A stretch of DNA of 64,000 nt from Aminobacterium sp. MB27-C1. GTDB lineage: Bacteria > Synergistota > Synergistia > Synergistales > Aminobacteriaceae. Positions 1 to 64,000 of this stretch are shown here, one piece after another (position 1 is the first letter of the stretch; every line of letters begins with the position of its first letter). The translations under genes were made by a program, and so were the position numbers. The stretch is taken from contig NZ_CP133089.1 of the NCBI RefSeq assembly GCF_030908405.1, positions 1,674,001-1,738,000 of the forward strand, written 5' to 3'. The notes under the pieces were generated by a model. It saw only the letters and a list, made by a program, of their open reading frames with translations. It had not been told where the DNA came from and searched no databases.

Positions 1-436
1 GGTCATTCAGCAAGCACTTCGGAATGAGGGAATTATTGTAAAAATCAGAGTTGAAAAATCGGGAATGGTTCCCGAAGGAAACAAAAACGGAACACTTGAA
101 TCTGCTTTCATTGCTAGAAATTTTGGTTTTGTTGCCGATCCTATAGGTACATTAACCTCAGACTTCGGCCCTGAGAAAGGGCGAGGTGGATGGGGAGCTA
201 TCAACTGGAATTCAACAACATTTGATGAAGCAGTTAAAACGTACATAGAAACATTCGAAACTGAAAGACAAGTTTCGTTACGGAAAACTATGACAAGCAT
301 TCTACAAGAAGAGCTCCCCGCTATTCCAATAGCGTGGTATGACAACCATGTTACGGTTAATCATAGGATTCAAGGAGTCTCTCTTGATCCTTCAGAAGTA
401 AGGCCTTATCCAGAAGGGGTAGAATGGGCAAAATAA
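1..436 (+). CDS. ABC transporter substrate-binding protein, family 5 (partial, C-terminal end)
   Basis: The open frame enters the window at base 2 and ends at TAA 434-436, so only about 144 C-terminal residues are visible. The sequence resembles the C-terminal lobe of the DppA/OppA/NikA family, which binds peptides, nickel complexes or similar ligands outside the membrane. It includes a stretch typical of these proteins in which final-helix residues precede an ALPAIPI-like strand (here EELPAIPIAWYDN). The stop overlaps the start of the following permease (424), and four more transporter genes follow, so this is the receptor of that ABC system. The ligand cannot be read from this fragment. Family assignment is good; specificity is unknown. 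Confidence 0.85.
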   Translation, partial: VIQQALRNEGIIVKIRVEKSGMVPEGNKNGTLESAFIARNFGFVADPIGTLTSDFGPEKGRGGWGAINWNSTTFDEAVKTYIETFETERQVSLRKTMTSILQEELPAIPIAWYDNHVTVNHRIQGVSLDPSEVRPYPEGVEWAK

Positions 437-1353
437 TATTTTTCGCTCGGACATACTTTTTTCGTATGGTAATAGTTGCTCTGGGAGTGAGTACTCTGTG
501 CTTTCTTGCAGTGGAATTCGCTCCCGGAGACCGAGCTCTTGATGTCGCTATGGCTCGTTATGGTCTAGACGGTGCAACAGCTTCTGCTGTTGAATATGTT
601 CGTACTAGCGAAGGACTAGAGAAACATCCCTTTATTCGCTACAAGGCCTGGCTTTTTTCAGTCATTCAGGGGAGATGGGGGCATTCTCTTGTAGGAGGCG
701 AAGAAATTTTCCCTATGCTGTTACGCTCTTTCAAACGTACAACCCTTTTAGCAGGATTTTCGTTACTCTTGTCTTTCTTATTTGCCTTTCCTCTCGGAAT
801 CTATTGTGGACGTCACCCTGGCCATTACGTTGATATCCTCTCTTCTTTGGCATCGAGTGTTCTTGTTTCCTTCCCTTCTTTTGTCAGAGGAGCCTTTCTT
901 ATACTCTTGTTGGCTGTCAATTTTCACTTTTTTCCTGTCGCCGGTTTTTCTTCTTTTTCCCACATGGTATTGCCTGCTATTACACTTGCCATCGGCCTTG
1001 CAGCAACTTCATCACGAGTCATAGCGTCATCCATTCAGCAAGCCTGCCAAACTGAGCATTATAAATTCGCACAACACAAAGGACTTTGTGGAAAGAACCT
1101 CTTCTTCCCTCATGGTCTTCTCAATGCTTCTGTTCCCATCGTAACTTACGTAGGATTACAAGCGGCAGGTCTTCTTGACGGCGTTGTGGTTATTGAAACG
1201 CTTTTTGCCTGGCCTGGTTTAGGAAGTTTACTTTTAGACGCTCTCCGTTCTGGAGATATTCTTGTTATTCAAGGTGCTGGATTATTGTTAGGCTGGATTT
1301 ATGTTACGGTAAACACATTAACAGATTGGTTATCAGAGGGGTTCATTCTATGA
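424..1353 (+). CDS. ABC transporter permease, DppB/NikB type
   Basis: This is a 309-residue inner-membrane permease of the binding-protein-dependent transport family. A first membrane segment at about residues 13-33 is followed by a periplasmic loop and five more hydrophobic segments. An EAA-type cytoplasmic loop lies near residues 205-225 (HYKFAQHKGLCGKN then HGLLNA), where the ATPase docks. The C-terminal part has the usual ETLFAWPGLG motif of DppB-like proteins. The start overlaps the binding-protein gene by 13 bases, and the stop shares bases with the ATG of the next permease at 1350. It forms the channel with that second permease. Substrate is not deducible. Confidence 0.92.
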   Translation: MGKIIFFARTYFFRMVIVALGVSTLCFLAVEFAPGDRALDVAMARYGLDGATASAVEYVRTSEGLEKHPFIRYKAWLFSVIQGRWGHSLVGGEEIFPMLLRSFKRTTLLAGFSLLLSFLFAFPLGIYCGRHPGHYVDILSSLASSVLVSFPSFVRGAFLILLLAVNFHFFPVAGFSSFSHMVLPAITLAIGLAATSSRVIASSIQQACQTEHYKFAQHKGLCGKNLFFPHGLLNASVPIVTYVGLQAAGLLDGVVVIETLFAWPGLGSLLLDALRSGDILVIQGAGLLLGWIYVTVNTLTDWLSEGFIL

Positions 1354-2150
1354 CAAGAAAACAAAAAGGAGCGATCCTGATTCTCATTGTCCTAATTTTG
1401 GGTTTAGTGTTTCTCTTTTTAAGAAATTCGAATCCTTTTGCTCAAAATCTTTTACATACGTTGGAATCTTCGTCTAAATCTCATATTTTAGGAACGGATC
1501 ATTTGGGAAGAGACCTTGGTGCTCGCATCGCAAAAGGGGCTTTCAATTCTATTCTTTTGTCTGCTATATGTGTCTTGGGGTCTTTATTTATAGGGCTATC
1601 TCTCGGTTCTCTCGCAGCATACAAAAAATCAAATATTGAAAAGGGGCTTTTAATATTTACAGACATTGTTATGGCTTTCCCTGGAATTGTCTTGGCAATT
1701 GTATTAAGCGCTCTTACTCAAGGAGGACCTTGCGCAGTTGTCATTGCTCTTATCTTTACAGGATGGCCTCAATATTTTCGAATGGTACGCAACCTACTTA
1801 AGGGAATTTTAGGAAGCCCTTACGTTGAAGCCGCTCAAATAGCAGGGTTTCCAACCCCTATTCTTTTAGGGAAATACGTATTTCCAAAACTTGTTCCTAC
1901 CATTGGTGTAATGGCTGCTCTTGCATGGGGAAAGACTATTCTAGAAATATCTTCTTTAGGTTTTTTAGGAATTGGGATGGCACCACCAGAACCAGAATTA
2001 GGAGCCATGATATCTGAAGGAATGTCGTACATGAGAACAGCTCCACAAGTTGTTTTTTTACCAGGAACAGTCATTTTTCTTTTTGTCTTTGCCTTTCTTC
2101 TTCTTGGGGACGGGAAAAATCGTAATTGTACAGGAGGATATCACATATGA
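1350..2150 (+). CDS. ABC transporter permease, DppC/NikC type
   Basis: This 266-residue permease is the second channel subunit of the peptide/nickel-type transporter. It has the DppC hallmark GTDHLGRD near residues 48-55, about six hydrophobic segments and an EAA loop (YVEAAQIAGF, then KYVFPKL) in the second half. I start it at ATG 1350, which overlaps the upstream stop in an ATGA arrangement, rather than at the upstream in-frame codon at 1326. The C-terminus is slightly unusual: after the family LLLGDG motif it ends in a short hydrophilic tail instead of the usual RDALDP-like ending. The last codons overlap the next ATPase gene. Confidence 0.92.
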   Translation: MTRKQKGAILILIVLILGLVFLFLRNSNPFAQNLLHTLESSSKSHILGTDHLGRDLGARIAKGAFNSILLSAICVLGSLFIGLSLGSLAAYKKSNIEKGLLIFTDIVMAFPGIVLAIVLSALTQGGPCAVVIALIFTGWPQYFRMVRNLLKGILGSPYVEAAQIAGFPTPILLGKYVFPKLVPTIGVMAALAWGKTILEISSLGFLGIGMAPPEPELGAMISEGMSYMRTAPQVVFLPGTVIFLFVFAFLLLGDGKNRNCTGGYHI

Positions 2151-2965
2151 TCTCTTCTCTTTCTGTACAGCATCTTTTTATTCTTGATGAGAAAAAGAAA
2201 CCTCTCGTACAAAATGTCTCTTTTTCCATTTCCTCAAAAAGTGTCTTTTTTCTGATAGGCGAAACAGGGAGCGGAAAAAGTCTCATCGCCCAAACTATTG
2301 CAGGAACACTTCCTAAAAGGCTCACCGCCAAGGGCAAAATTTTTTTTGAAAAGCAGAATCTTCTCCTGCTAAAAGACAGTGAAAGGCAAAAGCTCTGGGG
2401 AAAATCTCTCTTTCTTATGCCACAAGAACCTTTTTCTGCTCTTAACCCCTTACTCTCTGTTTTCCACCAAGTACGAGAGATATTTGAATATACGAAAGGA
2501 ATGAAAAGGAATCAAGCAAATGAATCAACAAAAGACATTCTTTCAATATTAGGCATTCCTTATCAAGTTTCTAAAGAAAAACCTCATAAGCTTTCGGGAG
2601 GAATGGCCCAAAGAGTGCTCTTGGCAATGGCACTCGCATCTCCAGCAAAATTTATTCTATTGGATGAACCCACCAAAGGTCTAGATTCGTCACGAAAAAA
2701 AGATGCCATCCTTCTCATAAAAGAAATTTTAAATAACGGGAAAACGCTTCTTTGCATTACCCACGACCTTTCTCTCCCTCTTGCGATAGAAGGGAATATA
2801 GGCATCCTTTTTAGAGGAATACTTGTGGAAGAGGGAAAATCAAAAGATATCTTGGGGTCTCCTACCCATCCATACACGCAAGGTCTGCTAGATGCCCTTC
2901 CCGAACGTGGGCTACATCCTATTCCAGAAGAATTACTGGAAAAGCTTGAAAGGACGTGGCTTTAA
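2147..2965 (+). CDS. ABC transporter ATP-binding protein, DppD/OppD type
   Basis: This 272-residue ATPase powers the upstream permeases. Walker A GETGSGKS is at about residues 38-45, a Q-loop follows (MPQEPFSALNP), the signature LSGGMAQR is near 149-156 and Walker B with FILLDEPTKGLD is near 169-180. It is shorter than E. coli DppD (about 327 residues) and ends soon after the HPYTQGLL element of oligopeptide-family ATPases, with no long cysteine-containing tail. The start at 2147 is preferred over 2126 because AGGAGG sits at 2132-2137, nine bases upstream, and it overlaps the previous stop as ATGA. Confidence 0.93.
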   Translation: MISSLSVQHLFILDEKKKPLVQNVSFSISSKSVFFLIGETGSGKSLIAQTIAGTLPKRLTAKGKIFFEKQNLLLLKDSERQKLWGKSLFLMPQEPFSALNPLLSVFHQVREIFEYTKGMKRNQANESTKDILSILGIPYQVSKEKPHKLSGGMAQRVLLAMALASPAKFILLDEPTKGLDSSRKKDAILLIKEILNNGKTLLCITHDLSLPLAIEGNIGILFRGILVEEGKSKDILGSPTHPYTQGLLDALPERGLHPIPEELLEKLERTWL

Positions 2966-2966
2966 T

Positions 2967-3653
2967 ATGGGGAATATTCCCGTAGTAGAAGGGCAACATC
3001 TCTCTAAGATTTTTACAAGGAAAAACAACACTCGTGTTACTCTTTTTTCTAATTTATCTCTCTCTTTATACAGAGGAGAGATTGTAGGTTTATGGGGGTT
3101 ATCAGGAAAAGGAAAAACGACTCTCGGGAATTTGTTACTCGACATTATCTCCCCCGATGAAGGAAATGTATTATGGAAAGGTGAAAACATATCTACTCTA
3201 TCTCATAAAGAGAAAAAAAGACTTCGTCCCCTCTTTCAAAAAATTCACCAAGATCCAGGTTCATCTTTTCCCTCTCATCTAAAGATGCAAACTGTTTTTA
3301 GAGACTTTTATAAATGGGGAAAACACGCAGTCTTTTCTTCGGAACAACATTGGTGGGATTCTCTACATGAAGGAATGAAAAAGGCATCACTTTCAGAAAA
3401 ACTTCTCGATAGATATCCATGTCAGCTTTCTGGTGGAGAACTTCAAAGATTTGCCCTTCTTAGAGCAATGCTTTTCTCCCCCCTTTTTTTTGTAGCTGAT
3501 GAACCTACATCTCGTCTTGATCCTTCAGTCCAAGCCAAAGTCGCACACATGATTGCAGAAGATGCATACAAAAGAAACGTGACTATTCTTTTCATTTCTC
3601 ACGACAAAGCTCTTTTAAGGGCTATATGTTCAAGGATCATTCACCTCGAATAG
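2967..3653 (+). CDS. ABC transporter ATP-binding protein, DppF/OppF type
   Basis: This 228-residue protein is the second ATPase of the transporter. Walker A GLSGKGKTT is at residues 44-52, the signature LSGGELQRF and a Walker B ending in VADEPTSRLD follow, and the H-loop is ISHD. The D-loop reads SRLD rather than the common SALD. It is about 90 residues shorter than E. coli DppF and lacks the C-terminal oligopeptide-family extension. The start ATG lies one base after the upstream stop, so translational coupling is likely. It is the last gene of the operon; the next gene has its own palindromic upstream region. Confidence 0.9.
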   Translation: MGNIPVVEGQHLSKIFTRKNNTRVTLFSNLSLSLYRGEIVGLWGLSGKGKTTLGNLLLDIISPDEGNVLWKGENISTLSHKEKKRLRPLFQKIHQDPGSSFPSHLKMQTVFRDFYKWGKHAVFSSEQHWWDSLHEGMKKASLSEKLLDRYPCQLSGGELQRFALLRAMLFSPLFFVADEPTSRLDPSVQAKVAHMIAEDAYKRNVTILFISHDKALLRAICSRIIHLE

Positions 3654-3671
3654 TTGTCAGAATAAAACAAA

Positions 3672-3683
3672 AAGTTTAAACTT
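3672..3683. promoter_or_regulatory. 12-bp perfect palindrome upstream of the Dps-like gene
   Basis: AAGTTTAAACTT is a perfect 12-bp palindrome 65 bases before the GTG start of the ferritin-like gene and just after the ABC operon. A second TTAAAC follows directly. It could be an operator for a peroxide or metal regulator, but the binding protein is not known. Confidence 0.35.
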
Positions 3684-3747
3684 AAACGTGCCGACTTCCA
3701 AAGAGTATAAAAGCTCTATCAAGAAATAGTAAAAGGAGGCGAGTCAC

Positions 3748-4305
3748 GTGGCAAAAGTTGCAAGAGAAATGGTAGAAAAAGCAGGGATCAATGTCGACCA
3801 ACTTCTTCAGCTTTTAATATCAAATGCAGCTGCGGAACTCACTACATTCTACTATTACACAATTTTGAGGGCGAACCTTATTGGTCTGGAAGGCGAAGGG
3901 ATAAAAGAGATTGCTGAGACTGCTCGTATTGAAGACAGAAATCATTTTGAAGCTCTCGTTCCTCGTATTTATGAACTTGGAGGTAAACTTCCCGACGATA
4001 TGAAAGCATTCCATGACATTTCGGCATGTCCCCCAGCCAGATTACCGGAAGACTCAACAGATGTAAAAGCAATTTTAAAAGTATTAGTGGAAGCCGAACG
4101 TTGCGCCGTTCGGGGATATACTCACATTTGTAATATGACAGCAGGAAAAGACCACCGCACCTATGCTTTAGCTCAAGCCATTTTACAAGAAGAAATTGAG
4201 CATGAATCATGGTTCTCTGAATTTCTAGGTGAAGGTCCTTCAGGTCACTTTATGAGAAGAGGAGAAACATCACCTTTCGTACGCCCTTTCATGCCATCTG
4301 TATAA
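3748..4305 (+). CDS. Dps-like ferritin (DPSL/thioferritin type)
   Basis: This 185-residue ferritin-fold protein probably oxidises and stores iron and protects DNA or cell contents from peroxide. Four helices carry the di-iron ligand pattern: Glu in AAAELTTFYYY, the ExxxH of ARIEDRNHF, and a C-terminal EEIEHE. Two cysteines (in DISACPP and the EAERCAVRGYTHIC segment) lie where the DPSL subfamily has its conserved cysteine pair next to the metal site. The start is GTG 3748, because AAGGAGG at 3733-3739 sits eight bases upstream; no ATG fits. It is a single-gene unit with its own palindrome upstream and a terminator downstream. DPSL proteins are known from archaea and anaerobic bacteria. Confidence 0.85.
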   Translation: MAKVAREMVEKAGINVDQLLQLLISNAAAELTTFYYYTILRANLIGLEGEGIKEIAETARIEDRNHFEALVPRIYELGGKLPDDMKAFHDISACPPARLPEDSTDVKAILKVLVEAERCAVRGYTHICNMTAGKDHRTYALAQAILQEEIEHESWFSEFLGEGPSGHFMRRGETSPFVRPFMPSV

Positions 4306-4325
4306 ACTTTCTTTCACTAAATATC

Positions 4326-4362
4326 AAAGGGCCTCAAAATTTAAATTGAGGTCCTTTTTTCT
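4326..4362 (+). terminator. Rho-independent terminator after the Dps-like gene
   Basis: AAAGGGCCTCAA pairs with TTGAGGTCCTTT (one G-U) across a short AT-rich loop, followed by a run of T. Confidence 0.85.
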
Positions 4363-4501
4363 ATTTTGTTACTCTCCTTCCCTATTGGCATATAAAAGAG
4401 AACAAACAGATCTTTAATCATGTGGTAAAATCAACTATCTTTATACGCCGTACTGACCAGAGGAATTAAGGCTTGGTGTATCTATAAGAGAGGAATACTG
4501 A

Positions 4502-5023
4502 ATGGGAATGCAGCTACAACTGATTAAACCCTCTTTGCATATAAAAAAAGAATATTTAGATTTCGCAAGGGAATGGCAAAAGAATGATGAAGAGATTATT
4601 CCCTGGGCAGCTCGGCTGATGGGAAAAGATTATAAATCATGGGTAGAGGAAACTAAAAAAAATGAAAAAACTCCTCCCCCTCATCTGGTTCCTTCCAGTA
4701 CCTTTTTTCTTATAAATACTGATGGGGTAATAATCGGTGCAATCAACATTAGACATTATCTGAACGAAGCATTATTACGTACAGGAGGGCATATCGGTTA
4801 CGGTATACGTCCTTTTTTTCGTGGTAATGGTTTTGCAACTCATATGCTAGCCTTGGCACTTCCTATAACTCGAAATTTGGGGATTACAAAAGCACTACTT
4901 ACATGTGACAAGCAAAACATCGCTTCAGCTAAAACGATCATAAAAAATAGCGGAATACTTGAAAATGAAATAAATGAAGAGACAAGAATTACACAACGAT
5001 ATTGGATTTCTCTAGACATGTAA
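4502..5023 (+). CDS. GNAT family N-acetyltransferase (COG3981-like)
   Basis: This 173-residue protein has the GNAT fold. Motif A is seen as GYGIRPFFRGNGFA (about residues 98-111), the acetyl-CoA pyrophosphate-binding loop with the R/QxxGxG/A pattern. The N-terminal LIKPSLHIKKEYLDFAREW region and the INIRHYLNEALLRTGGHIGY strand match predicted acetyltransferases of the COG3981 group; the acceptor substrate is unknown. The start at 4502 has GAGAGG at 4487-4493. The gene stands alone, convergent with ftcD, with a very strong hairpin between them. Confidence 0.85.
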   Translation: MGMQLQLIKPSLHIKKEYLDFAREWQKNDEEIIPWAARLMGKDYKSWVEETKKNEKTPPPHLVPSSTFFLINTDGVIIGAINIRHYLNEALLRTGGHIGYGIRPFFRGNGFATHMLALALPITRNLGITKALLTCDKQNIASAKTIIKNSGILENEINEETRITQRYWISLDM

Positions 5024-5070
5024 ATATCTACTTTTTCCATAATAGCAAATAACTTATCCCTATAGATTAA

Positions 5071-5113
5071 GAAATCCCCTCAAATTTATTGTAAATTTGA
5101 GGGGATTTCTTTG
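5071..5113 (+). terminator. Strong intergenic hairpin terminator
   Basis: An 18-bp perfect stem (5071-5088 with 5092-5109) closes a 3-base loop and is followed by TTTGTTTA on the plus strand. It lies between the convergent GNAT and ftcD genes and may serve both. Confidence 0.85.
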
Positions 5114-5121
5114 TTTACTTT

Positions 5122-6018
5122 TTAATCGAGATTTGCTTCAAGAACTTGTTTCCGACTAAAGTCTTCCAGTCTGAGATAAAATTCAGCAACATCAAGCAAT
5201 GCCTGCATGGGAGTTAAACCGATTATTTCGCTTCCTACAATATTTACTCCATATCGAGTGGCTTCAGATTTCACCGTCTCAAAAACTCGATGTAGCGGGG
5301 TTCCTTCAAAATTTGTCATATTTATAGAAACTTGAGCTATTCCTCGCTCCTCTAACATTACCCCCATAGCACGACAATATTTGTATCCGCCCTTAGCCTC
5401 TCTAATCGTCTGGGCAATCTTCTTAGCAATGGACAAATCACCTGTAGAGAGATTGATATTGAATGCGATGAGGAAAGGACGGGCACCGACAGCTGTCGCT
5501 CCTGCAGTTGGGTGCATAGTATGTGGTCCCGCATCGGGAGTACGTTCAGGCGTTTTTATAAGCTCTTTCAACCCCTCATATTGTCCTTTTCTAATCTGAG
5601 GCAAAGACCTGAGATCAGAACGTTTTGAAGCCTCTTCATAAAAGTAGACGGGGATATTCAATTTATCCGCTATTTCTTTTCCCAAAGAATGTGCGAGATC
5701 AACACACTCTTCCATTGTTACATCCGCAACAGGTATAAATGGAATTACATCGGTCGCACCGATACGAGGATGTTCTCCATGATGTTTTTCCATATCAATC
5801 AATTCTGCCGCCTTAGCACAGCAGGAAAAGGCTGCCTCTTTGGCAGATTCTGGATTTCCCACAAACGTTAGTACCGTTCTATTATGATCAGCATCGGAAG
5901 AATAATTGAGAACTTTAACTCCAGACACTTTTCTGGCAGCATCGACTATGGCTTCAATAACGTCTTTTCGTCTGCCTTCACTAAAATTTGGAACACATTC
6001 TACGAGTTTTTTCGTCAT
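5122..6018 (-). CDS. ftcD: Glutamate formimidoyltransferase
   Basis: This 298-residue enzyme moves the formimino group between N-formimino-L-glutamate and tetrahydrofolate, the last step of one histidine-degradation route. The N-terminus KLVECVPNFSEGRR, the NRTVLTF strand, HHGEHPRIGATDVIPF and RPFLIAFN segments are characteristic. Only the formiminotransferase part is present; the cyclodeaminase part of the bifunctional mammalian enzyme is absent. I start at ATG 6018 because GAGGGGAG lies about ten bases upstream, whereas the upstream ATG (6039) has no ribosome site. It is the last gene after the amidohydrolase and gltS, so it probably feeds glutamate and one-carbon metabolism. Confidence 0.93.
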   Translation of the reverse strand: MTKKLVECVPNFSEGRRKDVIEAIVDAARKVSGVKVLNYSSDADHNRTVLTFVGNPESAKEAAFSCCAKAAELIDMEKHHGEHPRIGATDVIPFIPVADVTMEECVDLAHSLGKEIADKLNIPVYFYEEASKRSDLRSLPQIRKGQYEGLKELIKTPERTPDAGPHTMHPTAGATAVGARPFLIAFNINLSTGDLSIAKKIAQTIREAKGGYKYCRAMGVMLEERGIAQVSINMTNFEGTPLHRVFETVKSEATRYGVNIVGSEIIGLTPMQALLDVAEFYLRLEDFSRKQVLEANLD

Positions 6019-6051
6019 AAACACACTCTCCCCTCTCATCGTCCTATCTGG

Positions 6052-7284
6052 TTATTTTGTCAAAAAGTTAATGAACCAAACTATATTGGGCAATCCAACG
6101 AGATCAATCAATACCGCTCCACAAAGAGGAACAATAAGAAAAGCTTTATGAGACATCATTTGATATCGTTCAGATACAGCCCCCATATTGGCCACTGCAT
6201 TGGGGGTAGCTCCTAATCCATGACCAATAAATCCGGCACACATGACAGCAGCATCATAATCTTTGCCCAACAAGGGGAAGAGAAGAAATGCTCCGATTAA
6301 CAAAAGGGCTATTGTCTGTAAAGCCAAAATTACGATTAAAGGAATGGCAAGATCGTAAAGTTCCCAGATGCGAAGGCTCATCATAGCCATGGTAAGAAAC
6401 AATCCAAGAGAGACATCAGAGATAAGTTCAATAGCTTTATCATGAATTTTGACCCAAGAAAAATGGTCATTAAAATTACGGAATACAACTGCAACAAACA
6501 TAGCTCCTACATAACCAGGGAGACTGAAATTGTACCATTCCTTAATTTTGCCAGATAAGAAGCTCCCTAAAACCATGATTACAAGAACAAGTGTAAGCAT
6601 TTTCAAAAAGTCGAAACTAGAAAAAAATTGGTCAAATTTTTCTTTTTCAGTTTTTTGAATATAGAGAGCCTCCTGGCTTGCCTCAATAGAAACATGATGT
6701 CGATCAATAAGCCATTTCGCCAGAGGTCCGCCAAGAAGGCCTCCAGCAATGAGACCATAAGTCGCCGCTGCAATAGCTACCACTTTTGCTCCAGCAACGC
6801 CCAACTCTTCTGCCATTGGCCCAAAAGCCGCAGCAGCTCCGTGTCCCCCTTCAAGAGAAGCAGCACCTGCCATAATTCCAAGAGCTGGGTGAATTCCAAG
6901 CAATTTTGCCAAACCTGCACCAAAACCATTCTGGAAAACTGCAAGACACCAACAGAAAATTAAATAAACAATGAGAGCTTTTCCTCCTTTTTTAAGGAGC
7001 GCAAAACTACCCCCAATTCCTACTGTGGTAAAAAACGCTATCATCATTGGTGACTGAAGTGCTGTATTAAACTTAATAGCGCCACCACCTTGATGATGCA
7101 AAACTAATGCAATTAAAGACATAAGAACGCCACCTATAACTGGTGCAGGAATACAAAAAACTTCAAAAAAACGAACTTTATGACGCAAACCATAACCCAA
7201 CATAAGCAAAATGGCTGCAAGAGCAGTAGTCCATACGCCATCAAGGTGAAGAGTAAGGATCTTATCAACAAATTCCCACGTCAT
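6052..7284 (-). CDS. gltS: Sodium/glutamate symporter
   Basis: This 410-residue inner-membrane protein belongs to the GltS (ESS) family of Na+/glutamate symporters. Two inverted halves of about five segments each are visible. The glycine-rich re-entrant loops appear as GAASLEGGHGAAAAFGP in the first half and CAGFIGHGLGATPNAVANM in the second, the family's substrate and sodium-binding elements. AGAGGAGGT at 7291-7300 sets the start. It lies 33 bases upstream of ftcD and 81 bases downstream of the amidohydrolase on the minus strand. This suggests uptake, or export, of glutamate or formiminoglutamate in the same pathway. Confidence 0.95.
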   Translation of the reverse strand: MTWEFVDKILTLHLDGVWTTALAAILLMLGYGLRHKVRFFEVFCIPAPVIGGVLMSLIALVLHHQGGGAIKFNTALQSPMMIAFFTTVGIGGSFALLKKGGKALIVYLIFCWCLAVFQNGFGAGLAKLLGIHPALGIMAGAASLEGGHGAAAAFGPMAEELGVAGAKVVAIAAATYGLIAGGLLGGPLAKWLIDRHHVSIEASQEALYIQKTEKEKFDQFFSSFDFLKMLTLVLVIMVLGSFLSGKIKEWYNFSLPGYVGAMFVAVVFRNFNDHFSWVKIHDKAIELISDVSLGLFLTMAMMSLRIWELYDLAIPLIVILALQTIALLLIGAFLLFPLLGKDYDAAVMCAGFIGHGLGATPNAVANMGAVSERYQMMSHKAFLIVPLCGAVLIDLVGLPNIVWFINFLTK

Positions 7285-7365
7285 GAGAATACCTCCTCTT
7301 AAGATAATTACTCCAGTTACATTTTTCTCTAAAAGGGTTACGGGAGCTTTCGTCTGGGAAGAAAA

Positions 7366-8607
7366 TTACAAACCAAATACTCTGGTTCGTTCTAATTCCA
7401 AAGGAACTTCTATATCTTCTTGCACGTCGAGATTTTTCACCACACCTTCTTCTATTATTTTCTTTCCTCCGACGTAGAGATCTACAAGCTTTTCTCCATC
7501 TAGAACTTTAAAATCAGCTGCTGCCCCAGGCTCCATAACACCAATTTTGTACGTATGAAAATCAAAGGGAAGAGATCCTAATTTTTGAGATTCTTCAACA
7601 GAGATATTTATGTTAATCTTTTTAAGATAGGCAACTTCATTACGTATTGAGAGATCATCATTGCTTGCCTCTCCATCTGTTCCTACGTAGACAAAAATTC
7701 CTCGTGCTAAAAAGGCTTTTAAATCTGCTTGACCGGCATTCACTCTGTTATTCATTCTAGAATTCAAGACAACTTTCATTCCATGTCGAGCTATCAGATC
7801 TTTTTCATTATCATTCGTCCAAATGCAATCCGAAAGCATAACATGACGCAATGATTGAATTTTTCCATTGTGATAAAGCTGATCAAGAACCTCTACAGGG
7901 CGCTTCCCATATAAATTTTGACTCAAAAGCACATCTCCCTCATCTTCCGAAAGATGTAGTTGAACAACTCTATCCTTTTCAAAGCCAAGATTGATACCAT
8001 GAATAATGGCTTCTAATGTGTTAGCATGAAAACTATGTAAGGCAGGGGCAATAACAATTCGAGGGTCTTCTAACTTCTCTACTTCCTTCTGCAGAGCATG
8101 GTAATTCTTAGTAGCTTGTTCAATAGTTTCGTAGTAAGAATGTTGTGATTGATGTTTTTCAGGATAAGCGTTTTCTAACACGATATCATAGTGCATTCTT
8201 CCAAAATAAAGGCGGAGCCCAACATCTCTGGCAGCTCGTATGACCTCTCTATCGAGGTCATTTCCACGCTGGTTGTGGCAATAGAAAGAAACCATTACGG
8301 ATGTAACGCCATAAGACGCCATTCGGGAAAAGGCCCGTGCACTGGCTAAATAAACTAATTTAGGAGTCATTCGACAACTATATTTATATATAGTGTTTTT
8401 ACACCACGTAGCTAGATCCCACGTAGGATCTACTAGTTCTACATAAATTGACTGCTCAGGGTGGGAATGGGCGTTAAAGTCTCCTAAAGAGATAGTATAA
8501 GAGCCGTAGTCTTTTTTTGCACTAGAAGGGATTTTCAGATTTTTCCATTCATTGGTAGAAATAAAATTTTCAAATACACCTCTATTTCTATCAATAACTG
8601 CAACCAT
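7366..8607 (-). CDS. Atypical amidohydrolase (TrzA/MtaD/HutF-like)
   Basis: This protein of 413 residues from the first ATG is a TIM-barrel metal-dependent hydrolase. It shows the HxH metal motif (NAHSHPEQ), the beta-5 HLSED (HxxE) and the C-terminal GTDGEASNDDL carrying the metal-binding Asp. Where relatives have an AHC motif with a catalytic His, this one reads SDC, so His is replaced by Asp. The barrel resembles MtaD/TrzA deaminases, while the N-terminal region recalls formimidoylglutamate deiminase. The reading frame continues 22 codons upstream of this ATG to a GGAGGTGA site, so the true start may be non-ATG (see findings). Neighbours gltS and ftcD suggest a formimino-amino-acid substrate, which is inference. 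Confidence 0.75.
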   Translation of the reverse strand: MVAVIDRNRGVFENFISTNEWKNLKIPSSAKKDYGSYTISLGDFNAHSHPEQSIYVELVDPTWDLATWCKNTIYKYSCRMTPKLVYLASARAFSRMASYGVTSVMVSFYCHNQRGNDLDREVIRAARDVGLRLYFGRMHYDIVLENAYPEKHQSQHSYYETIEQATKNYHALQKEVEKLEDPRIVIAPALHSFHANTLEAIIHGINLGFEKDRVVQLHLSEDEGDVLLSQNLYGKRPVEVLDQLYHNGKIQSLRHVMLSDCIWTNDNEKDLIARHGMKVVLNSRMNNRVNAGQADLKAFLARGIFVYVGTDGEASNDDLSIRNEVAYLKKININISVEESQKLGSLPFDFHTYKIGVMEPGAAADFKVLDGEKLVDLYVGGKKIIEEGVVKNLDVQEDIEVPLELERTRVFGL

Positions 8608-8732
8608 GGGCTTTTTTTGGCCTTCAAAAATAAAATTACCTTTTATCGCAAATCGCTCACTAGTTACGGCAATTCACCTCCAAAGCAACTTTATGTTTTT
8701 TAATTCACCATACGATAAATTAACGAAACATT

Positions 8733-8761
8733 ATATTAGGTCATTTCATTTAACATGTCAA
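8733..8761 (-). promoter_or_regulatory. Sigma-70-type promoter for the amidohydrolase-gltS-ftcD operon
   Basis: On the minus strand TTGACA (8761-8756) and TAATAT (8738-8733) are separated by 17 bp, about 60 bases upstream of the amidohydrolase ribosome site. Confidence 0.7.
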
Positions 8762-8794
8762 TACAATATGTTAGTTTTGAGAGGTAATAGTTTT

Positions 8795-9385
8795 CTATTT
8801 GCCTTCTAAGTCATACCGACCTGCGTATAATTTTCTAGCAATATTAGTGTAGTGCATAATAAATTCGGTTTTAGCTTCAGTATATTTATCTCTATCGTGT
8901 TCGTATTCCTTCTTTAATCTTTCTTTCAATCTCCCATACTTTTCTGCTACATTTGCGTGTGTCAAAAGATAATCACGAAAATATAATTCGTTCCAATCTC
9001 CCAAATATCTGACGTGAAGATGAAATACTCTTTCAGCAAATCCTTTTAATGTGTATCCCTTCATAAACATCATATGTGGAGGTGGATTATCTGGCTGAGG
9101 AACAAAGATATACTCATTATTCTCTAATAAATGAATTAAAAAGTTAGAATCGCATCGTTTTCGTATTTCAAGCAATATATCAATCGTAGGTTTTGCCACT
9201 AAACCTTGAACTGACGTACTGCCTATATGGTTTATTCTCTCTATGTTCTCTTCTTTAACAATACGCATGATATTCAATTTCTCTTCCAAATACCATCGAG
9301 CATACTCGGGGTTGTGTTCTTTTAAAATAATTGGAAACAAAGCCCACAACTCTTCGTTCGACATTGATTTTAAATCTTTCTCCAT
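8795..9385 (-). CDS. GrpB family protein (UPF0157, nucleotidyltransferase fold)
   Basis: This 196-residue protein matches the GrpB/UPF0157 family: the HIGSTSVQGLVAKPTIDIL block near residues 53-71 holds the GS and DxxL pattern of a minimal nucleotidyltransferase, and FHLHVRYLGDWNELYFRDYL is the other conserved block. Relatives are sometimes fused to dephospho-CoA kinase, but the function of free-standing members is not established. GAGGT lies seven bases before ATG 9385. It is transcribed away from the membrane-protein gene at 9556, with a shared 170-base intergenic region. It appears to be monocistronic. Confidence 0.88.
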   Translation of the reverse strand: MEKDLKSMSNEELWALFPIILKEHNPEYARWYLEEKLNIMRIVKEENIERINHIGSTSVQGLVAKPTIDILLEIRKRCDSNFLIHLLENNEYIFVPQPDNPPPHMMFMKGYTLKGFAERVFHLHVRYLGDWNELYFRDYLLTHANVAEKYGRLKERLKKEYEHDRDKYTEAKTEFIMHYTNIARKLYAGRYDLEGK

Positions 9386-9412
9386 TGTTATATACCTCTT
9401 TACTAAAATAGT

Positions 9413-9440
9413 TTGACAATTAATCGGTAGAGCGTAAATA
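9413..9440 (+). promoter_or_regulatory. Possible promoter for the duplicated membrane protein gene
   Basis: TTGACA at 9413-9418 and TAAATA at 9435-9440 are 16 bp apart on the plus strand, about 115 bases before the start codon at 9556. Confidence 0.45.
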
Positions 9441-9555
9441 TTATATTAATAATTATCTTATGCAAATAAAAATACTCCCATTTAAAGCTAAAGAACAAGT
9501 TATACATAGAATGAGTCGAGTAACGTAACCTTAAATTATAAGGAGAATTTGTAAA

Positions 9556-10761
9556 ATGAAAAAAAATAATCTATTGGCAATGGCAGATATCTCCTTCGAT
9601 GTCGTCATTCTGATAATTATCGGGATGGTTATGTTGCTTACTGGAATTTTGCTTTTTCCAGTATCAACAGGAAGACTTCCTTATTATGAAAACGGCCTAT
9701 ACGGTTTGCTTTTGTTCATTTTCGCTTTGCAGATGATCACTCTCGGTAAAACTCCATTCGGAGATATGCGCAGAACAAAATCATTACTTGTTGTTGGCTT
9801 GATCATTGCAGCTATAGGCATTATGACATGTTTTATACCAGACATGTTCAACAATATTCCCCGAATGCTACTTTTTTTCTGCTTCGGCCTTGGCGGTTTC
9901 TTGCTGCTTCTTCAAATGATATTTTCTAAAGACAAACTTCGATCATGGTTAAAATATGGAAAGATATTCCGTTCACTCTCCTTCGCCTGCGCAACTATTT
10001 ACTTACTATCAATGCTAATCGGGATACTCATCTTAAAAAAGGATTTACTAACAACGTCTAAAACAGCAGTAGTAATACTAATTTACGGAATCGCCATTAT
10101 CTACCTTGCAAAAATTCTTCGGAAAATATATCTCAACTATCCAGAGGCTGGGAATTTAAATAACGAAACTAGCATTGACCTTTCTACTGATAAGACAATG
10201 ATTTTACTGACAGGAATCTTCATGGTATTACTCGGGTTTTTATTACTCCCTGTCAATTTCGGTCTACTTCCATTTTCTGGAAGCGCGCAACTGGGATTAT
10301 TGATGATTATCTTTGCGATTCAGATGCTCGCCTTCGGAAACACACCACTAGGGCCATTTCCACGCTCGTGGCTCATGATTTTTCTTGGCCTCCTATTCGC
10401 AGCACTTGGAATTACTTCTTGTATCATTCCTGAAATACTTGTTTCTCCTCTTACTATGCTTGTCGGAGTACTCAACATTCTTGGAGGAGCCATTATGCTC
10501 TGGAAAATATGCGCTCCTATTTTTAAAAAACTAGGAAAATCACAATCTCCTGTCCCTCCAATATTAGTTAGACTTACATTAGCCCAACTCACACTAAATC
10601 TGGTCTCTATTCTTTTTGGTACATCAATGCTTATTGCCCATCTGATTTCAGGATGGGTAATTGGTGTAATTCTCGCAGCAAACGGATTCGTTCTTCTGTA
10701 CCTATTACATATACTGAAACTTATAGACAAAATGCAAAGAGAAATGAATATTACTAACTAA
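9556..10761 (+). CDS. Polytopic membrane protein with internal duplication
   Basis: This 401-residue protein of unknown function is almost wholly hydrophobic, with about ten membrane segments. The N-terminal half (from about residue 19) and the second half (from about 215) carry the same pattern: a segment ending in LLFPV or LLLPV, then GRLPY or GLLPF, then IFALQM or IFAIQM, GKTPFG or GNTPLG, and finally AAIGIMTCFIPD or AALGITSCIIPE. The cysteine and the GxTPxG motif are kept in both copies. A hydrophilic linker lies near 198-213. No transporter or enzyme signature was recognised. It is a single gene with AAGGAG upstream, between two minus-strand genes. Confidence 0.8.
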   Translation: MKKNNLLAMADISFDVVILIIIGMVMLLTGILLFPVSTGRLPYYENGLYGLLLFIFALQMITLGKTPFGDMRRTKSLLVVGLIIAAIGIMTCFIPDMFNNIPRMLLFFCFGLGGFLLLLQMIFSKDKLRSWLKYGKIFRSLSFACATIYLLSMLIGILILKKDLLTTSKTAVVILIYGIAIIYLAKILRKIYLNYPEAGNLNNETSIDLSTDKTMILLTGIFMVLLGFLLLPVNFGLLPFSGSAQLGLLMIIFAIQMLAFGNTPLGPFPRSWLMIFLGLLFAALGITSCIIPEILVSPLTMLVGVLNILGGAIMLWKICAPIFKKLGKSQSPVPPILVRLTLAQLTLNLVSILFGTSMLIAHLISGWVIGVILAANGFVLLYLLHILKLIDKMQREMNITN

Positions 10762-10776
10762 CATTGCTCTCTTTGC

Positions 10777-11583
10777 CTAATAATAGACGCCCTTTGTTTG
10801 ATAATTTTTACGACGTACATTCGCTATTTCACTAGCAATTTTGTCGAATTCTTCTCTGTTTTCCCTATAAAGAGCATCCATATCTCGCATAACTTGAGGA
10901 AAGATAATAACAAGAGACTTTTTTTCAATTTCTTCAAGAATATAATCAACAGCCTCGTCAACACTTATTGCGTCTGGAGGAGGAGCCATACCTCCAAATG
11001 CCGATGTAGCGACATTGCCGGGACAAAAAACGCTGAACTGTAGCCCTTCCGCTTCTAGCTCGTATTTCAAACTCTCAGTCATTGAAATAACTGCACTTTT
11101 ACTTGCTGCATATACAGCTTGATAAGGCACAGGAATACGTCCTGTAATAGAACCCGTGTTTATAATATGTCCAAACCCTTGCTCTCGCATTATAGGAATT
11201 GCTGTATATGTTCCATGAACAATCCCCATTAGATTCAACTCAATTATTGATTTCCAAATGTCAAAAGTTATTTTCTCTGTAGGAAGAGTCATCCCCTTCC
11301 CTGCGTTATTAAACACAAAATCAAGATGCCCATCGAAAGCTCTTGCTGCATTGATAAGTTTTTCAACATCCGCTAGCATAGTCACATCTGTCTTCATCGG
11401 GAAAACTTGCCCATCATAATTTGTGTTTAGACGTTCAGATTCCCTTTCAAGATTTTCTTCGTTCACATCGCCCATAAATACTGCTGTCGCTCCTCGCATA
11501 AGTAGATGCTCCGTTAATCCCAAGCCTATACCCGCGGCAGCTCCAGTTACAACTGCAACCTTACCTTCAAAATATTCACTCAT
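10777..11583 (-). CDS. Short-chain dehydrogenase/reductase (classical SDR)
   Basis: This 268-residue NAD(P)-dependent oxidoreductase has every classical SDR element: TGAAAGIG (13-20) for the cofactor, NNAG (92-95), the catalytic Ser145, Tyr158 and Lys162 of the YxxxK motif, and PGNV after the active site. An Asp at the end of beta-2 (GDV, 39) suggests NAD preference, which is inference. It begins 15 bases downstream of the acetoacetate decarboxylase-like gene, so the two are co-transcribed. It could reduce a ketone or oxidise an alcohol linked to that enzyme. The substrate cannot be named. Confidence 0.92.
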   Translation of the reverse strand: MSEYFEGKVAVVTGAAAGIGLGLTEHLLMRGATAVFMGDVNEENLERESERLNTNYDGQVFPMKTDVTMLADVEKLINAARAFDGHLDFVFNNAGKGMTLPTEKITFDIWKSIIELNLMGIVHGTYTAIPIMREQGFGHIINTGSITGRIPVPYQAVYAASKSAVISMTESLKYELEAEGLQFSVFCPGNVATSAFGGMAPPPDAISVDEAVDYILEEIEKKSLVIIFPQVMRDMDALYRENREEFDKIASEIANVRRKNYQTKGVYY

Positions 11584-11598
11584 AGCAACCCCCCCTTT

Positions 11599-12399
11599 TT
11601 ATGGCAACATTTTAGAGTCGCCTACATTGAGTCTGGATACCCCTTTTATCATCAAGGAATTTGTGTATTTCACTATTGGTAACGCTGAAAGGGTATCAAT
11701 GATTCTGCTCTGTAGCGGATGTTGCTCTTGGGTAAGCCGAGTCCATTCAATCTTACCCTCACCTTTCCAGACCTGTTTTGCTATCATTTCTTGTGGATAA
11801 AGTGTTGCGTGGCTTAACGTAGCACCTCCTTTACCCAAATTGGGCAAATAACGCCATCCAAAGAGGTTAACCTTAGAATGTTCGTTGACCTTACCAACAT
11901 CCTTTTCGGAAACTTCTTCTCCTCTTACAAAATTAAGTTTTATGAAATTACAACTTTCATAGCTCGCTGCAGTGTACCAATGATCTTTAATATGTCTTTC
12001 AAACGCAATGTCTGCAAAAAGTTTGGGCATGCCATCCTCTTCTCGTCCCCCAATAATAGGACACGCCTTGTTCTCCCATATGACAAATACATATTCACCA
12101 GCTAATCCATCAGAATTTCCAACATATTCAACTGGAGCGCTAAGCTGTATGAGCCGATACTCGCCACCTGACATCCAATCAACATCTCGACAGTTTGCAT
12201 ATTGAACGTTTACTAAGGGCTGAAGAAGATTAAAATCTTCAGGAATGAGTTCCAACAAGGGCTCTTGTTCTGTTTCAAACTGAATGCTAATACACCTCAT
12301 ATCTCCATACTCTGTCCGTACCGGGTAAAAGGGGTATCCCCAAAAATGTACCGGCATTTTATAAACAAAGTCTTCTCGGAATTTAAATTTTCCTCTCAA
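11599..12399 (-). CDS. Acetoacetate decarboxylase family protein
   Basis: This 266-residue protein belongs to the ADC family, which decarboxylates beta-keto acids through a Schiff base. The segment GGREEDGMPKLFAD contains the family lysine (about residue 126), and the Glu of GGEYRLI (about 80) matches the second active-site residue. I place the start at TTG 12399, because GGAGGTGAT sits seven bases upstream; the in-frame TTG at 12417 lies inside that ribosome site. A terminator separates it from porB, and the SDR follows 15 bases later. Many ADC homologues act on substrates other than acetoacetate, so acetone formation is only one possibility. Confidence 0.85.
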   Translation of the reverse strand: MRGKFKFREDFVYKMPVHFWGYPFYPVRTEYGDMRCISIQFETEQEPLLELIPEDFNLLQPLVNVQYANCRDVDWMSGGEYRLIQLSAPVEYVGNSDGLAGEYVFVIWENKACPIIGGREEDGMPKLFADIAFERHIKDHWYTAASYESCNFIKLNFVRGEEVSEKDVGKVNEHSKVNLFGWRYLPNLGKGGATLSHATLYPQEMIAKQVWKGEGKIEWTRLTQEQHPLQSRIIDTLSALPIVKYTNSLMIKGVSRLNVGDSKMLP

Positions 12400-12419
12400 A
12401 ATATCACCTCCAGCCAAAA

Positions 12420-12445
12420 GGAAAAGCCGACTTTAAAAAGTCGGC
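12420..12445 (-). terminator. Terminator after porB
   Basis: GCCGACTTT pairs with AAAGTCGGC (12426-12445) and is followed on the minus strand by TTTTCCTTTT. It lies between porB and the ADC-like gene, so those last two genes depend on readthrough or their own promoter. Confidence 0.8.
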
Positions 12446-12452
12446 CTTTTCG

Positions 12453-13397
12453 TTACTCCTGCGGTATCCAAGTCTCTTTACAACGATCTAGTATGTAGTT
12501 CCAATCTATCTCTATATCTGCCTGAGCTTGCTCTAAAAGAGCCTTGGATTTCTCCCCTTTGAAAAGGTGAGAATAACGTCCCTGGGGTTTCAAAAACTCT
12601 TCAATAGGCACACGTTTTTTAGGCTTATACGAAAGTTTCCATTCCCCGTCTATAACTTCATATATAGGCCAAAAACGGGTTTCAGCAGCCTTCTTACAAA
12701 TATCTCCCTGCAACGCCGGATCAATTCTCCAGAAAAGAACACAGGGAACAAGAATATTAACGAAAGCTGGGCCGGGCGTTTCTATGGCTCTTTTGACCTT
12801 AGTGGCAACGTCTATGTGATTAAAGAGAGTTGTCTGAGCCACATAGGGAATATGATGGGCAGCAGCAATACTTGTAAGATCTTTAGGTTTCTGTAGTTTT
12901 CCGGGAATAACGCTGCCAGCAGGAGAAGTAGTTGCATTAGCTCCACGAGGAGTAGCACTACTTCGTTGCGCCCCCGTATTCATATATCCCTGGTTGTTAT
13001 AACAAATATAGGTAAAATCATGTCCTCTTTCCAAAGCCCCGGAAAGAGACTGCAAACCTATATCGTACGTTCCACCATCGCCTCCGAAGGCAACAATTTT
13101 AATCTTTTTATCTATCTTCCCTCTTTTTCTTAAAGCCTGATAGGCTGCCTCAACACCGGAAGCTCCCGCTCCAGCATTTTCAAAGGCCGTATGAATCCAT
13201 GGCACACGCCAAGCACTGAAGGGATATACAGTTGTAGAAACCTCAAGGCAACCTGTTGCATTGATTATGACAAGAGGGGAATCTACGCCCATGAGTCCCT
13301 GATGTACGGCCGTCGGGGCGCCACATCCAGGGCACATGCGGTGTCCTTGCGTCATAGGGCTTTTTTTATGAACAACATCGCTGATTTTTATACTCAT
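12453..13397 (-). CDS. porB: 2-oxoacid:ferredoxin oxidoreductase beta subunit
   Basis: This is the thiamine pyrophosphate-binding subunit of a pyruvate-type oxidoreductase, which makes acyl-CoA, CO2 and reduced ferredoxin. Near the N-terminus is CPGCG, then ATGC, and a further Cys in the VPCVLF segment; these hold a [4Fe-4S] cluster. The TPP motif runs from GGDGG to NNQGYMNTG. The start is ATG 13397, with GGGGG nine bases upstream; an in-frame ATG at 13406 abuts that site and would add three residues. It is the last gene of porG-porD-porA-porB and overlaps nothing, with a terminator behind it. Pyruvate is the likeliest substrate; branched-chain oxoacids are possible. Confidence 0.93.
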   Translation of the reverse strand: MSIKISDVVHKKSPMTQGHRMCPGCGAPTAVHQGLMGVDSPLVIINATGCLEVSTTVYPFSAWRVPWIHTAFENAGAGASGVEAAYQALRKRGKIDKKIKIVAFGGDGGTYDIGLQSLSGALERGHDFTYICYNNQGYMNTGAQRSSATPRGANATTSPAGSVIPGKLQKPKDLTSIAAAHHIPYVAQTTLFNHIDVATKVKRAIETPGPAFVNILVPCVLFWRIDPALQGDICKKAAETRFWPIYEVIDGEWKLSYKPKKRVPIEEFLKPQGRYSHLFKGEKSKALLEQAQADIEIDWNYILDRCKETWIPQE

Positions 13398-13410
13398 CTT
13401 CGCCATCCCC

Positions 13411-14577
13411 CTATTCTAGAAGGCCGATATAGTGCTCTTCATGCGAAATCTTGCCATTGATGAGGTCCATGAAGATTCCTTCTGCATACTGCGGGAAGAA
13501 ATCTCTTCCCCCAAGACCATAAATGCAGCTATTGACAGGAACCAAGTCCCCGGCAGCATAGAGGGCACTTCTTACTTCTGCAACGAGAGGCGCGGTTCCG
13601 CCAATGCTTAAACATCTATCTAAAACAGCAATAGCCTTTTTCCCTTTAAGAACAGCAGCTATCGCTTCAGCAGGGAAGGGACGGAACATACGAACGCGAA
13701 GACAACCGACCTTATGCCCCTTATTTCTCATCTCATCAACCACATCTTTGACAGCTCCTGACGCTGAAGACATAACAACAATAACAAAATCAGCATCTTC
13801 AGTTTTGTAACAATCGATCATGGGATAATATCGACCTGATATAGACTCGAATTCTTTCGCTATCTTGTCATAAAGAGCGAGGGCCTTTTTATGTGCTTCG
13901 ATCTGCTGACGTTTAATTTCAAAGTAATACTCAGACATAGCGAAGGATCCATATGTTACGGGATTTTCGACATCAAGCAGAGGATTGATAGGATTTCTTT
14001 CTCCCACGAAATTTTTCACAACATCATCGTCAAGGAACTCTACAGGTTCAAAACCATGGCTTGTAATAAAGCCGTCCTGACAAACAAATACGGGGGTGAG
14101 AATATCCTTGTTCTCGCTGAGCCGTATCGCCATAATGGCAGAATCATAGACTTCCTGGGCATCTTCACAATATAGATGTATCCAGCCATAATCTCGCTGG
14201 GACATACTATCACTGTGATCACAGTGAATATTTATGGGTGCCCCTACACTTCTGTTTACTAGACCAAAAACAATGGGTGTTCTGAAACAGCCTGCGATAG
14301 GAAAAACCTCATGCATAAGTGCTACTCCATTTGCACTTGAAGCAGTCATAACACGGGCTCCAGCAGCTGAGGCTGTTACGCAGGCTGTTATGGCAGAATG
14401 CTCACTTTCCACCGTAACGAAATTTGTATCGACCTCACCGTTTGCAACAAATTCTGCAAACTTCATAATTATGTCTGTCGATGGAGTTATGGGGTAAGCT
14501 GCGACTACGTCTGGATTTATCTGACGCATCGCTTCAGCAAAAGCCCAATTTCCTGATGTAATCTCTTTACGTGGCAT
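13411..14577 (-). CDS. porA: 2-oxoacid:ferredoxin oxidoreductase alpha subunit
   Basis: This 388-residue subunit carries the pyrimidine-binding side of the TPP site and the central domain of the oxidoreductase. AAYPITPST near residue 25, the FVTVESEHSAI segment with the catalytic-site Glu, and the TASSANGVALMHE segment are diagnostic of PorA. The later QRDYGWIHLYCEDAQEVYD stretch matches pyruvate enzymes more than 2-oxoglutarate ones. It sits 16 bases after porD and ends 14 bases before the porB ATG. The complex is soluble and cytoplasmic and is central to fermenting amino acids that yield pyruvate or other oxoacids. Confidence 0.94.
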   Translation of the reverse strand: MPRKEITSGNWAFAEAMRQINPDVVAAYPITPSTDIIMKFAEFVANGEVDTNFVTVESEHSAITACVTASAAGARVMTASSANGVALMHEVFPIAGCFRTPIVFGLVNRSVGAPINIHCDHSDSMSQRDYGWIHLYCEDAQEVYDSAIMAIRLSENKDILTPVFVCQDGFITSHGFEPVEFLDDDVVKNFVGERNPINPLLDVENPVTYGSFAMSEYYFEIKRQQIEAHKKALALYDKIAKEFESISGRYYPMIDCYKTEDADFVIVVMSSASGAVKDVVDEMRNKGHKVGCLRVRMFRPFPAEAIAAVLKGKKAIAVLDRCLSIGGTAPLVAEVRSALYAAGDLVPVNSCIYGLGGRDFFPQYAEGIFMDLINGKISHEEHYIGLLE

Positions 14578-14593
14578 CTTTTTCCGCCCCCTT

Positions 14594-14920
14594 CTACGCG
14601 AAATCTGATTCAGGCCGCATCTCTATCGCCTTTTTGGGGCATACTTGGGCGCATATTCCACAGCCTTTACAATAGAAGTAGTCGATACCCGTTACCTTTC
14701 CGTTCTCATCGGTTGTAATTGAACGATCCGGGCACTGAACCCAACAAAGCATGCAAGAAATACACTCTTCTCCATTCCATACCGGACGAATGCTTCGCCA
14801 TTGGCCTGTTTCAACATTCTCAGCCGAAGCCCCGTAAGTAATTCCTCCCATAGGAACATCCTGCCATCTTTTAGGCTTGCCCATGTCTTTCATTTCTTTC
14901 CAATTTTTGCACGTACTCAT
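14594..14920 (-). CDS. porD: 2-oxoacid:ferredoxin oxidoreductase delta subunit (2x[4Fe-4S])
   Basis: This 108-residue ferredoxin-like subunit passes electrons from the TPP subunits to free ferredoxin. It has two clusters of cysteines, CISCMLCWVQCP and CKGCGICAQVCP, each able to hold a [4Fe-4S] centre. The N-terminal 50 residues, with the PVWNGEEC lead-in, match PorD proteins. Its ATG overlaps the porG stop (ATGA), so translation is coupled. All eight ligands are present. Confidence 0.94.
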   Translation of the reverse strand: MSTCKNWKEMKDMGKPKRWQDVPMGGITYGASAENVETGQWRSIRPVWNGEECISCMLCWVQCPDRSITTDENGKVTGIDYFYCKGCGICAQVCPKKAIEMRPESDFA

Positions 14921-15489
14921 CCGATTTGTACCTCCTCATAGCCCCTCTTAATGGCCCTGAGATTGGCGGCCAGCACCTTTTCAGGTAGCTTTGCCATCTT
15001 ATGAGAGAAGTGGTCAACAAATGCCTGAATGGGAACCTCTGTAAAAATATGAGCAAAAGTTCCGAGCATAGGAGCGTTGGGGCGATTCTGGCCAAATTCC
15101 TCCAGTGTGATTTTTGTCGCATCAATTGTTATAACCTTGACTGCATCTGGAAGGCCGAGTTTTTCCTTAATATCGGCAGGTGACATGGGAGTATTGATAA
15201 GATAAACCGTATTGTCATCGCATCCCTCGGTTGGACGAGCAGCATCGAGCAAAGTGGGGTCTATGACTGCAACTACATTGGGATTCTGAACTCCACAGCG
15301 TTTGCGGATTGGTTGATCAGAAACCCTGTTGTAGGCCTTCATAGGCGCTCCCTGACGTTCTGCACCGTACTCGGGGAAAGACTGGACGAATTTCCCGGCT
15401 CCAAACAATACCTCAGAAAGTATTGCTGAACCCGATTTGGCTCCCTGGCCTCCTCGTCCATGCCACCTGATTTCAATGGCGAGAGGCAT
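14917..15489 (-). CDS. porG: 2-oxoacid:ferredoxin oxidoreductase gamma subunit
   Basis: This 190-residue subunit has the family start IEIRWHGRGGQGAKSG (the GRGGQG loop) and GAPMKAYNRVSDQPI, and it helps bind CoA and assemble the complex. I place the start at ATG 15489 with AAGGAG about 11 bases upstream; the longer frame from 15555 adds residues that do not look like the family. It is the first gene of the por operon and overlaps porD by four bases. A promoter-like pair lies about 150 bases upstream. Confidence 0.92.
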   Translation of the reverse strand: MPLAIEIRWHGRGGQGAKSGSAILSEVLFGAGKFVQSFPEYGAERQGAPMKAYNRVSDQPIRKRCGVQNPNVVAVIDPTLLDAARPTEGCDDNTVYLINTPMSPADIKEKLGLPDAVKVITIDATKITLEEFGQNRPNAPMLGTFAHIFTEVPIQAFVDHFSHKMAKLPEKVLAANLRAIKRGYEEVQIG

Positions 15490-15635
15490 TACTACATCAA
15501 CTCCTTTCAAATTTGGTGAAATCGGAGTACATGTAAAAAGCAGTCTTATGAGCAACGCCAGATCATCGAAAAGTAAATTCAGAAGTAGGACAGCGCATCG
15601 GGAAAACTAGATCACATTAAAAAGCTAACCAATTT

Positions 15636-15664
15636 TTATAAAACTTATTGGAGAATTCTTGCAA
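15636..15664 (-). promoter_or_regulatory. Possible por operon promoter
   Basis: On the minus strand TTGCAA (15664-15659) and TTATAA (15641-15636) are spaced 17 bp. The transcript would have a leader of roughly 140 bases before porG. I recognise no riboswitch in it. Confidence 0.45.
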
Positions 15665-15756
15665 TATCATAGCGTATTTATCCTTTTATATAAAATAGAT
15701 TCTTTTATGCAGAGTGGCATAAACTATGGGGAATATAATCTCTAATGTGGATTAGC

Positions 15757-16120
15757 TCAAAATTGCGTCGTTTTTCTCATCATGTTCTTGGAAATTTTTT
15801 GAGCAATGAAAATCATGTCGTCTTCACTAAAATTTCGATAATGAATTCCCGTTTTCTTGAGGTTTGATCGAACTTTACGTATATTTTCTCTAAAAGATCT
15901 TGCGGCTGAATAGCCCCGAAAACGTATATGTAACAAAAGAGGGGCTGGATTTTTTGACCAAAAAACAACTCCTCGGCGGGGCATATCCTTCCTCTAGCCG
16001 CCTCATAAACCACGGCATATAAAAAGCTGGAATATCAGTCGCTCGACTGGCAGAAAGTAAAATAGGGCAAATAGCTTCTTGAGGCCCTTTTTGTGTCTTG
16101 ATAGTCGTTTTGCTCCACAT
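15757..16120 (-). pseudogene. Degraded DUF1848 family gene
   Basis: Two minus-strand frames together give pieces of a DUF1848 protein, a family with a C-terminal cysteine motif thought to bind an iron-sulfur cluster. From 16120 one frame reads ILLSASRATDIPAFY then WFMRRLEEGYA, the family N-terminus. After a shift near 15985 another frame reads VVFWSKNPAPLLLHI, the next conserved block, and then a helical part ending near a FSEDDMIFIAQKI stretch. The linker between the first two blocks (about 30 residues) and most of the middle and the cysteine-rich end are missing. Intact members have about 300 residues, so this is a decayed remnant. Confidence 0.75.
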
Positions 16121-16132
16121 ATTTTACCTTTT

Positions 16133-17359
16133 CTATTTTTTCTCTTCTAAAATCTGTTTCAATGAGAGAACGAAGCCATCCACTTCTTCCTCTCCCAACG
16201 TAAGCGGCGCATAACAATGTATAAAATTAAACAGGGGTGAATACCCTGTAAAATATCCCTTATTCAGAAGCGCCTCAAAAACTTGTTCCGCCATATAATC
16301 GGCTTCCAAGTCAATTACATTCATCATGCCTCGGCCGCGAATTTCCTTCACACCAACAACGCATGTCTTCAGTTTTTGAAGCTTTTGACGCAGATATTCC
16401 CCAATTCTACTGCCACGCTCAACAAGTTTACCCCGCTTCATGACCTCTATAACTTTTCTCGCTACTGCACATCCAAGTGGGTCATCAATGTGAGATTGAA
16501 CATAACGCAATTTGAGATCCGTCATCTTTTTACCAAGTTGCGAACGAATCAAGACTCCACTTATGGGATAGCCATTACCAAGTCCCTTCCCCATCGCAAT
16601 GATTTCTGGAGAGTGACTCTCTCCTTGCAAACAATCGTAGTATTGAAAACCAAACCAGCGACCAGTGCGACCGAATCCAGTAGTGACCTCGTTTGAAACA
16701 ACAACGCCTCCAGTAGAGCGAATTCGTTTTGTCAAATAAGAGATTAGCTTTTCTGGAGGGCAAAGCACACGTCCGCCAGCATTACCTGCCTCAAATACAA
16801 AACAAGCACAAGACATAAAATCTACATTCTTGAATTTGCCGCAACTTTCGCAATCCTGCTTTTTATCACACTCTATACATTCTGTTACATTAAGATCTAC
16901 CCACGTTTTAGGATCACGCGGCATCCGCAATTCTGAAGAGGTTCCAAGATACGACAACGTTGTGCATAATTTTTTTCTTCGCTGCGTCAATTTTTCAGCC
17001 ATCCATACAGCCATGGAGACAGCTTCACTACCGGAAGAAAGATAGGTACCATCGTAATCACATGGAAGACCAGCGGCATCTGTAACTTCCTGCGTTAGAC
17101 AAGCAGAATGTTCCGTTGTAAAAAACTGATGTAAATGCATAGACTTCACAGACTGACTCGACATTGTCGCCAATATCTCTGGATGAGCATGTCCCAAAAC
17201 AGCAGCCCAACAACCCGATTCCATATCGACTAAAGTTCCGTATTCTGCTGTCTGGATACGGTTTCCCTGGGCACTCAACACAGTTAAGCTAACATGAGGA
17301 CTTTCGAATAAGCGCAAACGTTTATCACTACTGGAACAACTTTCTTTAACTTCTTCCAT
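16133..17359 (-). CDS. Class III PLP-dependent aminotransferase with a cysteine cluster
   Basis: This 408-residue aminotransferase has Lys258 in GKGLGNGYPISG as the PLP lysine and GFGRTGRWFG before it. The residue that normally contacts the PLP ring nitrogen, Asp of DEVQTG, is Asn223 here (SNEVTTG). Residues 161-173 form CIECDKKQDCESC, two CxxC pairs five residues apart, able to bind a metal. I remember a clostridial aminotransferase subfamily with similar features, but could not search. The start is ATG 17359 with AGGAGG nine bases upstream; the longer frame to 17488 has no support. The amino donor is unknown. Confidence 0.85.
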   Translation of the reverse strand: MEEVKESCSSSDKRLRLFESPHVSLTVLSAQGNRIQTAEYGTLVDMESGCWAAVLGHAHPEILATMSSQSVKSMHLHQFFTTEHSACLTQEVTDAAGLPCDYDGTYLSSGSEAVSMAVWMAEKLTQRRKKLCTTLSYLGTSSELRMPRDPKTWVDLNVTECIECDKKQDCESCGKFKNVDFMSCACFVFEAGNAGGRVLCPPEKLISYLTKRIRSTGGVVVSNEVTTGFGRTGRWFGFQYYDCLQGESHSPEIIAMGKGLGNGYPISGVLIRSQLGKKMTDLKLRYVQSHIDDPLGCAVARKVIEVMKRGKLVERGSRIGEYLRQKLQKLKTCVVGVKEIRGRGMMNVIDLEADYMAEQVFEALLNKGYFTGYSPLFNFIHCYAPLTLGEEEVDGFVLSLKQILEEKK

Positions 17360-17514
17360 TCTCACATTCCTCCTATATCTTCCTCGTTTATGAAACAACG
17401 AAAATATACTATGGTTATAGAAAATTCTGGAATTTACTGCATCTATATGCGAGAAGAGTGAGTGTGATAATATTTCAGAAACGAACATAATTCCTCGTTA
17501 AGAGGTGAAATATT

Positions 17515-20064
17515 ATGAAACGTTTGTTGAGCAAATTAAACGCATTCGAAACGATAATAAAAAATTTACTACCCGTTATTGGACTTTCTCTTTTTATCAC
17601 TGCCTTGTGGGTTCTTCACAAAGAACTCAAAGATTACCATATTCACGATATTCTATTTCAGCTAACACAAATTCCCTTTAAATATATTATTTTCGCTTTT
17701 TTATTCATGATATGCGACTACTTCGTTCTTACATTATATGATTTCCTTGCCCTTAAAAGTATAGGTCATCCGTTAAATTATGGCAGCGCTTGTTTAGCTT
17801 CGTTTATTTCTTTCGCATTCAGCCATAATATCGGATTCAGCTTAGTCTCTGGTGGGTCTATACGTTATAGGATATACACATCGTTAGGGCTTTCTCCTAT
17901 TGAAATAGCACGCATAATCGGGTTCACTAGTGGCACCTTCTGGTTAGGTTATAGCATTATTGGTGGAGCTGCTTTTTTACTTGATCCTCTTGTTTTACCG
18001 GGGCAATTCCACATTCCTTTCGGTTCTCTTCATTTTTTGGGAGTGCTTATTCTCATTCCAGGTATTCTTTATCTCGGATTTTCCCTTTTGCATCGTACTC
18101 CCTTTGATATTCGCATAGTTTTGCCTCAAGCCATCATTGCCATTTCTGACTGGCTTCTTGCCTCTTCAGTATTATTTATACTGATACGAAATACTTCGGG
18201 CATATCATTCTTTTACTTTCTCGGAATATTTCTCCTCGCACAATTATCGGGAGTGATCAGCCAAGTACCAGGAGGACTTGGAGTTTTTGAAACAGTCATA
18301 ATTTTACTTATGCCACCAACTATTGATAAACATACTCTTATGGGAAATCTTCTCGTTTATAGAGGTATTTATTACATCGTTCCCTTTTTCACGGCAATCG
18401 TATGCCTTGGTTTACGAGAAACCGTATCAAATGGAAAACGTTTAGTCACCAAAGGGAAAAAACTAACGTCAACACTTCTTATATTAATTCCCTACCTTTT
18501 TTCGTTAGGAACATTTATTGCCGGTGCCATTCTTCTTGTATCGGGATCTCTTCCCATCCCCATGGGATATTTGCATTTTATGGATAAATACATTCCTCTT
18601 GCCCTTATTGAAGCATCTCACTTTTTGAGCGCTATCACTGGTATGGCTCTTATTTTTCTCTCTCAAGGATTGTTGAGAAAGATAGATACAGCATGGTTCC
18701 TTACATGTGTATTGCTTGCATCGGGAATTGTCTTCTCTCTGTTTAGAGGTGCTCGGTACATTGAGGTGGGAATACTCGTTACCATGATTATTTCTCTTAT
18801 TCCTGCAAAAAAACACTTTACCCGAAAAGGGATGTTACTCGGAAATGTCATGAGCACCCAATGGTTGATAAGTGTGCTTCTTGTCTTAATTGCAACAACT
18901 TGGGTCGGCTTTTTTTCTTATCGCCATGTAAACTATTCTTCCCAACTATGGTGGCAATTTACCCTTGAAAGTAATGCTCCGAGATTCCTTCGAGCTCAGG
19001 TAGGAATACTCATTTTTCTCTGCATCGCCGCCATGAAACAGCTGTTCAAACACGCAAACATAAAAGGACCTAAAGAAGAAACCAATTGGCCCGCTGTAGA
19101 AAAGATTGTGTCACTATCCACCAAAAGCGAGTCTTATCTTGCCATGTTAGGCGATAAAAAGTTTTACTTCAGCGCTTCTGAAAACTCTATGATAATGTAC
19201 GGCATTCACGGAAAAAGTTGGATTTCCATGGGAGACCCTATTGGCACTGAAGAAGAATTTTCAGACTTACTTTGGGGGTTTCGAGAGCTTGCCGATAAAT
19301 ACGAAGGAAACACTGTGTTTTATCAGGTATCACCGTCTCAAATTGCAAACTATGTAGATATGGGCTTAACGCTTGTTAAGCTTGGGGAAGTTGGAAGAGT
19401 CTCTCTTGGTGAATTCGATCTAGAAGGAAGCTCAAAGAAAAAATTCAGATGGGTTCTGAGAAAGGCAGAAAAGGAAGGCCTGCGTTTTAGAGTTCTCATG
19501 CCATCAGAAAGCGCACTTGTAATGAATCGTATCGAAGAAATTTCAACCCTTTGGCTGGCTGATAAAAACACAAGAGAGAAAGGCTTTTCATTGGGATTTT
19601 TTGATAGGGATTACATGAGCAAATTCCCAATTGGTATAGTTGAGATTGATTCTTCAATAGTAGCCTTTTGCAATCTCTGGACCAGTTATGGGAGGGAAGA
19701 ACTTTCTCCAGACCTTATGCGTTATACATCGGATGTTCCAATGGAAGTTATGGATTACCTCTTTTTAAAGACTATGATATGGGGAAAAGAACAGGGATTT
19801 GCATATTTCAACCTTGGGATGGCCCCACTTTCCGGATTAGAAGGGCACAAAATGGCACCTTTATGGCATAAATTCGGTAATTTTCTCTACCGCCATGGAG
19901 AATACTTTTATAATTTTCAGGGTTTAAGAATGTATAAAGATAAATTTACACCTCAGTGGGAAGCACGATATCTTGCTTTTCCTGGGAAATTATCTTTACC
20001 TAAAGTATTAGCAGATATATCATCCCTCATTGCCGGAGGAATAACTGGCATTTTTAGGAAATAG
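17515..20064 (+). CDS. mprF: Phosphatidylglycerol lysyltransferase/flippase, MprF type
   Basis: This 849-residue protein has the MprF layout. About 14 membrane segments up to roughly residue 510 include the flippase part with FSHNIGFSLVSGGSIRYR and SGVISQVPGGLGVFE. A soluble DUF2156/GNAT-like synthase domain follows (YLAMLGDKKFYFS, then PIGTEEEF and FNLGMAPLSGLE). MprF moves an amino acid, usually lysine or alanine, from aminoacyl-tRNA to phosphatidylglycerol and flips the product outward, lowering surface charge. GAGGTG precedes ATG 17515. It diverges from the class III aminotransferase and converges with the aminotransferase at 20096. Confidence 0.93.
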   Translation: MKRLLSKLNAFETIIKNLLPVIGLSLFITALWVLHKELKDYHIHDILFQLTQIPFKYIIFAFLFMICDYFVLTLYDFLALKSIGHPLNYGSACLASFISFAFSHNIGFSLVSGGSIRYRIYTSLGLSPIEIARIIGFTSGTFWLGYSIIGGAAFLLDPLVLPGQFHIPFGSLHFLGVLILIPGILYLGFSLLHRTPFDIRIVLPQAIIAISDWLLASSVLFILIRNTSGISFFYFLGIFLLAQLSGVISQVPGGLGVFETVIILLMPPTIDKHTLMGNLLVYRGIYYIVPFFTAIVCLGLRETVSNGKRLVTKGKKLTSTLLILIPYLFSLGTFIAGAILLVSGSLPIPMGYLHFMDKYIPLALIEASHFLSAITGMALIFLSQGLLRKIDTAWFLTCVLLASGIVFSLFRGARYIEVGILVTMIISLIPAKKHFTRKGMLLGNVMSTQWLISVLLVLIATTWVGFFSYRHVNYSSQLWWQFTLESNAPRFLRAQVGILIFLCIAAMKQLFKHANIKGPKEETNWPAVEKIVSLSTKSESYLAMLGDKKFYFSASENSMIMYGIHGKSWISMGDPIGTEEEFSDLLWGFRELADKYEGNTVFYQVSPSQIANYVDMGLTLVKLGEVGRVSLGEFDLEGSSKKKFRWVLRKAEKEGLRFRVLMPSESALVMNRIEEISTLWLADKNTREKGFSLGFFDRDYMSKFPIGIVEIDSSIVAFCNLWTSYGREELSPDLMRYTSDVPMEVMDYLFLKTMIWGKEQGFAYFNLGMAPLSGLEGHKMAPLWHKFGNFLYRHGEYFYNFQGLRMYKDKFTPQWEARYLAFPGKLSLPKVLADISSLIAGGITGIFRK

Positions 20065-20077
20065 ACTCCTCCGGCAA
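20030..20077. terminator. Inverted repeat at the end of mprF
   Basis: TTGCCGGAGGA (20030-20040) pairs perfectly with TCCTCCGGCAA (20067-20077); the stop codon of mprF is in the loop. Neither side has a proper T-run, so termination is uncertain. Confidence 0.4.
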
Positions 20078-20095
20078 GAATTCGATAATTCCATG

Positions 20096-21307
20096 CTATT
20101 CTTTCAACTTTGAAGAGATCAAGTCGCCCAAATTCTTAGCCCCTATTTTAATTTTCTCTGGAGCAACTGCGCCAAAACTCAGTCTCATGCAATTATTTCC
20201 CTTACCGCCACCTTCGACGAAAAAGCCTTCTCCCGCCACATAAGCCACTTTTACATTGGGATTTGATGTCGCTTCCACTAGAAGATCTGTTGTATTGATT
20301 CCTCCCGGCAGCTCCGCCCATGTAAAGAGACCGCCATCAGGGAAGGTTCTCTTGGTTCCTTTCGGGAAAAATGCATCGATACACTCAATCATTGTGTCTC
20401 TTCTCTCTCTATACAGGTCACAAATCATTTTATGGTGAGCTGGATAATAGCCTCGTTTAAAAAACTCCGCACAAATAACCTGAGGCAACATAGAGGTATG
20501 AGAGTTTGTAGCCGTCTTGGCATCGAATAATTTTGTTGTCACTTCGTCGCTGGCAAACACATATCCAAGTCTGCTGCCTGGTGAAAATATTTTCGAAAAA
20601 CTATTTGCAAGAACAGTATGCCCCGTCTCGTCGAATGCCTTAATAGGCTTCAAATCAACGCCACTATAACGTATATCTCGATAAGGATCGTCTTCGAGAA
20701 TAATAACGTCATATTTGCTTCCCAACTCCGCCACTCTCTTTCGTCTCTCAAGGGAAAGGGTTCTTCCTGAAGGATTCTGAAAAGTCGGAATCACGTAAAC
20801 CATCTTGGGTTTGTATTTCATAATTTTGGCTTCGAGATCTTCAGGGATCATTCCATCATTATCCATATCTACGCCAATACATTTAGCCTGGAACATCTCA
20901 AATATTTCCACACAATGCACAAAGGTGGGGGATTCTACCAATATCACGTCTCCCGGATCGATAAAAAGCTGACAGAGAAGGTTCATACCTTCTAAACCAC
21001 CACTTGTGATTAATATATTGTCAGCCTTCGCTTTTACCCCTTTAGGAGCCAACAGCTCACTCACAACAACTTCCCTAAGGTCGAGCAATCCCATAACATT
21101 GCCGTATTGGAGAGCTTCTACCCCTCTTTTATCAGTTCGCATAACTTCGTTGGTAATTTCTCGAACGATATCAATTGGAAGAGCCTCTTTTGCTGGAGCG
21201 CCACCTCCGAAGGAGATAAGATCTGGATCGTTCATTGCACCGAAGAGGTTTCGAATAATCTTGGCGGACTTTTCCATAGTCTTCATTCGTTCGGCAAATC
21301 GTGACAT
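20096..21307 (-). CDS. PLP-dependent aminotransferase, class I/II (2-aminoadipate type)
   Basis: This 403-residue fold-type I aminotransferase resembles the LysN/aminoadipate and MocR-catalytic group. It has the N-terminal LISFGGGAPAKEALP, YGNVMGLLDLREVV, the VIPTFQNPSGRTLS segment with the Asn-Pro motif, EDDPYRDIRY, and the PLP lysine in NSFSKIFSPGSRLGY. The start is ATG 21307 with a GGGGGT site; codons further upstream do not resemble the family. It is the last gene of a four-gene minus-strand unit (nitrilase-like, unknown, PhzF-like, aminotransferase). It probably transaminates an amino acid handled by that pathway. Confidence 0.9.
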   Translation of the reverse strand: MSRFAERMKTMEKSAKIIRNLFGAMNDPDLISFGGGAPAKEALPIDIVREITNEVMRTDKRGVEALQYGNVMGLLDLREVVVSELLAPKGVKAKADNILITSGGLEGMNLLCQLFIDPGDVILVESPTFVHCVEIFEMFQAKCIGVDMDNDGMIPEDLEAKIMKYKPKMVYVIPTFQNPSGRTLSLERRKRVAELGSKYDVIILEDDPYRDIRYSGVDLKPIKAFDETGHTVLANSFSKIFSPGSRLGYVFASDEVTTKLFDAKTATNSHTSMLPQVICAEFFKRGYYPAHHKMICDLYRERRDTMIECIDAFFPKGTKRTFPDGGLFTWAELPGGINTTDLLVEATSNPNVKVAYVAGEGFFVEGGGKGNNCMRLSFGAVAPEKIKIGAKNLGDLISSKLKE

Positions 21308-21344
21308 GGTTATAGCACACCCCCTATTTGTTATACAGATTTCC

Positions 21345-22247
21345 TCACAATAAAATTTCTGATTGGAACACAATAACTGCATTCCCCGAAATTTTAACTT
21401 CGTCAGGTTCTCCATTATTTATATCTACTTGAACGTCTATAACTCCAGGTCGATGAATTGCTTCTCCTTGCATTGCTCTAAAAAAGAATCGTGAGCTTGT
21501 GCAGTCAACTTTTTTGTAATGAACCAGATAAGCCCCTAAAGGCCCGTTGGCATTACCAGTAACAGGATCTTCGGAAATACCTATTGCAGGTGCAAACATC
21601 CTTCCGTGAACTAAAATATCGCTCTCATGATCTATCGTAAAGACATAAAATCCATTGCATTGAATTTTTCCGCTAATTTCTGCCAAAAAGGAAAGATCAG
21701 GCTGAAGACAGTCTAGTGTTTCTTTATCTTTTATGCCAATCATAACTTTTGAGTGGCCAGTAGAAACAATTTGGACTGGATAATTTTCAAGCAAATCTCC
21801 ATAGCTTATATTCAAAGCAGATAGTATTTTGTCCAAAATTTCGCCAGTTAAAGTATCCCCAAACTCAATTTGGCCTTGAGTCATTACTATTCGGTAGTCA
21901 TCTTTTTCTTTAATAATATCAACAGGCAAAATTCCCGCACCGGTTTTTTGGTAAATCCTCACTGTTCCCATAGAGTTTTCAACAGCACGTGCGTAATGCG
22001 CTGCAATTGTTGCGTGGCCACAGATTGGAACTTCTTTTGTTGGTGTAAAAAAACGGACTTCTACGTCATACACATCTTCCAAAGATGGAAAAATAAAAGC
22101 TGTCTCCGAATTATTAAGTTCTCTGGCAATTTTCTGCATTTCCATTTCTGTGAGTCTGTCAGCGTTTGTAATCACTCCTGCCGGATTTCCAGAGAATTTC
22201 TCTTTCGTAAAGGAATCAATTTGATAACAACGGTATTCTCTTGTCAT
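21345..22247 (-). CDS. PhzF family isomerase-like protein
   Basis: This 300-residue protein has the PhzF/diaminopimelate-epimerase-like double fold. The N-terminal IDSFTKEKFSGNPAGV, the catalytic-type Glu in NNSETAFIF, VRFFTPTKEVPICGHATI, and in the second half SEDPVTGNANGPLGAYL are typical. PhzF itself isomerises a dihydroxyanthranilate in phenazine synthesis, but most homologues are not phenazine enzymes and no phenazine genes are here. It starts 31 bases after the unknown gene and ends 37 bases before the aminotransferase. A proton-shift or isomerisation step on an amino-acid-derived compound fits the context, as inference. Confidence 0.9.
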   Translation of the reverse strand: MTREYRCYQIDSFTKEKFSGNPAGVITNADRLTEMEMQKIARELNNSETAFIFPSLEDVYDVEVRFFTPTKEVPICGHATIAAHYARAVENSMGTVRIYQKTGAGILPVDIIKEKDDYRIVMTQGQIEFGDTLTGEILDKILSALNISYGDLLENYPVQIVSTGHSKVMIGIKDKETLDCLQPDLSFLAEISGKIQCNGFYVFTIDHESDILVHGRMFAPAIGISEDPVTGNANGPLGAYLVHYKKVDCTSSRFFFRAMQGEAIHRPGVIDVQVDINNGEPDEVKISGNAVIVFQSEILL

Positions 22248-22278
22248 ATGTTTTGTCCCCTATTCATTATAAAAGTGA

Positions 22279-22728
22279 TTACTCTTTGCAGAAAACATTA
22301 TCGGCTTTTAGAATTACAGACCATGAGGATATTCTTTTCTCGCCATCAAAGCAAATTCCAATAGCTTTATAGGTTTTTTCATTAAGAAGTGTAAGGACTT
22401 CGAAGCCTGAATATTTTTCGTCTTCTGATACAAAATCAGAAATTATTGCATCATCAATAAAAGAGAATTTGCCACATAACTTGCCGAGACCGGGGTTAAA
22501 AGACGTCCATTTCAAAATACAGTTATCATCGGTTGGTTCCACTTCATAATCGTTATAGAACTTAATGGGGGTATCGAGTAAAACTTCCATAAAACCAGAT
22601 ATTGACCAACGTTCTTTGTCGCGTTTTACTTTGCTCTGGCCATTAACTTTATACTCTTTCCCATGTTCATCAAAATAGATGCCAGATGCAATCCAATTCA
22701 TTGTTTCCAAGAGCATTAAATGGCGCAT
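22279..22728 (-). CDS. Conserved-looking protein of unknown function
   Basis: I do not recognise this 149-residue soluble protein. It has no signal peptide or membrane segment and is predicted mostly beta: short strands alternate, as in WIASGIYFDEHGKEY, CILKWTSFNPGLGKL, GKFSFIDDAII and YKAIGICFDGEKR, which suggests a small barrel. GGGGGG precedes ATG 22728. It lies 19 bases after the nitrilase-fold gene and 31 before the PhzF-like gene, so it belongs to that operon and may act on the same compound. Confidence 0.75.
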   Translation of the reverse strand: MRHLMLLETMNWIASGIYFDEHGKEYKVNGQSKVKRDKERWSISGFMEVLLDTPIKFYNDYEVEPTDDNCILKWTSFNPGLGKLCGKFSFIDDAIISDFVSEDEKYSGFEVLTLLNEKTYKAIGICFDGEKRISSWSVILKADNVFCKE

Positions 22729-22747
22729 CTTCCCCCCTCCTCACCTG

Positions 22748-23539
22748 TTAGTTCACTCTATATATCATCGGTTGGCGATCACAAAACATGTTAGTTGAGT
22801 TATTAATATCGCTAATCATGGCAAGATCTATATCAGTTGTAAGTGTATTCTCTACCAATCCAGTACGCCCGAGAATCTCACCCCGAGGACCTGTTAGTGA
22901 TGAATTCCCTCCATATTTCACTTTAGCCGCAGTGCCACATGAATTCGTAAAAACGAAGAAAGACTGATTTTCAATAGCCCTTGCCTCTACAAGCACATTT
23001 ATATGCGTAATATCAGTCATTGGCCATTGAGCAACGGCAAATAATACATCTGCTCCTTGGAGTGCCAAAGTTCTTGTCAGCTCTGGGAAATACACATCAT
23101 ATCCAATAACAACTCCGCACGTCACATCATCAAGTTTAAAAATAGTTGAGTGATTTCCTTGAGAAAAATAGTCATTTTCGCCTATGGAAGAAAACAGATG
23201 AGCTTTATCATATTCAGCAATGCATATACCCGCTCTATTAAAGACAAGCGATGTATTGAAAATTTGATTTTCACGTCTGTTGCCAACTGAACCAGCAACA
23301 ATGTTGATATTTAACTCTCTAGCTAATGAGCCTAATTCACGCTTAGTACGTTCACCTTCATTATCGCAGAGAACGTCTAGATTTTCCTTAGGGAAAAAAC
23401 CGATGTTCCACATCTCAGGCAAAACTATTACATCTGGCTTTTCATTTTCAACTGTTTTTCTTATCAACTTTTGCACACGAGAAAAGTTATGATCAACATC
23501 AGCCAGCTTCGTCTTCATTTGAATACTACTAATACGCAC
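22748..23539 (-). CDS. Nitrilase-fold protein lacking the catalytic cysteine
   Basis: This 263-residue protein has the carbon-nitrogen hydrolase fold. Glu42 (VLPEMW) and Lys112 (YDKAHLF) of the Glu-Lys-Cys triad are present. The third residue, which should be Cys in an ICYD motif, is Gly146 (VIGYDVYFPEL, codon GGA at 23104-23102). The nearest Cys is 141, five residues earlier. Length and the other conserved blocks (PEL then RAIENQSFF) are normal, so the fold is intact but hydrolysis by the normal mechanism is not expected. The start is GTG 23539 with AAAGGAGG six bases upstream. It is the first gene of the 20096-23539 operon. Confidence 0.88.
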   Translation of the reverse strand: MRISSIQMKTKLADVDHNFSRVQKLIRKTVENEKPDVIVLPEMWNIGFFPKENLDVLCDNEGERTKRELGSLARELNINIVAGSVGNRRENQIFNTSLVFNRAGICIAEYDKAHLFSSIGENDYFSQGNHSTIFKLDDVTCGVVIGYDVYFPELTRTLALQGADVLFAVAQWPMTDITHINVLVEARAIENQSFFVFTNSCGTAAKVKYGGNSSLTGPRGEILGRTGLVENTLTTDIDLAMISDINNSTNMFCDRQPMIYRVN

Positions 23540-23554
23540 GATAAACCTCCTTTA

Positions 23555-23585
23555 CAAAAAAAGAAAAGCGGCGTCAGAAAACGCC
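23555..23585 (-). terminator. Terminator-like hairpin just before the nitrilase-fold gene
   Basis: On the minus strand GGCGT pairs with ACGCC (23585-23570), followed by a T-rich tract to 23555. It ends about 16 bases before the GTG start, inside what should be the leader. The 23586-23760 stretch holds no gene I can see. The arrangement looks like an attenuator. Confidence 0.55.
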
Positions 23586-23761
23586 TTAAAAAACATGACA
23601 AATAAGAAGTAATTGATTCTGGGGAAAACAAATCTATGGCCATATTCACAAGATTACTGGGTTGGTCGTGATCTAGTTTTCGAGGATTATTTACAACAAT
23701 GCACTTTATTGTATATACAATTATAACATAAGGATACTATTTTTGCAAATTAAGAAAATTA

Positions 23762-23808
23762 AAGGGCGGGCCTCCCCTAATAACAAGTAAGAGAGACGAC
23801 CCGCTCTT
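23762..23808 (-). terminator. Terminator after the MscS-type channel gene
   Basis: AGAGCGGGTC pairs with GGCCCGCCCT (one mismatch, one G-U) and TTTAATTTT follows on the minus strand. Confidence 0.7.
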
Positions 23809-23833
23809 ATAAATTACATATTTATAGAAAAAG

Positions 23834-24628
23834 TTACTGTTGCTTCAAATGCACGTCCATCTGAGGATACGGTATCGATATGCCTTCTTCATCAAAACGC
23901 TTTTTCACTGTTTCAACTACATCAAAATATACTGTCCAATAATCTTGTGCCTTCACCCAAACTCGAACGGCAAAAACAATGGCACTATCCCCGTGCTCAG
24001 ACATTCTGACAAAGGGCTCTGGGTCATTTAATACTAATGGGTGGCTTCCTACCACTGCCTTTAAAACTTCTTTAACCATACTGGTATCCGATTCATACCC
24101 AACACCAAACTTGAAATCTACACGGCGAGTATCCTTAATGGAATAATTTACAATACTGGAATTTGAAAGACTCCCGTTAGGAATAAATATTACTTTATTA
24201 TCAACGGAAACAAGTTCTGTATAGAGAATTTGTATAGCCTGAACAGTTCCACTAAATCCGCTTGCTTCTATATAGTCCCCTACCTTAAAGGGCCTCAAAG
24301 CTAGGAGTAAAACTCCACCTGCAAAATTAGATAGAGACCCCTTGAAGGCCAATCCAACGGCAAAACCTGCTGCCGCTATGACTGCCACAAAAGATGTTGT
24401 ATCTATTCCCAGAATACTAATTACCGATATAACCAAAAGAACTTTTAATAAAGCGTTGATGAGAGAAACAACAAATGGCTTCAACGTTTTGTCAAAGGAT
24501 GACTTTTCAACAAACTTTTCTGCACCTTCGGTAATCCATTGAATAACTTTTAATCCTACTAATACTGTCAAAAGAGCTAATATGATATTTTTAATAATTG
24601 GCATAACCAAATAAATGATATTATTCAT
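23834..24628 (-). CDS. Small-conductance mechanosensitive channel, MscS family
   Basis: This 264-residue inner-membrane protein matches MscS in length and layout. Three membrane segments end in the pore helix, a glycine- and alanine-rich stretch (AAAGFAVGLAFKGSLSNF) that lines the pore. The soluble beta domain then shows PFKVGDYIEASGFSGTV and FIPNGSLSNSSIVNYS. The start is ATG 24628, with GGGAGAA upstream, not the upstream GTG-like start at 24673. It follows the glycyl radical activase gene by 69 bases and may be on its transcript. It releases solutes under osmotic shock; a specific link to the enzyme is inference. Confidence 0.92.
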   Translation of the reverse strand: MNNIIYLVMPIIKNIILALLTVLVGLKVIQWITEGAEKFVEKSSFDKTLKPFVVSLINALLKVLLVISVISILGIDTTSFVAVIAAAGFAVGLAFKGSLSNFAGGVLLLALRPFKVGDYIEASGFSGTVQAIQILYTELVSVDNKVIFIPNGSLSNSSIVNYSIKDTRRVDFKFGVGYESDTSMVKEVLKAVVGSHPLVLNDPEPFVRMSEHGDSAIVFAVRVWVKAQDYWTVYFDVVETVKKRFDEEGISIPYPQMDVHLKQQ

Positions 24629-24697
24629 GAGACATTCTCCCTTCTCCTTGGCTATGGCACCACAGCATACCATGAAAAATACTATATTCTTAGCCGC

Positions 24698-25501
24698 CTA
24701 TCTATAGTGAACAACAGCCACTCCTTCATCAGTGATAATCTCTTCAAGCTTTTTTACATGTTCTTTCGACGGGGTTTCAAAGTCATGCCAATACTTTTCA
24801 AGGCCAAGAAGTCCGTATTTGAATGCGCCGAAATTATGATAGGGCAACAGCTCCATTATCTTCCATCTCATATGGCGCGAAACAAATCGAGCAGTATTTC
24901 TAATATTTTCTTCGCTATCATTAACATGCATTATGAGCGGAACACGAATCACTGTCTTTATTCCAGTTGCACCTATACACTTAAGATTATCAAGAATTAT
25001 TTTATTCTCCACACCTGTCAGCCTCTTATGATGAATACTCTCCATATGCTTAATATCGGCAAAGACAAAATCGAGTTTTTCAATAATATCTGATGCATCC
25101 TGCCAATTGAAAAAACACGACGTTTCTACCGCCTGAGAAAATCTGGATGAAGAACACTCTCTTACAAGTTGCCGTAAATTTCTGGGGTAAAAAAAGGGTT
25201 CCCCTCCCGACCATGTGACTCCCCCTTCAGAGTGACGGTAAAAAAGAGAATATCGTTCAAGTTCCCTAACAATTTCATCTACAGACATAAAACGGCCCAT
25301 AACTTCACCTTTACCAGAAGACAAGATAACTTCTTTGGGGAATGGCGTCCATGTTTCAGGGTTACAGCACCAATGACAGCGGAGAGGACACCCGCTCAAA
25401 AAAACTGTTGAACGGATTCCCTCTCCATCATTGACAGAAAAATGCTGAATTTGAGAGACACAAATTTTTCTATCTGCCATATCTAACTTAGAAAGATCCA
25501 T
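24698..25501 (-). CDS. Glycyl radical enzyme activating enzyme (radical SAM)
   Basis: This 267-residue radical SAM protein installs the glycyl radical on the partner enzyme encoded just upstream. The cluster motif CPLRCHWC (CxxxCxxC), preceded by NDGEGIRSTVFLSG, binds the [4Fe-4S] centre; WSGGEP is the SAM-contacting GGE motif. The long insert with two extra clusters found in many activases is missing, so it resembles pyruvate formate-lyase activase. The start at 25501 overlaps the enzyme gene by 14 bases; ATG 25480 is an alternative start. Both genes are under the XRE-cupin promoter. Confidence 0.92.
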   Translation of the reverse strand: MDLSKLDMADRKICVSQIQHFSVNDGEGIRSTVFLSGCPLRCHWCCNPETWTPFPKEVILSSGKGEVMGRFMSVDEIVRELERYSLFYRHSEGGVTWSGGEPFFYPRNLRQLVRECSSSRFSQAVETSCFFNWQDASDIIEKLDFVFADIKHMESIHHKRLTGVENKIILDNLKCIGATGIKTVIRVPLIMHVNDSEENIRNTARFVSRHMRWKIMELLPYHNFGAFKYGLLGLEKYWHDFETPSKEHVKKLEEIITDEGVAVVHYR

Positions 25502-27860
25502 GTTCCGTTCGAGCTATAATAGCATCTTGCATCTCCCGAGAAAGATTGACAAACTGGGTGCTATATCCAGCCACTCTTACTAGCAGATCGCGATATTGCT
25601 CTGGTTTTGCCTGAGCCTTTCTTAATTCCTCTGTAGAAATTGTGTTAAATTGAACATGAAAAGCCCCTAAGGAAAAATACGCCTGGATCATGGCACCCAA
25701 ATTACGAAGCCCTCTATCGGAACTAACCAATTCTTTATTCAATCTCAAGTTAAGAAGAGTACCTCCAGCATGAACATCATGATTCACCTTCGCTGCTGAA
25801 CGCATCACTGCAAGGGGAGTCGTTACATCGCTTCCGGCAAAGGGAGAAACACCTTCTGTAAGAGGTTCTTTCGCTCTTCTGCCACATGGAAGAGCTCCCA
25901 CAATTTTCCCTGTGGGGACATAGTTGGAAATACCCATAAAAGCCGAATTAAAGGGGGACCCCAATATATCTTTATGTCTACGGGTTTCACGATAATAGAA
26001 ATCAGAAATCTCTGTCACAAGCGAATCTACATAGTCGTCATCGTTTCCATATTTAGGAACGTGAAGTGCTTTCTCTCGCAAGTTTTCGTACCCTTCCCAA
26101 TTACTATTTAAAGCAGAAAAGATCTCTTCCATAGTAGTTTTCTTGTCATCAAAAACCAGCTTTTTTATTGCAGCAAGAGAGTTCGCAACAACACCTAGGC
26201 CAATTCCCGTAAGAACAGGACCTATATTATATTTAGCTCCTCCTTTGCTAAGATCTGTCCCCTTGTCGAGACACCCATCTACACAAATTGAGAGGAAGGG
26301 ACGAGGAACCATCTCCATATGAATTTTCTGGGCTGTAACTGTTCCAATTACGGAATGGTCGACCAAATAGGAAAGTTGTCGCATAAAAGCCTCTTTAACC
26401 TCACGAAAATCTTTAAACTCTCTGGCAGGTTTTTCAGAAAGACCTAAAGGTTCTCCTGTGAGGCGACTCTTTCCCTCATTTAGCGCATATTCTAAAGCCG
26501 CTCCGAAATTTACATTAACAGCAGAGGTCCATTCTCCAGTTTTTCTAAAATGAGGAACGACACAGCCACAATTGCTCCAATCTCGTGCATCTTCAGGATC
26601 GTATCCAGCTTGCAAAAGCATGTCGGCTCCTGCTCTGTCGTTATGAATAGCGGGGAAACCTAATCCTTTACTTACAAGCTTTGCTACTGCCATTACAAAC
26701 TTATGTGGAGAATCTGGATGTATTCTTACACTCAAACCTGGTTGGTGCGTTTTTACACTGGCTGTAGCTTCTAGACAAATATAAGAGAGATCATTTGTTC
26801 CGTCACTTCCGTCTCTTTTACGTCCTCCTACTGTCAAATTTTGAAACTGATTGTACCCTGCAAAATAATTAGCCGTATTAGAAGAAATTGTCCACACCCA
26901 TTCAGAAAGCTTGAGCCAGAGACATTCAATTAATTCTTGTGCTTTTTCTCTATTCAACTGGCCTTTTTCTACATCAGATTTATAAAAAGGGTACATGTAT
27001 TGATCAAAACGCCCTAGATTTAGGGCCAGAGGATTTTCAGAAATAATACCGCCGAGTTGCACAAACCATACGAACTGACAAGCCTCGCGAAATGTTCGAG
27101 GTGGTTCTGCTGGAACACGCTTGCACACATCAGAAATGGCAAGAAGTTCGACCTTTCTTATTTCATCTTCTTCTGAAAGAGCCATTGTTCTAGCCATCTC
27201 ACTATATCGTTCCGCCAGGCGCATAATGCCATTACAGGCAATAATCACAGAGTTATAAAAATCAATTTTTTCTATATTCGAAAAAGAATCGGCTTTAAGC
27301 AACGACAGCTTTCTTTCTGCATCATCACGTATTTTTCTATATCCCCGAGGGAAAAGTACATCCTGATAATCAGGAGTGACTTCTCCCACAGCTTGACGCC
27401 ATTTTGAGTCGTTGTCGAGAATACCTGTATCAACAAGAATTTTGGCCGTATCTTTTGGAACCCGCGTAAGAAAAGTTTCTTCCAGAGAGTTTCCCTTCCA
27501 ATATGGCCATACATTTTTTCGTAAAAAGTTTTTCTGCTCTTCTGTAATGACATAAGGATCCTGAGGCCGCTTATCAAAGGAATCCATCTCCCTATCAACC
27601 CACATCCACGAAAACTCTGGAGTCAAAATAGCTGTTCGTCGGAACTCACCTGGGGTTCCTACAAGGAGTTCTTCAGGAAAAATAAGAGCTGGGAGTTTTT
27701 CACACGCTTCAGCAAAAGCTTTTGCCCTTCGCACTGCTATTGGTTCTCCCGCTGTTTTCTTATGGGAGTTTGTCCATATCTCAGCTCGTAAACAACTAAT
27801 AGATGGTTTGCTATTAATATATTCCTTTCGAATTTTCTCAGTCCTTTGGCTAATACTCAT
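25488..27860 (-). CDS. Glycyl radical enzyme of unknown substrate
   Basis: This 790-residue protein has the pyruvate formate-lyase barrel. The radical-bearing Gly765 is in RVAGYSTQFVNLS near the C-terminus, and the thiyl Cys433 is in NCGCVVP. In dehydratase and C-S or C-N lyase members the second residue after that Cys is Glu (GCVE), acting as a base; here it is Val435. Canonical formate-lyase has a Cys-Cys pair, and here the residues are Cys431 and Cys433 with Gly between. It therefore fits no subclass I know. The start is ATG 27860, eight bases after AAGGAG. A cupin regulator precedes it and the activase overlaps its end. Confidence 0.92.
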   Translation of the reverse strand: MSISQRTEKIRKEYINSKPSISCLRAEIWTNSHKKTAGEPIAVRRAKAFAEACEKLPALIFPEELLVGTPGEFRRTAILTPEFSWMWVDREMDSFDKRPQDPYVITEEQKNFLRKNVWPYWKGNSLEETFLTRVPKDTAKILVDTGILDNDSKWRQAVGEVTPDYQDVLFPRGYRKIRDDAERKLSLLKADSFSNIEKIDFYNSVIIACNGIMRLAERYSEMARTMALSEEDEIRKVELLAISDVCKRVPAEPPRTFREACQFVWFVQLGGIISENPLALNLGRFDQYMYPFYKSDVEKGQLNREKAQELIECLWLKLSEWVWTISSNTANYFAGYNQFQNLTVGGRKRDGSDGTNDLSYICLEATASVKTHQPGLSVRIHPDSPHKFVMAVAKLVSKGLGFPAIHNDRAGADMLLQAGYDPEDARDWSNCGCVVPHFRKTGEWTSAVNVNFGAALEYALNEGKSRLTGEPLGLSEKPAREFKDFREVKEAFMRQLSYLVDHSVIGTVTAQKIHMEMVPRPFLSICVDGCLDKGTDLSKGGAKYNIGPVLTGIGLGVVANSLAAIKKLVFDDKKTTMEEIFSALNSNWEGYENLREKALHVPKYGNDDDYVDSLVTEISDFYYRETRRHKDILGSPFNSAFMGISNYVPTGKIVGALPCGRRAKEPLTEGVSPFAGSDVTTPLAVMRSAAKVNHDVHAGGTLLNLRLNKELVSSDRGLRNLGAMIQAYFSLGAFHVQFNTISTEELRKAQAKPEQYRDLLVRVAGYSTQFVNLSREMQDAIIARTEHGSF

Positions 27861-27883
27861 TATTATCACTCCTTACAACCACA

Positions 27884-28438
27884 CTATTCTGGGTAAAACA
27901 TAATAACGCAAAGTCGCGTTATGCCATTTCCGGAATTATGGTAGGAATGGGGGCGATCAGAACGAAATTTAATCGATTCACCTGCTTTCAGCGAGTGCTC
28001 TTCCGTCCCAGAAGTTACAGTCAACTCACCTTCAAAAACTAAAACGTATTCAACAGTCCTTGGATTGTGAGGCTCAGAAGAAGAATAAGCTCCCTTATCT
28101 AACTCAATAGATAGAATTTCAGATCGGGTTTCTCCATCAAAAGGGAAGACAGGATAGACGCGAAAAAGTCCGTTATCTCCGACAATAGGCGAGATATGTT
28201 TTTTTGAAATTATTACCGTATCAGAACGGTGAGATTCAGTGAGATCGACGAGAGAAACCCTAAGCCCATTCGCTATTTTCCACACAGTCTGGAGGGTAGG
28301 ATTTGATTCGCCCCTCTCTATCTGCCCCAACATGCTTTTGCTGACACCTGTCATTTCTGAAACCTTATCGAGACTAAGCTTTCTTTCTTCTCGAATACAT
28401 CGAAGATTAGCAGCTAAAACTAATTTCATATCTTCCAT
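27884..28438 (-). CDS. XRE-cupin transcription regulator
   Basis: This regulator of about 184 residues has an N-terminal helix-turn-helix of the XRE type (LSLDKVSEMTGVSKSMLGQIERG) and a C-terminal single cupin domain with PHNPRTVEYVLVFEGELTV and SFRSDRPHSYHN-like metal-site histidines (SDRPHSYHN). Such proteins sense a small metabolite through the cupin. It is transcribed just ahead of the glycyl radical enzyme gene, 23 bases away, and an inverted repeat lies in its promoter region. The start is uncertain among several close ATGs (28447, 28444, 28438, 28429); 28438 has GGGG nine bases upstream. Confidence 0.9.
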   Translation of the reverse strand: MEDMKLVLAANLRCIREERKLSLDKVSEMTGVSKSMLGQIERGESNPTLQTVWKIANGLRVSLVDLTESHRSDTVIISKKHISPIVGDNGLFRVYPVFPFDGETRSEILSIELDKGAYSSSEPHNPRTVEYVLVFEGELTVTSGTEEHSLKAGESIKFRSDRPHSYHNSGNGITRLCVIMFYPE

Positions 28439-28457
28439 AGACATCATCCCCTACGCT

Positions 28458-28480
28458 AAAACGCTTATTTTGTGCGTTAT
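28458..28480. promoter_or_regulatory. Inverted repeat, candidate operator of the XRE-cupin regulator
   Basis: AACGC at 28460-28464 and GCGTT at 28474-28478 form an inverted repeat with a nine-base spacer, just downstream of the -10 element. It could be the regulator's own site. Confidence 0.5.
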
Positions 28481-28493
28481 AACGGTCAAAAAA

Positions 28494-28522
28494 ACCATAG
28501 CACTTAAGCTATTTTGCGTCAA
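28494..28522 (-). promoter_or_regulatory. Promoter of the glycyl radical enzyme operon
   Basis: On the minus strand TTGACG (28522-28517) and TATGGT (28499-28494) are spaced 17 bp, upstream of the regulator gene. Confidence 0.65.
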
Positions 28523-28578
28523 TAAGGTATCTATAACTAAGAGGATATAGCATGTTGATGAAGAAGGAGGGTGTTACT

Positions 28579-28882
28579 ATGAAATGCACGTTACTTTTGT
28601 TATTCACTGGATCAATTATATTTTTCATGGCAACACGTACGTATGCCGCATCTATAAAAAGGGTATTTATGTTTGCGTTTGCTGTGGTGCCAAGCTTCTG
28701 GGCAACCGTAAAAGATGCTCCTATAACAGCAAGGCAAGATCTCTTTTTTGGAATGGAACGAACAGAAGTGCTTTGCGCCCGGTTTTGACGCTCACTTAGA
28801 GCATCTCTTTCCAGATGGGCCTAAACCAACTGGAATGCGATATTGCATAAACTCAACTGCTTTGAAATTTATTCCCCGCTAA
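28579..28882 (+). pseudogene. msrB: Broken methionine sulfoxide reductase B with signal peptide
   Basis: Three frame segments give a degraded MsrB, which reduces methionine-R-sulfoxide. ATG 28579 (AAGGAGG ten bases upstream) begins a signal peptide ending TRTYAAS. A second frame near 28660 reads KKGIYVCVCCGAKLL, the MsrB zinc-cysteine region. The first frame resumes with [13 protein letters not shown] up to a TGA at 28786, where one extra T breaks the frame; the third segment then reads [16 protein letters not shown] and [13 protein letters not shown], including the catalytic Cys. Part of the middle is missing. The order and completeness of the ends show recent decay. Confidence 0.82.
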
Positions 28883-28886
28883 ACAG

Positions 28887-29108
28887 CTAAAGTTCAAGAG
28901 TATTCAATATATCACGTAGTTTCTTTATTTCTTCGCATGTCAGTGTTATGCCTTTGCTCATTTTTGTATGCGTTGGATCCCAGTCTCTAAGGTCGTATTT
29001 AGGTTCTCTATCATTCCAACTAACAAGATTTAATTCTTTTTGCCATCCTTTCGACGACTCAGCAAGGACACCGTAACTTTCTTTGATTTCATACTTAATA
29101 TCTGTCAT
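28887..29108 (-). CDS. YdbC-like PC4 family protein
   Basis: This 73-residue protein matches the YdbC/PC4 group of single-stranded nucleic-acid-binding proteins. The segments IKESYGVLAESSKGWQKEL, LVSWNDREPKYDLRDWDP and KGITLTCEEIKKLRDIL are typical. Family members have a PC4-like beta sheet that binds ssDNA and may affect transcription or replication. I start at ATG 29108 with AAGGAG seven bases upstream, rather than 29132. It ends five bases from the msrB remnant and lies near the mazEF module. Confidence 0.88.
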   Translation of the reverse strand: MTDIKYEIKESYGVLAESSKGWQKELNLVSWNDREPKYDLRDWDPTHTKMSKGITLTCEEIKKLRDILNTLEL

Positions 29109-29161
29109 TTTAACTCTCCTTAGTTTTTTCATATGGATGATATAAAAAAAGGAAAGATAAT

Positions 29162-29515
29162 CTACATATCAAGCAACGTAACAATTTTCGCCAAAACCTC
29201 ATCAACGAAAATCGAATCTGCACACTCACAGTATGAGGCATTGCGAGCTCTCCAGTCAATACTACGTAATGCGTCTGCAAGTACCACGCCATCTGTTTTC
29301 ATTTTGAGCTCGTCTATCTTTACTTCAAAAGGATACCCCTTTTCTTGCTTTGTAAAAGGAACAATAAGACATAAGCCTGAACGGATGTTGTATTCAAATG
29401 GCGATAAGACAAGAACTGGCCGTTTTTGTCCCCCTTGTTCATGCCCTTTAACCGGTTTGAGATCGACAAGTATAACATGCCCACGATCAGGAAAACGCCG
29501 CTTCTCTTCTACCAT
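29162..29515 (-). CDS. mazF: Type II toxin MazF/PemK family
   Basis: This 117-residue endoribonuclease toxin has the MazF/PemK beginning RGHVILVDLKPVKGHEQGG, then KRPVLVLSP and GYPFEV, then DALRSIDW. Members cut mRNA at short sites. The start at 29515 overlaps the antitoxin stop by seven bases. The core residues expected at the start (Arg of RPVLVLSP) are present, so it appears complete and active. Whether it serves stress or stabilises the adjoining segment is not known. Confidence 0.92.
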   Translation of the reverse strand: MVEEKRRFPDRGHVILVDLKPVKGHEQGGQKRPVLVLSPFEYNIRSGLCLIVPFTKQEKGYPFEVKIDELKMKTDGVVLADALRSIDWRARNASYCECADSIFVDEVLAKIVTLLDM

Positions 29516-29784
29516 CGTTCTGCTCCTTCGTCACTTCCCCAATCTATTTCTTCATGCTTATTCTCGTCTGTTATCTTTGACACAAGTTCTTCTAAAGAAT
29601 ATTTACGAATTGGGCAAAAAACAATACAATTACCTTCTATCCTAATTTTTAGAGAATGACCTGCCGCAAGTCCTAGTGCCTTCACGACATGTTTAGGAAT
29701 CCTTACGCCGATACTATTGCCCCATTTCGCCAATCGTACAACTGGATCTGATAATTTTGTCTTATAAGTAGAAGCTGACAACAT
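29509..29784 (-). CDS. mazE: Antitoxin MazE (AbrB/SpoVT fold)
   Basis: This 91-residue antitoxin has an N-terminal swapped-hairpin DNA-binding domain: VVRLAKWGNSIGVRIPKHVVKALGL is the diagnostic segment. A flexible acidic C-terminal half (ENKHEEIDWG) would bind the toxin. AAAGGAGG lies six bases before ATG 29784. It is the first gene of the pair and overlaps mazF. It likely represses its own promoter through the palindrome at 29806-29830. Confidence 0.93.
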   Translation of the reverse strand: MLSASTYKTKLSDPVVRLAKWGNSIGVRIPKHVVKALGLAAGHSLKIRIEGNCIVFCPIRKYSLEELVSKITDENKHEEIDWGSDEGAERW

Positions 29785-29805
29785 GTTCTTGCCTCCTTTG
29801 CTCGC

Positions 29806-29830
29806 AAATGATATACATAGTATATCATTT
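29806..29830. promoter_or_regulatory. Operator palindrome of mazEF
   Basis: AAATGATATA and TATATCATTT form a perfect 10-bp inverted repeat with a five-base spacer, 22 bases upstream of mazE. This is the usual position for MazE-MazF autorepression. Confidence 0.75.
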
Positions 29831-29836
29831 ATCCCT

Positions 29837-29944
29837 TTAAAAAACTTCTACTGTTTTAGCCACAATTCGTATGCAACTTCTAATCCATCTGTCCAAGCTT
29901 TTTATCAGTGTCTTTGCGTCTGCCATTTTTCTGTAGCCAGCTAT
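29837..29944 (-). pseudogene. Possible group II intron maturase C-terminal remnant
   Basis: A minus-strand frame between 29944 and 29837 reads GYRKMADAKTLIKSLDRW followed by IRSCIRIVA, then ends in TAA. The pattern of a KMAD, a LDxWIR and a basic IR recalls the intron-maturase (GIIM) domain end of group II intron reverse transcriptases. It lacks the WKQWK end, and no catalytic domain is nearby. Only about 35 codons remain, so this is tentative. Confidence 0.35.
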
Positions 29945-29947
29945 AAT

Positions 29948-29988
29948 TAAAAAAGGACTTCAAACACATAAAAGCGTTGAAGTCCTTT
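29948..29988 (-). terminator. Terminator after tRNA-Leu
   Basis: AAGGACTTCAA pairs with TTGAAGTCCTT around a 12-base loop, followed on the minus strand by TTTTT. It lies 15 bases beyond the tRNA 3' end. Confidence 0.8.
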
Positions 29989-30002
29989 ACTCTTTCTTAT
30001 TA

Positions 30003-30088
30003 TGGTGCCGGAGGGGAGACTCGAACTCCCACAGGGTCGCCCCCGGCGGATTTTGAATCCGCTGCGTCTACCATTCCGCCACTCCGGC
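30003..30088 (-). tRNA. tRNA-Leu (CAA)
   Basis: The minus strand gives an 86-base class II tRNA: acceptor GCCGGAG pairs with CTCCGGC followed by ACCA encoded in the gene. The D-arm contains GGTAGACGC, the anticodon loop is TTCAAAA (anticodon CAA) closed by GCGGA/TCCGC, the long variable arm is CGGGGGCGACCCTG, and the T-arm has GGGAGTTCGAGTCTCCC. The long variable arm and anticodon give leucine. Confidence 0.95.
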
Positions 30089-30149
30089 AACGCCAATATT
30101 TCTACCACATATAAAGCATGATGTCTAGTGCGAAGTTGAAGTTTCAAGC

Positions 30150-31439
30150 TTAAAACATCGATTTAACGGTGTTTCCGCTTAAATGTATTATCCAACATAG
30201 AAGAAAGAGCCATAATACAAGCCCTACCACTCCAAAGATAGCAATTGACCACACGGCACCTCCGCAAAAAACTCCTAAGTAAAGCGCCCCAATACGAGAG
30301 ACCAAAATCACAGCCTGAAAAATTGTATTTTGACGCTGTCTTTCAAGAATATAAAGAATGCTATAAAGAGGAGCTGTACAAAAAACGATAAAGAACCATG
30401 GTGCTATCCATTGCGTGTAAACTCCCGCCATATACCAACGTTCCCCGAAGAGAAAAGAAAAAATCTGTGGCCCTAAAAGCGTAAGAAGAAAGAAGGGCAC
30501 AAAACCTATACAAAAAAGCCTTCTAAAGGTAGATCGAGTGAGTTCGGCGAGTGTTCCATTATGTACCGCCCGGCTTGCCTGTTGAAAAAACACTTGTCTT
30601 ACGGCCATTCCAATAAAAAACATGGGAAGGTTGATCACTTGAAACGAGAGAGCAAAATAGCCTGTAACCTGTGCATCATAGACAGAAGTCAAAATAAGCG
30701 GAGTAAGCTGGCTGCTAAGGGTATTCATAAGATCTGACCACGTATTATAAAGAGGAAACCGCCGATAGGTTGCAGCAACGTAACGTAAACGTTCTGGTGA
30801 AGCAGCTTTAAGTTGACGCCACGAAAAGGTCTTAATTAAAAGATAGATTACGCCCATTCCTTGACTGATCATATATCCAGCTATAAGACCCAAGGGGCGC
30901 AAAAAAGCCAATCCCATACCTAAAGTCACAAAACTACTCATAATCCCTTGAATAACCTTCGAAAGAGCTAGTTCGCTAAATCTCTTTTCCCGAGTGCACC
31001 AGCTCGTAATAATTTTATACATACCTGCCCATAAAATGCCTATAGGGAAAAGCCAAAAACTTATACCTCCCGTTGGCTGGATACCTTTAAAAAATGGGCG
31101 TGACACAACAAAAAGGAAACTGAAAAGGGCTACTAAGACTACCTCTATAATAATACTGAGGATAAAAAGGGCCGTTCCATCTCCTTCTCTGGAAGGGATT
31201 GGTATTGCCTGATGGTAGGCCAAACCTGAAAGACTTACTCCTGTTAAGAGTATGGACGAATAAAGGGCTAACATCCCATAGTCTGCTGGAGAATACAATC
31301 GAGAGGCGAAGGGCATAGTCGCAAGTAACGCTATTTGCCCTATTGAATTACCAAGGGTAAGAATCCACATATCCCTGGTAGAAGAAGACTGAGAAACAGT
31401 TTCAAGAAAAGGAAGCAATCTACGGCGCAACCCAGACAT
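30150..31439 (-). CDS. Wzx-like polysaccharide flippase (MOP superfamily)
   Basis: This 429-residue membrane protein has about 12 segments and belongs to the polysaccharide-exporting branch of the MOP superfamily. LTLGNSIGQIALLATMPFASRLYSPADYG near the N-terminus and YFALSFQVINLPMFFIGMAVRQVFF in the middle are typical of O-antigen or lipid-linked sugar flippases. It would move undecaprenyl-linked glycans across the inner membrane. No glycosyltransferase genes are beside it. GGAG is eight bases before ATG 31439. It ends 62 bases from the tRNA gene. Confidence 0.88.
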   Translation of the reverse strand: MSGLRRRLLPFLETVSQSSSTRDMWILTLGNSIGQIALLATMPFASRLYSPADYGMLALYSSILLTGVSLSGLAYHQAIPIPSREGDGTALFILSIIIEVVLVALFSFLFVVSRPFFKGIQPTGGISFWLFPIGILWAGMYKIITSWCTREKRFSELALSKVIQGIMSSFVTLGMGLAFLRPLGLIAGYMISQGMGVIYLLIKTFSWRQLKAASPERLRYVAATYRRFPLYNTWSDLMNTLSSQLTPLILTSVYDAQVTGYFALSFQVINLPMFFIGMAVRQVFFQQASRAVHNGTLAELTRSTFRRLFCIGFVPFFLLTLLGPQIFSFLFGERWYMAGVYTQWIAPWFFIVFCTAPLYSILYILERQRQNTIFQAVILVSRIGALYLGVFCGGAVWSIAIFGVVGLVLWLFLLCWIIHLSGNTVKSMF

Positions 31440-31533
31440 ATATGTTATCTCCTACAGTTATTTTTTAAGACTACCGCGCTATAGATTAACAGAAATTATG
31501 GGTTACGTCTCCAATTTTATGGAGATTTAATAG

Positions 31534-31561
31534 TTACATCTTTCCCGATGTTGTGTATAAT
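31534..31561 (+). promoter_or_regulatory. Promoter for the cobalamin adenosyltransferase gene
   Basis: TTACAT at 31534-31539 and a perfect TATAAT at 31556-31561 are 16 bp apart, about 40 bases before the start codon. Confidence 0.6.
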
Positions 31562-31602
31562 GTGCCCAAGGAGCGAATTCTTTACAGAGGGGGGGAACAA
31601 GG

Positions 31603-32133
31603 TTGGCCAAAACGTGGATTACAACTAAAGGGGGCGATTTTGGCGAAACTAGCCTTGGTAATGGAGAACGTGTTCCTAAAGATCATTTACGCGTAGAAGT
31701 TTACGGAACTATTGATGAATGTCAGGCCCATGTTGGGATGGCCCGGGCATTCTGTGAGAATGAAGAAATTTGCGAAACTCTTTGCTGGCTTGAGCAACAA
31801 ATGGGAATTTTAATGGGGCATTTAGCACTTTTCCCCGGGTTACCATGCCCGAACATTTCAGATCTCGAAGCTATTGTTGGTAAAGTTGGAAAGATAACAG
31901 GTGAAACTTTCCGTTTTATTAGACCCGGCGACTCAAAGGCAGGGGCCGCATTGCACGTCGCACGAACCGTAGCTCGAAGGGCTGAACGTTTAGCCGTAAA
32001 ACTTTTCCGCACTAAAGAATTACAAGAAGATAGTTATTCATACATTAATAGGCTTTCAGATGTTATTTACGCCCTATCACTGTGGTACGACTATGTAACT
32101 CGTCAAGAAGAAGAGGCTAATAGTTGCCAATAA
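31603..32133 (+). CDS. Cob(I)alamin adenosyltransferase, PduO type
   Basis: This 176-residue enzyme attaches adenosyl from ATP to cob(I)alamin to give coenzyme B12. The ATP-binding beginning TTKGGDFGETSLGNGERVPKD and VEVYGTIDECQAHVG, then FIRPGDSKAGAALHVARTVARRAER and YINRLSDVIY are the PduO signature, with the Arg/Asp/Asn residues at the cobalamin and ATP interface intact. The start is TTG 31603, with GAGGGGGG about eight bases upstream. It has its own promoter and a GntR gene follows 85 bases later. Confidence 0.92.
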   Translation: MAKTWITTKGGDFGETSLGNGERVPKDHLRVEVYGTIDECQAHVGMARAFCENEEICETLCWLEQQMGILMGHLALFPGLPCPNISDLEAIVGKVGKITGETFRFIRPGDSKAGAALHVARTVARRAERLAVKLFRTKELQEDSYSYINRLSDVIYALSLWYDYVTRQEEEANSCQ

Positions 32134-32218
32134 ACAGAATAGAACGAATAGACTAATAAGAATGCTTCCATGGTGTATAATGGGTGCAAAGTGCTAGGTT
32201 TTGAGGAGGACTGTGACT

Positions 32219-32905
32219 ATGGACCACAAACCACTGACCCCTGCAACTAACCAAGGGTTAAGACAGATTGTTTATGAAAGATTAAAAGATGCAATAGTAA
32301 GCGGAATTTTTAAACCTGGCTCAAAACTCTCCGAAATTGAGTTAGCTGAGCAATTAGCTGTTTCAAGAACTCCCGTACGAGAGGCTATACGGCAGTTGAG
32401 TCAAACTGGACTTATCACTTTAACTCCTCGGAGAGGTGCTTTCGTAACCCTTCCTTCTTTAAAAGATGCAGCAGACCTTTATGAATTACGTCAAGCATTA
32501 GAAGTAATAGCGATAGAAAATGTTTGCGAAAATCCGCCGATAAAGGAGTTACAACTTTTTCGCGAGGTTTTCTCAGAGATGTCAAGCAAGACACCACATG
32601 AGGAATATTTGTCAGAAGACCGCCGCTTTCATTGTTTTCTTTATGAGTGTAGCGGGAACAAATATTTACATCGAACTCTTAATAATATCGTCGATCTTAT
32701 TAACCTCTGCCGTCCTTATTCAATGCAGTCAGAACCAACTGCATTGAGTGTGTTTTTGAAAGGGCACCTTTCAATTATCGATGCAGTTCTTGCTGGAGAT
32801 TGCGACAAAGCAAAGGCTGAGATGAGTGAGCATATAGAAGATACGAAGAAGAGTCTCTTAACCTTCCTAAAATTACATCCCGAAGATTATACTAACGAAG
32901 ATTAA
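32219..32905 (+). CDS. GntR family regulator with FCD domain
   Basis: This 228-residue repressor has an N-terminal winged helix (YERLKDAIVSGIFKPGSKLSE, then ELAEQLAVSRTPVREAIRQL) and an all-helical FCD ligand domain whose metal-binding residues include RRFHCFLYE and a C-terminal EHI. FCD members sense carboxylic acids. The start is ATG 32219 with GAGGAGG nine bases upstream; the TTG at 32201 overlaps that site. A TATAAT near 32175 suggests a separate promoter. It ends at a terminator facing rarA. The target genes are not evident nearby. Confidence 0.9.
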   Translation: MDHKPLTPATNQGLRQIVYERLKDAIVSGIFKPGSKLSEIELAEQLAVSRTPVREAIRQLSQTGLITLTPRRGAFVTLPSLKDAADLYELRQALEVIAIENVCENPPIKELQLFREVFSEMSSKTPHEEYLSEDRRFHCFLYECSGNKYLHRTLNNIVDLINLCRPYSMQSEPTALSVFLKGHLSIIDAVLAGDCDKAKAEMSEHIEDTKKSLLTFLKLHPEDYTNED

Positions 32906-32912
32906 CCATTAA

Positions 32913-32952
32913 AAAGGGGTCGCGGCATACTCCATCGCCCTCCGACCTCTTC
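32913..32952. terminator. Bidirectional terminator between GntR and rarA
   Basis: AGGGGTCG (32915-32922) pairs with CGACCTCT (32943-32950), one G-U, flanked by A-rich and T-rich tracts on both sides. Confidence 0.65.
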
Positions 32953-34233
32953 TTATTTTTCATCATCACTAGAGAAACGTCGCCAGAATTTTTTTAACCG
33001 CTCGTGAAAAGCCCGCTCTTTTCCCAAATTGCCTGGGAAATAATAACGTTGAGGCGAAAGAACGTACTGTTGAGGAACCCAATGTCGTGGATCATCGTGA
33101 GGATAGATATAGCCCTTTCCACCTGGCTTTAAGCATTCTGGAACCTCTTGCAGGTTCCCTTTCTGTATAGATTGGATAGCATTATTAATTGCCATATATG
33201 CACTGTTACTTTTAGGAGATGCCGCCAAATAAATAACAGCTTCTGAGAGAATAATTCGTGCTTCTGGAAGCCCCGTCATATCGGCAGCGTAAGAAGCAGC
33301 TGCTGATATTTGCAGTGCATGGGGATCAGCAAGCCCAATATCTTCTGCAGCAAAAATCATGAGGCGGCGACAAATAAAGCGTATATCTTCTCCGCCCTCT
33401 AAAAGTCGCGCTAGCCAATAGACTGCTGCATCAGGATCTGAGCCACGTAAACTTTTTATGAGAGCTGAAATAATGGCATAATGATCATCAGCTTTAGGAT
33501 CAAAACGAATTGACGCCGACGGAACAAGTCTCTCTATGTGTTCCATAGTAATTTCAGAAGCACCAGACGTAGCAGCAGATGAAGCGATAAACTCTAGACG
33601 AGTCAAAGCCTGGCGAGCATCACCACCTGCCATTTTAGCCAAAACACGCATCACGTCATCTGATGCGGCAAGTTTAAGAACGCCTAAGCCCCTTTCTTCA
33701 TCTATAAGTGCACGCTGCAATATAGCAACAAGATTATCTTCCGTTAGAGGCTTAAGCTGAAAAACAATAAGTCGGGATAGAAGGGTTTTATTAATTTCAA
33801 ACCATGGATTTTCTGTTGTGGTTCCAACAAGAATAATGTCCCCCTTCTCTACTGACGGAAGGAGGGCATTTTGTTGACTTTTATTAAAATGATAAATCTC
33901 ATCAACAAATGCAATAGCAGCATAACCACTTAGAATTTTGAGATTTTTCGCTTCCTCTACAAGATCACGAAGTTCTGATACTTTCGCTGACACAGCATTG
34001 ATTTCTAGCAAGCTACGCTCTGTTTCTGTCGCCATGAGACGCACAAGGGTAGTCTTTCCTACTCCAGGAGGCCCGTAAAGCACACAGCTTGGTACCTTGC
34101 CACTTTGCAAAATCTGGCGTAACGGTGCCCCTGAAGCAAGAAGGTGTTCCTGCCCTACAAAATCGTCAAGATGTGCAGGACGCATTCTATCTGCTAAGGG
34201 ACGCTCCCATAAAGAATGAGAGTTTGAACTCAT
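32953..34233 (-). CDS. rarA: Replication-associated recombination protein A (AAA ATPase)
   Basis: This 426-residue AAA+ ATPase acts at stalled replication forks. It begins PLADRMRPAHLDDFVGQEHLL; Walker A GPPGVGKTT is at about 54-62 and Walker B FVDEIYHFNKSQQ follows. A sensor 1 region VGTTTENP and C-terminal DPDAAVYWLARLLEGGEDI and HDDPRHWVPQQY blocks are diagnostic of RarA/MgsA. Its ATG overlaps the HAD gene stop (ATGA), so the two are co-translated. Confidence 0.95.
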   Translation of the reverse strand: MSSNSHSLWERPLADRMRPAHLDDFVGQEHLLASGAPLRQILQSGKVPSCVLYGPPGVGKTTLVRLMATETERSLLEINAVSAKVSELRDLVEEAKNLKILSGYAAIAFVDEIYHFNKSQQNALLPSVEKGDIILVGTTTENPWFEINKTLLSRLIVFQLKPLTEDNLVAILQRALIDEERGLGVLKLAASDDVMRVLAKMAGGDARQALTRLEFIASSAATSGASEITMEHIERLVPSASIRFDPKADDHYAIISALIKSLRGSDPDAAVYWLARLLEGGEDIRFICRRLMIFAAEDIGLADPHALQISAAASYAADMTGLPEARIILSEAVIYLAASPKSNSAYMAINNAIQSIQKGNLQEVPECLKPGGKGYIYPHDDPRHWVPQQYVLSPQRYYFPGNLGKERAFHERLKKFWRRFSSDDEK

Positions 34234-35207
34234 AAGACAATATCCTCCAATTCGCTTTCCATTGAAGCGACATTTCCTGAAAGCTGAATACCGTCGCTTC
34301 CTTCATAAACGGTAATAAAAGGGTACCGTCGTCGTACTGTTTCGTGTATTACCGTTACCTGATCAACATCAAGATAGGCAGAAGACAACCCTGGCCAATT
34401 CTTCCACTGTTCCACAGAAAGAGCAACATCGGGAGTAACAACAAGCTTTCCAATGCCAAGACGAGCTGCCTCTTCACAAAAACTGCAAATATTAGGAATA
34501 TCATCTGGAACCTGCAATGAGAGCTGCCACGTCTGGAAAAGCCACTTTTCCCCTTTTTCTTCTACCAATGAGGTATATTCCCATGGAACAAGCGGAGAAG
34601 GAGAGCAAAGATCCTTTAAAAAATCGCCCATAGTAGGAAAGACAACATCAGCCCAATGCTGCCATTCAACTCGTGGACGTTCTACCAGAATAGCCCTCAT
34701 TCCAGCTCTTCTTGCTCCTATGAGGTCATAAACAAAATCTCCCACCATTACGCACTTCTCAGCAGGAACTTTTAGCATATCTGCAGCAAGCCAAAGGGCT
34801 TTCGGATCGGGCTTAACAGGTCCATCATCACGACTAAACACTTTGGAGGGAAGTGGAAACTTAATTTTTTCAGCAGCTAAACGTATGGAATCCATACAAT
34901 TTCGAGAGACAACAACCCATGGGATATCATGATTATTAAGCCAATTCACAAATTCGACAGATTGTTCAACAGGAGTAGCTTGTTCTGCTCCTTCCATCTC
35001 AAGAGTATAAATATCATGCCATAACTCTTGTCTTCTATCTTCTGCAAGAGTTTTCATTCCCTCAATTATAGGAACTGACTGTCCATTGAAATATTTCATC
35101 CGAATTTGTGAGAAATCAAGGCGAGTATCGGCGAGAACGCCATCCCAATCAAGAATAAAGCCCTCGCTAATTATAGGGTGCCAAAAGGGGGGACAAATAG
35201 TCTTCAT
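34230..35207 (-). CDS. HAD family hydrolase with a C-terminal extension
   Basis: This 325-residue protein has a HAD phosphatase domain in its first two thirds: motif I is DWDGVLADT near residue 20, motif II is VVSRN, and motif III/IV are KPDPKALW and MVGDFVYDLIGARRAGM. The last 130 residues form a separate domain I do not recognise; it includes ICSFCEEAARLGIGKLVVTPD and ends with the strand-rich VYEGSDGIQLSG. ATG 35207 has GGAGG nine bases upstream. It overlaps rarA by four bases, an unusual pairing. Its substrate is unknown. Confidence 0.87.
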   Translation of the reverse strand: MKTICPPFWHPIISEGFILDWDGVLADTRLDFSQIRMKYFNGQSVPIIEGMKTLAEDRRQELWHDIYTLEMEGAEQATPVEQSVEFVNWLNNHDIPWVVVSRNCMDSIRLAAEKIKFPLPSKVFSRDDGPVKPDPKALWLAADMLKVPAEKCVMVGDFVYDLIGARRAGMRAILVERPRVEWQHWADVVFPTMGDFLKDLCSPSPLVPWEYTSLVEEKGEKWLFQTWQLSLQVPDDIPNICSFCEEAARLGIGKLVVTPDVALSVEQWKNWPGLSSAYLDVDQVTVIHETVRRRYPFITVYEGSDGIQLSGNVASMESELEDIVL

Positions 35208-35243
35208 ATAATGAAGCCTCCTGTCAAACACAACAATTTTAAA

Positions 35244-35279
35244 TTAAAAAGGGACGCAAGCTAACCTGCGCCCCTTTAC
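35244..35279 (-). terminator. Terminator of the 6S RNA gene
   Basis: AAGGGGCGCA pairs with TGCGTCCCTT (one G-U) and is followed by TTTTTAATTT on the minus strand. Confidence 0.8.
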
Positions 35280-35460
35280 GCCTCCCCGCAATGCCGTGTC
35301 ATGGTCGTCTTGACCCGGCCCTAGTATGATTAGGTCTGTCGCGCCTTAGCGTTGGTGATGGTCACCCATCTCTTCCGCCGGCCCGAACGTCCGACCCTAC
35401 TGAGATCGAGTGTTGGCTCAAGACTAAGTGCATGATCACGTACATCGCAGGGTCATTTTC
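35280..35460 (-). ncRNA. ssrS: 6S RNA
   Basis: The minus strand shows the 6S plan over about 180 bases, the usual length. CCCTGCGATG (35452-35443) pairs with CATTGCGGGG (35293-35284) to close the molecule. Between them are the 6S-like 5' strand with TGAGCC, a GGGTGACC segment in the terminal part, and a 3' strand with GGGTCAAGACGACC, in the same order as the E. coli RNA. The central bubble that mimics an open promoter is inferred. A TATAAT lies just upstream and a terminator just downstream. It would bind the housekeeping RNA polymerase. It is clearly not protein coding. Confidence 0.75.
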
Positions 35461-35476
35461 ATCTTTATTCAACTAA

Positions 35477-35482
35477 ATTATA
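35477..35482 (-). promoter_or_regulatory. -10 element of the 6S RNA promoter
   Basis: TATAAT (minus strand 35482-35477) sits where transcription would begin near 35468, at the start of the 6S RNA. The -35 region is weak. Confidence 0.5.
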
Positions 35483-35507
35483 GCATAAACTTACACCTTA
35501 TGTACGT

Positions 35508-36671
35508 CTATTGCCGCTGTAGAAGGTACCCTGCAACAAGCTCTACCCCTTGTTGAATGACTTCTTCCTTTGGCAAAAAATGATCACTGTGCAAAGGATA
35601 GTCATTTTCACACCCCATAAAGAAGTATAGAGATGGAACTTCTTGACTATAACGTGAAAAATCTTCTCCTATTAAAGAAGGTTCGTCGAGTTGATGTACT
35701 TTCTCATTCCCCAATGACATACGTGCAAAATTTACGAATGATTCTGTTAACTTGAAATCATTTTGAACAACGTCATAGCCTCGATGAATTTCTACATCAG
35801 CTCTTCCACAATATGATGCGGCGATACTCTCTGAGAGGGCACAAATTCTCTTGTGAACAAAGTCTCGTACTGGCTCTGAAACGGTGCGAATTGTTCCTTC
35901 TAATTTAACGTTATCGCAAATTATATTGTATCTTCCATTAGACGATATTGATCCAATAGAGATAAGAAATACGTCAAATGGGTTGAGTTCCCTTCTAATT
36001 TTATGCACAAGGGCGTTAATTATCTCAGAAGCAATTGATATGGAATCTACACCGTTATGTGGTTCTGCAGCATGAGATTTTTTGCCGTGTATCTCCACTA
36101 CGAACCGATCTGAAGACCCCATAAGAGCTCCTGTTTTGAGTGCTATTTCTCCTACTGGATATGAGGGCCATACGTGGAGTCCGTACATCTCGCAAATGTT
36201 ATTCCCACGTAAAAAGCCTGTCTCTATTATGGGCAAAGCTCCCCCAATGGGGTTGCACTCCTCTGCAGGTTGAAAAAGCACAATAACGTTGCATTTCAAA
36301 GATTCTTTTAACTTTTCAAGAGTTAATGCAACACCTGCTGCTACAGCAGTATGTACATCATGACCACAAGCATGCATCGTGCCCTTGCTTTCGGAAGTAA
36401 ACAACGCCCCAGTGGCTTCAACAATTGGAAGAGCATCTATATCGGCACGGAAACAGATGGTTTTATTACTTTTTGCGTCTATAAATAGATACCCTCCTGT
36501 TAAATCTGCAATAGGATGAAGAGTTAAACCTCGCGACTTAAAGAAAGCTTGAAGCCGTTTGGTCGTCTCTATCTCTTTGCCTCCAAGCTCTGGATAGCGA
36601 TGAATAAGTCGTCGTAACTCAACAATGTCATTAATGTTCTCTTGTACGATTCGTTTAATACACTCTGTCAT
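35508..36671 (-). CDS. M20 family amidohydrolase (N-acyl-amino acid type)
   Basis: This 387-residue enzyme has the fold of hippurate and N-acyl-L-amino acid hydrolases. LRRLIHRYPELGGKE opens it, and the metal ligands appear in HACGHDVHTA and in the PAEE motif; a dimerisation domain follows (HGKKSHAAEPHNGVDSI), then the last histidine region (SDHFLPKEE). It would cut the amide bond of N-acyl amino acids or related compounds in the cytoplasm. It is the last gene of the unit that starts at 38851. The 29-base gap to the nitrilase suggests co-transcription. Confidence 0.92.
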   Translation of the reverse strand: MTECIKRIVQENINDIVELRRLIHRYPELGGKEIETTKRLQAFFKSRGLTLHPIADLTGGYLFIDAKSNKTICFRADIDALPIVEATGALFTSESKGTMHACGHDVHTAVAAGVALTLEKLKESLKCNVIVLFQPAEECNPIGGALPIIETGFLRGNNICEMYGLHVWPSYPVGEIALKTGALMGSSDRFVVEIHGKKSHAAEPHNGVDSISIASEIINALVHKIRRELNPFDVFLISIGSISSNGRYNIICDNVKLEGTIRTVSEPVRDFVHKRICALSESIAASYCGRADVEIHRGYDVVQNDFKLTESFVNFARMSLGNEKVHQLDEPSLIGEDFSRYSQEVPSLYFFMGCENDYPLHSDHFLPKEEVIQQGVELVAGYLLQRQ

Positions 36672-36700
36672 TATTAGTACTACATACCTTTCAATGTGGC

Positions 36701-37522
36701 TTAACGATTAGTTTTCCACATATCGTCAGGGTAACTTTGAGGCCGTCTGTCACGGAACATGTGAATTGTATCGCGAATTTTCTGTGTCTCTGAAAAATCA
36801 ACACTTCCCGTAACAATCTCTTCCTGATCCCCACCCTCTGCAATAACTTCACCCCACGGATCGATAATCATGGAATGTCCGCAATAGGTCCCCATAGGAC
36901 TAGCTCCCACACGATTACATGCAATAATAAACATCTGATTTTCAATAGCACGAGCTAAAAGGAGAGTTCTCCAATGGTTTACTCTTGGATTAGGAAAATC
37001 GGAAGTCTCAATCACTACATCTGCCCCACGTAAGGCATATGTTCTGAAAAGTTCACAGAAGCGAAGATCATAGCAAATAGCGATCCCCACTTTTCCAAGC
37101 TCGGTATCATATACATTCATATCAGTTCCATGCTTATAGGCAACGTCTTCGTCCATATCGCTATATAAATGCATCTTGCTATAATCCCCTACAATCTCAC
37201 CGTTACGATTGATAAGAAAAGCAGTATTGCGCATTCCATCTTCAAATTGTGTTCCAATAGATCCACCAAGAATCCATACGTTATGCTTTTTAGCGCACTC
37301 CTTAAGAAGAGTTACTGAAGGACCATCAATCGGCTCTATGAAATCTTCCATATGGTGAAACATCTCATCAGAAAAACCTGTGCTCCAATCCTCGGGTAAA
37401 ACGATCATATCCGGACGTTTTTGAGCAGACATGGCCTTATCAATCATTTCTTTTACGTGTGAATGGTTATACTCTGGATCACAAAATTTAATATCCGTCT
37501 GCAACAATGCAAAATTAACCAT
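36701..37522 (-). CDS. Carbon-nitrogen hydrolase (nitrilase/omega-amidase type)
   Basis: This 273-residue enzyme has a complete Glu-Lys-Cys triad: Glu44 (VLPEDW), Lys116 (YSKMHLY) and Cys150 (AICYDLRFCEL). The LLLARAIENQMFIIACNRVG block is normal. It cleaves C-N bonds such as those of omega-amides or carbamoylated amino acids. It lies between the IT-type transporter (24-base gap) and the M20 hydrolase. The three together suggest import and stepwise hydrolysis of amide substrates. Compare the paralogue at 22748-23539, which has lost the cysteine. Confidence 0.93.
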   Translation of the reverse strand: MVNFALLQTDIKFCDPEYNHSHVKEMIDKAMSAQKRPDMIVLPEDWSTGFSDEMFHHMEDFIEPIDGPSVTLLKECAKKHNVWILGGSIGTQFEDGMRNTAFLINRNGEIVGDYSKMHLYSDMDEDVAYKHGTDMNVYDTELGKVGIAICYDLRFCELFRTYALRGADVVIETSDFPNPRVNHWRTLLLARAIENQMFIIACNRVGASPMGTYCGHSMIIDPWGEVIAEGGDQEEIVTGSVDFSETQKIRDTIHMFRDRRPQSYPDDMWKTNR

Positions 37523-37546
37523 TATTCTGCCTCCTTGTTTTATCTT

Positions 37547-38851
37547 TTACTTCATAACGTAAAGCACTGCACGAACAAAAACAAAAGCAAATGTAATGAT
37601 CGTTAACAGCCAGCCATTTTTAAGCATGGCTTTTAGATCTTTAGATCGAGCTAGCCCCATTTGGCCAACCATATCAACAGTAGGCGTAACAAAAAAAGTA
37701 ACCTGGCAAGCAACCAATACTACTAAAGCCCACATATCCATGCTGATATGCAAACTCTTTACCAAGGGCAAAAAGAGTTCATGAGTAATTTGAGCTTGAG
37801 CAACACCAGCGCCAGAAATCCCGAAAACTCCAATAAGAGAGCTAAGCATAATGAATGCAACCTCTCCGCCTGCGGCAATCAAAGGCTGGATATAGCTTGC
37901 TATCGCATCAAAAGCACCAGATTTGGCAACGTAATTCAGGAAGGGATCAAACAAAACAAACATAAAGAACATCCAATACATTTTAGAACTCCCTTTAACC
38001 AGAGTTTTAAGTGCCATATCCAGGCTCATACCAGCAGCTACTCCAGTGACTAAAGCAGCTGTTAGCATAACGACAATGGCATAGGAAGCTCCTGCCTTCG
38101 CAAAAATACCATAGGTAAGCATTACAGCCATGGCGATAGCAAAAGCAATTGTGGCGCGTTTGATTTGAGGAGTTACCACAAAATCTGTCTTGGCTGCATC
38201 TTCTTCACTATAAGAAAACTTTCCTTCTGTAAGTTTTTGAGTTCGACAAGCCATGAAGAAGGTACTTCCCCAAACTATGACTGCAAGAGGTATTCCTGCT
38301 GTCATAAGATATTCGCAATATCCTATTCCAGTTAATCCCATGATGGTTACTACAGGAGGAACAAAGGGACCTATGTATAAACCAGTCGCACCTGCACCAT
38401 GCATAATTACGCCAAGGGTATTGGGAGTAACACCAAGACTGGCCACAATGGGGATGAGGATAGGGGCGATAATAGCATTTGAACCAGCGAGAGTTCCGAG
38501 CATGCTAACCAACCCGGTAGATGTAAGCATAGCAATCAAAATAGCCTGTTTCTTCGATTTAAGTCTTGCTTTGCCAACAACTTGATACACAATATTGTGA
38601 GCAACCTTGGTTTCTGTTAAGACTTCCCCAAGACCTGCCCCCAGAACAATAATAAAACCTATTAAAGATAAAAAGGAACTTAACGATTGCTGTAATACGG
38701 CACCGAAACCAGTAATACTTTCTCCAGTCAAAATAGCCCCAAGAATAACACAAACCAACACCGATAAATTCATGTCCTTGCCTTTAAGCATTAAAACGAT
38801 ATAAAGCAAGAGAGGGAGAAAACCTAAAATTGGTGGTAACCCAAGAATCAT
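37547..38851 (-). CDS. Ion transporter superfamily permease
   Basis: This 434-residue membrane protein has about 12 segments with the inverted-repeat layout of the IT superfamily (GntP, NhaC, ArsB relatives). MILGLPPILGFLPLLLYIV is the first segment, and glycine-rich turns such as LGTLAGSNAIIAPILIPI and VFGISGAGVAQAQIT are in matching positions in the two halves. The substrate is probably a carboxylate or acyl-amino acid, judged only from the downstream hydrolase genes. GAGGAGG lies seven bases before ATG 38851. An RpiR regulator gene is 123 bases upstream on the same strand. Confidence 0.82.
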   Translation of the reverse strand: MILGLPPILGFLPLLLYIVLMLKGKDMNLSVLVCVILGAILTGESITGFGAVLQQSLSSFLSLIGFIIVLGAGLGEVLTETKVAHNIVYQVVGKARLKSKKQAILIAMLTSTGLVSMLGTLAGSNAIIAPILIPIVASLGVTPNTLGVIMHGAGATGLYIGPFVPPVVTIMGLTGIGYCEYLMTAGIPLAVIVWGSTFFMACRTQKLTEGKFSYSEEDAAKTDFVVTPQIKRATIAFAIAMAVMLTYGIFAKAGASYAIVVMLTAALVTGVAAGMSLDMALKTLVKGSSKMYWMFFMFVLFDPFLNYVAKSGAFDAIASYIQPLIAAGGEVAFIMLSSLIGVFGISGAGVAQAQITHELFLPLVKSLHISMDMWALVVLVACQVTFFVTPTVDMVGQMGLARSKDLKAMLKNGWLLTIITFAFVFVRAVLYVMK

Positions 38852-38974
38852 GTTATAACCTCCTCAAGTTGTATTTAGTCATAAAGTACGATGGTCAACC
38901 ACAGCCCCATGCGGTTATTAAGGCCAAGCACTTTTATGCTGAAGAGTAAGAACATAGAAATAAGAAATTAAAGA

Positions 38975-39811
38975 CTAAAGATAGATACCATTTTCGAGCG
39001 CTATCTGATCCTGTTGTTTCATTCGTTCTAATGATTCTGGAAGATTTGCTTTGGCTAATGCCGCAACTAAACAGTTTGCAAGCGTCATTGCACCCACAAG
39101 AGAATAAGAAGCTGTATTTTGTGCAAGCAATATTTGCGATGATTTCAATGCAATAGGGGAGGTATGAGTATCTGTTATAGAAATTACATTACAACCTTTG
39201 GAAAAGAAATGATTTACCACTTTATATGTAGTTTTCGTATAGCGAGTATAGCTCACGGCAATAAGACAGTCCGTCTTTTCAACATAGAGTAAATGATTAG
39301 AAAGATCGCCTACTCCATTAATAAGACAAACATTATCGAGAAATCTTTGAAGCATAAAATAGAGGTAGTACCCAACAGAATATGAAGAACGGGAAGCGAT
39401 AATATATATTTTTCGCGCTTTCTGTATTTTTTGAATTGCAATTTCGAAGCTCTTCTCTAAATTTTCGTTGTATAGCGTATCAAGAGCATACGCATTATTT
39501 TTTATAGTCTGCATTAGAAAACTTCCGTTGGAATCTTCCTGTATTAAACTTTTCAAAGAATGAAAGGGCGTTATATCCTTCTGCACTAATTGACTTAAAC
39601 TTCTTTGGAAATCAGCATACCCTGCAAAAGATATTTCTCGTGTAAAACGAGTGATACTGGCAATACTGACACCAGCTCGATCTCCTAGTTCGTTTATAGA
39701 AAGAAAGGGTAAGTCATGAATGTTCGCTTGAATGTAATTTGCAAGTTTTTTATGGGTTTTTGAAAGTGATTCATAACGTTCTTCTATGAGCTTTAGTACA
39801 TTTTTATTCAT
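38975..39811 (-). CDS. RpiR/MurR family regulator with SIS domain
   Basis: This 278-residue regulator has an N-terminal helix-turn-helix (LSINELGDRAGVSIASITRF) and a C-terminal SIS domain that would bind a phosphosugar or similar ligand, with SSYSVGYYLYFML and SYTRYTKTT as the binding loops. It precedes the transporter-nitrilase-M20 genes, which may be its targets. An inverted repeat overlapping its own transcription start suggests autoregulation. SIS-type RpiR proteins usually govern sugar or amino-sugar use, so an amidated sugar cannot be excluded as inducer. Confidence 0.9.
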   Translation of the reverse strand: MNKNVLKLIEERYESLSKTHKKLANYIQANIHDLPFLSINELGDRAGVSIASITRFTREISFAGYADFQRSLSQLVQKDITPFHSLKSLIQEDSNGSFLMQTIKNNAYALDTLYNENLEKSFEIAIQKIQKARKIYIIASRSSYSVGYYLYFMLQRFLDNVCLINGVGDLSNHLLYVEKTDCLIAVSYTRYTKTTYKVVNHFFSKGCNVISITDTHTSPIALKSSQILLAQNTASYSLVGAMTLANCLVAALAKANLPESLERMKQQDQIALENGIYL

Positions 39812-39880
39812 TTCTTAACATCCCTTTCTTTGTTGGATAGAGAGATTTTCTGAACTTGAAGGAACTAAAGTTTTTAAAAA

Positions 39881-39926
39881 TGAAAATAAATTATCGTTTT
39901 TTGATGTAAAAAATAATTTCTTTTCA
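39881..39926. promoter_or_regulatory. Inverted repeat upstream of the RpiR gene
   Basis: TGAAAATAAATTAT (39881-39894) and ATAATTTCTTTTCA (39913-39926) pair at 13 of 14 positions. The repeat starts at the -10 element and covers the likely start of transcription, so it could block RNA polymerase. Confidence 0.55.
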
Positions 39927-39953
39927 TTTTAGCACCTATTGTATGACAGTCAA
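39926..39953 (-). promoter_or_regulatory. Promoter of the RpiR gene
   Basis: On the minus strand TTGACT (39953-39948) and TAAAAT (39931-39926) are spaced 16 bp. Confidence 0.6.
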
Positions 39954-39978
39954 TATATTCAATGAATAAATAATCTTT

Positions 39979-40016
39979 AATCAAAAAGAAAGGAACCTGC
40001 TTTCACAGGTTCCTTT
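39979..40016 (-). terminator. Terminator after the formate/nitrite channel gene
   Basis: AAAGGAACCTG pairs with CAGGTTCCTTT around a six-base loop, followed on the minus strand by CTTTTTGA. Confidence 0.85.
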
Positions 40017-40060
40017 AACGGCAACAATATTCATATATTCGTTATTTTATTCAACAAACA

Positions 40061-40876
40061 CTATTCCGACGCCCGTAGCTTCTCTTTAAATATAAGGAAA
40101 TAAAAAACAGCGACAAAAAGAACACCACCAACGATATTTCCTAATGTTACGGGAATAAGGTTTTTAAAATAGCCGCCTAGAGAAATAGCATGTAACTGAG
40201 CTTCCGTAAGATGTGCAGCTGCCACTAAAGACGGCATTCCTTTTAAAAGAAGCCCCATTCCCATAAAGTACATATTTGCAATAGAGTGTTCAAAACCTGA
40301 GGCTACAAAAGCCATTATAGGAAAGAAAATAGCCCATATTTTGCCAGTGACATCCGTTGCTGCCATGCTTAACCATACAGCAAGCACAACAAGCCAATTA
40401 CAAAGTACTCCCCTGAAAAAAGCCTGTCCGAAAGGCAAACTCATCTTCCCAGCTGCAATAGAAAGTGTTTTGGCCCCAATGGGGCCATTCCATAAGCCTG
40501 TGCTATAGATAAGAAAAGCTACAAGTGTGCCCCCTATAAAATTCGCAACGTAAACCCAAAACCAAGCGCGCAGAATACTCTTCATAGGTGTACATCCAAC
40601 CATGGCACCCAGAGGCATCATACAGTTCCCGGTAAAAAGTTCTCCTCCGCCAATAACTACCAGAATAAGGCCGACTGAAAAGACAAATCCTGCCATAAAT
40701 TTCCCCATCCCACCAGGGATATCATAGGTTACACATGTCATGAGCCAACCGCCAAAGCCAATATATGCTCCGGCTAGTATTCCAAGTAAGAGCATTTGCC
40801 TGATGCTCCATGATATTTTTGTTTGTGATGTCGAACAAGCCATTTTCGCCAATTCAAAGGGCGACTTGTAGTTCAT
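40061..40876 (-). CDS. Formate/nitrite transporter family channel
   Basis: This 271-residue protein is of the FocA/NirC family: six membrane segments, the YIGFGGWL beginning, GGGELFTGNCMMP in the middle, and a GFEHSIANMYFMGMGLL stretch near residue 195 with the conserved His of the channel. It moves formate, nitrite or another small monovalent acid. Its position after the HATPase and TPR genes on the same strand suggests one transcript, ending at a strong terminator. Formate export or uptake would fit a fermenter. Confidence 0.93.
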   Translation of the reverse strand: MNYKSPFELAKMACSTSQTKISWSIRQMLLLGILAGAYIGFGGWLMTCVTYDIPGGMGKFMAGFVFSVGLILVVIGGGELFTGNCMMPLGAMVGCTPMKSILRAWFWVYVANFIGGTLVAFLIYSTGLWNGPIGAKTLSIAAGKMSLPFGQAFFRGVLCNWLVVLAVWLSMAATDVTGKIWAIFFPIMAFVASGFEHSIANMYFMGMGLLLKGMPSLVAAAHLTEAQLHAISLGGYFKNLIPVTLGNIVGGVLFVAVFYFLIFKEKLRASE

Positions 40877-40906
40877 ACTGTATCACTCCTCCAGAAAACC
40901 TAAAGA

Positions 40907-41458
40907 TCAATGCTGACGTAAGGTTTCTATACTCTCTTTAAAATACTCTTGAAGCCAGCGCGCTATTGATGGATTCTGTACCTCTCTTATATCCCCCAAG
41001 ACATTATTTAGTTCAAAACTATCAAAAGTAAAATTTCTACCATTGAGATTGTGGCGATAGATCAGCTGTACTTCGGGATATGCAATGAGGAGGGAGATCA
41101 AAGATGCTGGAATATTGCCGAGCGGTGGAAGATCTATATGGTCATAGCGAAAACTGGCCCGCACCCAGGTGCCCTTTCCGGGAGCAGACTCTATAACCAA
41201 TTTTCCATCACATAATTCGGCTAATTGTTTTAAAAAAGGTAGACCCAGCCCAACCCTGCGCGTTGTGCGGCTTGTATAAAAAGGATCTGTTACAACACGC
41301 AAAACCTCTTGATTCATTCCTCTTCCATTATCTTTTACCTCGAAAAGAAACCATCCCCCCTTACGATCTTCTGTTATGCGTATATCAACCCATGTAGCTC
41401 CCGCATTAATGCTGTTTTCCGCTATGTCTAATACGTGTTGAGAAAAATCTTCTAACAC
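40907..41458 (-). CDS. HATPase-domain protein (sensor-kinase-like ATP-binding)
   Basis: This 183-residue protein has a GHKL ATP-binding domain only: the N-box ENSINAGA, the G1 box DNGRGM and the G2 box GLGLPFLK. No histidine phosphorylation site precedes it. Similar stand-alone proteins, sometimes next to hydrogenase-type genes, are seen in anaerobes, but I do not see hydrogenase genes here. The start is GTG 41458 with GGAGGGG nine bases upstream. Twenty bases from the TPR gene and 30 from the channel gene, it may form a signalling unit with them. Confidence 0.85.
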   Translation of the reverse strand: MLEDFSQHVLDIAENSINAGATWVDIRITEDRKGGWFLFEVKDNGRGMNQEVLRVVTDPFYTSRTTRRVGLGLPFLKQLAELCDGKLVIESAPGKGTWVRASFRYDHIDLPPLGNIPASLISLLIAYPEVQLIYRHNLNGRNFTFDSFELNNVLGDIREVQNPSIARWLQEYFKESIETLRQH

Positions 41459-41477
41459 GGCGCCACCCCTCCATTTT

Positions 41478-42401
41478 TTATTTTAGGGGAAGGTAGACGT
41501 TTGACCTCAGCATATCTAAAACAGTTGTGTCAAAGGATTCAGCGTCAAGAGCATCGACGTCATACCCCATGTCCTGCGTTGCCTTCTCATAGAAAGAAGT
41601 GATTCCAAGGGAATCCATAAGTACAAGGAAATTTTCTTTATCTTCTTCAAGGAAGCGGCCTGTAAGCATTCCAAAAAGAATAGTCGCAGAAGCAAGCCAA
41701 TTGGCAAGTTCTTGTGAAATTGTCCAGGCGTCTTCGAAGAGTATAGAAAAATTGTAATCTTCTTCCTGCTGTTCATCAATAGAATCAAGGTCAGGCTCAG
41801 GAACGTAACCCAATATATAAAGAGGAATATCTGGTCCGACTTTAAATGCATCCCAAAGAGCTTTATACGAAGCGTTATCTGCACCTGAAAGCATAAAAGT
41901 AGCTATGGCAATCGAATGTTGACGAGCAGGTGAAACTTCCTCGTCTTTCATTGCTCTTTCCAGAACTTCGCCAAAACGCTGAAGCTCTACAAGACAACGA
42001 TACATAAGTGTTTTTCCGAGGGTAAGTCCTTCAGGGTCGTACGAAATGATCTCTTCTGCGACACCAAGAGCCTCTTCTATGTGTGCCTCAGAGAGCAAAG
42101 CAAATCCTAAACGTTGTAAAAGACCAATATAGATGAGTCCTTCATCTTCATCCATTAGCTCCTCGCTATTGAGAAGTCCGGCTTCTTCCATCATGCTGCG
42201 CATGGGCTTTAGTGCACGCTGCAAAAGTTCGAGCTTTTCTTCCGAGTATTCCAACGTATCGGCAAGGAGCATTAACGCCTCTGGATTCTCGGGATCAAGC
42301 TCAAGAATCTGCCGGGTGATGCGCGCTATTTCTTCTATCTCTTCACTTTGATACGCTTCTTCAAGTAACTCTTCAATTTGTTTCATTTCTGAATAAGACA
42401 T
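41478..42401 (-). CDS. TPR-like helical repeat protein
   Basis: This 307-residue acidic protein has several tetratricopeptide-like helical hairpins, visible as regular helix pairs: EIARITRQILELDPENPEALMLLADTLE near the start and SYDPEGLTLGKTLMYRCLVEL in the middle. It has no signal peptide and no catalytic motif. It would act as a scaffold. ATG 42401 with GGAGGT seven bases upstream is preferred to 42428. It opens the minus-strand set TPR, HATPase, formate channel, and diverges from the SYLF gene. Confidence 0.8.
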   Translation of the reverse strand: MSYSEMKQIEELLEEAYQSEEIEEIARITRQILELDPENPEALMLLADTLEYSEEKLELLQRALKPMRSMMEEAGLLNSEELMDEDEGLIYIGLLQRLGFALLSEAHIEEALGVAEEIISYDPEGLTLGKTLMYRCLVELQRFGEVLERAMKDEEVSPARQHSIAIATFMLSGADNASYKALWDAFKVGPDIPLYILGYVPEPDLDSIDEQQEEDYNFSILFEDAWTISQELANWLASATILFGMLTGRFLEEDKENFLVLMDSLGITSFYEKATQDMGYDVDALDAESFDTTVLDMLRSNVYLPLK

Positions 42402-42488
42402 ATAGGGTACCTCCAGCCTTATAATCAATATTATATATATCTAGTCAGTGTACGCGAAAAAGTGGAGCTCCGTCAATTCTTTAGATTC

Positions 42489-42517
42489 TTGCGCAAAAGA
42501 AAACATGCGAATAATAT
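42489..42517 (+). promoter_or_regulatory. Promoter of the SYLF-domain gene
   Basis: TTGCGC at 42489-42494 and TAATAT at 42512-42517 are spaced 17 bp, about 50 bases before the start codon. Confidence 0.55.
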
Positions 42518-42568
42518 AGACGAAGCAGATTCTAAGATAAAGAAGCTATTGTGAAAGGAGAGATAAAG

Positions 42569-43285
42569 ATGACATTGCAGAGAGAGAGGAACCTCCATTC
42601 TATAATAGGGGTATTCATCCTCCTGGCTCTGTTGAGCTGCGGAGGTATTTTTTCTCAGGCTGCCTGGGCTAAAACTCCAGAAGAAAGAATTTCTGGCTCT
42701 GTTAAGCTTCTCAGAGAGATGCAAGAACAATCAGATGTTGGAACTATGGCCGATTTGTTAGAGCGTGCAAAGGGAGTAGCTATATTTCCATCAGTGATCA
42801 AGGCGGGGTTTGTCTTTGGGGGGAAATATGGCGAAGGACTTGTGCTCAAAAGAGATGCCACTACAGGAAGATGGTATGGGCCCAGTTTTGCAACAATAGC
42901 GGGAGCCTCGTGGGGATTGCAAATCGGAGCAGAATCTATAGGTCTGGTTCTTGTTATTACCAATGAACGAGGTCTTGAAGGGTTTATGGGAAACAACGTT
43001 AAACTCGGTGGGGATCTCGGAGTTGCTGCCGGCCCAGTGGGACGTCGAGGTGAACTTGGAACAGATATTAAGCTTAAAGCTTCTATCTACAGCTATTCTA
43101 TTGCCAAGGGGCTTTTTGCTGGGATGTCTCTTGAAGGCGCGGCAATCAATGTTGACGAAAATGCAAATACAGTATATTGGGGAAAACCCACAACCGCTGC
43201 ACAAGCTCTGAAACAACGAGCAAGCAGCGCTAAAATTAACAGCCTCATAAAAGAACTTGAGAAAGTTATAAAAGAAGCAAAATAG
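42569..43285 (+). CDS. SYLF-domain (YSC84/DUF500) lipid-binding protein
   Basis: This exported 238-residue protein has a signal peptide (residues about 8-34, ending AAWAK) and then the SYLF domain: KGVAIFPSVIKAGFVFGG, YGPSFATIAGASWGLQIG, ERGLEGFMG and GEIGTDIKLKASIYSYS-like (ELGTDIKLKA). Eukaryotic members bind phosphoinositides; bacterial ones are periplasmic or outer-membrane facing and of unclear role. AAAGGAG precedes ATG 42569; the upstream GTG in the same frame is not needed. A perfect 32-base palindrome terminator follows. Confidence 0.9.
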   Translation: MTLQRERNLHSIIGVFILLALLSCGGIFSQAAWAKTPEERISGSVKLLREMQEQSDVGTMADLLERAKGVAIFPSVIKAGFVFGGKYGEGLVLKRDATTGRWYGPSFATIAGASWGLQIGAESIGLVLVITNERGLEGFMGNNVKLGGDLGVAAGPVGRRGELGTDIKLKASIYSYSIAKGLFAGMSLEGAAINVDENANTVYWGKPTTAAQALKQRASSAKINSLIKELEKVIKEAK

Positions 43286-43336
43286 AAATCTTCAGAATAA
43301 CGCTGCTTCAAAAAATGAACGCCAACAAAAAGATCT

Positions 43337-43371
43337 AAAAAAGCGGGGAAGAATATTCTTCCCCGCTTTTC
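43337..43371. terminator. Bidirectional terminator
   Basis: AAAAGCGGGGAAGAAT and its exact complement abut (perfect 32-base palindrome), with A-runs before and T-runs after, between the SYLF gene and the gene at 43403. Confidence 0.85.
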
Positions 43372-43402
43372 GTATTCATTGTAACTAGATAATTACTTTT
43401 AA

Positions 43403-43843
43403 CTAGATGATAAGTTTCCCTCCGCCACCCTGCCGAGAGTTGCCACTCATCTTATCGAGCTGCTGCAACATCTGAGGTGAAGCTACGTCAATCTTCGGTT
43501 TTCGTGCTTCTTCCATAGCAGCTTCCTGCATCTTCTTTTCATATTCTTTAATCTGCTCTTTCAGCTTCTCTGAGTCTCCCTTAATCCAAAGCAAAATGCT
43601 ATCAGCAATAGCATTTACGACTTCATCTTCTGGCTCTTCTTTTATGAGACCCAGTTCTTTCATCAAGCGATGCTCATCACGAATGGACTCGACAACATCA
43701 TCGTCTGTAATGAGCCCTTTTTTATAGAGAACTCTGAAGATGATGTTCAGACGACTTTTCAGATTTTCTTCATTCATAGCCATACCGTCTACACGAGCAA
43801 GTAAGGCACTTAAAAGCTCATCAAGACTAATCTGCATTGGCAT
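43403..43843 (-). CDS. Small helical protein of unknown function
   Basis: I do not recognise this 146-residue protein. It is predicted helical, with two parts: a compact N-terminal region (LDELLSALLARVDGMAMNEENLKSRL, then RVLYKKGLITDDDVVESI), and a charged coiled region (LKEQIKEYEKKMQEAAMEEARK). It ends in a glycine-rich tail. AGGAGG before ATG 43843 is strong. It lies 72 bases after the ychF stop on the same strand. A dimeric or scaffolding role is only a guess. Confidence 0.7.
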   Translation of the reverse strand: MPMQISLDELLSALLARVDGMAMNEENLKSRLNIIFRVLYKKGLITDDDVVESIRDEHRLMKELGLIKEEPEDEVVNAIADSILLWIKGDSEKLKEQIKEYEKKMQEAAMEEARKPKIDVASPQMLQQLDKMSGNSRQGGGGKLII

Positions 43844-43915
43844 GTGTCGATCCTCCTCTCTTCTCGTAAAATTCAGTTATTCATTCTAACATAGAACAAA
43901 AACAGAATAAAAATT

Positions 43916-45007
43916 CTATACGTTAAATCGAATTTCGATCATATCTCCGTCTTGTACTATATAATCCTTTCCTTCGAGGCGTAATACCCCCTTATCACGA
44001 CATGCAGACAAGGAGCAACCGAAATCGATAAAATCCTGATAATGAACTACCTGAGCACGGATAAAGCCCCTCGCCAGATCCGAATGAATAGCCCCAGCTG
44101 CATCAACAGCAGTTGAACCTTTCTTCAAAGTCCAAGCTTTGACTTCGTCCTTACCTGTCGTGAAAAAGGAAATCAATCCCAACAGACTATAAGCTTCTTG
44201 TATCAGCCTGTTTCGCCCAGCCTCTTCAATGCCAAGTTCGGCCATAAATTCTTGTTGCTCTTCTTCTGAAAGATCAGCCATATCCATTTCCATTCGGCCA
44301 AAGACCTGAACAAGGCCGAGGCCACGCTCTTTTGCTATAGAACGGATTTCATCAAGACCGGGGATATTTTCTCCTGTTTGAGTTTCGTCGAGATTCAAAA
44401 CGATCATCTCTGGTTTAAGGGTAAGGAACGCGAAACCACTTAACTTCCGTTGCTCTTCTTCAGTGAGCCCCAGCTCGCGAAGGGGTTTTTCATCCATCAA
44501 AAAGGCCTGACAACGCTCAAGTTGTTTTCTCTCTTCTTCCTCTTCAGGCATAAGACGCTTTTTAGCAGCAAGACGAGAAAGGCGATTTTCTATAACGCCA
44601 AGATCTCGATAGATCAACTCCATCTCAACAATGTTCCAATCTCTTGCAGGATCTATTGTCTCTTCAGGGTGGGGAACATCAGCATTATCGAATGTTCTTA
44701 CCACATGAACGAGAGCATCTGATTCTGAAACGAAAGAAAGGAAAGCATTTCCTACACCTGCCCCCTTGCTCGCATCTTTTGAGAGTCCCGCCAAATCGAC
44801 AAAATCGACAGTGGCAGGAGCTTCTTTTTTCGGCTCAAAGACCTTAACGAGATTATCAAAACGAACATCTGGCACAGCAACCATAGCTCTATTTGGATCT
44901 GTTTTGCCGCTGGCATAAGCCTTTACTTCCGCTCCAGCCCGCGTTATAACATTAAAAATAGTGCTTTTACCACAAAGGGGCAAACCCACTATACCGCATT
45001 TCAGCAT
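43916..45007 (-). CDS. ychF: Ribosome-associated ATPase YchF
   Basis: This 363-residue OBG-like P-loop protein has a G1 loop GLPLCGKST (residues 8-16), DLAGLSKDASKGAGVGNAFL as G3, and NLDE in place of the GTP-specific NKxD, the sign of ATP preference. A coiled insertion (residues about 125-200) and a C-terminal TGS domain (VDAAGAIHSDLARGFIRAQ) complete it. It acts on ribosomes in stress. AGGAGGT precedes ATG 45007. Confidence 0.95.
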   Translation of the reverse strand: MLKCGIVGLPLCGKSTIFNVITRAGAEVKAYASGKTDPNRAMVAVPDVRFDNLVKVFEPKKEAPATVDFVDLAGLSKDASKGAGVGNAFLSFVSESDALVHVVRTFDNADVPHPEETIDPARDWNIVEMELIYRDLGVIENRLSRLAAKKRLMPEEEEERKQLERCQAFLMDEKPLRELGLTEEEQRKLSGFAFLTLKPEMIVLNLDETQTGENIPGLDEIRSIAKERGLGLVQVFGRMEMDMADLSEEEQQEFMAELGIEEAGRNRLIQEAYSLLGLISFFTTGKDEVKAWTLKKGSTAVDAAGAIHSDLARGFIRAQVVHYQDFIDFGCSLSACRDKGVLRLEGKDYIVQDGDMIEIRFNV

Positions 45008-45116
45008 GAGGACATACCTCCTGATTATTCGATATCATCTTTTCCATGATGAGATTGCATTATAATTGTATTATACGCTTATGCCAACTGAAAAAGAAAA
45101 GGAGGTCTTTTCTTTC

Positions 45117-46616
45117 ATGAAAAAACTATTTTTGGTGTGCTTTACGATCATTTTTACTTTGATTTCAAGCGCAACTCTTTGGGCAACTGATGTAGCTATA
45201 GAGCAGGTTCACGTCTATCCAAGAGGAGCACAGATACGACTAAAAACAAGTGTCAATGGAAAGGGAGAAATTATCCTTCCCAATACTTTTACACTCGAAA
45301 GCATTAAAGTAATTCCAGGAGATGGACTGCTTTTAAAAAACTCTCAGGTGAAAGTACGAAATAATACTCAATGGCTTCCCCCTACGCTTACCCCTTTGTC
45401 TAATCAGATTGAAGAAAAGAAAAAAGAGCTTTCAGTTCTGGAATCCCGATTAATGGCCCTTAAGCAATCTACTCTTCTTATGGAGAAAGCGGTTCCTTCA
45501 GATCTTTCTATCTCTAATATGTCTTCATATTTGAAAACAACAGAAGAAACCCGTGAAGCGAAAGAAGAAGAACAAACATCTGTAGTAAACGCTATTGAAG
45601 ATATAAAGCAAATTATTGCCGATCTAACCAAAGAACTAGAAGAGAAGAAACCTCAAACACAGGGAAAGGTCATTACCGTCGAATATACAGCATTAGCCAA
45701 GGGAGACCTTTACATTGAAGCGTGGTCTAACTATGCTCGCTGGACTCCTGAATATATATTGTCTCTTTCCACAAAAGATCAAACTATACAAGGACAAATG
45801 CTAGCTAAAGTTACGCAACATACGGGGCTGACATGGGACGGTGCTATACAACTACATACCGCCTACCCGATTTCTTCAGTGGAAACGCCAGAGCTATTTC
45901 CGCTTATAGCTGATTTTAAAAAAACCACCTATCAAACTCGGAGCATGGAAAATGCTATGATGCTGAAAACAGCGGCAAAAGATGAAGCTTCCCTTGCACC
46001 TATGGAAGAAACTCTGACAGATCGTATATTTACAGCCAAAGGCAATGTAGAAGGAGATAACTCACAAACGATGCTGCTGTTAAACGAGCTTTCTTTGCCG
46101 ATTACGGTTTCTATAGAATGCATTCCCGTTCTTTCTCCCCAAGCTTGGATCGTAGCCTCTACAGAAAAAGTAGAAGATCCATTGCTTGCTGGACAAGCGG
46201 ACCTCTTTATAGACGGCGTGGGATCAGGCAGAACATCAGTACCGCAAGTTGCACGTGGTGAAATAATAAGATTGGCCTTTGGACAAACACCTTCGGTTAC
46301 TGCGGCACGTGAGGAAATTATCCCTAAAGAAGGTAGCAATTGGTTGGGTAAGGGGAAATTAGCCCAGGGCTATACTATAAACGTAACCAACGGTTTACCC
46401 TACGAAACAGAGTTAGTTATTAAAGATAGAATTCCTGTTTCAGCTCAAGAGAAAATAACTGTTAGTGCAGAAAGTCTAGACCCTCAACCTACAGAGCAAG
46501 ATTCTAAAAAGGGTTTTCTCACGTGGAAGCTAAAGCTTCGATCGGGAGAACAAAAGAAACTTTCTGTAATTTATCGCCTTTCCTTCCCCGCGGAAGAGGA
46601 AATATGGATTCAATAA
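45117..46616 (+). CDS. DUF4139/DUF4140 secreted protein (mucoidy inhibitor A-like)
   Basis: This 499-residue protein has a signal peptide (about 1-22, ending SATLWAT), an N-terminal DUF4140-like part (EQVHVYPRGAQIRLK), a coiled coil near 110-190 and a C-terminal DUF4139 part with LAQGYTINVTNGLPYETELVIKDRIPVS. Family members may be in the envelope, but their role is not established. The start is ATG 45117 with AAGGAGG; codons from 45066 are not needed. It diverges from ychF; a TATAAT near 45061 lies between. Confidence 0.85.
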   Translation: MKKLFLVCFTIIFTLISSATLWATDVAIEQVHVYPRGAQIRLKTSVNGKGEIILPNTFTLESIKVIPGDGLLLKNSQVKVRNNTQWLPPTLTPLSNQIEEKKKELSVLESRLMALKQSTLLMEKAVPSDLSISNMSSYLKTTEETREAKEEEQTSVVNAIEDIKQIIADLTKELEEKKPQTQGKVITVEYTALAKGDLYIEAWSNYARWTPEYILSLSTKDQTIQGQMLAKVTQHTGLTWDGAIQLHTAYPISSVETPELFPLIADFKKTTYQTRSMENAMMLKTAAKDEASLAPMEETLTDRIFTAKGNVEGDNSQTMLLLNELSLPITVSIECIPVLSPQAWIVASTEKVEDPLLAGQADLFIDGVGSGRTSVPQVARGEIIRLAFGQTPSVTAAREEIIPKEGSNWLGKGKLAQGYTINVTNGLPYETELVIKDRIPVSAQEKITVSAESLDPQPTEQDSKKGFLTWKLKLRSGEQKKLSVIYRLSFPAEEEIWIQ

Positions 46617-46655
46617 ACATGTGGAGAAACACCCTGAAAAGGAGCGTAAAAGAAG

Positions 46656-47468
46656 ATGAATATAACTGTAGTTGTAGATGATTATTGCGGAACATCAAAG
46701 CTTTTAGGAGAACATGGTTTAAGCCTTTTCATTGAAACACCGAGAGGTAATCTGCTTTTTGACACTGGTAGGGGTATGGCCCTCTATCCTAATGCATCCA
46801 CCCTCGGAATTCGGCTTGGCAACCTTGACGGTGTGGTTCTTAGCCATGGCCATTTTGACCATACATGGGGTTTACCCGAAATTTTAAGACGAGAGGGAAA
46901 TATTCCCGTATGGGCTTCTCCCCTTTTTGATCAGCAAAGATTTGCACGAAGGGGAAAAGAAAAAGAAATTGCAGGAAGTCTTCTTCGAAAAGATGACGTA
47001 AACTTTCATTCAGTAGGTGATAGTGCCGAAATTATAGAAGGGGTATGGGCTATCACTGTTCCTCTCTCAGAAAGAAACACCGATTTTATTCCAGTAGACT
47101 CTGATCTTGTTGTTGAAGAAAAGGGAGAATTCAAAGCTGATCAGATGGAAGACGACCTCTCCCTTGTTGTTCGTGGTATTCATGGATATAGTATTATATT
47201 AGGGTGTGCACATGCAGGAAGCGTTAATATTCTCGAACGAGCTTCCCGCCTTTTTAATACCCGGGATTTTTATAGTGTTATTGGAGGCATGCATTTCAGA
47301 AGTCAGAATGAAGAGTTTCTTATTCGTTCGGCCACGGAATTCAAGGATAAATTCTCCGTGCAATACTGGAGACCATGTCATTGCACAGGATTTAAAGCAG
47401 CCTTTACACTTGGGAAAATTCTAAACGATGTGGATTGGGCCCCTTCCGGCTCTAACTACGAGGTATAA
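46656..47468 (+). CDS. Metallo-beta-lactamase fold hydrolase (COG1237-like)
   Basis: This 270-residue protein has the MBL fold. The metal-binding HxHxDH motif appears as SHGHFDH (about residues 62-68), followed by GCAHAG and HFRS and a final CHCTG. This set matches the COG1237 subgroup related to a dihydropterin-methylaminobenzene phosphate synthase used in archaeal methanopterin synthesis, though many members have other roles. AAAAGGAG precedes ATG 46656. It follows the DUF4139 gene by 39 bases and precedes a sensor gene by 23. Confidence 0.88.
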   Translation: MNITVVVDDYCGTSKLLGEHGLSLFIETPRGNLLFDTGRGMALYPNASTLGIRLGNLDGVVLSHGHFDHTWGLPEILRREGNIPVWASPLFDQQRFARRGKEKEIAGSLLRKDDVNFHSVGDSAEIIEGVWAITVPLSERNTDFIPVDSDLVVEEKGEFKADQMEDDLSLVVRGIHGYSIILGCAHAGSVNILERASRLFNTRDFYSVIGGMHFRSQNEEFLIRSATEFKDKFSVQYWRPCHCTGFKAAFTLGKILNDVDWAPSGSNYEV

Positions 47469-47491
47469 ACCAACTTTAGGAGGATCTTTTT

Positions 47492-48613
47492 ATGCTCTCA
47501 TGGTCAACGTTGCCCCCCTTCATTTCCCTTCCTATTTTGATAGGGACAATACTCTTAGCTGGAGGTGGGGAAAGGTATTTTATTAGTCTTCCCTTCTGGG
47601 CGCTTTTTATTATGAGTTATATTACATGTACGTTTCTTTACGCTTTTTTCGTCACTCAAAATTATAAAGAAGGGTATATTCCTCTTCAATTTTTAGCGCA
47701 GGGAATGCTGATAACAATGCTAGCGCAACATTTAGGAAATCCTGAATCGTTGATCTGGGTGGGAGTGGCAACATCAACAGTTGGCTTTATACTTTTCGCC
47801 AACATTATTATTCGTAAACGCGAATCAGATGTTTCGGTAGATTTCAGCAAGAGCACACCGAAACCAGAAGATGTTCTTACAGATGATTCTTCTTTCTGCA
47901 CCATTCCCGTACCTATTCTAGTCACGGATGAGAATGGACTTATTACGAATGCTAATGAAGCTTTTCTTTCCCTTATCGATCAAAAAAAAGAATCCCTTTT
48001 AGGGAAAATTGTCACAGAAATTATTTCTCTTGACACGGAAAAGATGGTTTTAAAAGGGAAAGAGTGGCATATTCAGCAAAAGCAGCAGGAAGGTGCATTT
48101 TTTTTCTTTCTTTCCGAGGATTCCGAGCTTAATGAAAATAATGAGCCACATAAAGGTTTTTCAGACTTATTGGATTCCGATCTGCCAATTTATACTTTTA
48201 AATATAGCGAGCGTCGTCTTCCTGAAGAGATAAGTCGGGCTCACAGATATCGACGGTGGCTTTCTGCTGCCCTTTTCAAAATGGATTTTCATAAAACAGA
48301 AACAGGACTTTTTTCTTCAGATGATGAAGATGATTTTTTCAAGGCATTTTGCAACTATGTATTTGAAAAAGTAAGAGAAAGTGATCTTTGTTTTCGGATG
48401 GGCAATAGAGAAGTGCTTGTCCTTATGCCGGAAACGCCTCAAAATGGAGCAAAAGAATTAGCTATACGATTGACACATTTTCCGAAGGATGTCAGTGAAG
48501 AATATGATATCGCCGAAACAGCACAGGTCTACTCAAGCATTACCTTTTATAATGGAAATCAAGAAACGACTGCGGAAAAAATTCTTCAAGCCTTGTACAG
48601 CAATTTAGCGTAA
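47492..48613 (+). CDS. Membrane PAS sensor with a degenerate GGDEF domain
   Basis: This 373-residue protein has about four N-terminal membrane segments (residues 5-105), a PAS-like region (PVPILVTDENGLITNANEAFL) and a C-terminal domain resembling diguanylate cyclase: HRYRRWLSAALFKMDFHKT, then DLCFRMGNREVLVLMPETPQNGAKELAIRL. At the active position GGDEF reads GNREV, so cyclase activity is not expected. AGGAGG precedes ATG 47492. It may be a receptor for c-di-GMP or a signalling adaptor. The 48612 hairpin ends the transcript. Confidence 0.8.
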   Translation: MLSWSTLPPFISLPILIGTILLAGGGERYFISLPFWALFIMSYITCTFLYAFFVTQNYKEGYIPLQFLAQGMLITMLAQHLGNPESLIWVGVATSTVGFILFANIIIRKRESDVSVDFSKSTPKPEDVLTDDSSFCTIPVPILVTDENGLITNANEAFLSLIDQKKESLLGKIVTEIISLDTEKMVLKGKEWHIQQKQQEGAFFFFLSEDSELNENNEPHKGFSDLLDSDLPIYTFKYSERRLPEEISRAHRYRRWLSAALFKMDFHKTETGLFSSDDEDDFFKAFCNYVFEKVRESDLCFRMGNREVLVLMPETPQNGAKELAIRLTHFPKDVSEEYDIAETAQVYSSITFYNGNQETTAEKILQALYSNLA

Positions 48614-48653
48614 TGGGAAAGGCAGCTTGAATAAAGTTACCTTTCCCATTCTT
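48612..48653. terminator. Bidirectional terminator
   Basis: AATGGGAAAGG pairs perfectly with CCTTTCCCATT over a 17-base loop; the last stop codon bases of the sensor gene are in the stem. Confidence 0.7.
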
Positions 48654-48667
48654 ATTATCAACGTAAA

Positions 48668-49504
48668 TTAAACTTCTACTGAAACTCCCAACCGACTTAA
48701 AACACCCTCGGCGAGAGAGTTAAAAAGCTCTTCATTCTTATATTTCTCTATATCGCCATGATCTGCCAGGCGTGCAAGCTCTGGGTCAATGGGGAATCGC
48801 CCGAGAGCAGGTATAGAGAACTCCTCTTCAATCTCTTGTACGTGACTCGGTCCAAAAACTTCCATCCTTTTTCCACAATCAGGACACTTAACGTAACTCA
48901 TATTTTCAATAACACCAAGAAGTGGAATTTCCATCATTTGAGTCATATTGAGAGCTTTCTCCACTACCATAACGGAAAGCTCCTGAGGTGACGTAACTAC
49001 GAGGAAACCGTTCAAGTCAATAGTCTGCATAACTGTGAGAGGCGCATCGGCCGTTCCAGGAGGAAGATCAACTATAACAAAATCCGTGCCATCCCATGCT
49101 ACATCTTCCCAGAACTGTTTTATTACATTTCCAATGATAGGGCCACGCCATACCACTGGTTTAGTAGGATCGTCAAGAAGAAGATTGACAGACATAACTC
49201 TTATATTGAAAATAGAAGAAGCTGGAGGAACGATTCCCTCGGGGGTACCGTATGGAGCATCAGAAATTCCCATTAATTTGGGAACAGAAGGTCCCGTTAT
49301 ATCTGCATCGAGAATTCCTACAGAAAAACCTTTTTTCGCCAAAGCAACAGCCAACAAGCAAGATACGGAACTTTTTCCTACTCCGCCCTTACCGCTACCA
49401 ACAGCTATTACGTGGCCAACATTCTTTTTCTTTTTAGCGCATCCGCTGCAACCTTCACAAGAAGATTTCCCGCAAGATTGTTCGCCGCATACATTATCTG
49501 ACAT
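48668..49504 (-). CDS. mrp: Mrp/NBP35 family iron-sulfur carrier ATPase
   Basis: This 278-residue P-loop protein has Walker A GKGGVGKSS at about 38-46 and the switch regions DADITGPSVP and DLPPGT. It has a cysteine-rich N-terminus (CGEQSCGKSSCEGCSGC) and a CPDC pair near residue 209 for a bridging cluster. It delivers Fe-S clusters to client proteins. The N-terminal extension resembles NBP35 rather than plain ApbC. GGAGG precedes ATG 49504. It lies opposite a plus-strand terminator at 49529. Confidence 0.93.
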   Translation of the reverse strand: MSDNVCGEQSCGKSSCEGCSGCAKKKKNVGHVIAVGSGKGGVGKSSVSCLLAVALAKKGFSVGILDADITGPSVPKLMGISDAPYGTPEGIVPPASSIFNIRVMSVNLLLDDPTKPVVWRGPIIGNVIKQFWEDVAWDGTDFVIVDLPPGTADAPLTVMQTIDLNGFLVVTSPQELSVMVVEKALNMTQMMEIPLLGVIENMSYVKCPDCGKRMEVFGPSHVQEIEEEFSIPALGRFPIDPELARLADHGDIEKYKNEELFNSLAEGVLSRLGVSVEV

Positions 49505-49528
49505 TCATTTATCCTCCCCTATTGGAAT

Positions 49529-49547
49529 CCCCTCAGAGGGGCTTTTT
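49529..49547 (+). terminator. Small hairpin with T-run (plus strand)
   Basis: CCCCT pairs with AGGGG over a CAG loop and is followed by CTTTTT. It lies just upstream of mrp on the opposite strand and could stop readthrough toward the 49658 gene. Confidence 0.5.
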
Positions 49548-49657
49548 GTCTGTTTCTTTATACTCTTAGAGATTGTGAGCGTCAAGTTATTCACACTCTT
49601 GTCGCCATTCCTGAATAGTTGTATAGTGAGAAATTTGTCAGGAGGCGATGATGAAAA

Positions 49658-50941
49658 ATGCAAATCCAAGCCTGGATAACATTAGGTATATTTATTACTA
49701 TTTTAGCTATTATCGGAACGGGAAAACTCTCAAGAAGCGTAGCTGCTCTTCTTGGGGCAGCCTTTCTCATGGTAACACAGCTTCTTCCGGCAGATGTCGC
49801 TGTTCGTTTTATCGACTTTAACACTATTGGCCTGTTAATGGGAATGATGATTGTTGTCGGAGTCCTCTCAAAAACAGGTATTTTCCAATATATAGCCATT
49901 AAAAGTCTTAAGATGACCAAAGGTAATTGGCTTGTTACTGTTTTTGCCATTACTTTAACAACAGCAGTCCTCTCTGGTGTGCTTGATAACGTCACGACAG
50001 TATTGCTCATCAGCCCTATTATTCTTTCTCTGGCTGATATTATGAAATTCAACCCGGTTCCCCTTCTTATTTCAGAAGCTATTGCTTCGAATATTGGAGG
50101 GACGGCAACTCTTATTGGAGACCCACCAAACATTATTATTGGTTCTCATGCCCACTTTTCTTTTATGGATTTTATTGTGAATCTGACTCCCATTACCTTT
50201 GTCGTTCTATTTGTTACTGTGGGAATCATTGCCCTCATATATAAAAGAGACTTCAAGATTCAGCCCGAAGAATATGAGAAAATTCTTAAGGTTGATGAGA
50301 ATGCTGCTGTGAAAAACATTCTGACTTTGAAAAAAGCCCTGATTATAACTGGTTTTATTCTTATTGGTTTCTTAAGTCATGGATTTTTACATGTTGAAGC
50401 AGCCGTTATTGCTCTTATGGGAGCATCTTTGCTTCTCGCCATCATTCCAGACAACGGAGACGAGATCATTCACAAAGACATAGAGTGGCCTACTCTTATT
50501 TTTTTCGCAGGACTCTTCATTATTGTAGGAGCCCTCAAAGAAACGGGAGTTATTTCTGCTCTCTCAAATATTTTAGGACGCCATCTCCACGGACACCCCA
50601 TGGCAGCGTTACTTACCGTTCTGTGGTTTTCAGGCCTAACATGTGCTTTCGTAAATAACATTGGATTTACGGCAACTTTTGTCTATGTTATTGACGAGTT
50701 GGCTGGACAGGTGGGCATGCCCTCCGAGCCTCTTTTCTGGGCTCTTGCGCTAGGAGCCTGTCTTGGAGGCAACGGTAGCTTCCTCGGCGCAGCTGCTAAC
50801 GTTGTGGTTGCAGATGTCGCCAATCGTTTCGGATATCCCATTACCTTCAAAGCATTTATGAAGACAGGTATGCTTAGTGTATTTATAGCAATGATTCTAT
50901 GCAGCATTTACCTCGTTATCCGTTACAGAGCTTTTTTATAA
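49658..50941 (+). CDS. ArsB/NhaD-type ion transporter
   Basis: This 427-residue membrane protein has about 11 segments with the ArsB/NhaD inverted-repeat pattern. The first repeat has LTTAVLSGVLDNVTTVLL and NIGGTATLIGDPPNIIIG; the second has LTCAFVNNIGFTATFVYV and LGGNGSFLGAAANVVVAD. The GDPPNI motif is typical of ArsB-like pumps. It could move arsenite, sodium or other ions; no arsenic regulator or ArsA is nearby. GGAGG lies about 13 bases upstream. It overlaps the LacI gene end by six bases. Confidence 0.88.
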   Translation: MQIQAWITLGIFITILAIIGTGKLSRSVAALLGAAFLMVTQLLPADVAVRFIDFNTIGLLMGMMIVVGVLSKTGIFQYIAIKSLKMTKGNWLVTVFAITLTTAVLSGVLDNVTTVLLISPIILSLADIMKFNPVPLLISEAIASNIGGTATLIGDPPNIIIGSHAHFSFMDFIVNLTPITFVVLFVTVGIIALIYKRDFKIQPEEYEKILKVDENAAVKNILTLKKALIITGFILIGFLSHGFLHVEAAVIALMGASLLLAIIPDNGDEIIHKDIEWPTLIFFAGLFIIVGALKETGVISALSNILGRHLHGHPMAALLTVLWFSGLTCAFVNNIGFTATFVYVIDELAGQVGMPSEPLFWALALGACLGGNGSFLGAAANVVVADVANRFGYPITFKAFMKTGMLSVFIAMILCSIYLVIRYRAFL

Positions 50942-51769
50942 AGATATAACTTCCCCATCAGGACTATAAAGAGGAGGAACGACCATGACTTTTTCAGGTC
51001 GTACTCCCTTTTCCTGAATAGCGTTGAGAGAAAGACGACCTGCAATGGCTCCCAGGTCAAAAGCAGGCCAATCAAGACAGTAGCACTTTAAAATTCTGGC
51101 GAGATCTGGATACCCGCAAAGAACAATATTCTCTCCTCCGCCAATCATATTTTTTTCATGAGTTGAATCTAATATATGAATAGGAAGAGCGCTCTTCATC
51201 GTCGGTTTTTCTAAAAAGTTTTCTATCCCCTTGAAGAAGGGAGATGCTCCTTCATCAACAACAAAGGGTCTCCCTTGAGCAATTTTGAGAAGTTTTTGAG
51301 CACCACGTTCCAGATCGATCATAACAGAAGACCCCAGTAGACTCTCCGTTCCAACTGAAACAAAAGATCCTTCAAATGAAATATCTGGAGTCGATCCAGC
51401 TATCCATATAATTCCATCAACATTACGCGAAAGAAGATCTCGAGCTACCAAATTTCTTTGAGAAGAAATCTCCCCTGAACATTTCACTAACAAGCTATAA
51501 TTCTGTCTCGATATGACTCTGTCGAGTCCTGATAAAAAAAGTCCCACCCACGGACGTGAAAGGTCTTCAAAAACAACTCCTAACAACCCGGTACGATTGC
51601 TTGATAATCCCCTGGCCACGGCATCAGGCTGATATCCCAAAGCCTTGGCTGCCTGCCATACTTTTTCTCTTGTCGTCGACGATATGCGGGAATCACCTTT
51701 CAAGGCTCGACTTACAGTTGCCTTATTCACATTAGCTAATTTAGCTACATCTTCCATCTTTACTTTCAT
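50936..51769 (-). CDS. LacI family regulator (short)
   Basis: This 277-residue repressor has a normal LacI HTH (VKMEDVAKLANVNKATVSRALKGD) with hinge helix (YQPDAVARGLSSNRTGLLG). The periplasmic-binding-protein-like domain is shorter than usual (about 60 residues fewer than a typical 330-340) and has an odd middle with DEGASPFFKG. It might be a divergent or partly deleted member. ATG 51769 with GAGGTG seven bases upstream is preferred over GTG 51778. It is 19 bases from the kinase gene and on the same strand. Confidence 0.85.
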   Translation of the reverse strand: MKVKMEDVAKLANVNKATVSRALKGDSRISSTTREKVWQAAKALGYQPDAVARGLSSNRTGLLGVVFEDLSRPWVGLFLSGLDRVISRQNYSLLVKCSGEISSQRNLVARDLLSRNVDGIIWIAGSTPDISFEGSFVSVGTESLLGSSVMIDLERGAQKLLKIAQGRPFVVDEGASPFFKGIENFLEKPTMKSALPIHILDSTHEKNMIGGGENIVLCGYPDLARILKCYCLDWPAFDLGAIAGRLSLNAIQEKGVRPEKVMVVPPLYSPDGEVISL

Positions 51770-51796
51770 CTTTGGCACCTCTTTAGACTTACCCTT

Positions 51797-53440
51797 TTAG
51801 TGTTCGTAACATCCGCCCCCTATAAATTCTCGCAAAATAGAATTCGATGGAACATATTCAGACGATAGCGGCGGGACGAATTTCAGCATCGAAAGAAGTC
51901 GCCGGGCTTCTCCATACATGGAGGATGACTCAGATACTGTCTGCAAAAGAGGTTGCACGTACCCCTTCAATATGGCCAGTTCGTAGGGTAACGAAGAGTT
52001 AAACATAGCATCTGCACGACTTTGATAAGGGAAAATATACTCCTTCGCCCCTTTAATTACAGAAGGCCACAAATCAAGTGTCCGCTCTGCTGAATGTCCT
52101 CGCGTTCTGTTATCTCGAATCATACGTCGAAGCAGTCTATTATCGGTAGTGCTTGTTCTGTTGTGTTCGTCAAGGTTTATTCCAGTTAGCGGCGACACAA
52201 AGATACCAAATTTATTTTCTTCGGGAACAACAGCTGTAACATTTTCATTAAGGCCATGAATACCCTCGAGAATCAAAACATCATTTTTTGCTAGACGAAG
52301 AGTTGGCCCCTCAAACTTTTTCCCCTTGATAAAATCAAATTCAGGAATACGAACCTCTTTCCCCTTCAGGAGTTCAGAAAGCTGTTTTTCCAAGAGATCA
52401 AGATCTATAGCTTCAAGAACCTCAAAATCGAGATTTCCATGTTCATCCAAAGGTGTTTTTTCTCTATCAACAAAGTAATTGTCAAGAGAAATAACCGTCG
52501 GATTCAATCCACACACCTGTAGCTGTATTTTCAATCGTTTGGCCGTCGTTGTTTTACCAGATCCAGAAGGACCCGCAATAGCAACTATTTTAACTCTTTC
52601 CCGCAGAGCAATTTCCTCGGCAATACGACTTAATCGCTGTGAATGAAAAGCTTCGGAAATAAGCACAAGCTCCAGTCCCTTTCCTTGGGCTATTCGAGCA
52701 TGAAAGCTATCCATCGTCCTCAGGCCCAATACCTCCAACCATTTAGCGTAGTCAAGAAAAACTCCAGAAAGTTTTTTAGAAGCTCTGAATGGAGGAAGAC
52801 GTTTAGGATACGACACAGTAGGAAACTGAAGTACCATGCCCGGCGAAAACAATTTCAGTTGGAAGACACGTAAATATCCTGTCGATGGAGCGAGTGGAGC
52901 GTAATAAAAGCCGTAATTGTCTTCGCAACGATAGAGTTCTACTGGGTCTTCGGCTGCCCACATGAAAAGTCGCGCACTCTCTGGATTTCCCTGACGTTCA
53001 AAAATACGCCGTGCTTTATCGAGAGGAACAACTTCTCTTGTAATAGGAACATCCCGATTAACAAGATCGCGAAGAGCTTTCTCTACAATAAGCACATCGT
53101 CTTCTTTTAGCTCCCCTTCTGGAAGCTCCCAGTAATAGCCATCACTTATAGAGTGTTTAATAACAATTTTTTTATTTAAAGCTCTCTGCACTGCTAAAAC
53201 AAGTAGAAAGCTCAAGGATCGGCGATAGACTTCCATCCCTTCAAAAGAAGAAGTATCAACAAATTCCACATCAGCATCATCGTCCACAATCCAGCCTAGT
53301 GGTCTAAGATAATTGTTGACGCGCCAAGCCACAATATGAGATCCTCCGTCAATATTTGCCTTAGAAAGAACGTCTTTGCCATTCATAGGGCTGGAGCATT
53401 CACAAATATCATGGTTACGGATACGTATCTGAAAAGACAT
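51797..53440 (-). CDS. TGS-type uridine kinase-like nucleoside kinase fusion
   Basis: This 547-residue protein combines an N-terminal part like the TGS/SAD region of threonyl-tRNA synthetase (residues about 30-200: GGSHIVAWRVNNYL and VIKHSISDGYYW) with a P-loop kinase of the uridine kinase/phosphoribulokinase family. Walker A AGPSGSGKTT is near 294-303; the later LDNYFVDREKTP and EGIHGLNE segments match Udk. Nearly identical fusions occur in thermophilic bacteria, with an unclear substrate. AGGAGG precedes ATG 53440, and the LacI gene is downstream. Confidence 0.88.
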   Translation of the reverse strand: MSFQIRIRNHDICECSSPMNGKDVLSKANIDGGSHIVAWRVNNYLRPLGWIVDDDADVEFVDTSSFEGMEVYRRSLSFLLVLAVQRALNKKIVIKHSISDGYYWELPEGELKEDDVLIVEKALRDLVNRDVPITREVVPLDKARRIFERQGNPESARLFMWAAEDPVELYRCEDNYGFYYAPLAPSTGYLRVFQLKLFSPGMVLQFPTVSYPKRLPPFRASKKLSGVFLDYAKWLEVLGLRTMDSFHARIAQGKGLELVLISEAFHSQRLSRIAEEIALRERVKIVAIAGPSGSGKTTTAKRLKIQLQVCGLNPTVISLDNYFVDREKTPLDEHGNLDFEVLEAIDLDLLEKQLSELLKGKEVRIPEFDFIKGKKFEGPTLRLAKNDVLILEGIHGLNENVTAVVPEENKFGIFVSPLTGINLDEHNRTSTTDNRLLRRMIRDNRTRGHSAERTLDLWPSVIKGAKEYIFPYQSRADAMFNSSLPYELAILKGYVQPLLQTVSESSSMYGEARRLLSMLKFVPPLSSEYVPSNSILREFIGGGCYEH

Positions 53441-53533
53441 TTTTAGCCTCCTCTCGTGCCTTTCTATCTGGTATGATTTACTTTACTACAAGAAGAAGAA
53501 TACGTCTTGAGTTGTTTGGGGAGGGTAAGTAGA

Positions 53534-54244
53534 ATGACGAAAAACAAATCTACGAAAATATATGAACAAGTCGCAGAGAAATTAAAGAATCTCATAGCCT
53601 CTGGACAATTGATCCAAGGTGATCCCCTTCCTCCTGAACGCCAGCTAATCGAAGAGCTAAATGTAAGCCGCAGCTCGCTCAGGGAAGCTTTTCGTATTCT
53701 TGAACTTGTAGGTCTTATCGAAAGTATTCCCGGAAAGGGACGCTTCGTAAGAAAATCAAGATTTGAAACACAACATTCTAAAATGCCCCTACAAGATGAA
53801 GCTATACTTGAGTTAGTTGAAGCTCGAATGACATTAGAACCAGCAATAGTTACCGAAGCAGTTAAACATGCTACTCCAAGCGATTTAACGCGCATACGCA
53901 AAATTCTGACACTGACAAGCAAAGATGTAGAATCTCTTGAACATAGAGCACAGTGCGATTATGATTTTCACTTGCTTCTTGCCGAAGCAACACATAACTT
54001 TGTTTTCGTGAACATTGTAAAGATGACTTTCAATCTTATTATGGAAACTCATGAGCGAATTTATTCTCTACTTGATGACAAAGAAATTTTTTTAAAGGAA
54101 CATAATCAAATATATCAAAGCATTCTTGATCGTGATATCAAGAAAGCCCGCCGCCTGATGACTAACCATGTCAGCAGGGTATATAAGACACTGCTTGACG
54201 GCATAGCTCTTGAAGATCACAAGGAGGATATTTCTTTACTATGA
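53534..54244 (+). CDS. FadR/GntR family regulator with FCD domain
   Basis: This 236-residue repressor has a winged helix (IYEQVAEKLKNLIASGQL, PERQLIEELNVSRSSLREAF) and an FCD ligand domain with metal-binding type residues (DYDFHLLLAEATHN and a C-terminal NHVSRV). ATG 53534 has GGGGAGGG eight bases upstream; the upstream in-frame codons from 53507 are unneeded. The stop overlaps the YibE/F gene (ATGA), so they are translated together. Its effector may be a carboxylic acid. Confidence 0.9.
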   Translation: MTKNKSTKIYEQVAEKLKNLIASGQLIQGDPLPPERQLIEELNVSRSSLREAFRILELVGLIESIPGKGRFVRKSRFETQHSKMPLQDEAILELVEARMTLEPAIVTEAVKHATPSDLTRIRKILTLTSKDVESLEHRAQCDYDFHLLLAEATHNFVFVNIVKMTFNLIMETHERIYSLLDDKEIFLKEHNQIYQSILDRDIKKARRLMTNHVSRVYKTLLDGIALEDHKEDISLL

Positions 54245-55434
54245 ACCAGAATCAAAGCATAAAAAACTATATTCTAGCCTTTATTGCCGTCATTTTCATT
54301 GCACTTCTAGCAGCCGTTTCCGTCGATAAAGTAGTCTTAAATTCTTGGAATACTGACGATTCTCTCATTGTTCGCATCGATAGGGTGGGCAAAGTCAGAG
54401 GGACAGAAAGCCCCCTCTCTTTCAACAACTCCAATGAATCTTCGGAAAGCTCCTCCAGCTCTGACGAGGGACTCTGGCAAACTGAGTACATCGACATTAC
54501 CGTTACCTTTCTTAACGGAGAAAAAAAGGGAACTAAGGAAGATCTTCTCATAACTCAGCTGTCAACGTCTTCTCTAGAACTCATAGAAGAGCGTCGATAC
54601 CTTCTTGTAAGTGACTTGTTCGAAGATGGAAGTATTCAATACTCTATTAGCGATCGTTATAGAATACCATGGGTCGCCGCTTTTCTTATTTTAGCCTCTG
54701 GAGGCCTAATCGCCTCTGCAGGAAAAGCCGGATTCAGGGCCCTTGCTGGCCTTCTTCTTTCTTTAGCTGTACTTCTAGGTTGGTACGTTCCAGCGCTGGC
54801 TCAGGGAATTGCCCCTGTCCCCTTCGCTATTCTTGCTGTAGGTGCCGTTTCTATTATTACAGTACTTCTTGTTGTACGAAGACCGGCTTTTTGGATCGTT
54901 GCATTTTTAGGCGCACTAGGTGGTGCTGTTGCTTCTTCTCTCGTAGGCTGGGCCATGGTCAAAACATGGCAACTCACCGGACTGGCAAGTGACAGTGCAA
55001 GTCTTTTAGCTTCTACCATCCCTGGAATGTCAATGGAGGGACTGCTTCTCGCTGCAGTTATGATTGGATCAATTGGAGCTGTTCTTGATGTTGCTATTTC
55101 TGTAACATCGACTCTTGCCGAAATGTTCTCATATGATAACAACATTGAAGGGCATAGATTATGGCAGGCAGGAATCGGAGTAGGTCGTGAAGTTTTGGGA
55201 AGTATGATTAATACGTTGATATTGGCCTATTTAGGTAGCGCGCTGCCCTTTACCATCCTCATTACAAATGCAGGAATTGATGCTACGGCACTCTTTAATG
55301 ATCCCTATATAGCACAGGAACTCGTGCGAAGTGTCGCTGGTACAATCGGTCTTTTGCTAACAATTCCAATAACAACAGGGGTATGCGTCTGGTGGCTTGA
55401 GTTCCGATTACAACCTCGAAAAAAAAGTGCTTAA
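54241..55434 (+). CDS. YibE/F-like membrane protein
   Basis: This 397-residue protein matches the YibE/F family. After one N-terminal segment and a periplasmic beta region of about 120 residues with a serine-rich stretch, there are about eight segments. Conserved blocks include LTGLASDSASLLASTIPGMSMEGLLLAAVMIGSIGAVLDVAISVTSTLAEM and GREVLGSMINTLILAYLGSALP. The function of the family is unknown. Coupled by overlap to the FadR-type gene, it may export what the regulator senses. It converges with the HD-GYP gene; the stop codons overlap by four bases. Confidence 0.87.
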   Translation: MNQNQSIKNYILAFIAVIFIALLAAVSVDKVVLNSWNTDDSLIVRIDRVGKVRGTESPLSFNNSNESSESSSSSDEGLWQTEYIDITVTFLNGEKKGTKEDLLITQLSTSSLELIEERRYLLVSDLFEDGSIQYSISDRYRIPWVAAFLILASGGLIASAGKAGFRALAGLLLSLAVLLGWYVPALAQGIAPVPFAILAVGAVSIITVLLVVRRPAFWIVAFLGALGGAVASSLVGWAMVKTWQLTGLASDSASLLASTIPGMSMEGLLLAAVMIGSIGAVLDVAISVTSTLAEMFSYDNNIEGHRLWQAGIGVGREVLGSMINTLILAYLGSALPFTILITNAGIDATALFNDPYIAQELVRSVAGTIGLLLTIPITTGVCVWWLEFRLQPRKKSA

Positions 55435-56741
55435 TCTCCACCTGTAGGAATATGCTCAAGAAGTGACGGGATAAAACCATTTTTTATAATATGTTCCCAA
55501 CTTGGCAAAGAAGCGAGGGAAATTTTTCTGTCATGGAATGCTTTTTGTATACTTTCTAAGAAGCGATAGGCCGATGTTCCGAAGTCTTTTGGTGATGTTA
55601 AAATCTCAGCAGTTTTTAAAGCGAGATGTTCCAAAGAAGGAGCTCCGATAATAATCTGTGCCGCCTGATTTTTAAGAGGAAAAACACATCCCAACTTGTG
55701 TTCATCTTCTTGTCGGAAAGTACCTAAAATCATTACCTGAGGTTCTCCATCAACAATTGAAGTGACTGCTGATAGTGTCCAGTCAGAGAGAAAAAGGATA
55801 CTCCCAACTGGGTAAGGGATTATAACTTTTTCAAGAAGAGGGACAATAGCAGGGTCAAACTTTATTCCGGCCTCTTTACGTATAATTTTGAGAGCCTCTG
55901 CCGGAAGAAAAGCACGTCGATAAGGACGATCGCTAACCAAGGCATCGTAACTATCAGCTACAGAAACAAGTCTGACGAGAAGGGGAATCTTTTCTCCATA
56001 GAGACCTGGTAGTCCGACACGTCCATAGCCTTCCCCATTCCAATATTGATGATGATTCAAAACAATAGCTCTCGCCATGGGGTTAATACACGGAAATTCC
56101 CTTACGATTTTAAAGCCATCGTAGGGATGTTTTTTCATGAGAGCCCACTCTTCACTATTCAATGAACCTTTTTTATTGATCAGAGATGAGGGAAGCATAA
56201 GTTTGCCAATATCGTGGAAAAGTGCACCAAGGCCTATGTTGATCTTATCCTGATAAGAAAGGACAAAAATCCCCTCTTCTTCTCCTCTGCGAGACAACAA
56301 CAAAGCTACAGTCATTACACCTATCATATGCTCATACGTGTACTGATCATGACTACTAATATTCTTTAAACCAAACAGTACCGCCGTAGAGTCTTCGAAT
56401 ATAATCGAAATGACCTGAGAAACACATTTTTGAAGACTCTCAAGCTCTTTAGCATGTAAAGAACGATTATGAACCACGTTTTGAACTATTTGAGACATAT
56501 GCCCTCGCAACTGTCTTTCCATATGTTCAGGCACCAGAGACTGCCATTCACTCTCATTTATCTCAGTCTCTCCTGGCAAATAGACAAAACAAGCTTCAAC
56601 GCCTCGGCGCAAAAGTTTAACTATCATCTGTTCGGTAAGGATGATTCCTGCACTTAATAAAAGTTGCCCCTCACAGCCGAGAACAGATCGAGCTAAACGC
56701 ATTCCCGCCCTGAGGTGATCTGACGTAACGATAAGCGGCAT
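55431..56741 (-). CDS. HD-GYP domain phosphodiesterase-like protein
   Basis: This 436-residue protein has an N-terminal DUF3391-like part and a C-terminal HD-GYP domain. LFHDIGKLMLP gives the HD pair, KKHPYDGFKIV the lysine and a ligand histidine, and NHHQYWNGEGYGRVGL the second histidine motif, where HHE reads HHQ and GYP reads GYG. The rest (ADSYDALVSDRPYRRAF) is standard. HD-GYP proteins hydrolyse cyclic di-GMP or cGAMP; the altered motifs leave activity uncertain. ATG 56741 has GGGGACAGG upstream. Confidence 0.88.
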   Translation of the reverse strand: MPLIVTSDHLRAGMRLARSVLGCEGQLLLSAGIILTEQMIVKLLRRGVEACFVYLPGETEINESEWQSLVPEHMERQLRGHMSQIVQNVVHNRSLHAKELESLQKCVSQVISIIFEDSTAVLFGLKNISSHDQYTYEHMIGVMTVALLLSRRGEEEGIFVLSYQDKINIGLGALFHDIGKLMLPSSLINKKGSLNSEEWALMKKHPYDGFKIVREFPCINPMARAIVLNHHQYWNGEGYGRVGLPGLYGEKIPLLVRLVSVADSYDALVSDRPYRRAFLPAEALKIIRKEAGIKFDPAIVPLLEKVIIPYPVGSILFLSDWTLSAVTSIVDGEPQVMILGTFRQEDEHKLGCVFPLKNQAAQIIIGAPSLEHLALKTAEILTSPKDFGTSAYRFLESIQKAFHDRKISLASLPSWEHIIKNGFIPSLLEHIPTGGD

Positions 56742-57167
56742 TTTCCTGTCCCCTGCAAAGTCCGTAATAATTAGATACAAAACCAGAGTTCATAATAACA
56801 CACATATTAAACAGGACTCTCTCTACCAAGGCCTGTTTAAAAGTGGTACTTTTGACCCTTTTAGTTGCACAAAGGTATGATTAAGGGGAGGGGATTTGCT
56901 TCAAGCAAATCCCCCGGCTGATCTATTGCAAAATGGTACGGGAATAGATCTCAAAAAGAGAGGCCGCTTCTTCTCACAGGAGAAACGGCCTCTCTTTATA
57001 TGCAAAGATAAGCTTTTTGTTCCTCCTTTTCAAACATGGAAGGCTCTCTCGTTTCCGAAAAAACCCTAACGGCCCTGAACCATAGAAATTTTTTAAAAAA
57101 TCTTTAGGTTGTCAGGCTCGGAGGTTCTTCATATTTTTAATAATGGTACCTCATTAAAAACAAGAAA
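56742..57167. other. Hairpin-rich intergenic region without a gene
   Basis: No open frame with a start site fits this 426-base stretch. It holds four successive inverted repeats: TTAAACAGG with CCTGTTTAA (56807-56840), an 11-bp stem with a 3-base loop (56890-56914), GATCTATT with AATAGATC (56920-56950), and a 12-bp stem (56955-56997). The last has T after it on the minus strand and can end the 57168 gene transcript. A ribosome-like AAAGGAGG near 57030 has no suitable start behind it. Function unknown. Confidence 0.6.
56948..56997 (-). terminator. Terminator downstream of the AEC carrier gene
   Basis: AAAGAGAGGCCG (56955-56966) pairs perfectly with CGGCCTCTCTTT (56986-56997), and TTTTTGAG follows on the minus strand. 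Confidence 0.7.
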
Positions 57168-58097
57168 TCAAGATATACCTAAAAGATTTGCCCATAGAGG
57201 AATTGTCACTATAGAACAAAGCGTTGAAGCAGCAATAGACTCAGCCGTATAGTTTTCATCCATGCCCATGCCACGAGCAACAACGTAAGAGTTAACGGCT
57301 ATGGGCATTGAAGATACAAGAACTGTCGTTTTAAGTAACATAGAGTCTACTGGCCACAGATGTAAAAAGAACCATACAATTGCCGGGAATAAAAGAAGTT
57401 TGAATAAAATGGCTTCCCATGTATCTTTGAGTAGCTCTTTTACACGCGACAATTCTAAGGAGGCACCCAACGATAACAGCGCCAAACCACTTCCTACATT
57501 GCCGAGTACCTTAAACGCTTCATCAAGCCACGCTGGTAACGGACCGGTTCCTACAAATGCACACGAAACACCTACAACACACGCCATGATAAGAGGATTT
57601 GTAAGAATTCGTTTCATTGTATCTTTTAATGCACTCAAACGAAAACTTCCAGAAAGAACAACTTGCCCCCAAGTAATGGAGATCAGTTGGTATCCAGCCA
57701 TGACAACAGCAAGATACAAGGAAAGGGCCTGAAGACCAGCTTCTCCCAATGCCACGGATACAGCTGGAACACCCATAAAAATATTATTTGAACGTATAGA
57801 AACCATAGTCAGTACAGAGACTCGCTCCCTTTTTAATTTCAGGAAGCGCCCGAATAAAAGAGCGAGAGGAGGCGTAACCATAAGAGAGATATAAATGGCC
57901 TTTACGAAGTTTCCCCCCACGAGGACTTCTACGTCTGCTCCATAAGTCACTCTGAAAAGAAGTGCTGGAAGAGCAATCCAATACAAAATAAAATTCATGC
58001 CCGCAAAAGCTTCTTCCCCTACAAAGTGTCTTCGCCGTATAAACCACCCAATGCTAACAATAAGAATTATAGGAAGAACTATTAGAAAGCTACCCAC
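57168..58097 (-). CDS. AEC family transporter (auxin efflux carrier type)
   Basis: This 309-residue membrane protein has ten segments in two halves, as in AEC carriers. It starts [19 protein letters not shown] and has [31 protein letters not shown] and [11 protein letters not shown] blocks; the second half has [20 protein letters not shown]. Members move small carboxylates such as malate or lactate. I start at GTG 58097 with GGGGGAG upstream; the frame to ATG 58139 lacks a ribosome site and adds hydrophilic residues. The mRNA likely ends near 56948. Confidence 0.88.
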
Positions 58098-58212
58098 CTG
58101 AAATCTCACTCCCCCTTTGTTACAAGTGGTATTATACATTGCACAGACAGAAAAGATCTGGTTACGATATAATATTCAGCAAAATATAATCAGGGGAAGG
58201 TGATGAATCCTG

Positions 58213-59595
58213 ATGAAAGTCCCAGCACATATTTTCAGAGAATACGATATTAGAGGGATAGCCGATACAGAACTCACAGCAGAAACTGTTACAGCCATAG
58301 GAAAAGCCTATGGGACCTTCCTTCGCAGAGAAGGAATAAGAACAATTACTGTTGGAGGAGATGTACGCCTTTCTACAGAAAGAATACGTCAGAACGTTAT
58401 TAGTGGTGTTACATGGGCAGGTATTAATATTATTGACATAGGTGTCGCTACATCGCCACTTCTCTACTGGAGCCAATATCATTTTAATCTTGATGGTGCC
58501 ATCATGGTTACGGGAAGCCACAATCCTAAAGATATGAACGGGTTGAAGTTAGCATTTGGTAAGAGCACTATGTATGGAGAACAGATTCAAGACATTCTTT
58601 CTATGATTGAAAAAGATGATTTTGTGCAGACAGAAACACCTGGTTCAGTAAGAAAAGCCAATATCTGGAATGAGTATATAGATATGCTCGTATCGAAGAT
58701 AAAATTGGGCACACGTAAACTTAAAGTTGTCGCTGACGCAGGAAATGGAACGGCAGGACTCTATATCCAAACATTCCTTGAAAAATTGGGGTGTCATGTT
58801 ATTCCTCTTTTCTGCGAACCAGATGGAACATTTCCCAACCATCATCCCGATCCTCTGAAGCGAGAAAACCTCACGTCACTTATAGAAAAAGTCAGAATGG
58901 AAAAGGCAGATCTCGGGCTCGCTTTTGACGGGGATGCCGACCGCATCGGAGTTGTAGACGAAAAGGGATCGGTAGTATGGGGAGACACCCTTATGGCTCT
59001 CTATTGGCGCGAAATTCTTCCACAGCATCCAGGAGCAACCGCCATTATAGAGGTAAAATGCTCACAAGCTTTGGAAGACGAAATCCGTCGTCTAGGAGGG
59101 GCTCCGCTCTATTACAAGGCTGGACACTCTCTTATCAAGGCAAAGATGAAAGAGATTGATGCTCTTTTTGCCGGAGAGCTTTCAGGACACATGTTTTTCG
59201 CTGATGAATTTTATGGTTTTGACGATTCTTTCTATGCCGCAGGACGTTTGCTTCGCATTCTTTCAAACGATAGTCGTTCTCTTTCTGAAATGCTTGTTGA
59301 TTATCCAGTCTATTACAGCACTGCTGAGGTTCGAGTAGACTGCCCCGATGAAAAGAAATTCGAGGTTATTGAAACCATTAAAGAAAAGGCACTTAAAGAC
59401 CACGAAGCTATAACTATTGATGGGGTTCGAATTCTTTACAAAGAAGGTTGGGGGCTCGTAAGGGCATCAAATACACAGCCTGTTCTTGTAACACGATGTG
59501 AAGGGAAAACAAAAGAAGCTCTTGATGCCATAACAAAAGATATGAAACAACGAATGCTCGATGTGGGTATTTCAGATTTTGAATGGACATATTAA
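58213..59595 (+). CDS. Phosphomannomutase/phosphoglucomutase
   Basis: This 460-residue alpha-D-phosphohexomutase shifts phosphate between C6 and C1 of mannose or glucose for polysaccharide or glycolipid precursors. The phosphoserine motif TGSHNP is at 100-105 (Ser102), the magnesium loop DGDADR at 239-244, and the sugar loop appears as GELSGHMFF. A C-terminal domain with RASNTQPVLVTRCEG holds the phosphate-binding residues. FREYDIRG near the N-terminus is typical of ManB/AlgC. A TATAAT lies near 58167 upstream. It ends at a long-looped terminator. Confidence 0.94.
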   Translation: MKVPAHIFREYDIRGIADTELTAETVTAIGKAYGTFLRREGIRTITVGGDVRLSTERIRQNVISGVTWAGINIIDIGVATSPLLYWSQYHFNLDGAIMVTGSHNPKDMNGLKLAFGKSTMYGEQIQDILSMIEKDDFVQTETPGSVRKANIWNEYIDMLVSKIKLGTRKLKVVADAGNGTAGLYIQTFLEKLGCHVIPLFCEPDGTFPNHHPDPLKRENLTSLIEKVRMEKADLGLAFDGDADRIGVVDEKGSVVWGDTLMALYWREILPQHPGATAIIEVKCSQALEDEIRRLGGAPLYYKAGHSLIKAKMKEIDALFAGELSGHMFFADEFYGFDDSFYAAGRLLRILSNDSRSLSEMLVDYPVYYSTAEVRVDCPDEKKFEVIETIKEKALKDHEAITIDGVRILYKEGWGLVRASNTQPVLVTRCEGKTKEALDAITKDMKQRMLDVGISDFEWTY

Positions 59596-59619
59596 ATATG
59601 TGAAATAATAACGATACGA

Positions 59620-59676
59620 AAAAGGGTCCTCTCAAAGAAAAACATATTCAACAAACTAAACATCGAGGACCCTTTT
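59620..59676. terminator. Bidirectional terminator
   Basis: AAAAGGGTCCTC (59620-59631) pairs perfectly with GAGGACCCTTTT (59665-59676) over a 33-base loop between the convergent mutase and MBL genes. Confidence 0.7.
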
Positions 59677-59683
59677 AGTTAAT

Positions 59684-60574
59684 TTATATCTTTTTCCTCC
59701 ACAATAAAAAGCCTTTTTCGACCCAAGTTTCTACTAGGCCTCTCTTTTCAAGAAATGCGAGATGTGCAGATATTGTCGAGAGATTCAGTACATATTGAAC
59801 AGGGTTCATATCAATATTCCATGTTGCTGCTAAGTGAGCAAGAACCTCTTCGCGACTGTGTGGGTCAGAACAAGAATGCAAAACTGCGTCGTTTAAAGAA
59901 AGGATTCCCTTCCTGTTAACTTCAACGATGGGTGTAATGTCTTCTTTAATAGCTTCGGCATGACACGGAACAAACCATGATGCTTCTATTGTTTCTAGTT
60001 TATCTAAAGTAGAAAGAGTTGCCTCAACATCGAATGTAACTATAAAACGATATTTATTGATAATCTCTTCAGAAAAAACACTATCTGCTATATAGCACAC
60101 TCCATCAGACGACAAAAGGCCTATCATGTTTATAAAGTGGCCAGGAAGATCAATCACCGTCAGGTCTGTATTGGGAACAACTTGCCCTCTTGTAAGTTCT
60201 GTCCCGACAACAGAGGGAACAGCTTGTAAAAACTTCGTCTGTATCCCACTAAAAGGATAGGCTCCCCATAAAATTAAAGGCTCCAAAACAGGATTTTCAA
60301 TAATCGTTCTTTCGATACTACTCGCCATAATGACACATGATGTTTTTTTCTGTAAATATGCATTACCACCAATGTGATCAGCGTTGGAATGAGTATTTAT
60401 AATTCCTTTAAGAGTCAAAGAGTTTTCTTGTAATAGCCGAAAAAGCTTACGCCCTGAACTCTCGTCACCACCACTATCAATAAGATAACATCCTCCCTCG
60501 CCATCCTTCCAAATACCAATATTGACACGTCCTGGTATATAACAACTTCGGTTATTTAAAATGTTAATTTCCAT
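59684..60574 (-). CDS. Metallo-beta-lactamase fold hydrolase
   Basis: This 296-residue protein has an MBL domain in which the metal site reads NTHSNADHIGGN (so HSNADH instead of HxHxDH), followed by LPGHFINMIGLL and CHAEAI as later ligands. The start has strands YLIDSGGD. The last 90 residues look like a winged-helix part (ISAHLAFLEKRGLVETWV), as in the RNaseZ-like/hydroxyacylglutathione hydrolase relatives with a C-terminal HTH. ATG 60574 with GAGAGGTGA upstream is the chosen start. Substrate unknown. Confidence 0.86.
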   Translation of the reverse strand: MEINILNNRSCYIPGRVNIGIWKDGEGGCYLIDSGGDESSGRKLFRLLQENSLTLKGIINTHSNADHIGGNAYLQKKTSCVIMASSIERTIIENPVLEPLILWGAYPFSGIQTKFLQAVPSVVGTELTRGQVVPNTDLTVIDLPGHFINMIGLLSSDGVCYIADSVFSEEIINKYRFIVTFDVEATLSTLDKLETIEASWFVPCHAEAIKEDITPIVEVNRKGILSLNDAVLHSCSDPHSREEVLAHLAATWNIDMNPVQYVLNLSTISAHLAFLEKRGLVETWVEKGFLLWRKKI

Positions 60575-60718
60575 AAGATAATCACCTCTCAAAACTCTAA
60601 TTTTTTGATAAACTTCCAATTTCCTTTTCTCCATGATAAAATGAGCTTGGTGGTTCGTACCAATAAATTTTTTGAATTTAATGGTTCGTATGTAGCGCTT
60701 TTCAGGAGGTGGGTAAAG

Positions 60719-60850
60719 GTGGAAGTTAAGAAAACAAAAGAGAGCTCGAAGAATATTCGTACTAAATATATGAACGATCAGAGCGACGCCTTCTCTAACG
60801 CAATGTCAGATCTTAATCAGGAACTATATCGTTGCCGTTACGATTCCTAA
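60719..60850 (+). CDS. Small protein, 43 residues
   Basis: A GTG at 60719 preceded by AGGAGGT at 60704-60710, and a perfect terminator 24 bases after the stop, support a real short gene. The product starts with a basic charged stretch (KKTKESSKNIRTKY) and then turns polar and acidic (NDQSDAFSNAMSDLNQELYRCRYDS), with one cysteine near the end. It has no recognised relative and no signal or membrane segment. Its upstream region has a direct repeat (TGGTTCGTA) 31 bases apart. Confidence 0.7.
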   Translation: MEVKKTKESSKNIRTKYMNDQSDAFSNAMSDLNQELYRCRYDS

Positions 60851-60873
60851 GACATAGTTGTCTTTAAAAAGTC

Positions 60874-60897
60874 GGGGCCAAAGGGCCCCTTTTTTTT
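60874..60897 (+). terminator. Terminator of the small gene
   Basis: GGGGCC pairs with GGCCCC over a four-base loop, followed by a run of eight T. Confidence 0.85.
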
Positions 60898-60982
60898 ATG
60901 TTTTTATACTACTTTTTCCTCAATGAATTGTTCGTGATACACCGGATTATTTTATTTTTTCAATTATTTTTCAAAAAAATGT

Positions 60983-61011
60983 TTGCCAGTAACCTAAAGT
61001 TGAGTTATAAT
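60983..61011 (+). promoter_or_regulatory. Promoter of the amino-acid ABC pair
   Basis: TTGCCA at 60983-60988 and a perfect TATAAT at 61006-61011 are spaced 17 bp, 26 bases before the start codon. Confidence 0.75.
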
Positions 61012-61036
61012 TCCCGCGACAAACAGGAGGTGACGA

Positions 61037-61816
61037 TTGTTGCAAACTGCAATCGAAGTTAAAAATTTACATAAATCGTTTGGAGACCTTCACGTTCTAC
61101 AGGGAGTGTCACTCTCCGTAGGTGAAGGTGAAGTTGTTTCTGTTATCGGGCCAAGCGGCTCTGGGAAAAGCACTCTCGCCCGTTGTATCTGCCGTCTTGA
61201 AGATATTAATGATGGAGAAATATATCTCTACGGACAACGAATAGACAACGGTAAACATTCTAACAAAGAAGTAGCAAATCTTGTAGGGATGATCTTTCAA
61301 CAATTTAACCTTTTCCCTCATCTTTCAGTTTTGGATAATGTTACGCTCAGCCCTATACAGATTAAGGGAATGAAAAAGAGTGATGCTGAAGATTTAGCCG
61401 TCCGTCTTCTCGAACGAGTCGGCCTTGGAGATAAAGTAAGTGCAAAGCCTACTCAGCTCTCAGGAGGCCAGCAACAGCGGGTAGCTATAGCTCGAGCTCT
61501 TGCGATGCAACCTAAAATAATGCTTTTTGATGAGCCAACAAGCGCCCTTGACCCCGAGTTGGTTGGGGAAGTTCTTGATGTTATTGCTCAACTTGCAGAG
61601 ACAGGAATGACAATGGTCATTATTACCCACGAGATGCTCTTTGCTAAAGATGTTTCGGATAGAATCGTCTTTATGGCAGATGGAAATATTGTTGAACAAG
61701 GATCACCAAAAGATATTATGGTGAATCCTTCTCATCCGAGAACACAAGTGTTCTTGCAAAGGATGCTGGCCCACTTCGGGGAAGATCTTACAAAAAATCA
61801 GGGAGGTGCATACTAA
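61037..61816 (+). CDS. Polar amino acid ABC transporter ATPase (GlnQ/HisP type)
   Basis: This 259-residue ATPase has Walker [10 protein letters not shown] at 38-46, a Q-loop ([18 protein letters not shown]), the signature [15 protein letters not shown] and Walker [15 protein letters not shown], with H-loop ITHEM. This is the standard polar-amino-acid subtype. The start is TTG 61037, with AGGAGGTGA six bases upstream. It overlaps the permease gene by one base. No binding protein lies beside it, so it must use one encoded elsewhere. Confidence 0.93.
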
Positions 61817-62469
61817 TGATGTTGGATTTCACGTCAATAACTCCCTATTGGCATATGTTTTTAACAGGTGCCCTCTTTACAGTAAAAGCTTCAATCCTTG
61901 CTGTTTTACTTGGATCAATTATTGGTGTTTTGATTGGTGCTCTTCGCGTTGTGCCCTTTAAACCACTTAAAAGTATTGCTGCAGCTTACATTTATGTTAT
62001 CCGAGGAACACCGTTGCTCATACAACTTTTCCTCATTTACTTCGGATTACCATCTCTCGGAATTAATCTTCCGGCTTTTGCTGCTGGCATTATAGGTTTG
62101 TCTATTAATTCAGCTGGTTATGTCGGAGAGATAGTACGAGGAGGAATTGAAGCTGTGCCTAAGGGACAATGGGAAGCCGCTCAGGTCCTTGGCCTTTCGT
62201 ACTTCAGAACAATGCGACACATTATTCTTCCTCAAGCTATACGAAATATGCTTCCGGCTTTCGGGAATGAATTCGTCACTCTTATAAAGGAATCATCCTT
62301 ATTATCTACACTCGCCATTGCTGAATTGACAATGGTAGGGCAACAGGTTCGAAGTGTTACCTATGCTTCTTTTGAAACTTTCATTATGGTGGGACTCATC
62401 TATCTCTGTTTAACAAGCTGTACAAGTATTGCACTTCAATTTCTTGAGAAACACTGGCAAGTTAATTAA
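61816..62469 (+). CDS. Polar amino acid ABC transporter permease (GlnP/HisM type)
   Basis: This 217-residue permease is typical in size. It has about five segments, with VLIGALRVVPFKPLKSIAAAYIYVIRGTPLLIQLFLIYF early (the PLLVQLFL motif), and an EAA loop near AAQVLGLSYFRTMRHIILPQAIRNMLPAF that binds the ATPase. It would take up a polar amino acid such as glutamine or cystine. It overlaps the ATPase gene and is followed by a perfect terminator. Confidence 0.93.
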   Translation: MMLDFTSITPYWHMFLTGALFTVKASILAVLLGSIIGVLIGALRVVPFKPLKSIAAAYIYVIRGTPLLIQLFLIYFGLPSLGINLPAFAAGIIGLSINSAGYVGEIVRGGIEAVPKGQWEAAQVLGLSYFRTMRHIILPQAIRNMLPAFGNEFVTLIKESSLLSTLAIAELTMVGQQVRSVTYASFETFIMVGLIYLCLTSCTSIALQFLEKHWQVN

Positions 62470-62483
62470 AATCATAAAAGAAG

Positions 62484-62514
62484 AAAAAAGCGAGGAACTT
62501 TTCCTCGCTTTTTT
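62484..62514. terminator. Bidirectional terminator after the ABC pair
   Basis: AAAAAAGCGAGGAA pairs perfectly with TTCCTCGCTTTTTT around a CTT loop. Confidence 0.9.
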
Positions 62515-63433
62515 AATGCGGATATGTTGTTGTTTCTCTTCGTTTGCCGTAAAGTTCCATTTCCCTCATCGCTTCTTTCGCCTCTAAATACCCCCAAGAA
62601 GCAGATATTATTTCCCGTATAGAAAGTTTTCTCTTTTCACGAAGTTCATTCCAAAGGTGAAGAGGAAGATAGAGCCAAATTCTGAATACTGTCTCAGACT
62701 TCTCGAAAGATTGCTCAGAAAGAACAAGATAACCAGAACGGCTAAATAACACTACAGGTCGAGAACGTTGAGAATTCATGCGTTGGAGATCATCAAGAGT
62801 AAAGGACAAATTTTCCAGATCAGCCAATTCTTTTCGGCCAGGCAAATCTGTTAAGGAGAACCATAAATGTACTCCTTGTGCAACTTCATCAAAAAGGCTT
62901 CCAACACTTTTCAGCCATGCCTTTATACGGGCAACTGACGTATAATCATTTCTCGCCAAGGCAAAACGTATACCCCAGTAGGCTTGTTTTACAGATAAAT
63001 CTCGCTCTATAAGATCTAAAATAAACTGCTCATCTTTGAGCGTTTCTTCTGTTATAACATCAGCCATTTCGTTACGAAGCAATCCTTTAAGAATCAAAAC
63101 CGCAGGCATATGTTCGCCAGGAGGCTCTGTTTGCGAAAGTAACAATTTACGAAGCTCAGCGACAACTTCTTCGCTAAGGGAAATGGGACGAAGACCCTCT
63201 ACAGACAATATCAGAGGCTTATTCTGATACAAAAACACCTCTGCCATTTGTTCTTCTCCGATTTTTCCCCACACCCACTTTTCAAGGTTTAAAGAAGATG
63301 AGGTTCCTATTAAAACCCTGTTGTACGGGAGGAGAAGAACAACGTTTGGAGCTTCTATCTTCGGTAGTCCAGAAATAGTCATTGCATCTGGAAGCCTTAC
63401 AATGTTACCAGTAGACATTAATTCATAGATCAC
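62513..63433 (-). CDS. Protein of unknown function next to the lipid A acyltransferase
   Basis: I do not recognise this 306-residue protein. It is soluble and mixed in fold, with a strand-rich first part (APNVVLLLPYNRVLIGTSSSLNLEKWVWG) and a helical second part (YWGIRFALARNDYTSVARIKAWL, then SVGSLFDEVAQGVHLWFSL). I start at GTG 63433 with AAAGGAGG eight bases upstream; the longer frame to 63565 runs into the acyltransferase gene. It is 49 bases after that gene's stop, so they are co-transcribed, and an envelope role is inferred. Confidence 0.75.
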   Translation of the reverse strand: MIYELMSTGNIVRLPDAMTISGLPKIEAPNVVLLLPYNRVLIGTSSSLNLEKWVWGKIGEEQMAEVFLYQNKPLILSVEGLRPISLSEEVVAELRKLLLSQTEPPGEHMPAVLILKGLLRNEMADVITEETLKDEQFILDLIERDLSVKQAYWGIRFALARNDYTSVARIKAWLKSVGSLFDEVAQGVHLWFSLTDLPGRKELADLENLSFTLDDLQRMNSQRSRPVVLFSRSGYLVLSEQSFEKSETVFRIWLYLPLHLWNELREKRKLSIREIISASWGYLEAKEAMREMELYGKRRETTTYPH

Positions 63434-63482
63434 CGAAATCCCCTCCTTTCCTAAAGAAGCATACCACGAGGGGATAACGTTA

Positions 63483-64000
63483 TCAAGGTAAACGGGTATG
63501 CCAACGACGATGGAGCCAAAGCCATTGATCTGGATGCCTGCATACCATTTTTTCAAGAGTCTCATCTGCCATATGAGTGATACTCTCTATTCTTTCTTTC
63601 CTTTTCCCCTCTGTAGGCAGACACAACGGCGGAGAAATTATAATCTGATGCTTAAAAGGTGAAACACGATATGAAATTACAGGAACGATAGGCGCGTTAG
63701 CCATAAGAGATATTGCAGCAGGCCCGTTCACAGTCGTACATTTTTGCCCTAAAAAAGTTGAGGCAATCCCTGAAGGCCCTCCGTCCTGGTCAGCTAAAAC
63801 TCCTAAAAAAGCACCATTCTGTACTAAACGAACAGCTTCTTTCATTACAAATCTTTTCTTCAATGTCTGAAGACCAACACGGGAACGATACTTTTCAACA
63901 ACATCTGCTACGTCTTCATCGTCTGGATCTCTTACTATGGCATAAAGAGGGTAGCCCCGTTGACATAACCATGCTGCCAAAAGTTCCCAGTTACCCAGGT
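63483..64000 (-). CDS. Lysophospholipid/lipid A acyltransferase, LpxL type (partial)
   Basis: The gene extends beyond the window at 64000; the last 172 residues are visible. The frame includes LGNWELLAAW near 63998-63969, the family HxGNWE motif without its His, which lies outside. GAFLGVLADQDGG, FLGQKCTTVNGPAAISL and HPDQWLWLHRRW are the other conserved blocks of LpxL/HtrB lipid A acyltransferases. It would add a secondary acyl chain to Kdo-lipid A, implying an outer membrane. The downstream orphan may be linked. Confidence 0.9.
   Translation of the reverse strand, partial: LGNWELLAAWLCQRGYPLYAIVRDPDDEDVADVVEKYRSRVGLQTLKKRFVMKEAVRLVQNGAFLGVLADQDGGPSGIASTFLGQKCTTVNGPAAISLMANAPIVPVISYRVSPFKHQIIISPPLCLPTEGKRKERIESITHMADETLEKMVCRHPDQWLWLHRRWHTRLP

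Follow-up and report, generated by a model that had tools for sequence, protein, structure and literature searches.

Within a 64,000-nucleotide window of the Aminobacterium sp. MB27-C1 genome, a gene on the reverse strand encodes a nitrilase-fold protein in which the catalytic cysteine has given way to glycine. The explanation that we favor, at a probability of roughly 60%, is that this is a lineage-specific pseudoenzyme, non-hydrolytic and with a remodeled pocket, which persists under partial purifying selection and is seen in one genome. Pseudoenzymes are known from many enzyme families, engineered Cys-less forms of the nitrilase fold bind amides, and an inactive subunit can direct the activity of an active partner. 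No example of a natural nitrilase-fold pseudoenzyme was found in the open literature that we searched.

The open reading frame (positions 22748 to 23539, reverse strand) encodes 263 amino acids with Gly at the nucleophile position, as judged from Pfam, the alignment and an AlphaFold model. It begins with a GTG start codon, six bases upstream of which AAAGGAGG provides a strong ribosome-binding site, and it contains neither a stop nor a frameshift. PF00795 (CN_hydrolase) matches residues 2 to 244 of 263 with an E-value of 3.6e-44, so that homology extends over the whole domain, and given this match, routine calling would label the protein a hydrolase, which is a warning for annotation. The original prediction had described Glu42 and Lys112 as retained and the ICYD motif as IGYD, and the sequence bears this out, with the GGA codon at 23102 to 23104 (reverse strand) placing Gly146 where Cys is expected (residues 145 to 148). 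The second glutamate, Glu121, is also kept, and all three residues are invariant in the alignment. The paralogue in the same window (36701 to 37522) does carry Cys150, as had been stated. The host genome, a single contig of 2.43 Mb, has five CN_hydrolase genes by Pfam search, and a closer paralogue (G000:C1:712122), 47% identical to the nitrilase-fold protein, retains its Cys. The protein belongs to the nitrilase superfamily by descent and fold, and not as an active carbon-nitrogen hydrolase.

The protein was compared with 40 homologues drawn from the same genus, from the same order and phylum, and from Clostridia. All 40 have Cys in the column of residue 146, with Gly in this protein only, which thus lacks the catalytic cysteine of the family. 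It had been proposed to look for Gly in the same column of orthologues; the glycine proved to be real and beyond chance, but it is not shared. Since the closest homologue, which is from the same genus and 68% identical (hereafter the sister), reads ICYDIRFPE, Gly146 arose in this lineage, and on the alignment it is a derived state confined to this genome. In a leave-one-out comparison, the other 40 sequences share 32 invariant columns, and the nitrilase-fold protein departs from these at exactly four (C146G, R150Y, R176D and R246N); each of the other homologues departs at one invariant column at most. The otherwise invariant arginines are replaced by Tyr150, four residues after the nucleophile position (TAT, 23090 to 23092), Asp176 (GAT, 23012 to 23014) and Asn246 (AAT, 22802 to 22804), as read from the reverse-strand codons and the alignment. 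Whichever codon the ancestral residue had, each of the four replacements requires a minimum of two base changes. The first mark of a pseudoenzyme, a homologue of an enzyme family in which essential catalytic residues are missing, is thus found here as C146G together with the loss of three invariant arginines.

The catalytic loops and the tail have been rewritten and the core and presumed dimer helices kept, which is the pattern expected of a maintained non-catalytic protein. Residues 146-151 and 171-176 match the sister at 3/6 positions in each segment, compared with 6/6 in each for an order-level relative (G038), and the tail (214-263) matches at 22/50 compared with 34/50 for G038. Strand 79-89, on the other hand, is identical to the sister at 11/11 positions (8/11 in G038). 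For helices 152-160 and 177-191, which we take to be the dimer-forming (A-interface) pair and which were chosen after the alignment had been seen, identity to the sister is 22/24 (17/24 in G038), compared with 155/238 in the rest of the protein (p = 0.006). Dimers formed through the A-interface are the common arrangement in the nitrilase superfamily (PMC6637149). The AlphaFold model (mean pLDDT 94.8; TM 0.96 to 3p8k) predicts the alpha-beta-beta-alpha fold, with the proviso that it depends on aligned sequences of active relatives and that instability would not be visible in it.

In the protein tree, the branch leading to the nitrilase-fold protein measures 0.460 and that of the sister 0.054, an 8.5-fold difference in length, and polarization by outgroups places 36 changes on the former and 7 on the latter. 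Four control genes polarized in the same way gave 34/23, 17/21, 29/19 and 6/8, in total 86 versus 71 (Fisher p = 0.0007 for the contrast with 36 versus 7), and because they lack the asymmetry, fast evolution is not a property of the entire genome. A custom-written codon model (GY-like, F3x4, eight sequences, one omega assumed per branch) gave an omega of 0.246 on the nitrilase-fold branch versus 0.074 elsewhere (2dlnL 15.9 over one ratio) and rejected omega = 1 on that branch with a 2dlnL of 10 when no equal-time constraint was imposed. With equal time for both sisters, omega became 0.30 versus 0.075 and omega = 1 costs a 2dlnL of 41; all of these estimates depend on one close relative, with dS partly saturated. 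Since omega is 0.25-0.30 as opposed to 0.07 and omega = 1 is rejected, selection on the gene is relaxed three- to fourfold, yet present. Maintenance by selection, the second mark of a pseudoenzyme, is therefore seen as well, with one close relative as the reference.

The main rival explanation, unlikely but still to be taken seriously, is that of a decaying gene which lost its function recently and is drifting with its frame still unbroken. The raised omega and the long branch would fit with this, as would the loss of several catalytic residues and a local gene order unlike that of the closest relative. However, the rejection of omega = 1 for this branch speaks against it, and so do simulations begun from the sister sequence, in which recent decay was represented by neutrality of every site in the last quarter of the branch and site release by a quarter of the sites being free along the entire branch. 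The recent-decay runs were stop-free in 0.5% of cases, and across simulations a neutral phase long enough to produce the excess of changes keeps the frame in 0.5-2.6%. Multi-base changes made up 0.10 of the amino acid changes under recent decay (2.5-97.5%: 0.04-0.175) and 0.22 under site release, against an observed 10/36 of the polarized changes (0.28) and 20/84 of all differences from the sister, a comparison that is indicative rather than exact because the set of 36 polarized changes is biased toward conserved positions, and some of the 84 differences arose on the sister branch. Read in this indicative way, the multi-hit codons fit the release of a subset of sites, and recent decay gives too few of them. 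Decay is also hard to reconcile with the distribution of the changes, which are concentrated around the nucleophile, within loop 171-176 and along the C-terminal tail and leave the core and the two helices conserved, or with a strong ribosome-binding site at the head of a compact gene cluster.

A more specific form of the pseudoenzyme reading, and a rather improbable one, is that the protein is the non-catalytic subunit of a mixed complex, pairing with an active nitrilase of the same genome, such as the 47%-identical paralogue, and tuning its activity. The paralogue keeps its Cys and the presumed dimer helices of the nitrilase-fold protein are conserved. Moreover, inactive plant nitrilase subunits pass specificity to their active partners (PMC6214922), and grass NIT4 enzymes function only as heteromers (PMC3537687). 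Against this, the paralogue lies in another locus, together with TRAP-transporter genes, and an identity of 47% is low for mixed dimers.

It is very unlikely that the protein is an active enzyme with some other nucleophile, be it Cys141, the substitute offered by the original prediction, or a water activated by Glu42 or Glu121. The retention of Glu42, Lys112 and Glu121 would allow for such an enzyme, but the arginines at 150, 176 and 246 have been lost as well, and Cys141 is ancestral: of the 10 closest relatives in the alignment, 9 carry it along with Cys146; the sister, G038, five Clostridia and G043 all have both residues. In the structure prediction that had been suggested as a check, Cys141 lies within strand 139-145, five residues before the nucleophile position and ahead of the elbow, and its side chain should face the opposite side of the sheet. 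As an ancestral residue that coexists with Cys146, it was rejected as a replacement nucleophile. The probability of a sequencing or assembly error is negligible, since, although only one genome is available, the frame is intact and four invariant residues have been replaced among the 36 polarized changes, each replacement taking a minimum of two base changes, which excludes a stray error. A close orthologue with Cys had been named beforehand as a sign of local mutation or error, and the sister is formally such an orthologue, but that interpretation is countered by the selection analysis and by four replacements that each take more than one nucleotide change.

The pocket offers some indication of what has changed besides catalysis. 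In the Aminobacter D-carbamoylase (nucleophile Cys172), Arg176 has been named as a residue of substrate recognition (PMC3546935). Its counterpart at Cys+4 is Tyr150 in the nitrilase-fold protein, which in this respect is not of the acid-recognizing omega-amidase type, and by analogy with the carbamoylase, R150Y has probably done away with the ancestral mode of substrate binding. Loss of the Cys alone would not stop binding, since, by their PDB titles, Cys-to-Ala variants of related amidases hold amides in crystals. The original idea of a protein that binds but does not hydrolyze therefore survives insofar as the Cys mechanism of the family is unusable and the gene looks maintained; the alternative through Cys141 does not survive, and a role as pathway sensor is weakened. 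On the pseudoenzyme reading, the gene is the orthologue of one for a typical Cys-Glu-Lys amidase from the nitrilase superfamily, and after the loss of catalysis in this lineage it would have been kept as a pseudoenzyme. The comparisons show that the nucleophile loop, loop 171-176 and the C-terminal tail have been rewritten, with codons there often hit more than once, and that the alpha-beta-beta-alpha core and the two presumed dimer helices are preserved. The protein would still fold and dimerize but not hydrolyze C-N bonds, and it may act by binding, either to a different small ligand in the remodeled pocket or to a protein partner. A tentative extension, possible rather than probable, is that the pocket, once emptied, was remade to accept a new ligand or partner and that the protein acts together with its operon neighbors, including a calycin-type barrel.

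Three genes follow on the same strand (22728-22279, 22247-21345 and 21307-20096) with gaps of 19, 31 and 37 nt, and this tight spacing makes the proposed operon led by the nitrilase-fold gene plausible. The second gene (22279 to 22728) encodes 149 amino acids with no match in Pfam or NCBIfam and no significant sequence match in the PDB; AlphaFold and Foldseek predict a ten-stranded calycin-type barrel, nitrobindin or CpeS-like (pLDDT 86.9; matches to 4tq2, 2fr2 and 3wje). The only homologues found come from one other family, in five genomes, where they are not near any nitrilase; the gene is missing from other genomes of the same genus, and no homologues were found in plasmids and phages. Three of the homologous loci are near a carbamate-kinase-like gene and three follow a gene resembling the B3/4 domain, with both names assigned by eye. 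The third gene (21345 to 22247) is a PhzF-family isomerase (NCBIfam PRK10281 equivalog, 460.6 bits versus a cut-off of 386), which at this similarity was not found in the two other genomes of the genus and has few close relatives. The fourth (20096 to 21307), a class I PLP aminotransferase by Pfam, has copies of 65-87% identity in other genomes of the order, with no nitrilase or PhzF nearby. Other genera and families of the order have copies that are 81-87% identical, but in each of the two other genomes of the genus the best match is at about 40%, a patchy spread that suggests horizontal transfer.

Upstream of the operon, a consensus scan alone points to a promoter-like site (23720 to 23749, reverse strand; TTTGCA, an 18-base spacer and TATAAT, with an extended TG). 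Between it and the ribosome-binding site, the scan picked out a terminator-like hairpin with a T-rich tail (23570 to 23585, reverse strand), a possible attenuator of the operon. Over its full length the leader shows no unusual folding (z -0.84), and no RNA families were found between 15 and 30 kb in the window. None of the relatives examined has this nitrilase beside PhzF or this aminotransferase; the nitrilase relatives adjoin TRAP-transporter or NAD-synthetase-like genes. With its partners not conserved among relatives, the operon looks like a recent assembly. A conserved operon failed as a guide to function, as the partners stand apart in other genomes. That the nitrilase-fold protein acts in the operon pathway is possible but unsupported, and the suggestion that it serves this pathway as a ligand sensor or scaffold loses ground with Arg150 gone and no examined relative pairing the nitrilase with PhzF or this aminotransferase. 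In Clostridia, nitrilase relatives (L037-L040) directly precede NAD-synthetase/PP-loop ATPase-like genes at at least three loci, in some cases after an aminotransferase, and the pair may represent a split glutamine-dependent arrangement.

A second enzyme in the window also has a catalytic residue replaced. The glycyl radical enzyme at 25488 to 27869 (reverse strand) best matches choline TMA-lyase, at 731 bits and below the cut-off of 1050, and keeps the active-site Cys436 and the RVAGY radical motif. It reads GCVVP where CutC reads GCVEP, with Val aligned to the glutamate after the Cys that we take to be the general base. Its activase (24698 to 25501, reverse strand) is short, at 267 amino acids, matches TIGR02494 in two stretches and has no Cys-rich stretch besides the CxxxCxxC site, so that it seems to be without the extra ferredoxin-like cluster insert usual in its class.

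Among known systems, the heteromeric plant NIT4A/NIT4B complexes (PMC3537687, PMC5154151) are an earlier case of nitrilase subunits acting by way of a partner, although they are helical nitrilases of another branch. The omega-amidase of the Nit2 type is a partner of glutamine transaminases (PMC6302742) and belongs to the nitrilase superfamily, and here too an aminotransferase shares the gene cluster; however, the catalytic Cys is absent from the nitrilase-fold protein, and other genomes have this aminotransferase with no nitrilase beside it. The best solved relative, the Staphylococcus aureus CN-hydrolase 3p8k (35% identity, TM 0.96), differs in retaining ICYDLRFPE, with both the Cys and the Arg at Cys+4. 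The Pyrococcus horikoshii amidase C146A (6ypa) and the Nesterenkonia amidase C145A (4izs, 5ny7) have the same fold and were made Cys-less in the laboratory, with crystals that hold amides according to their PDB titles. They carry one engineered change in an otherwise intact pocket, whereas the pocket of the nitrilase-fold protein is altered too. The closest counterpart is the sister (G001:C1:485997, L008), which is alike over its full length and lies in the same broad chromosomal region, with homologues of window positions 65-3653 and of the mscS gene within about 30 kb. Unlike the nitrilase-fold protein, it has Cys146, Arg150, Arg176 and Arg246, and the genes around it, named by eye, encode a GntR-like regulator, a UroD-like protein and a TRAP transporter instead of PhzF and the aminotransferase. 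Together with this 68%-identical, Cys-bearing relative, the nitrilase-fold protein offers a compact before-and-after case of how a pocket is rewritten following the loss of catalysis.
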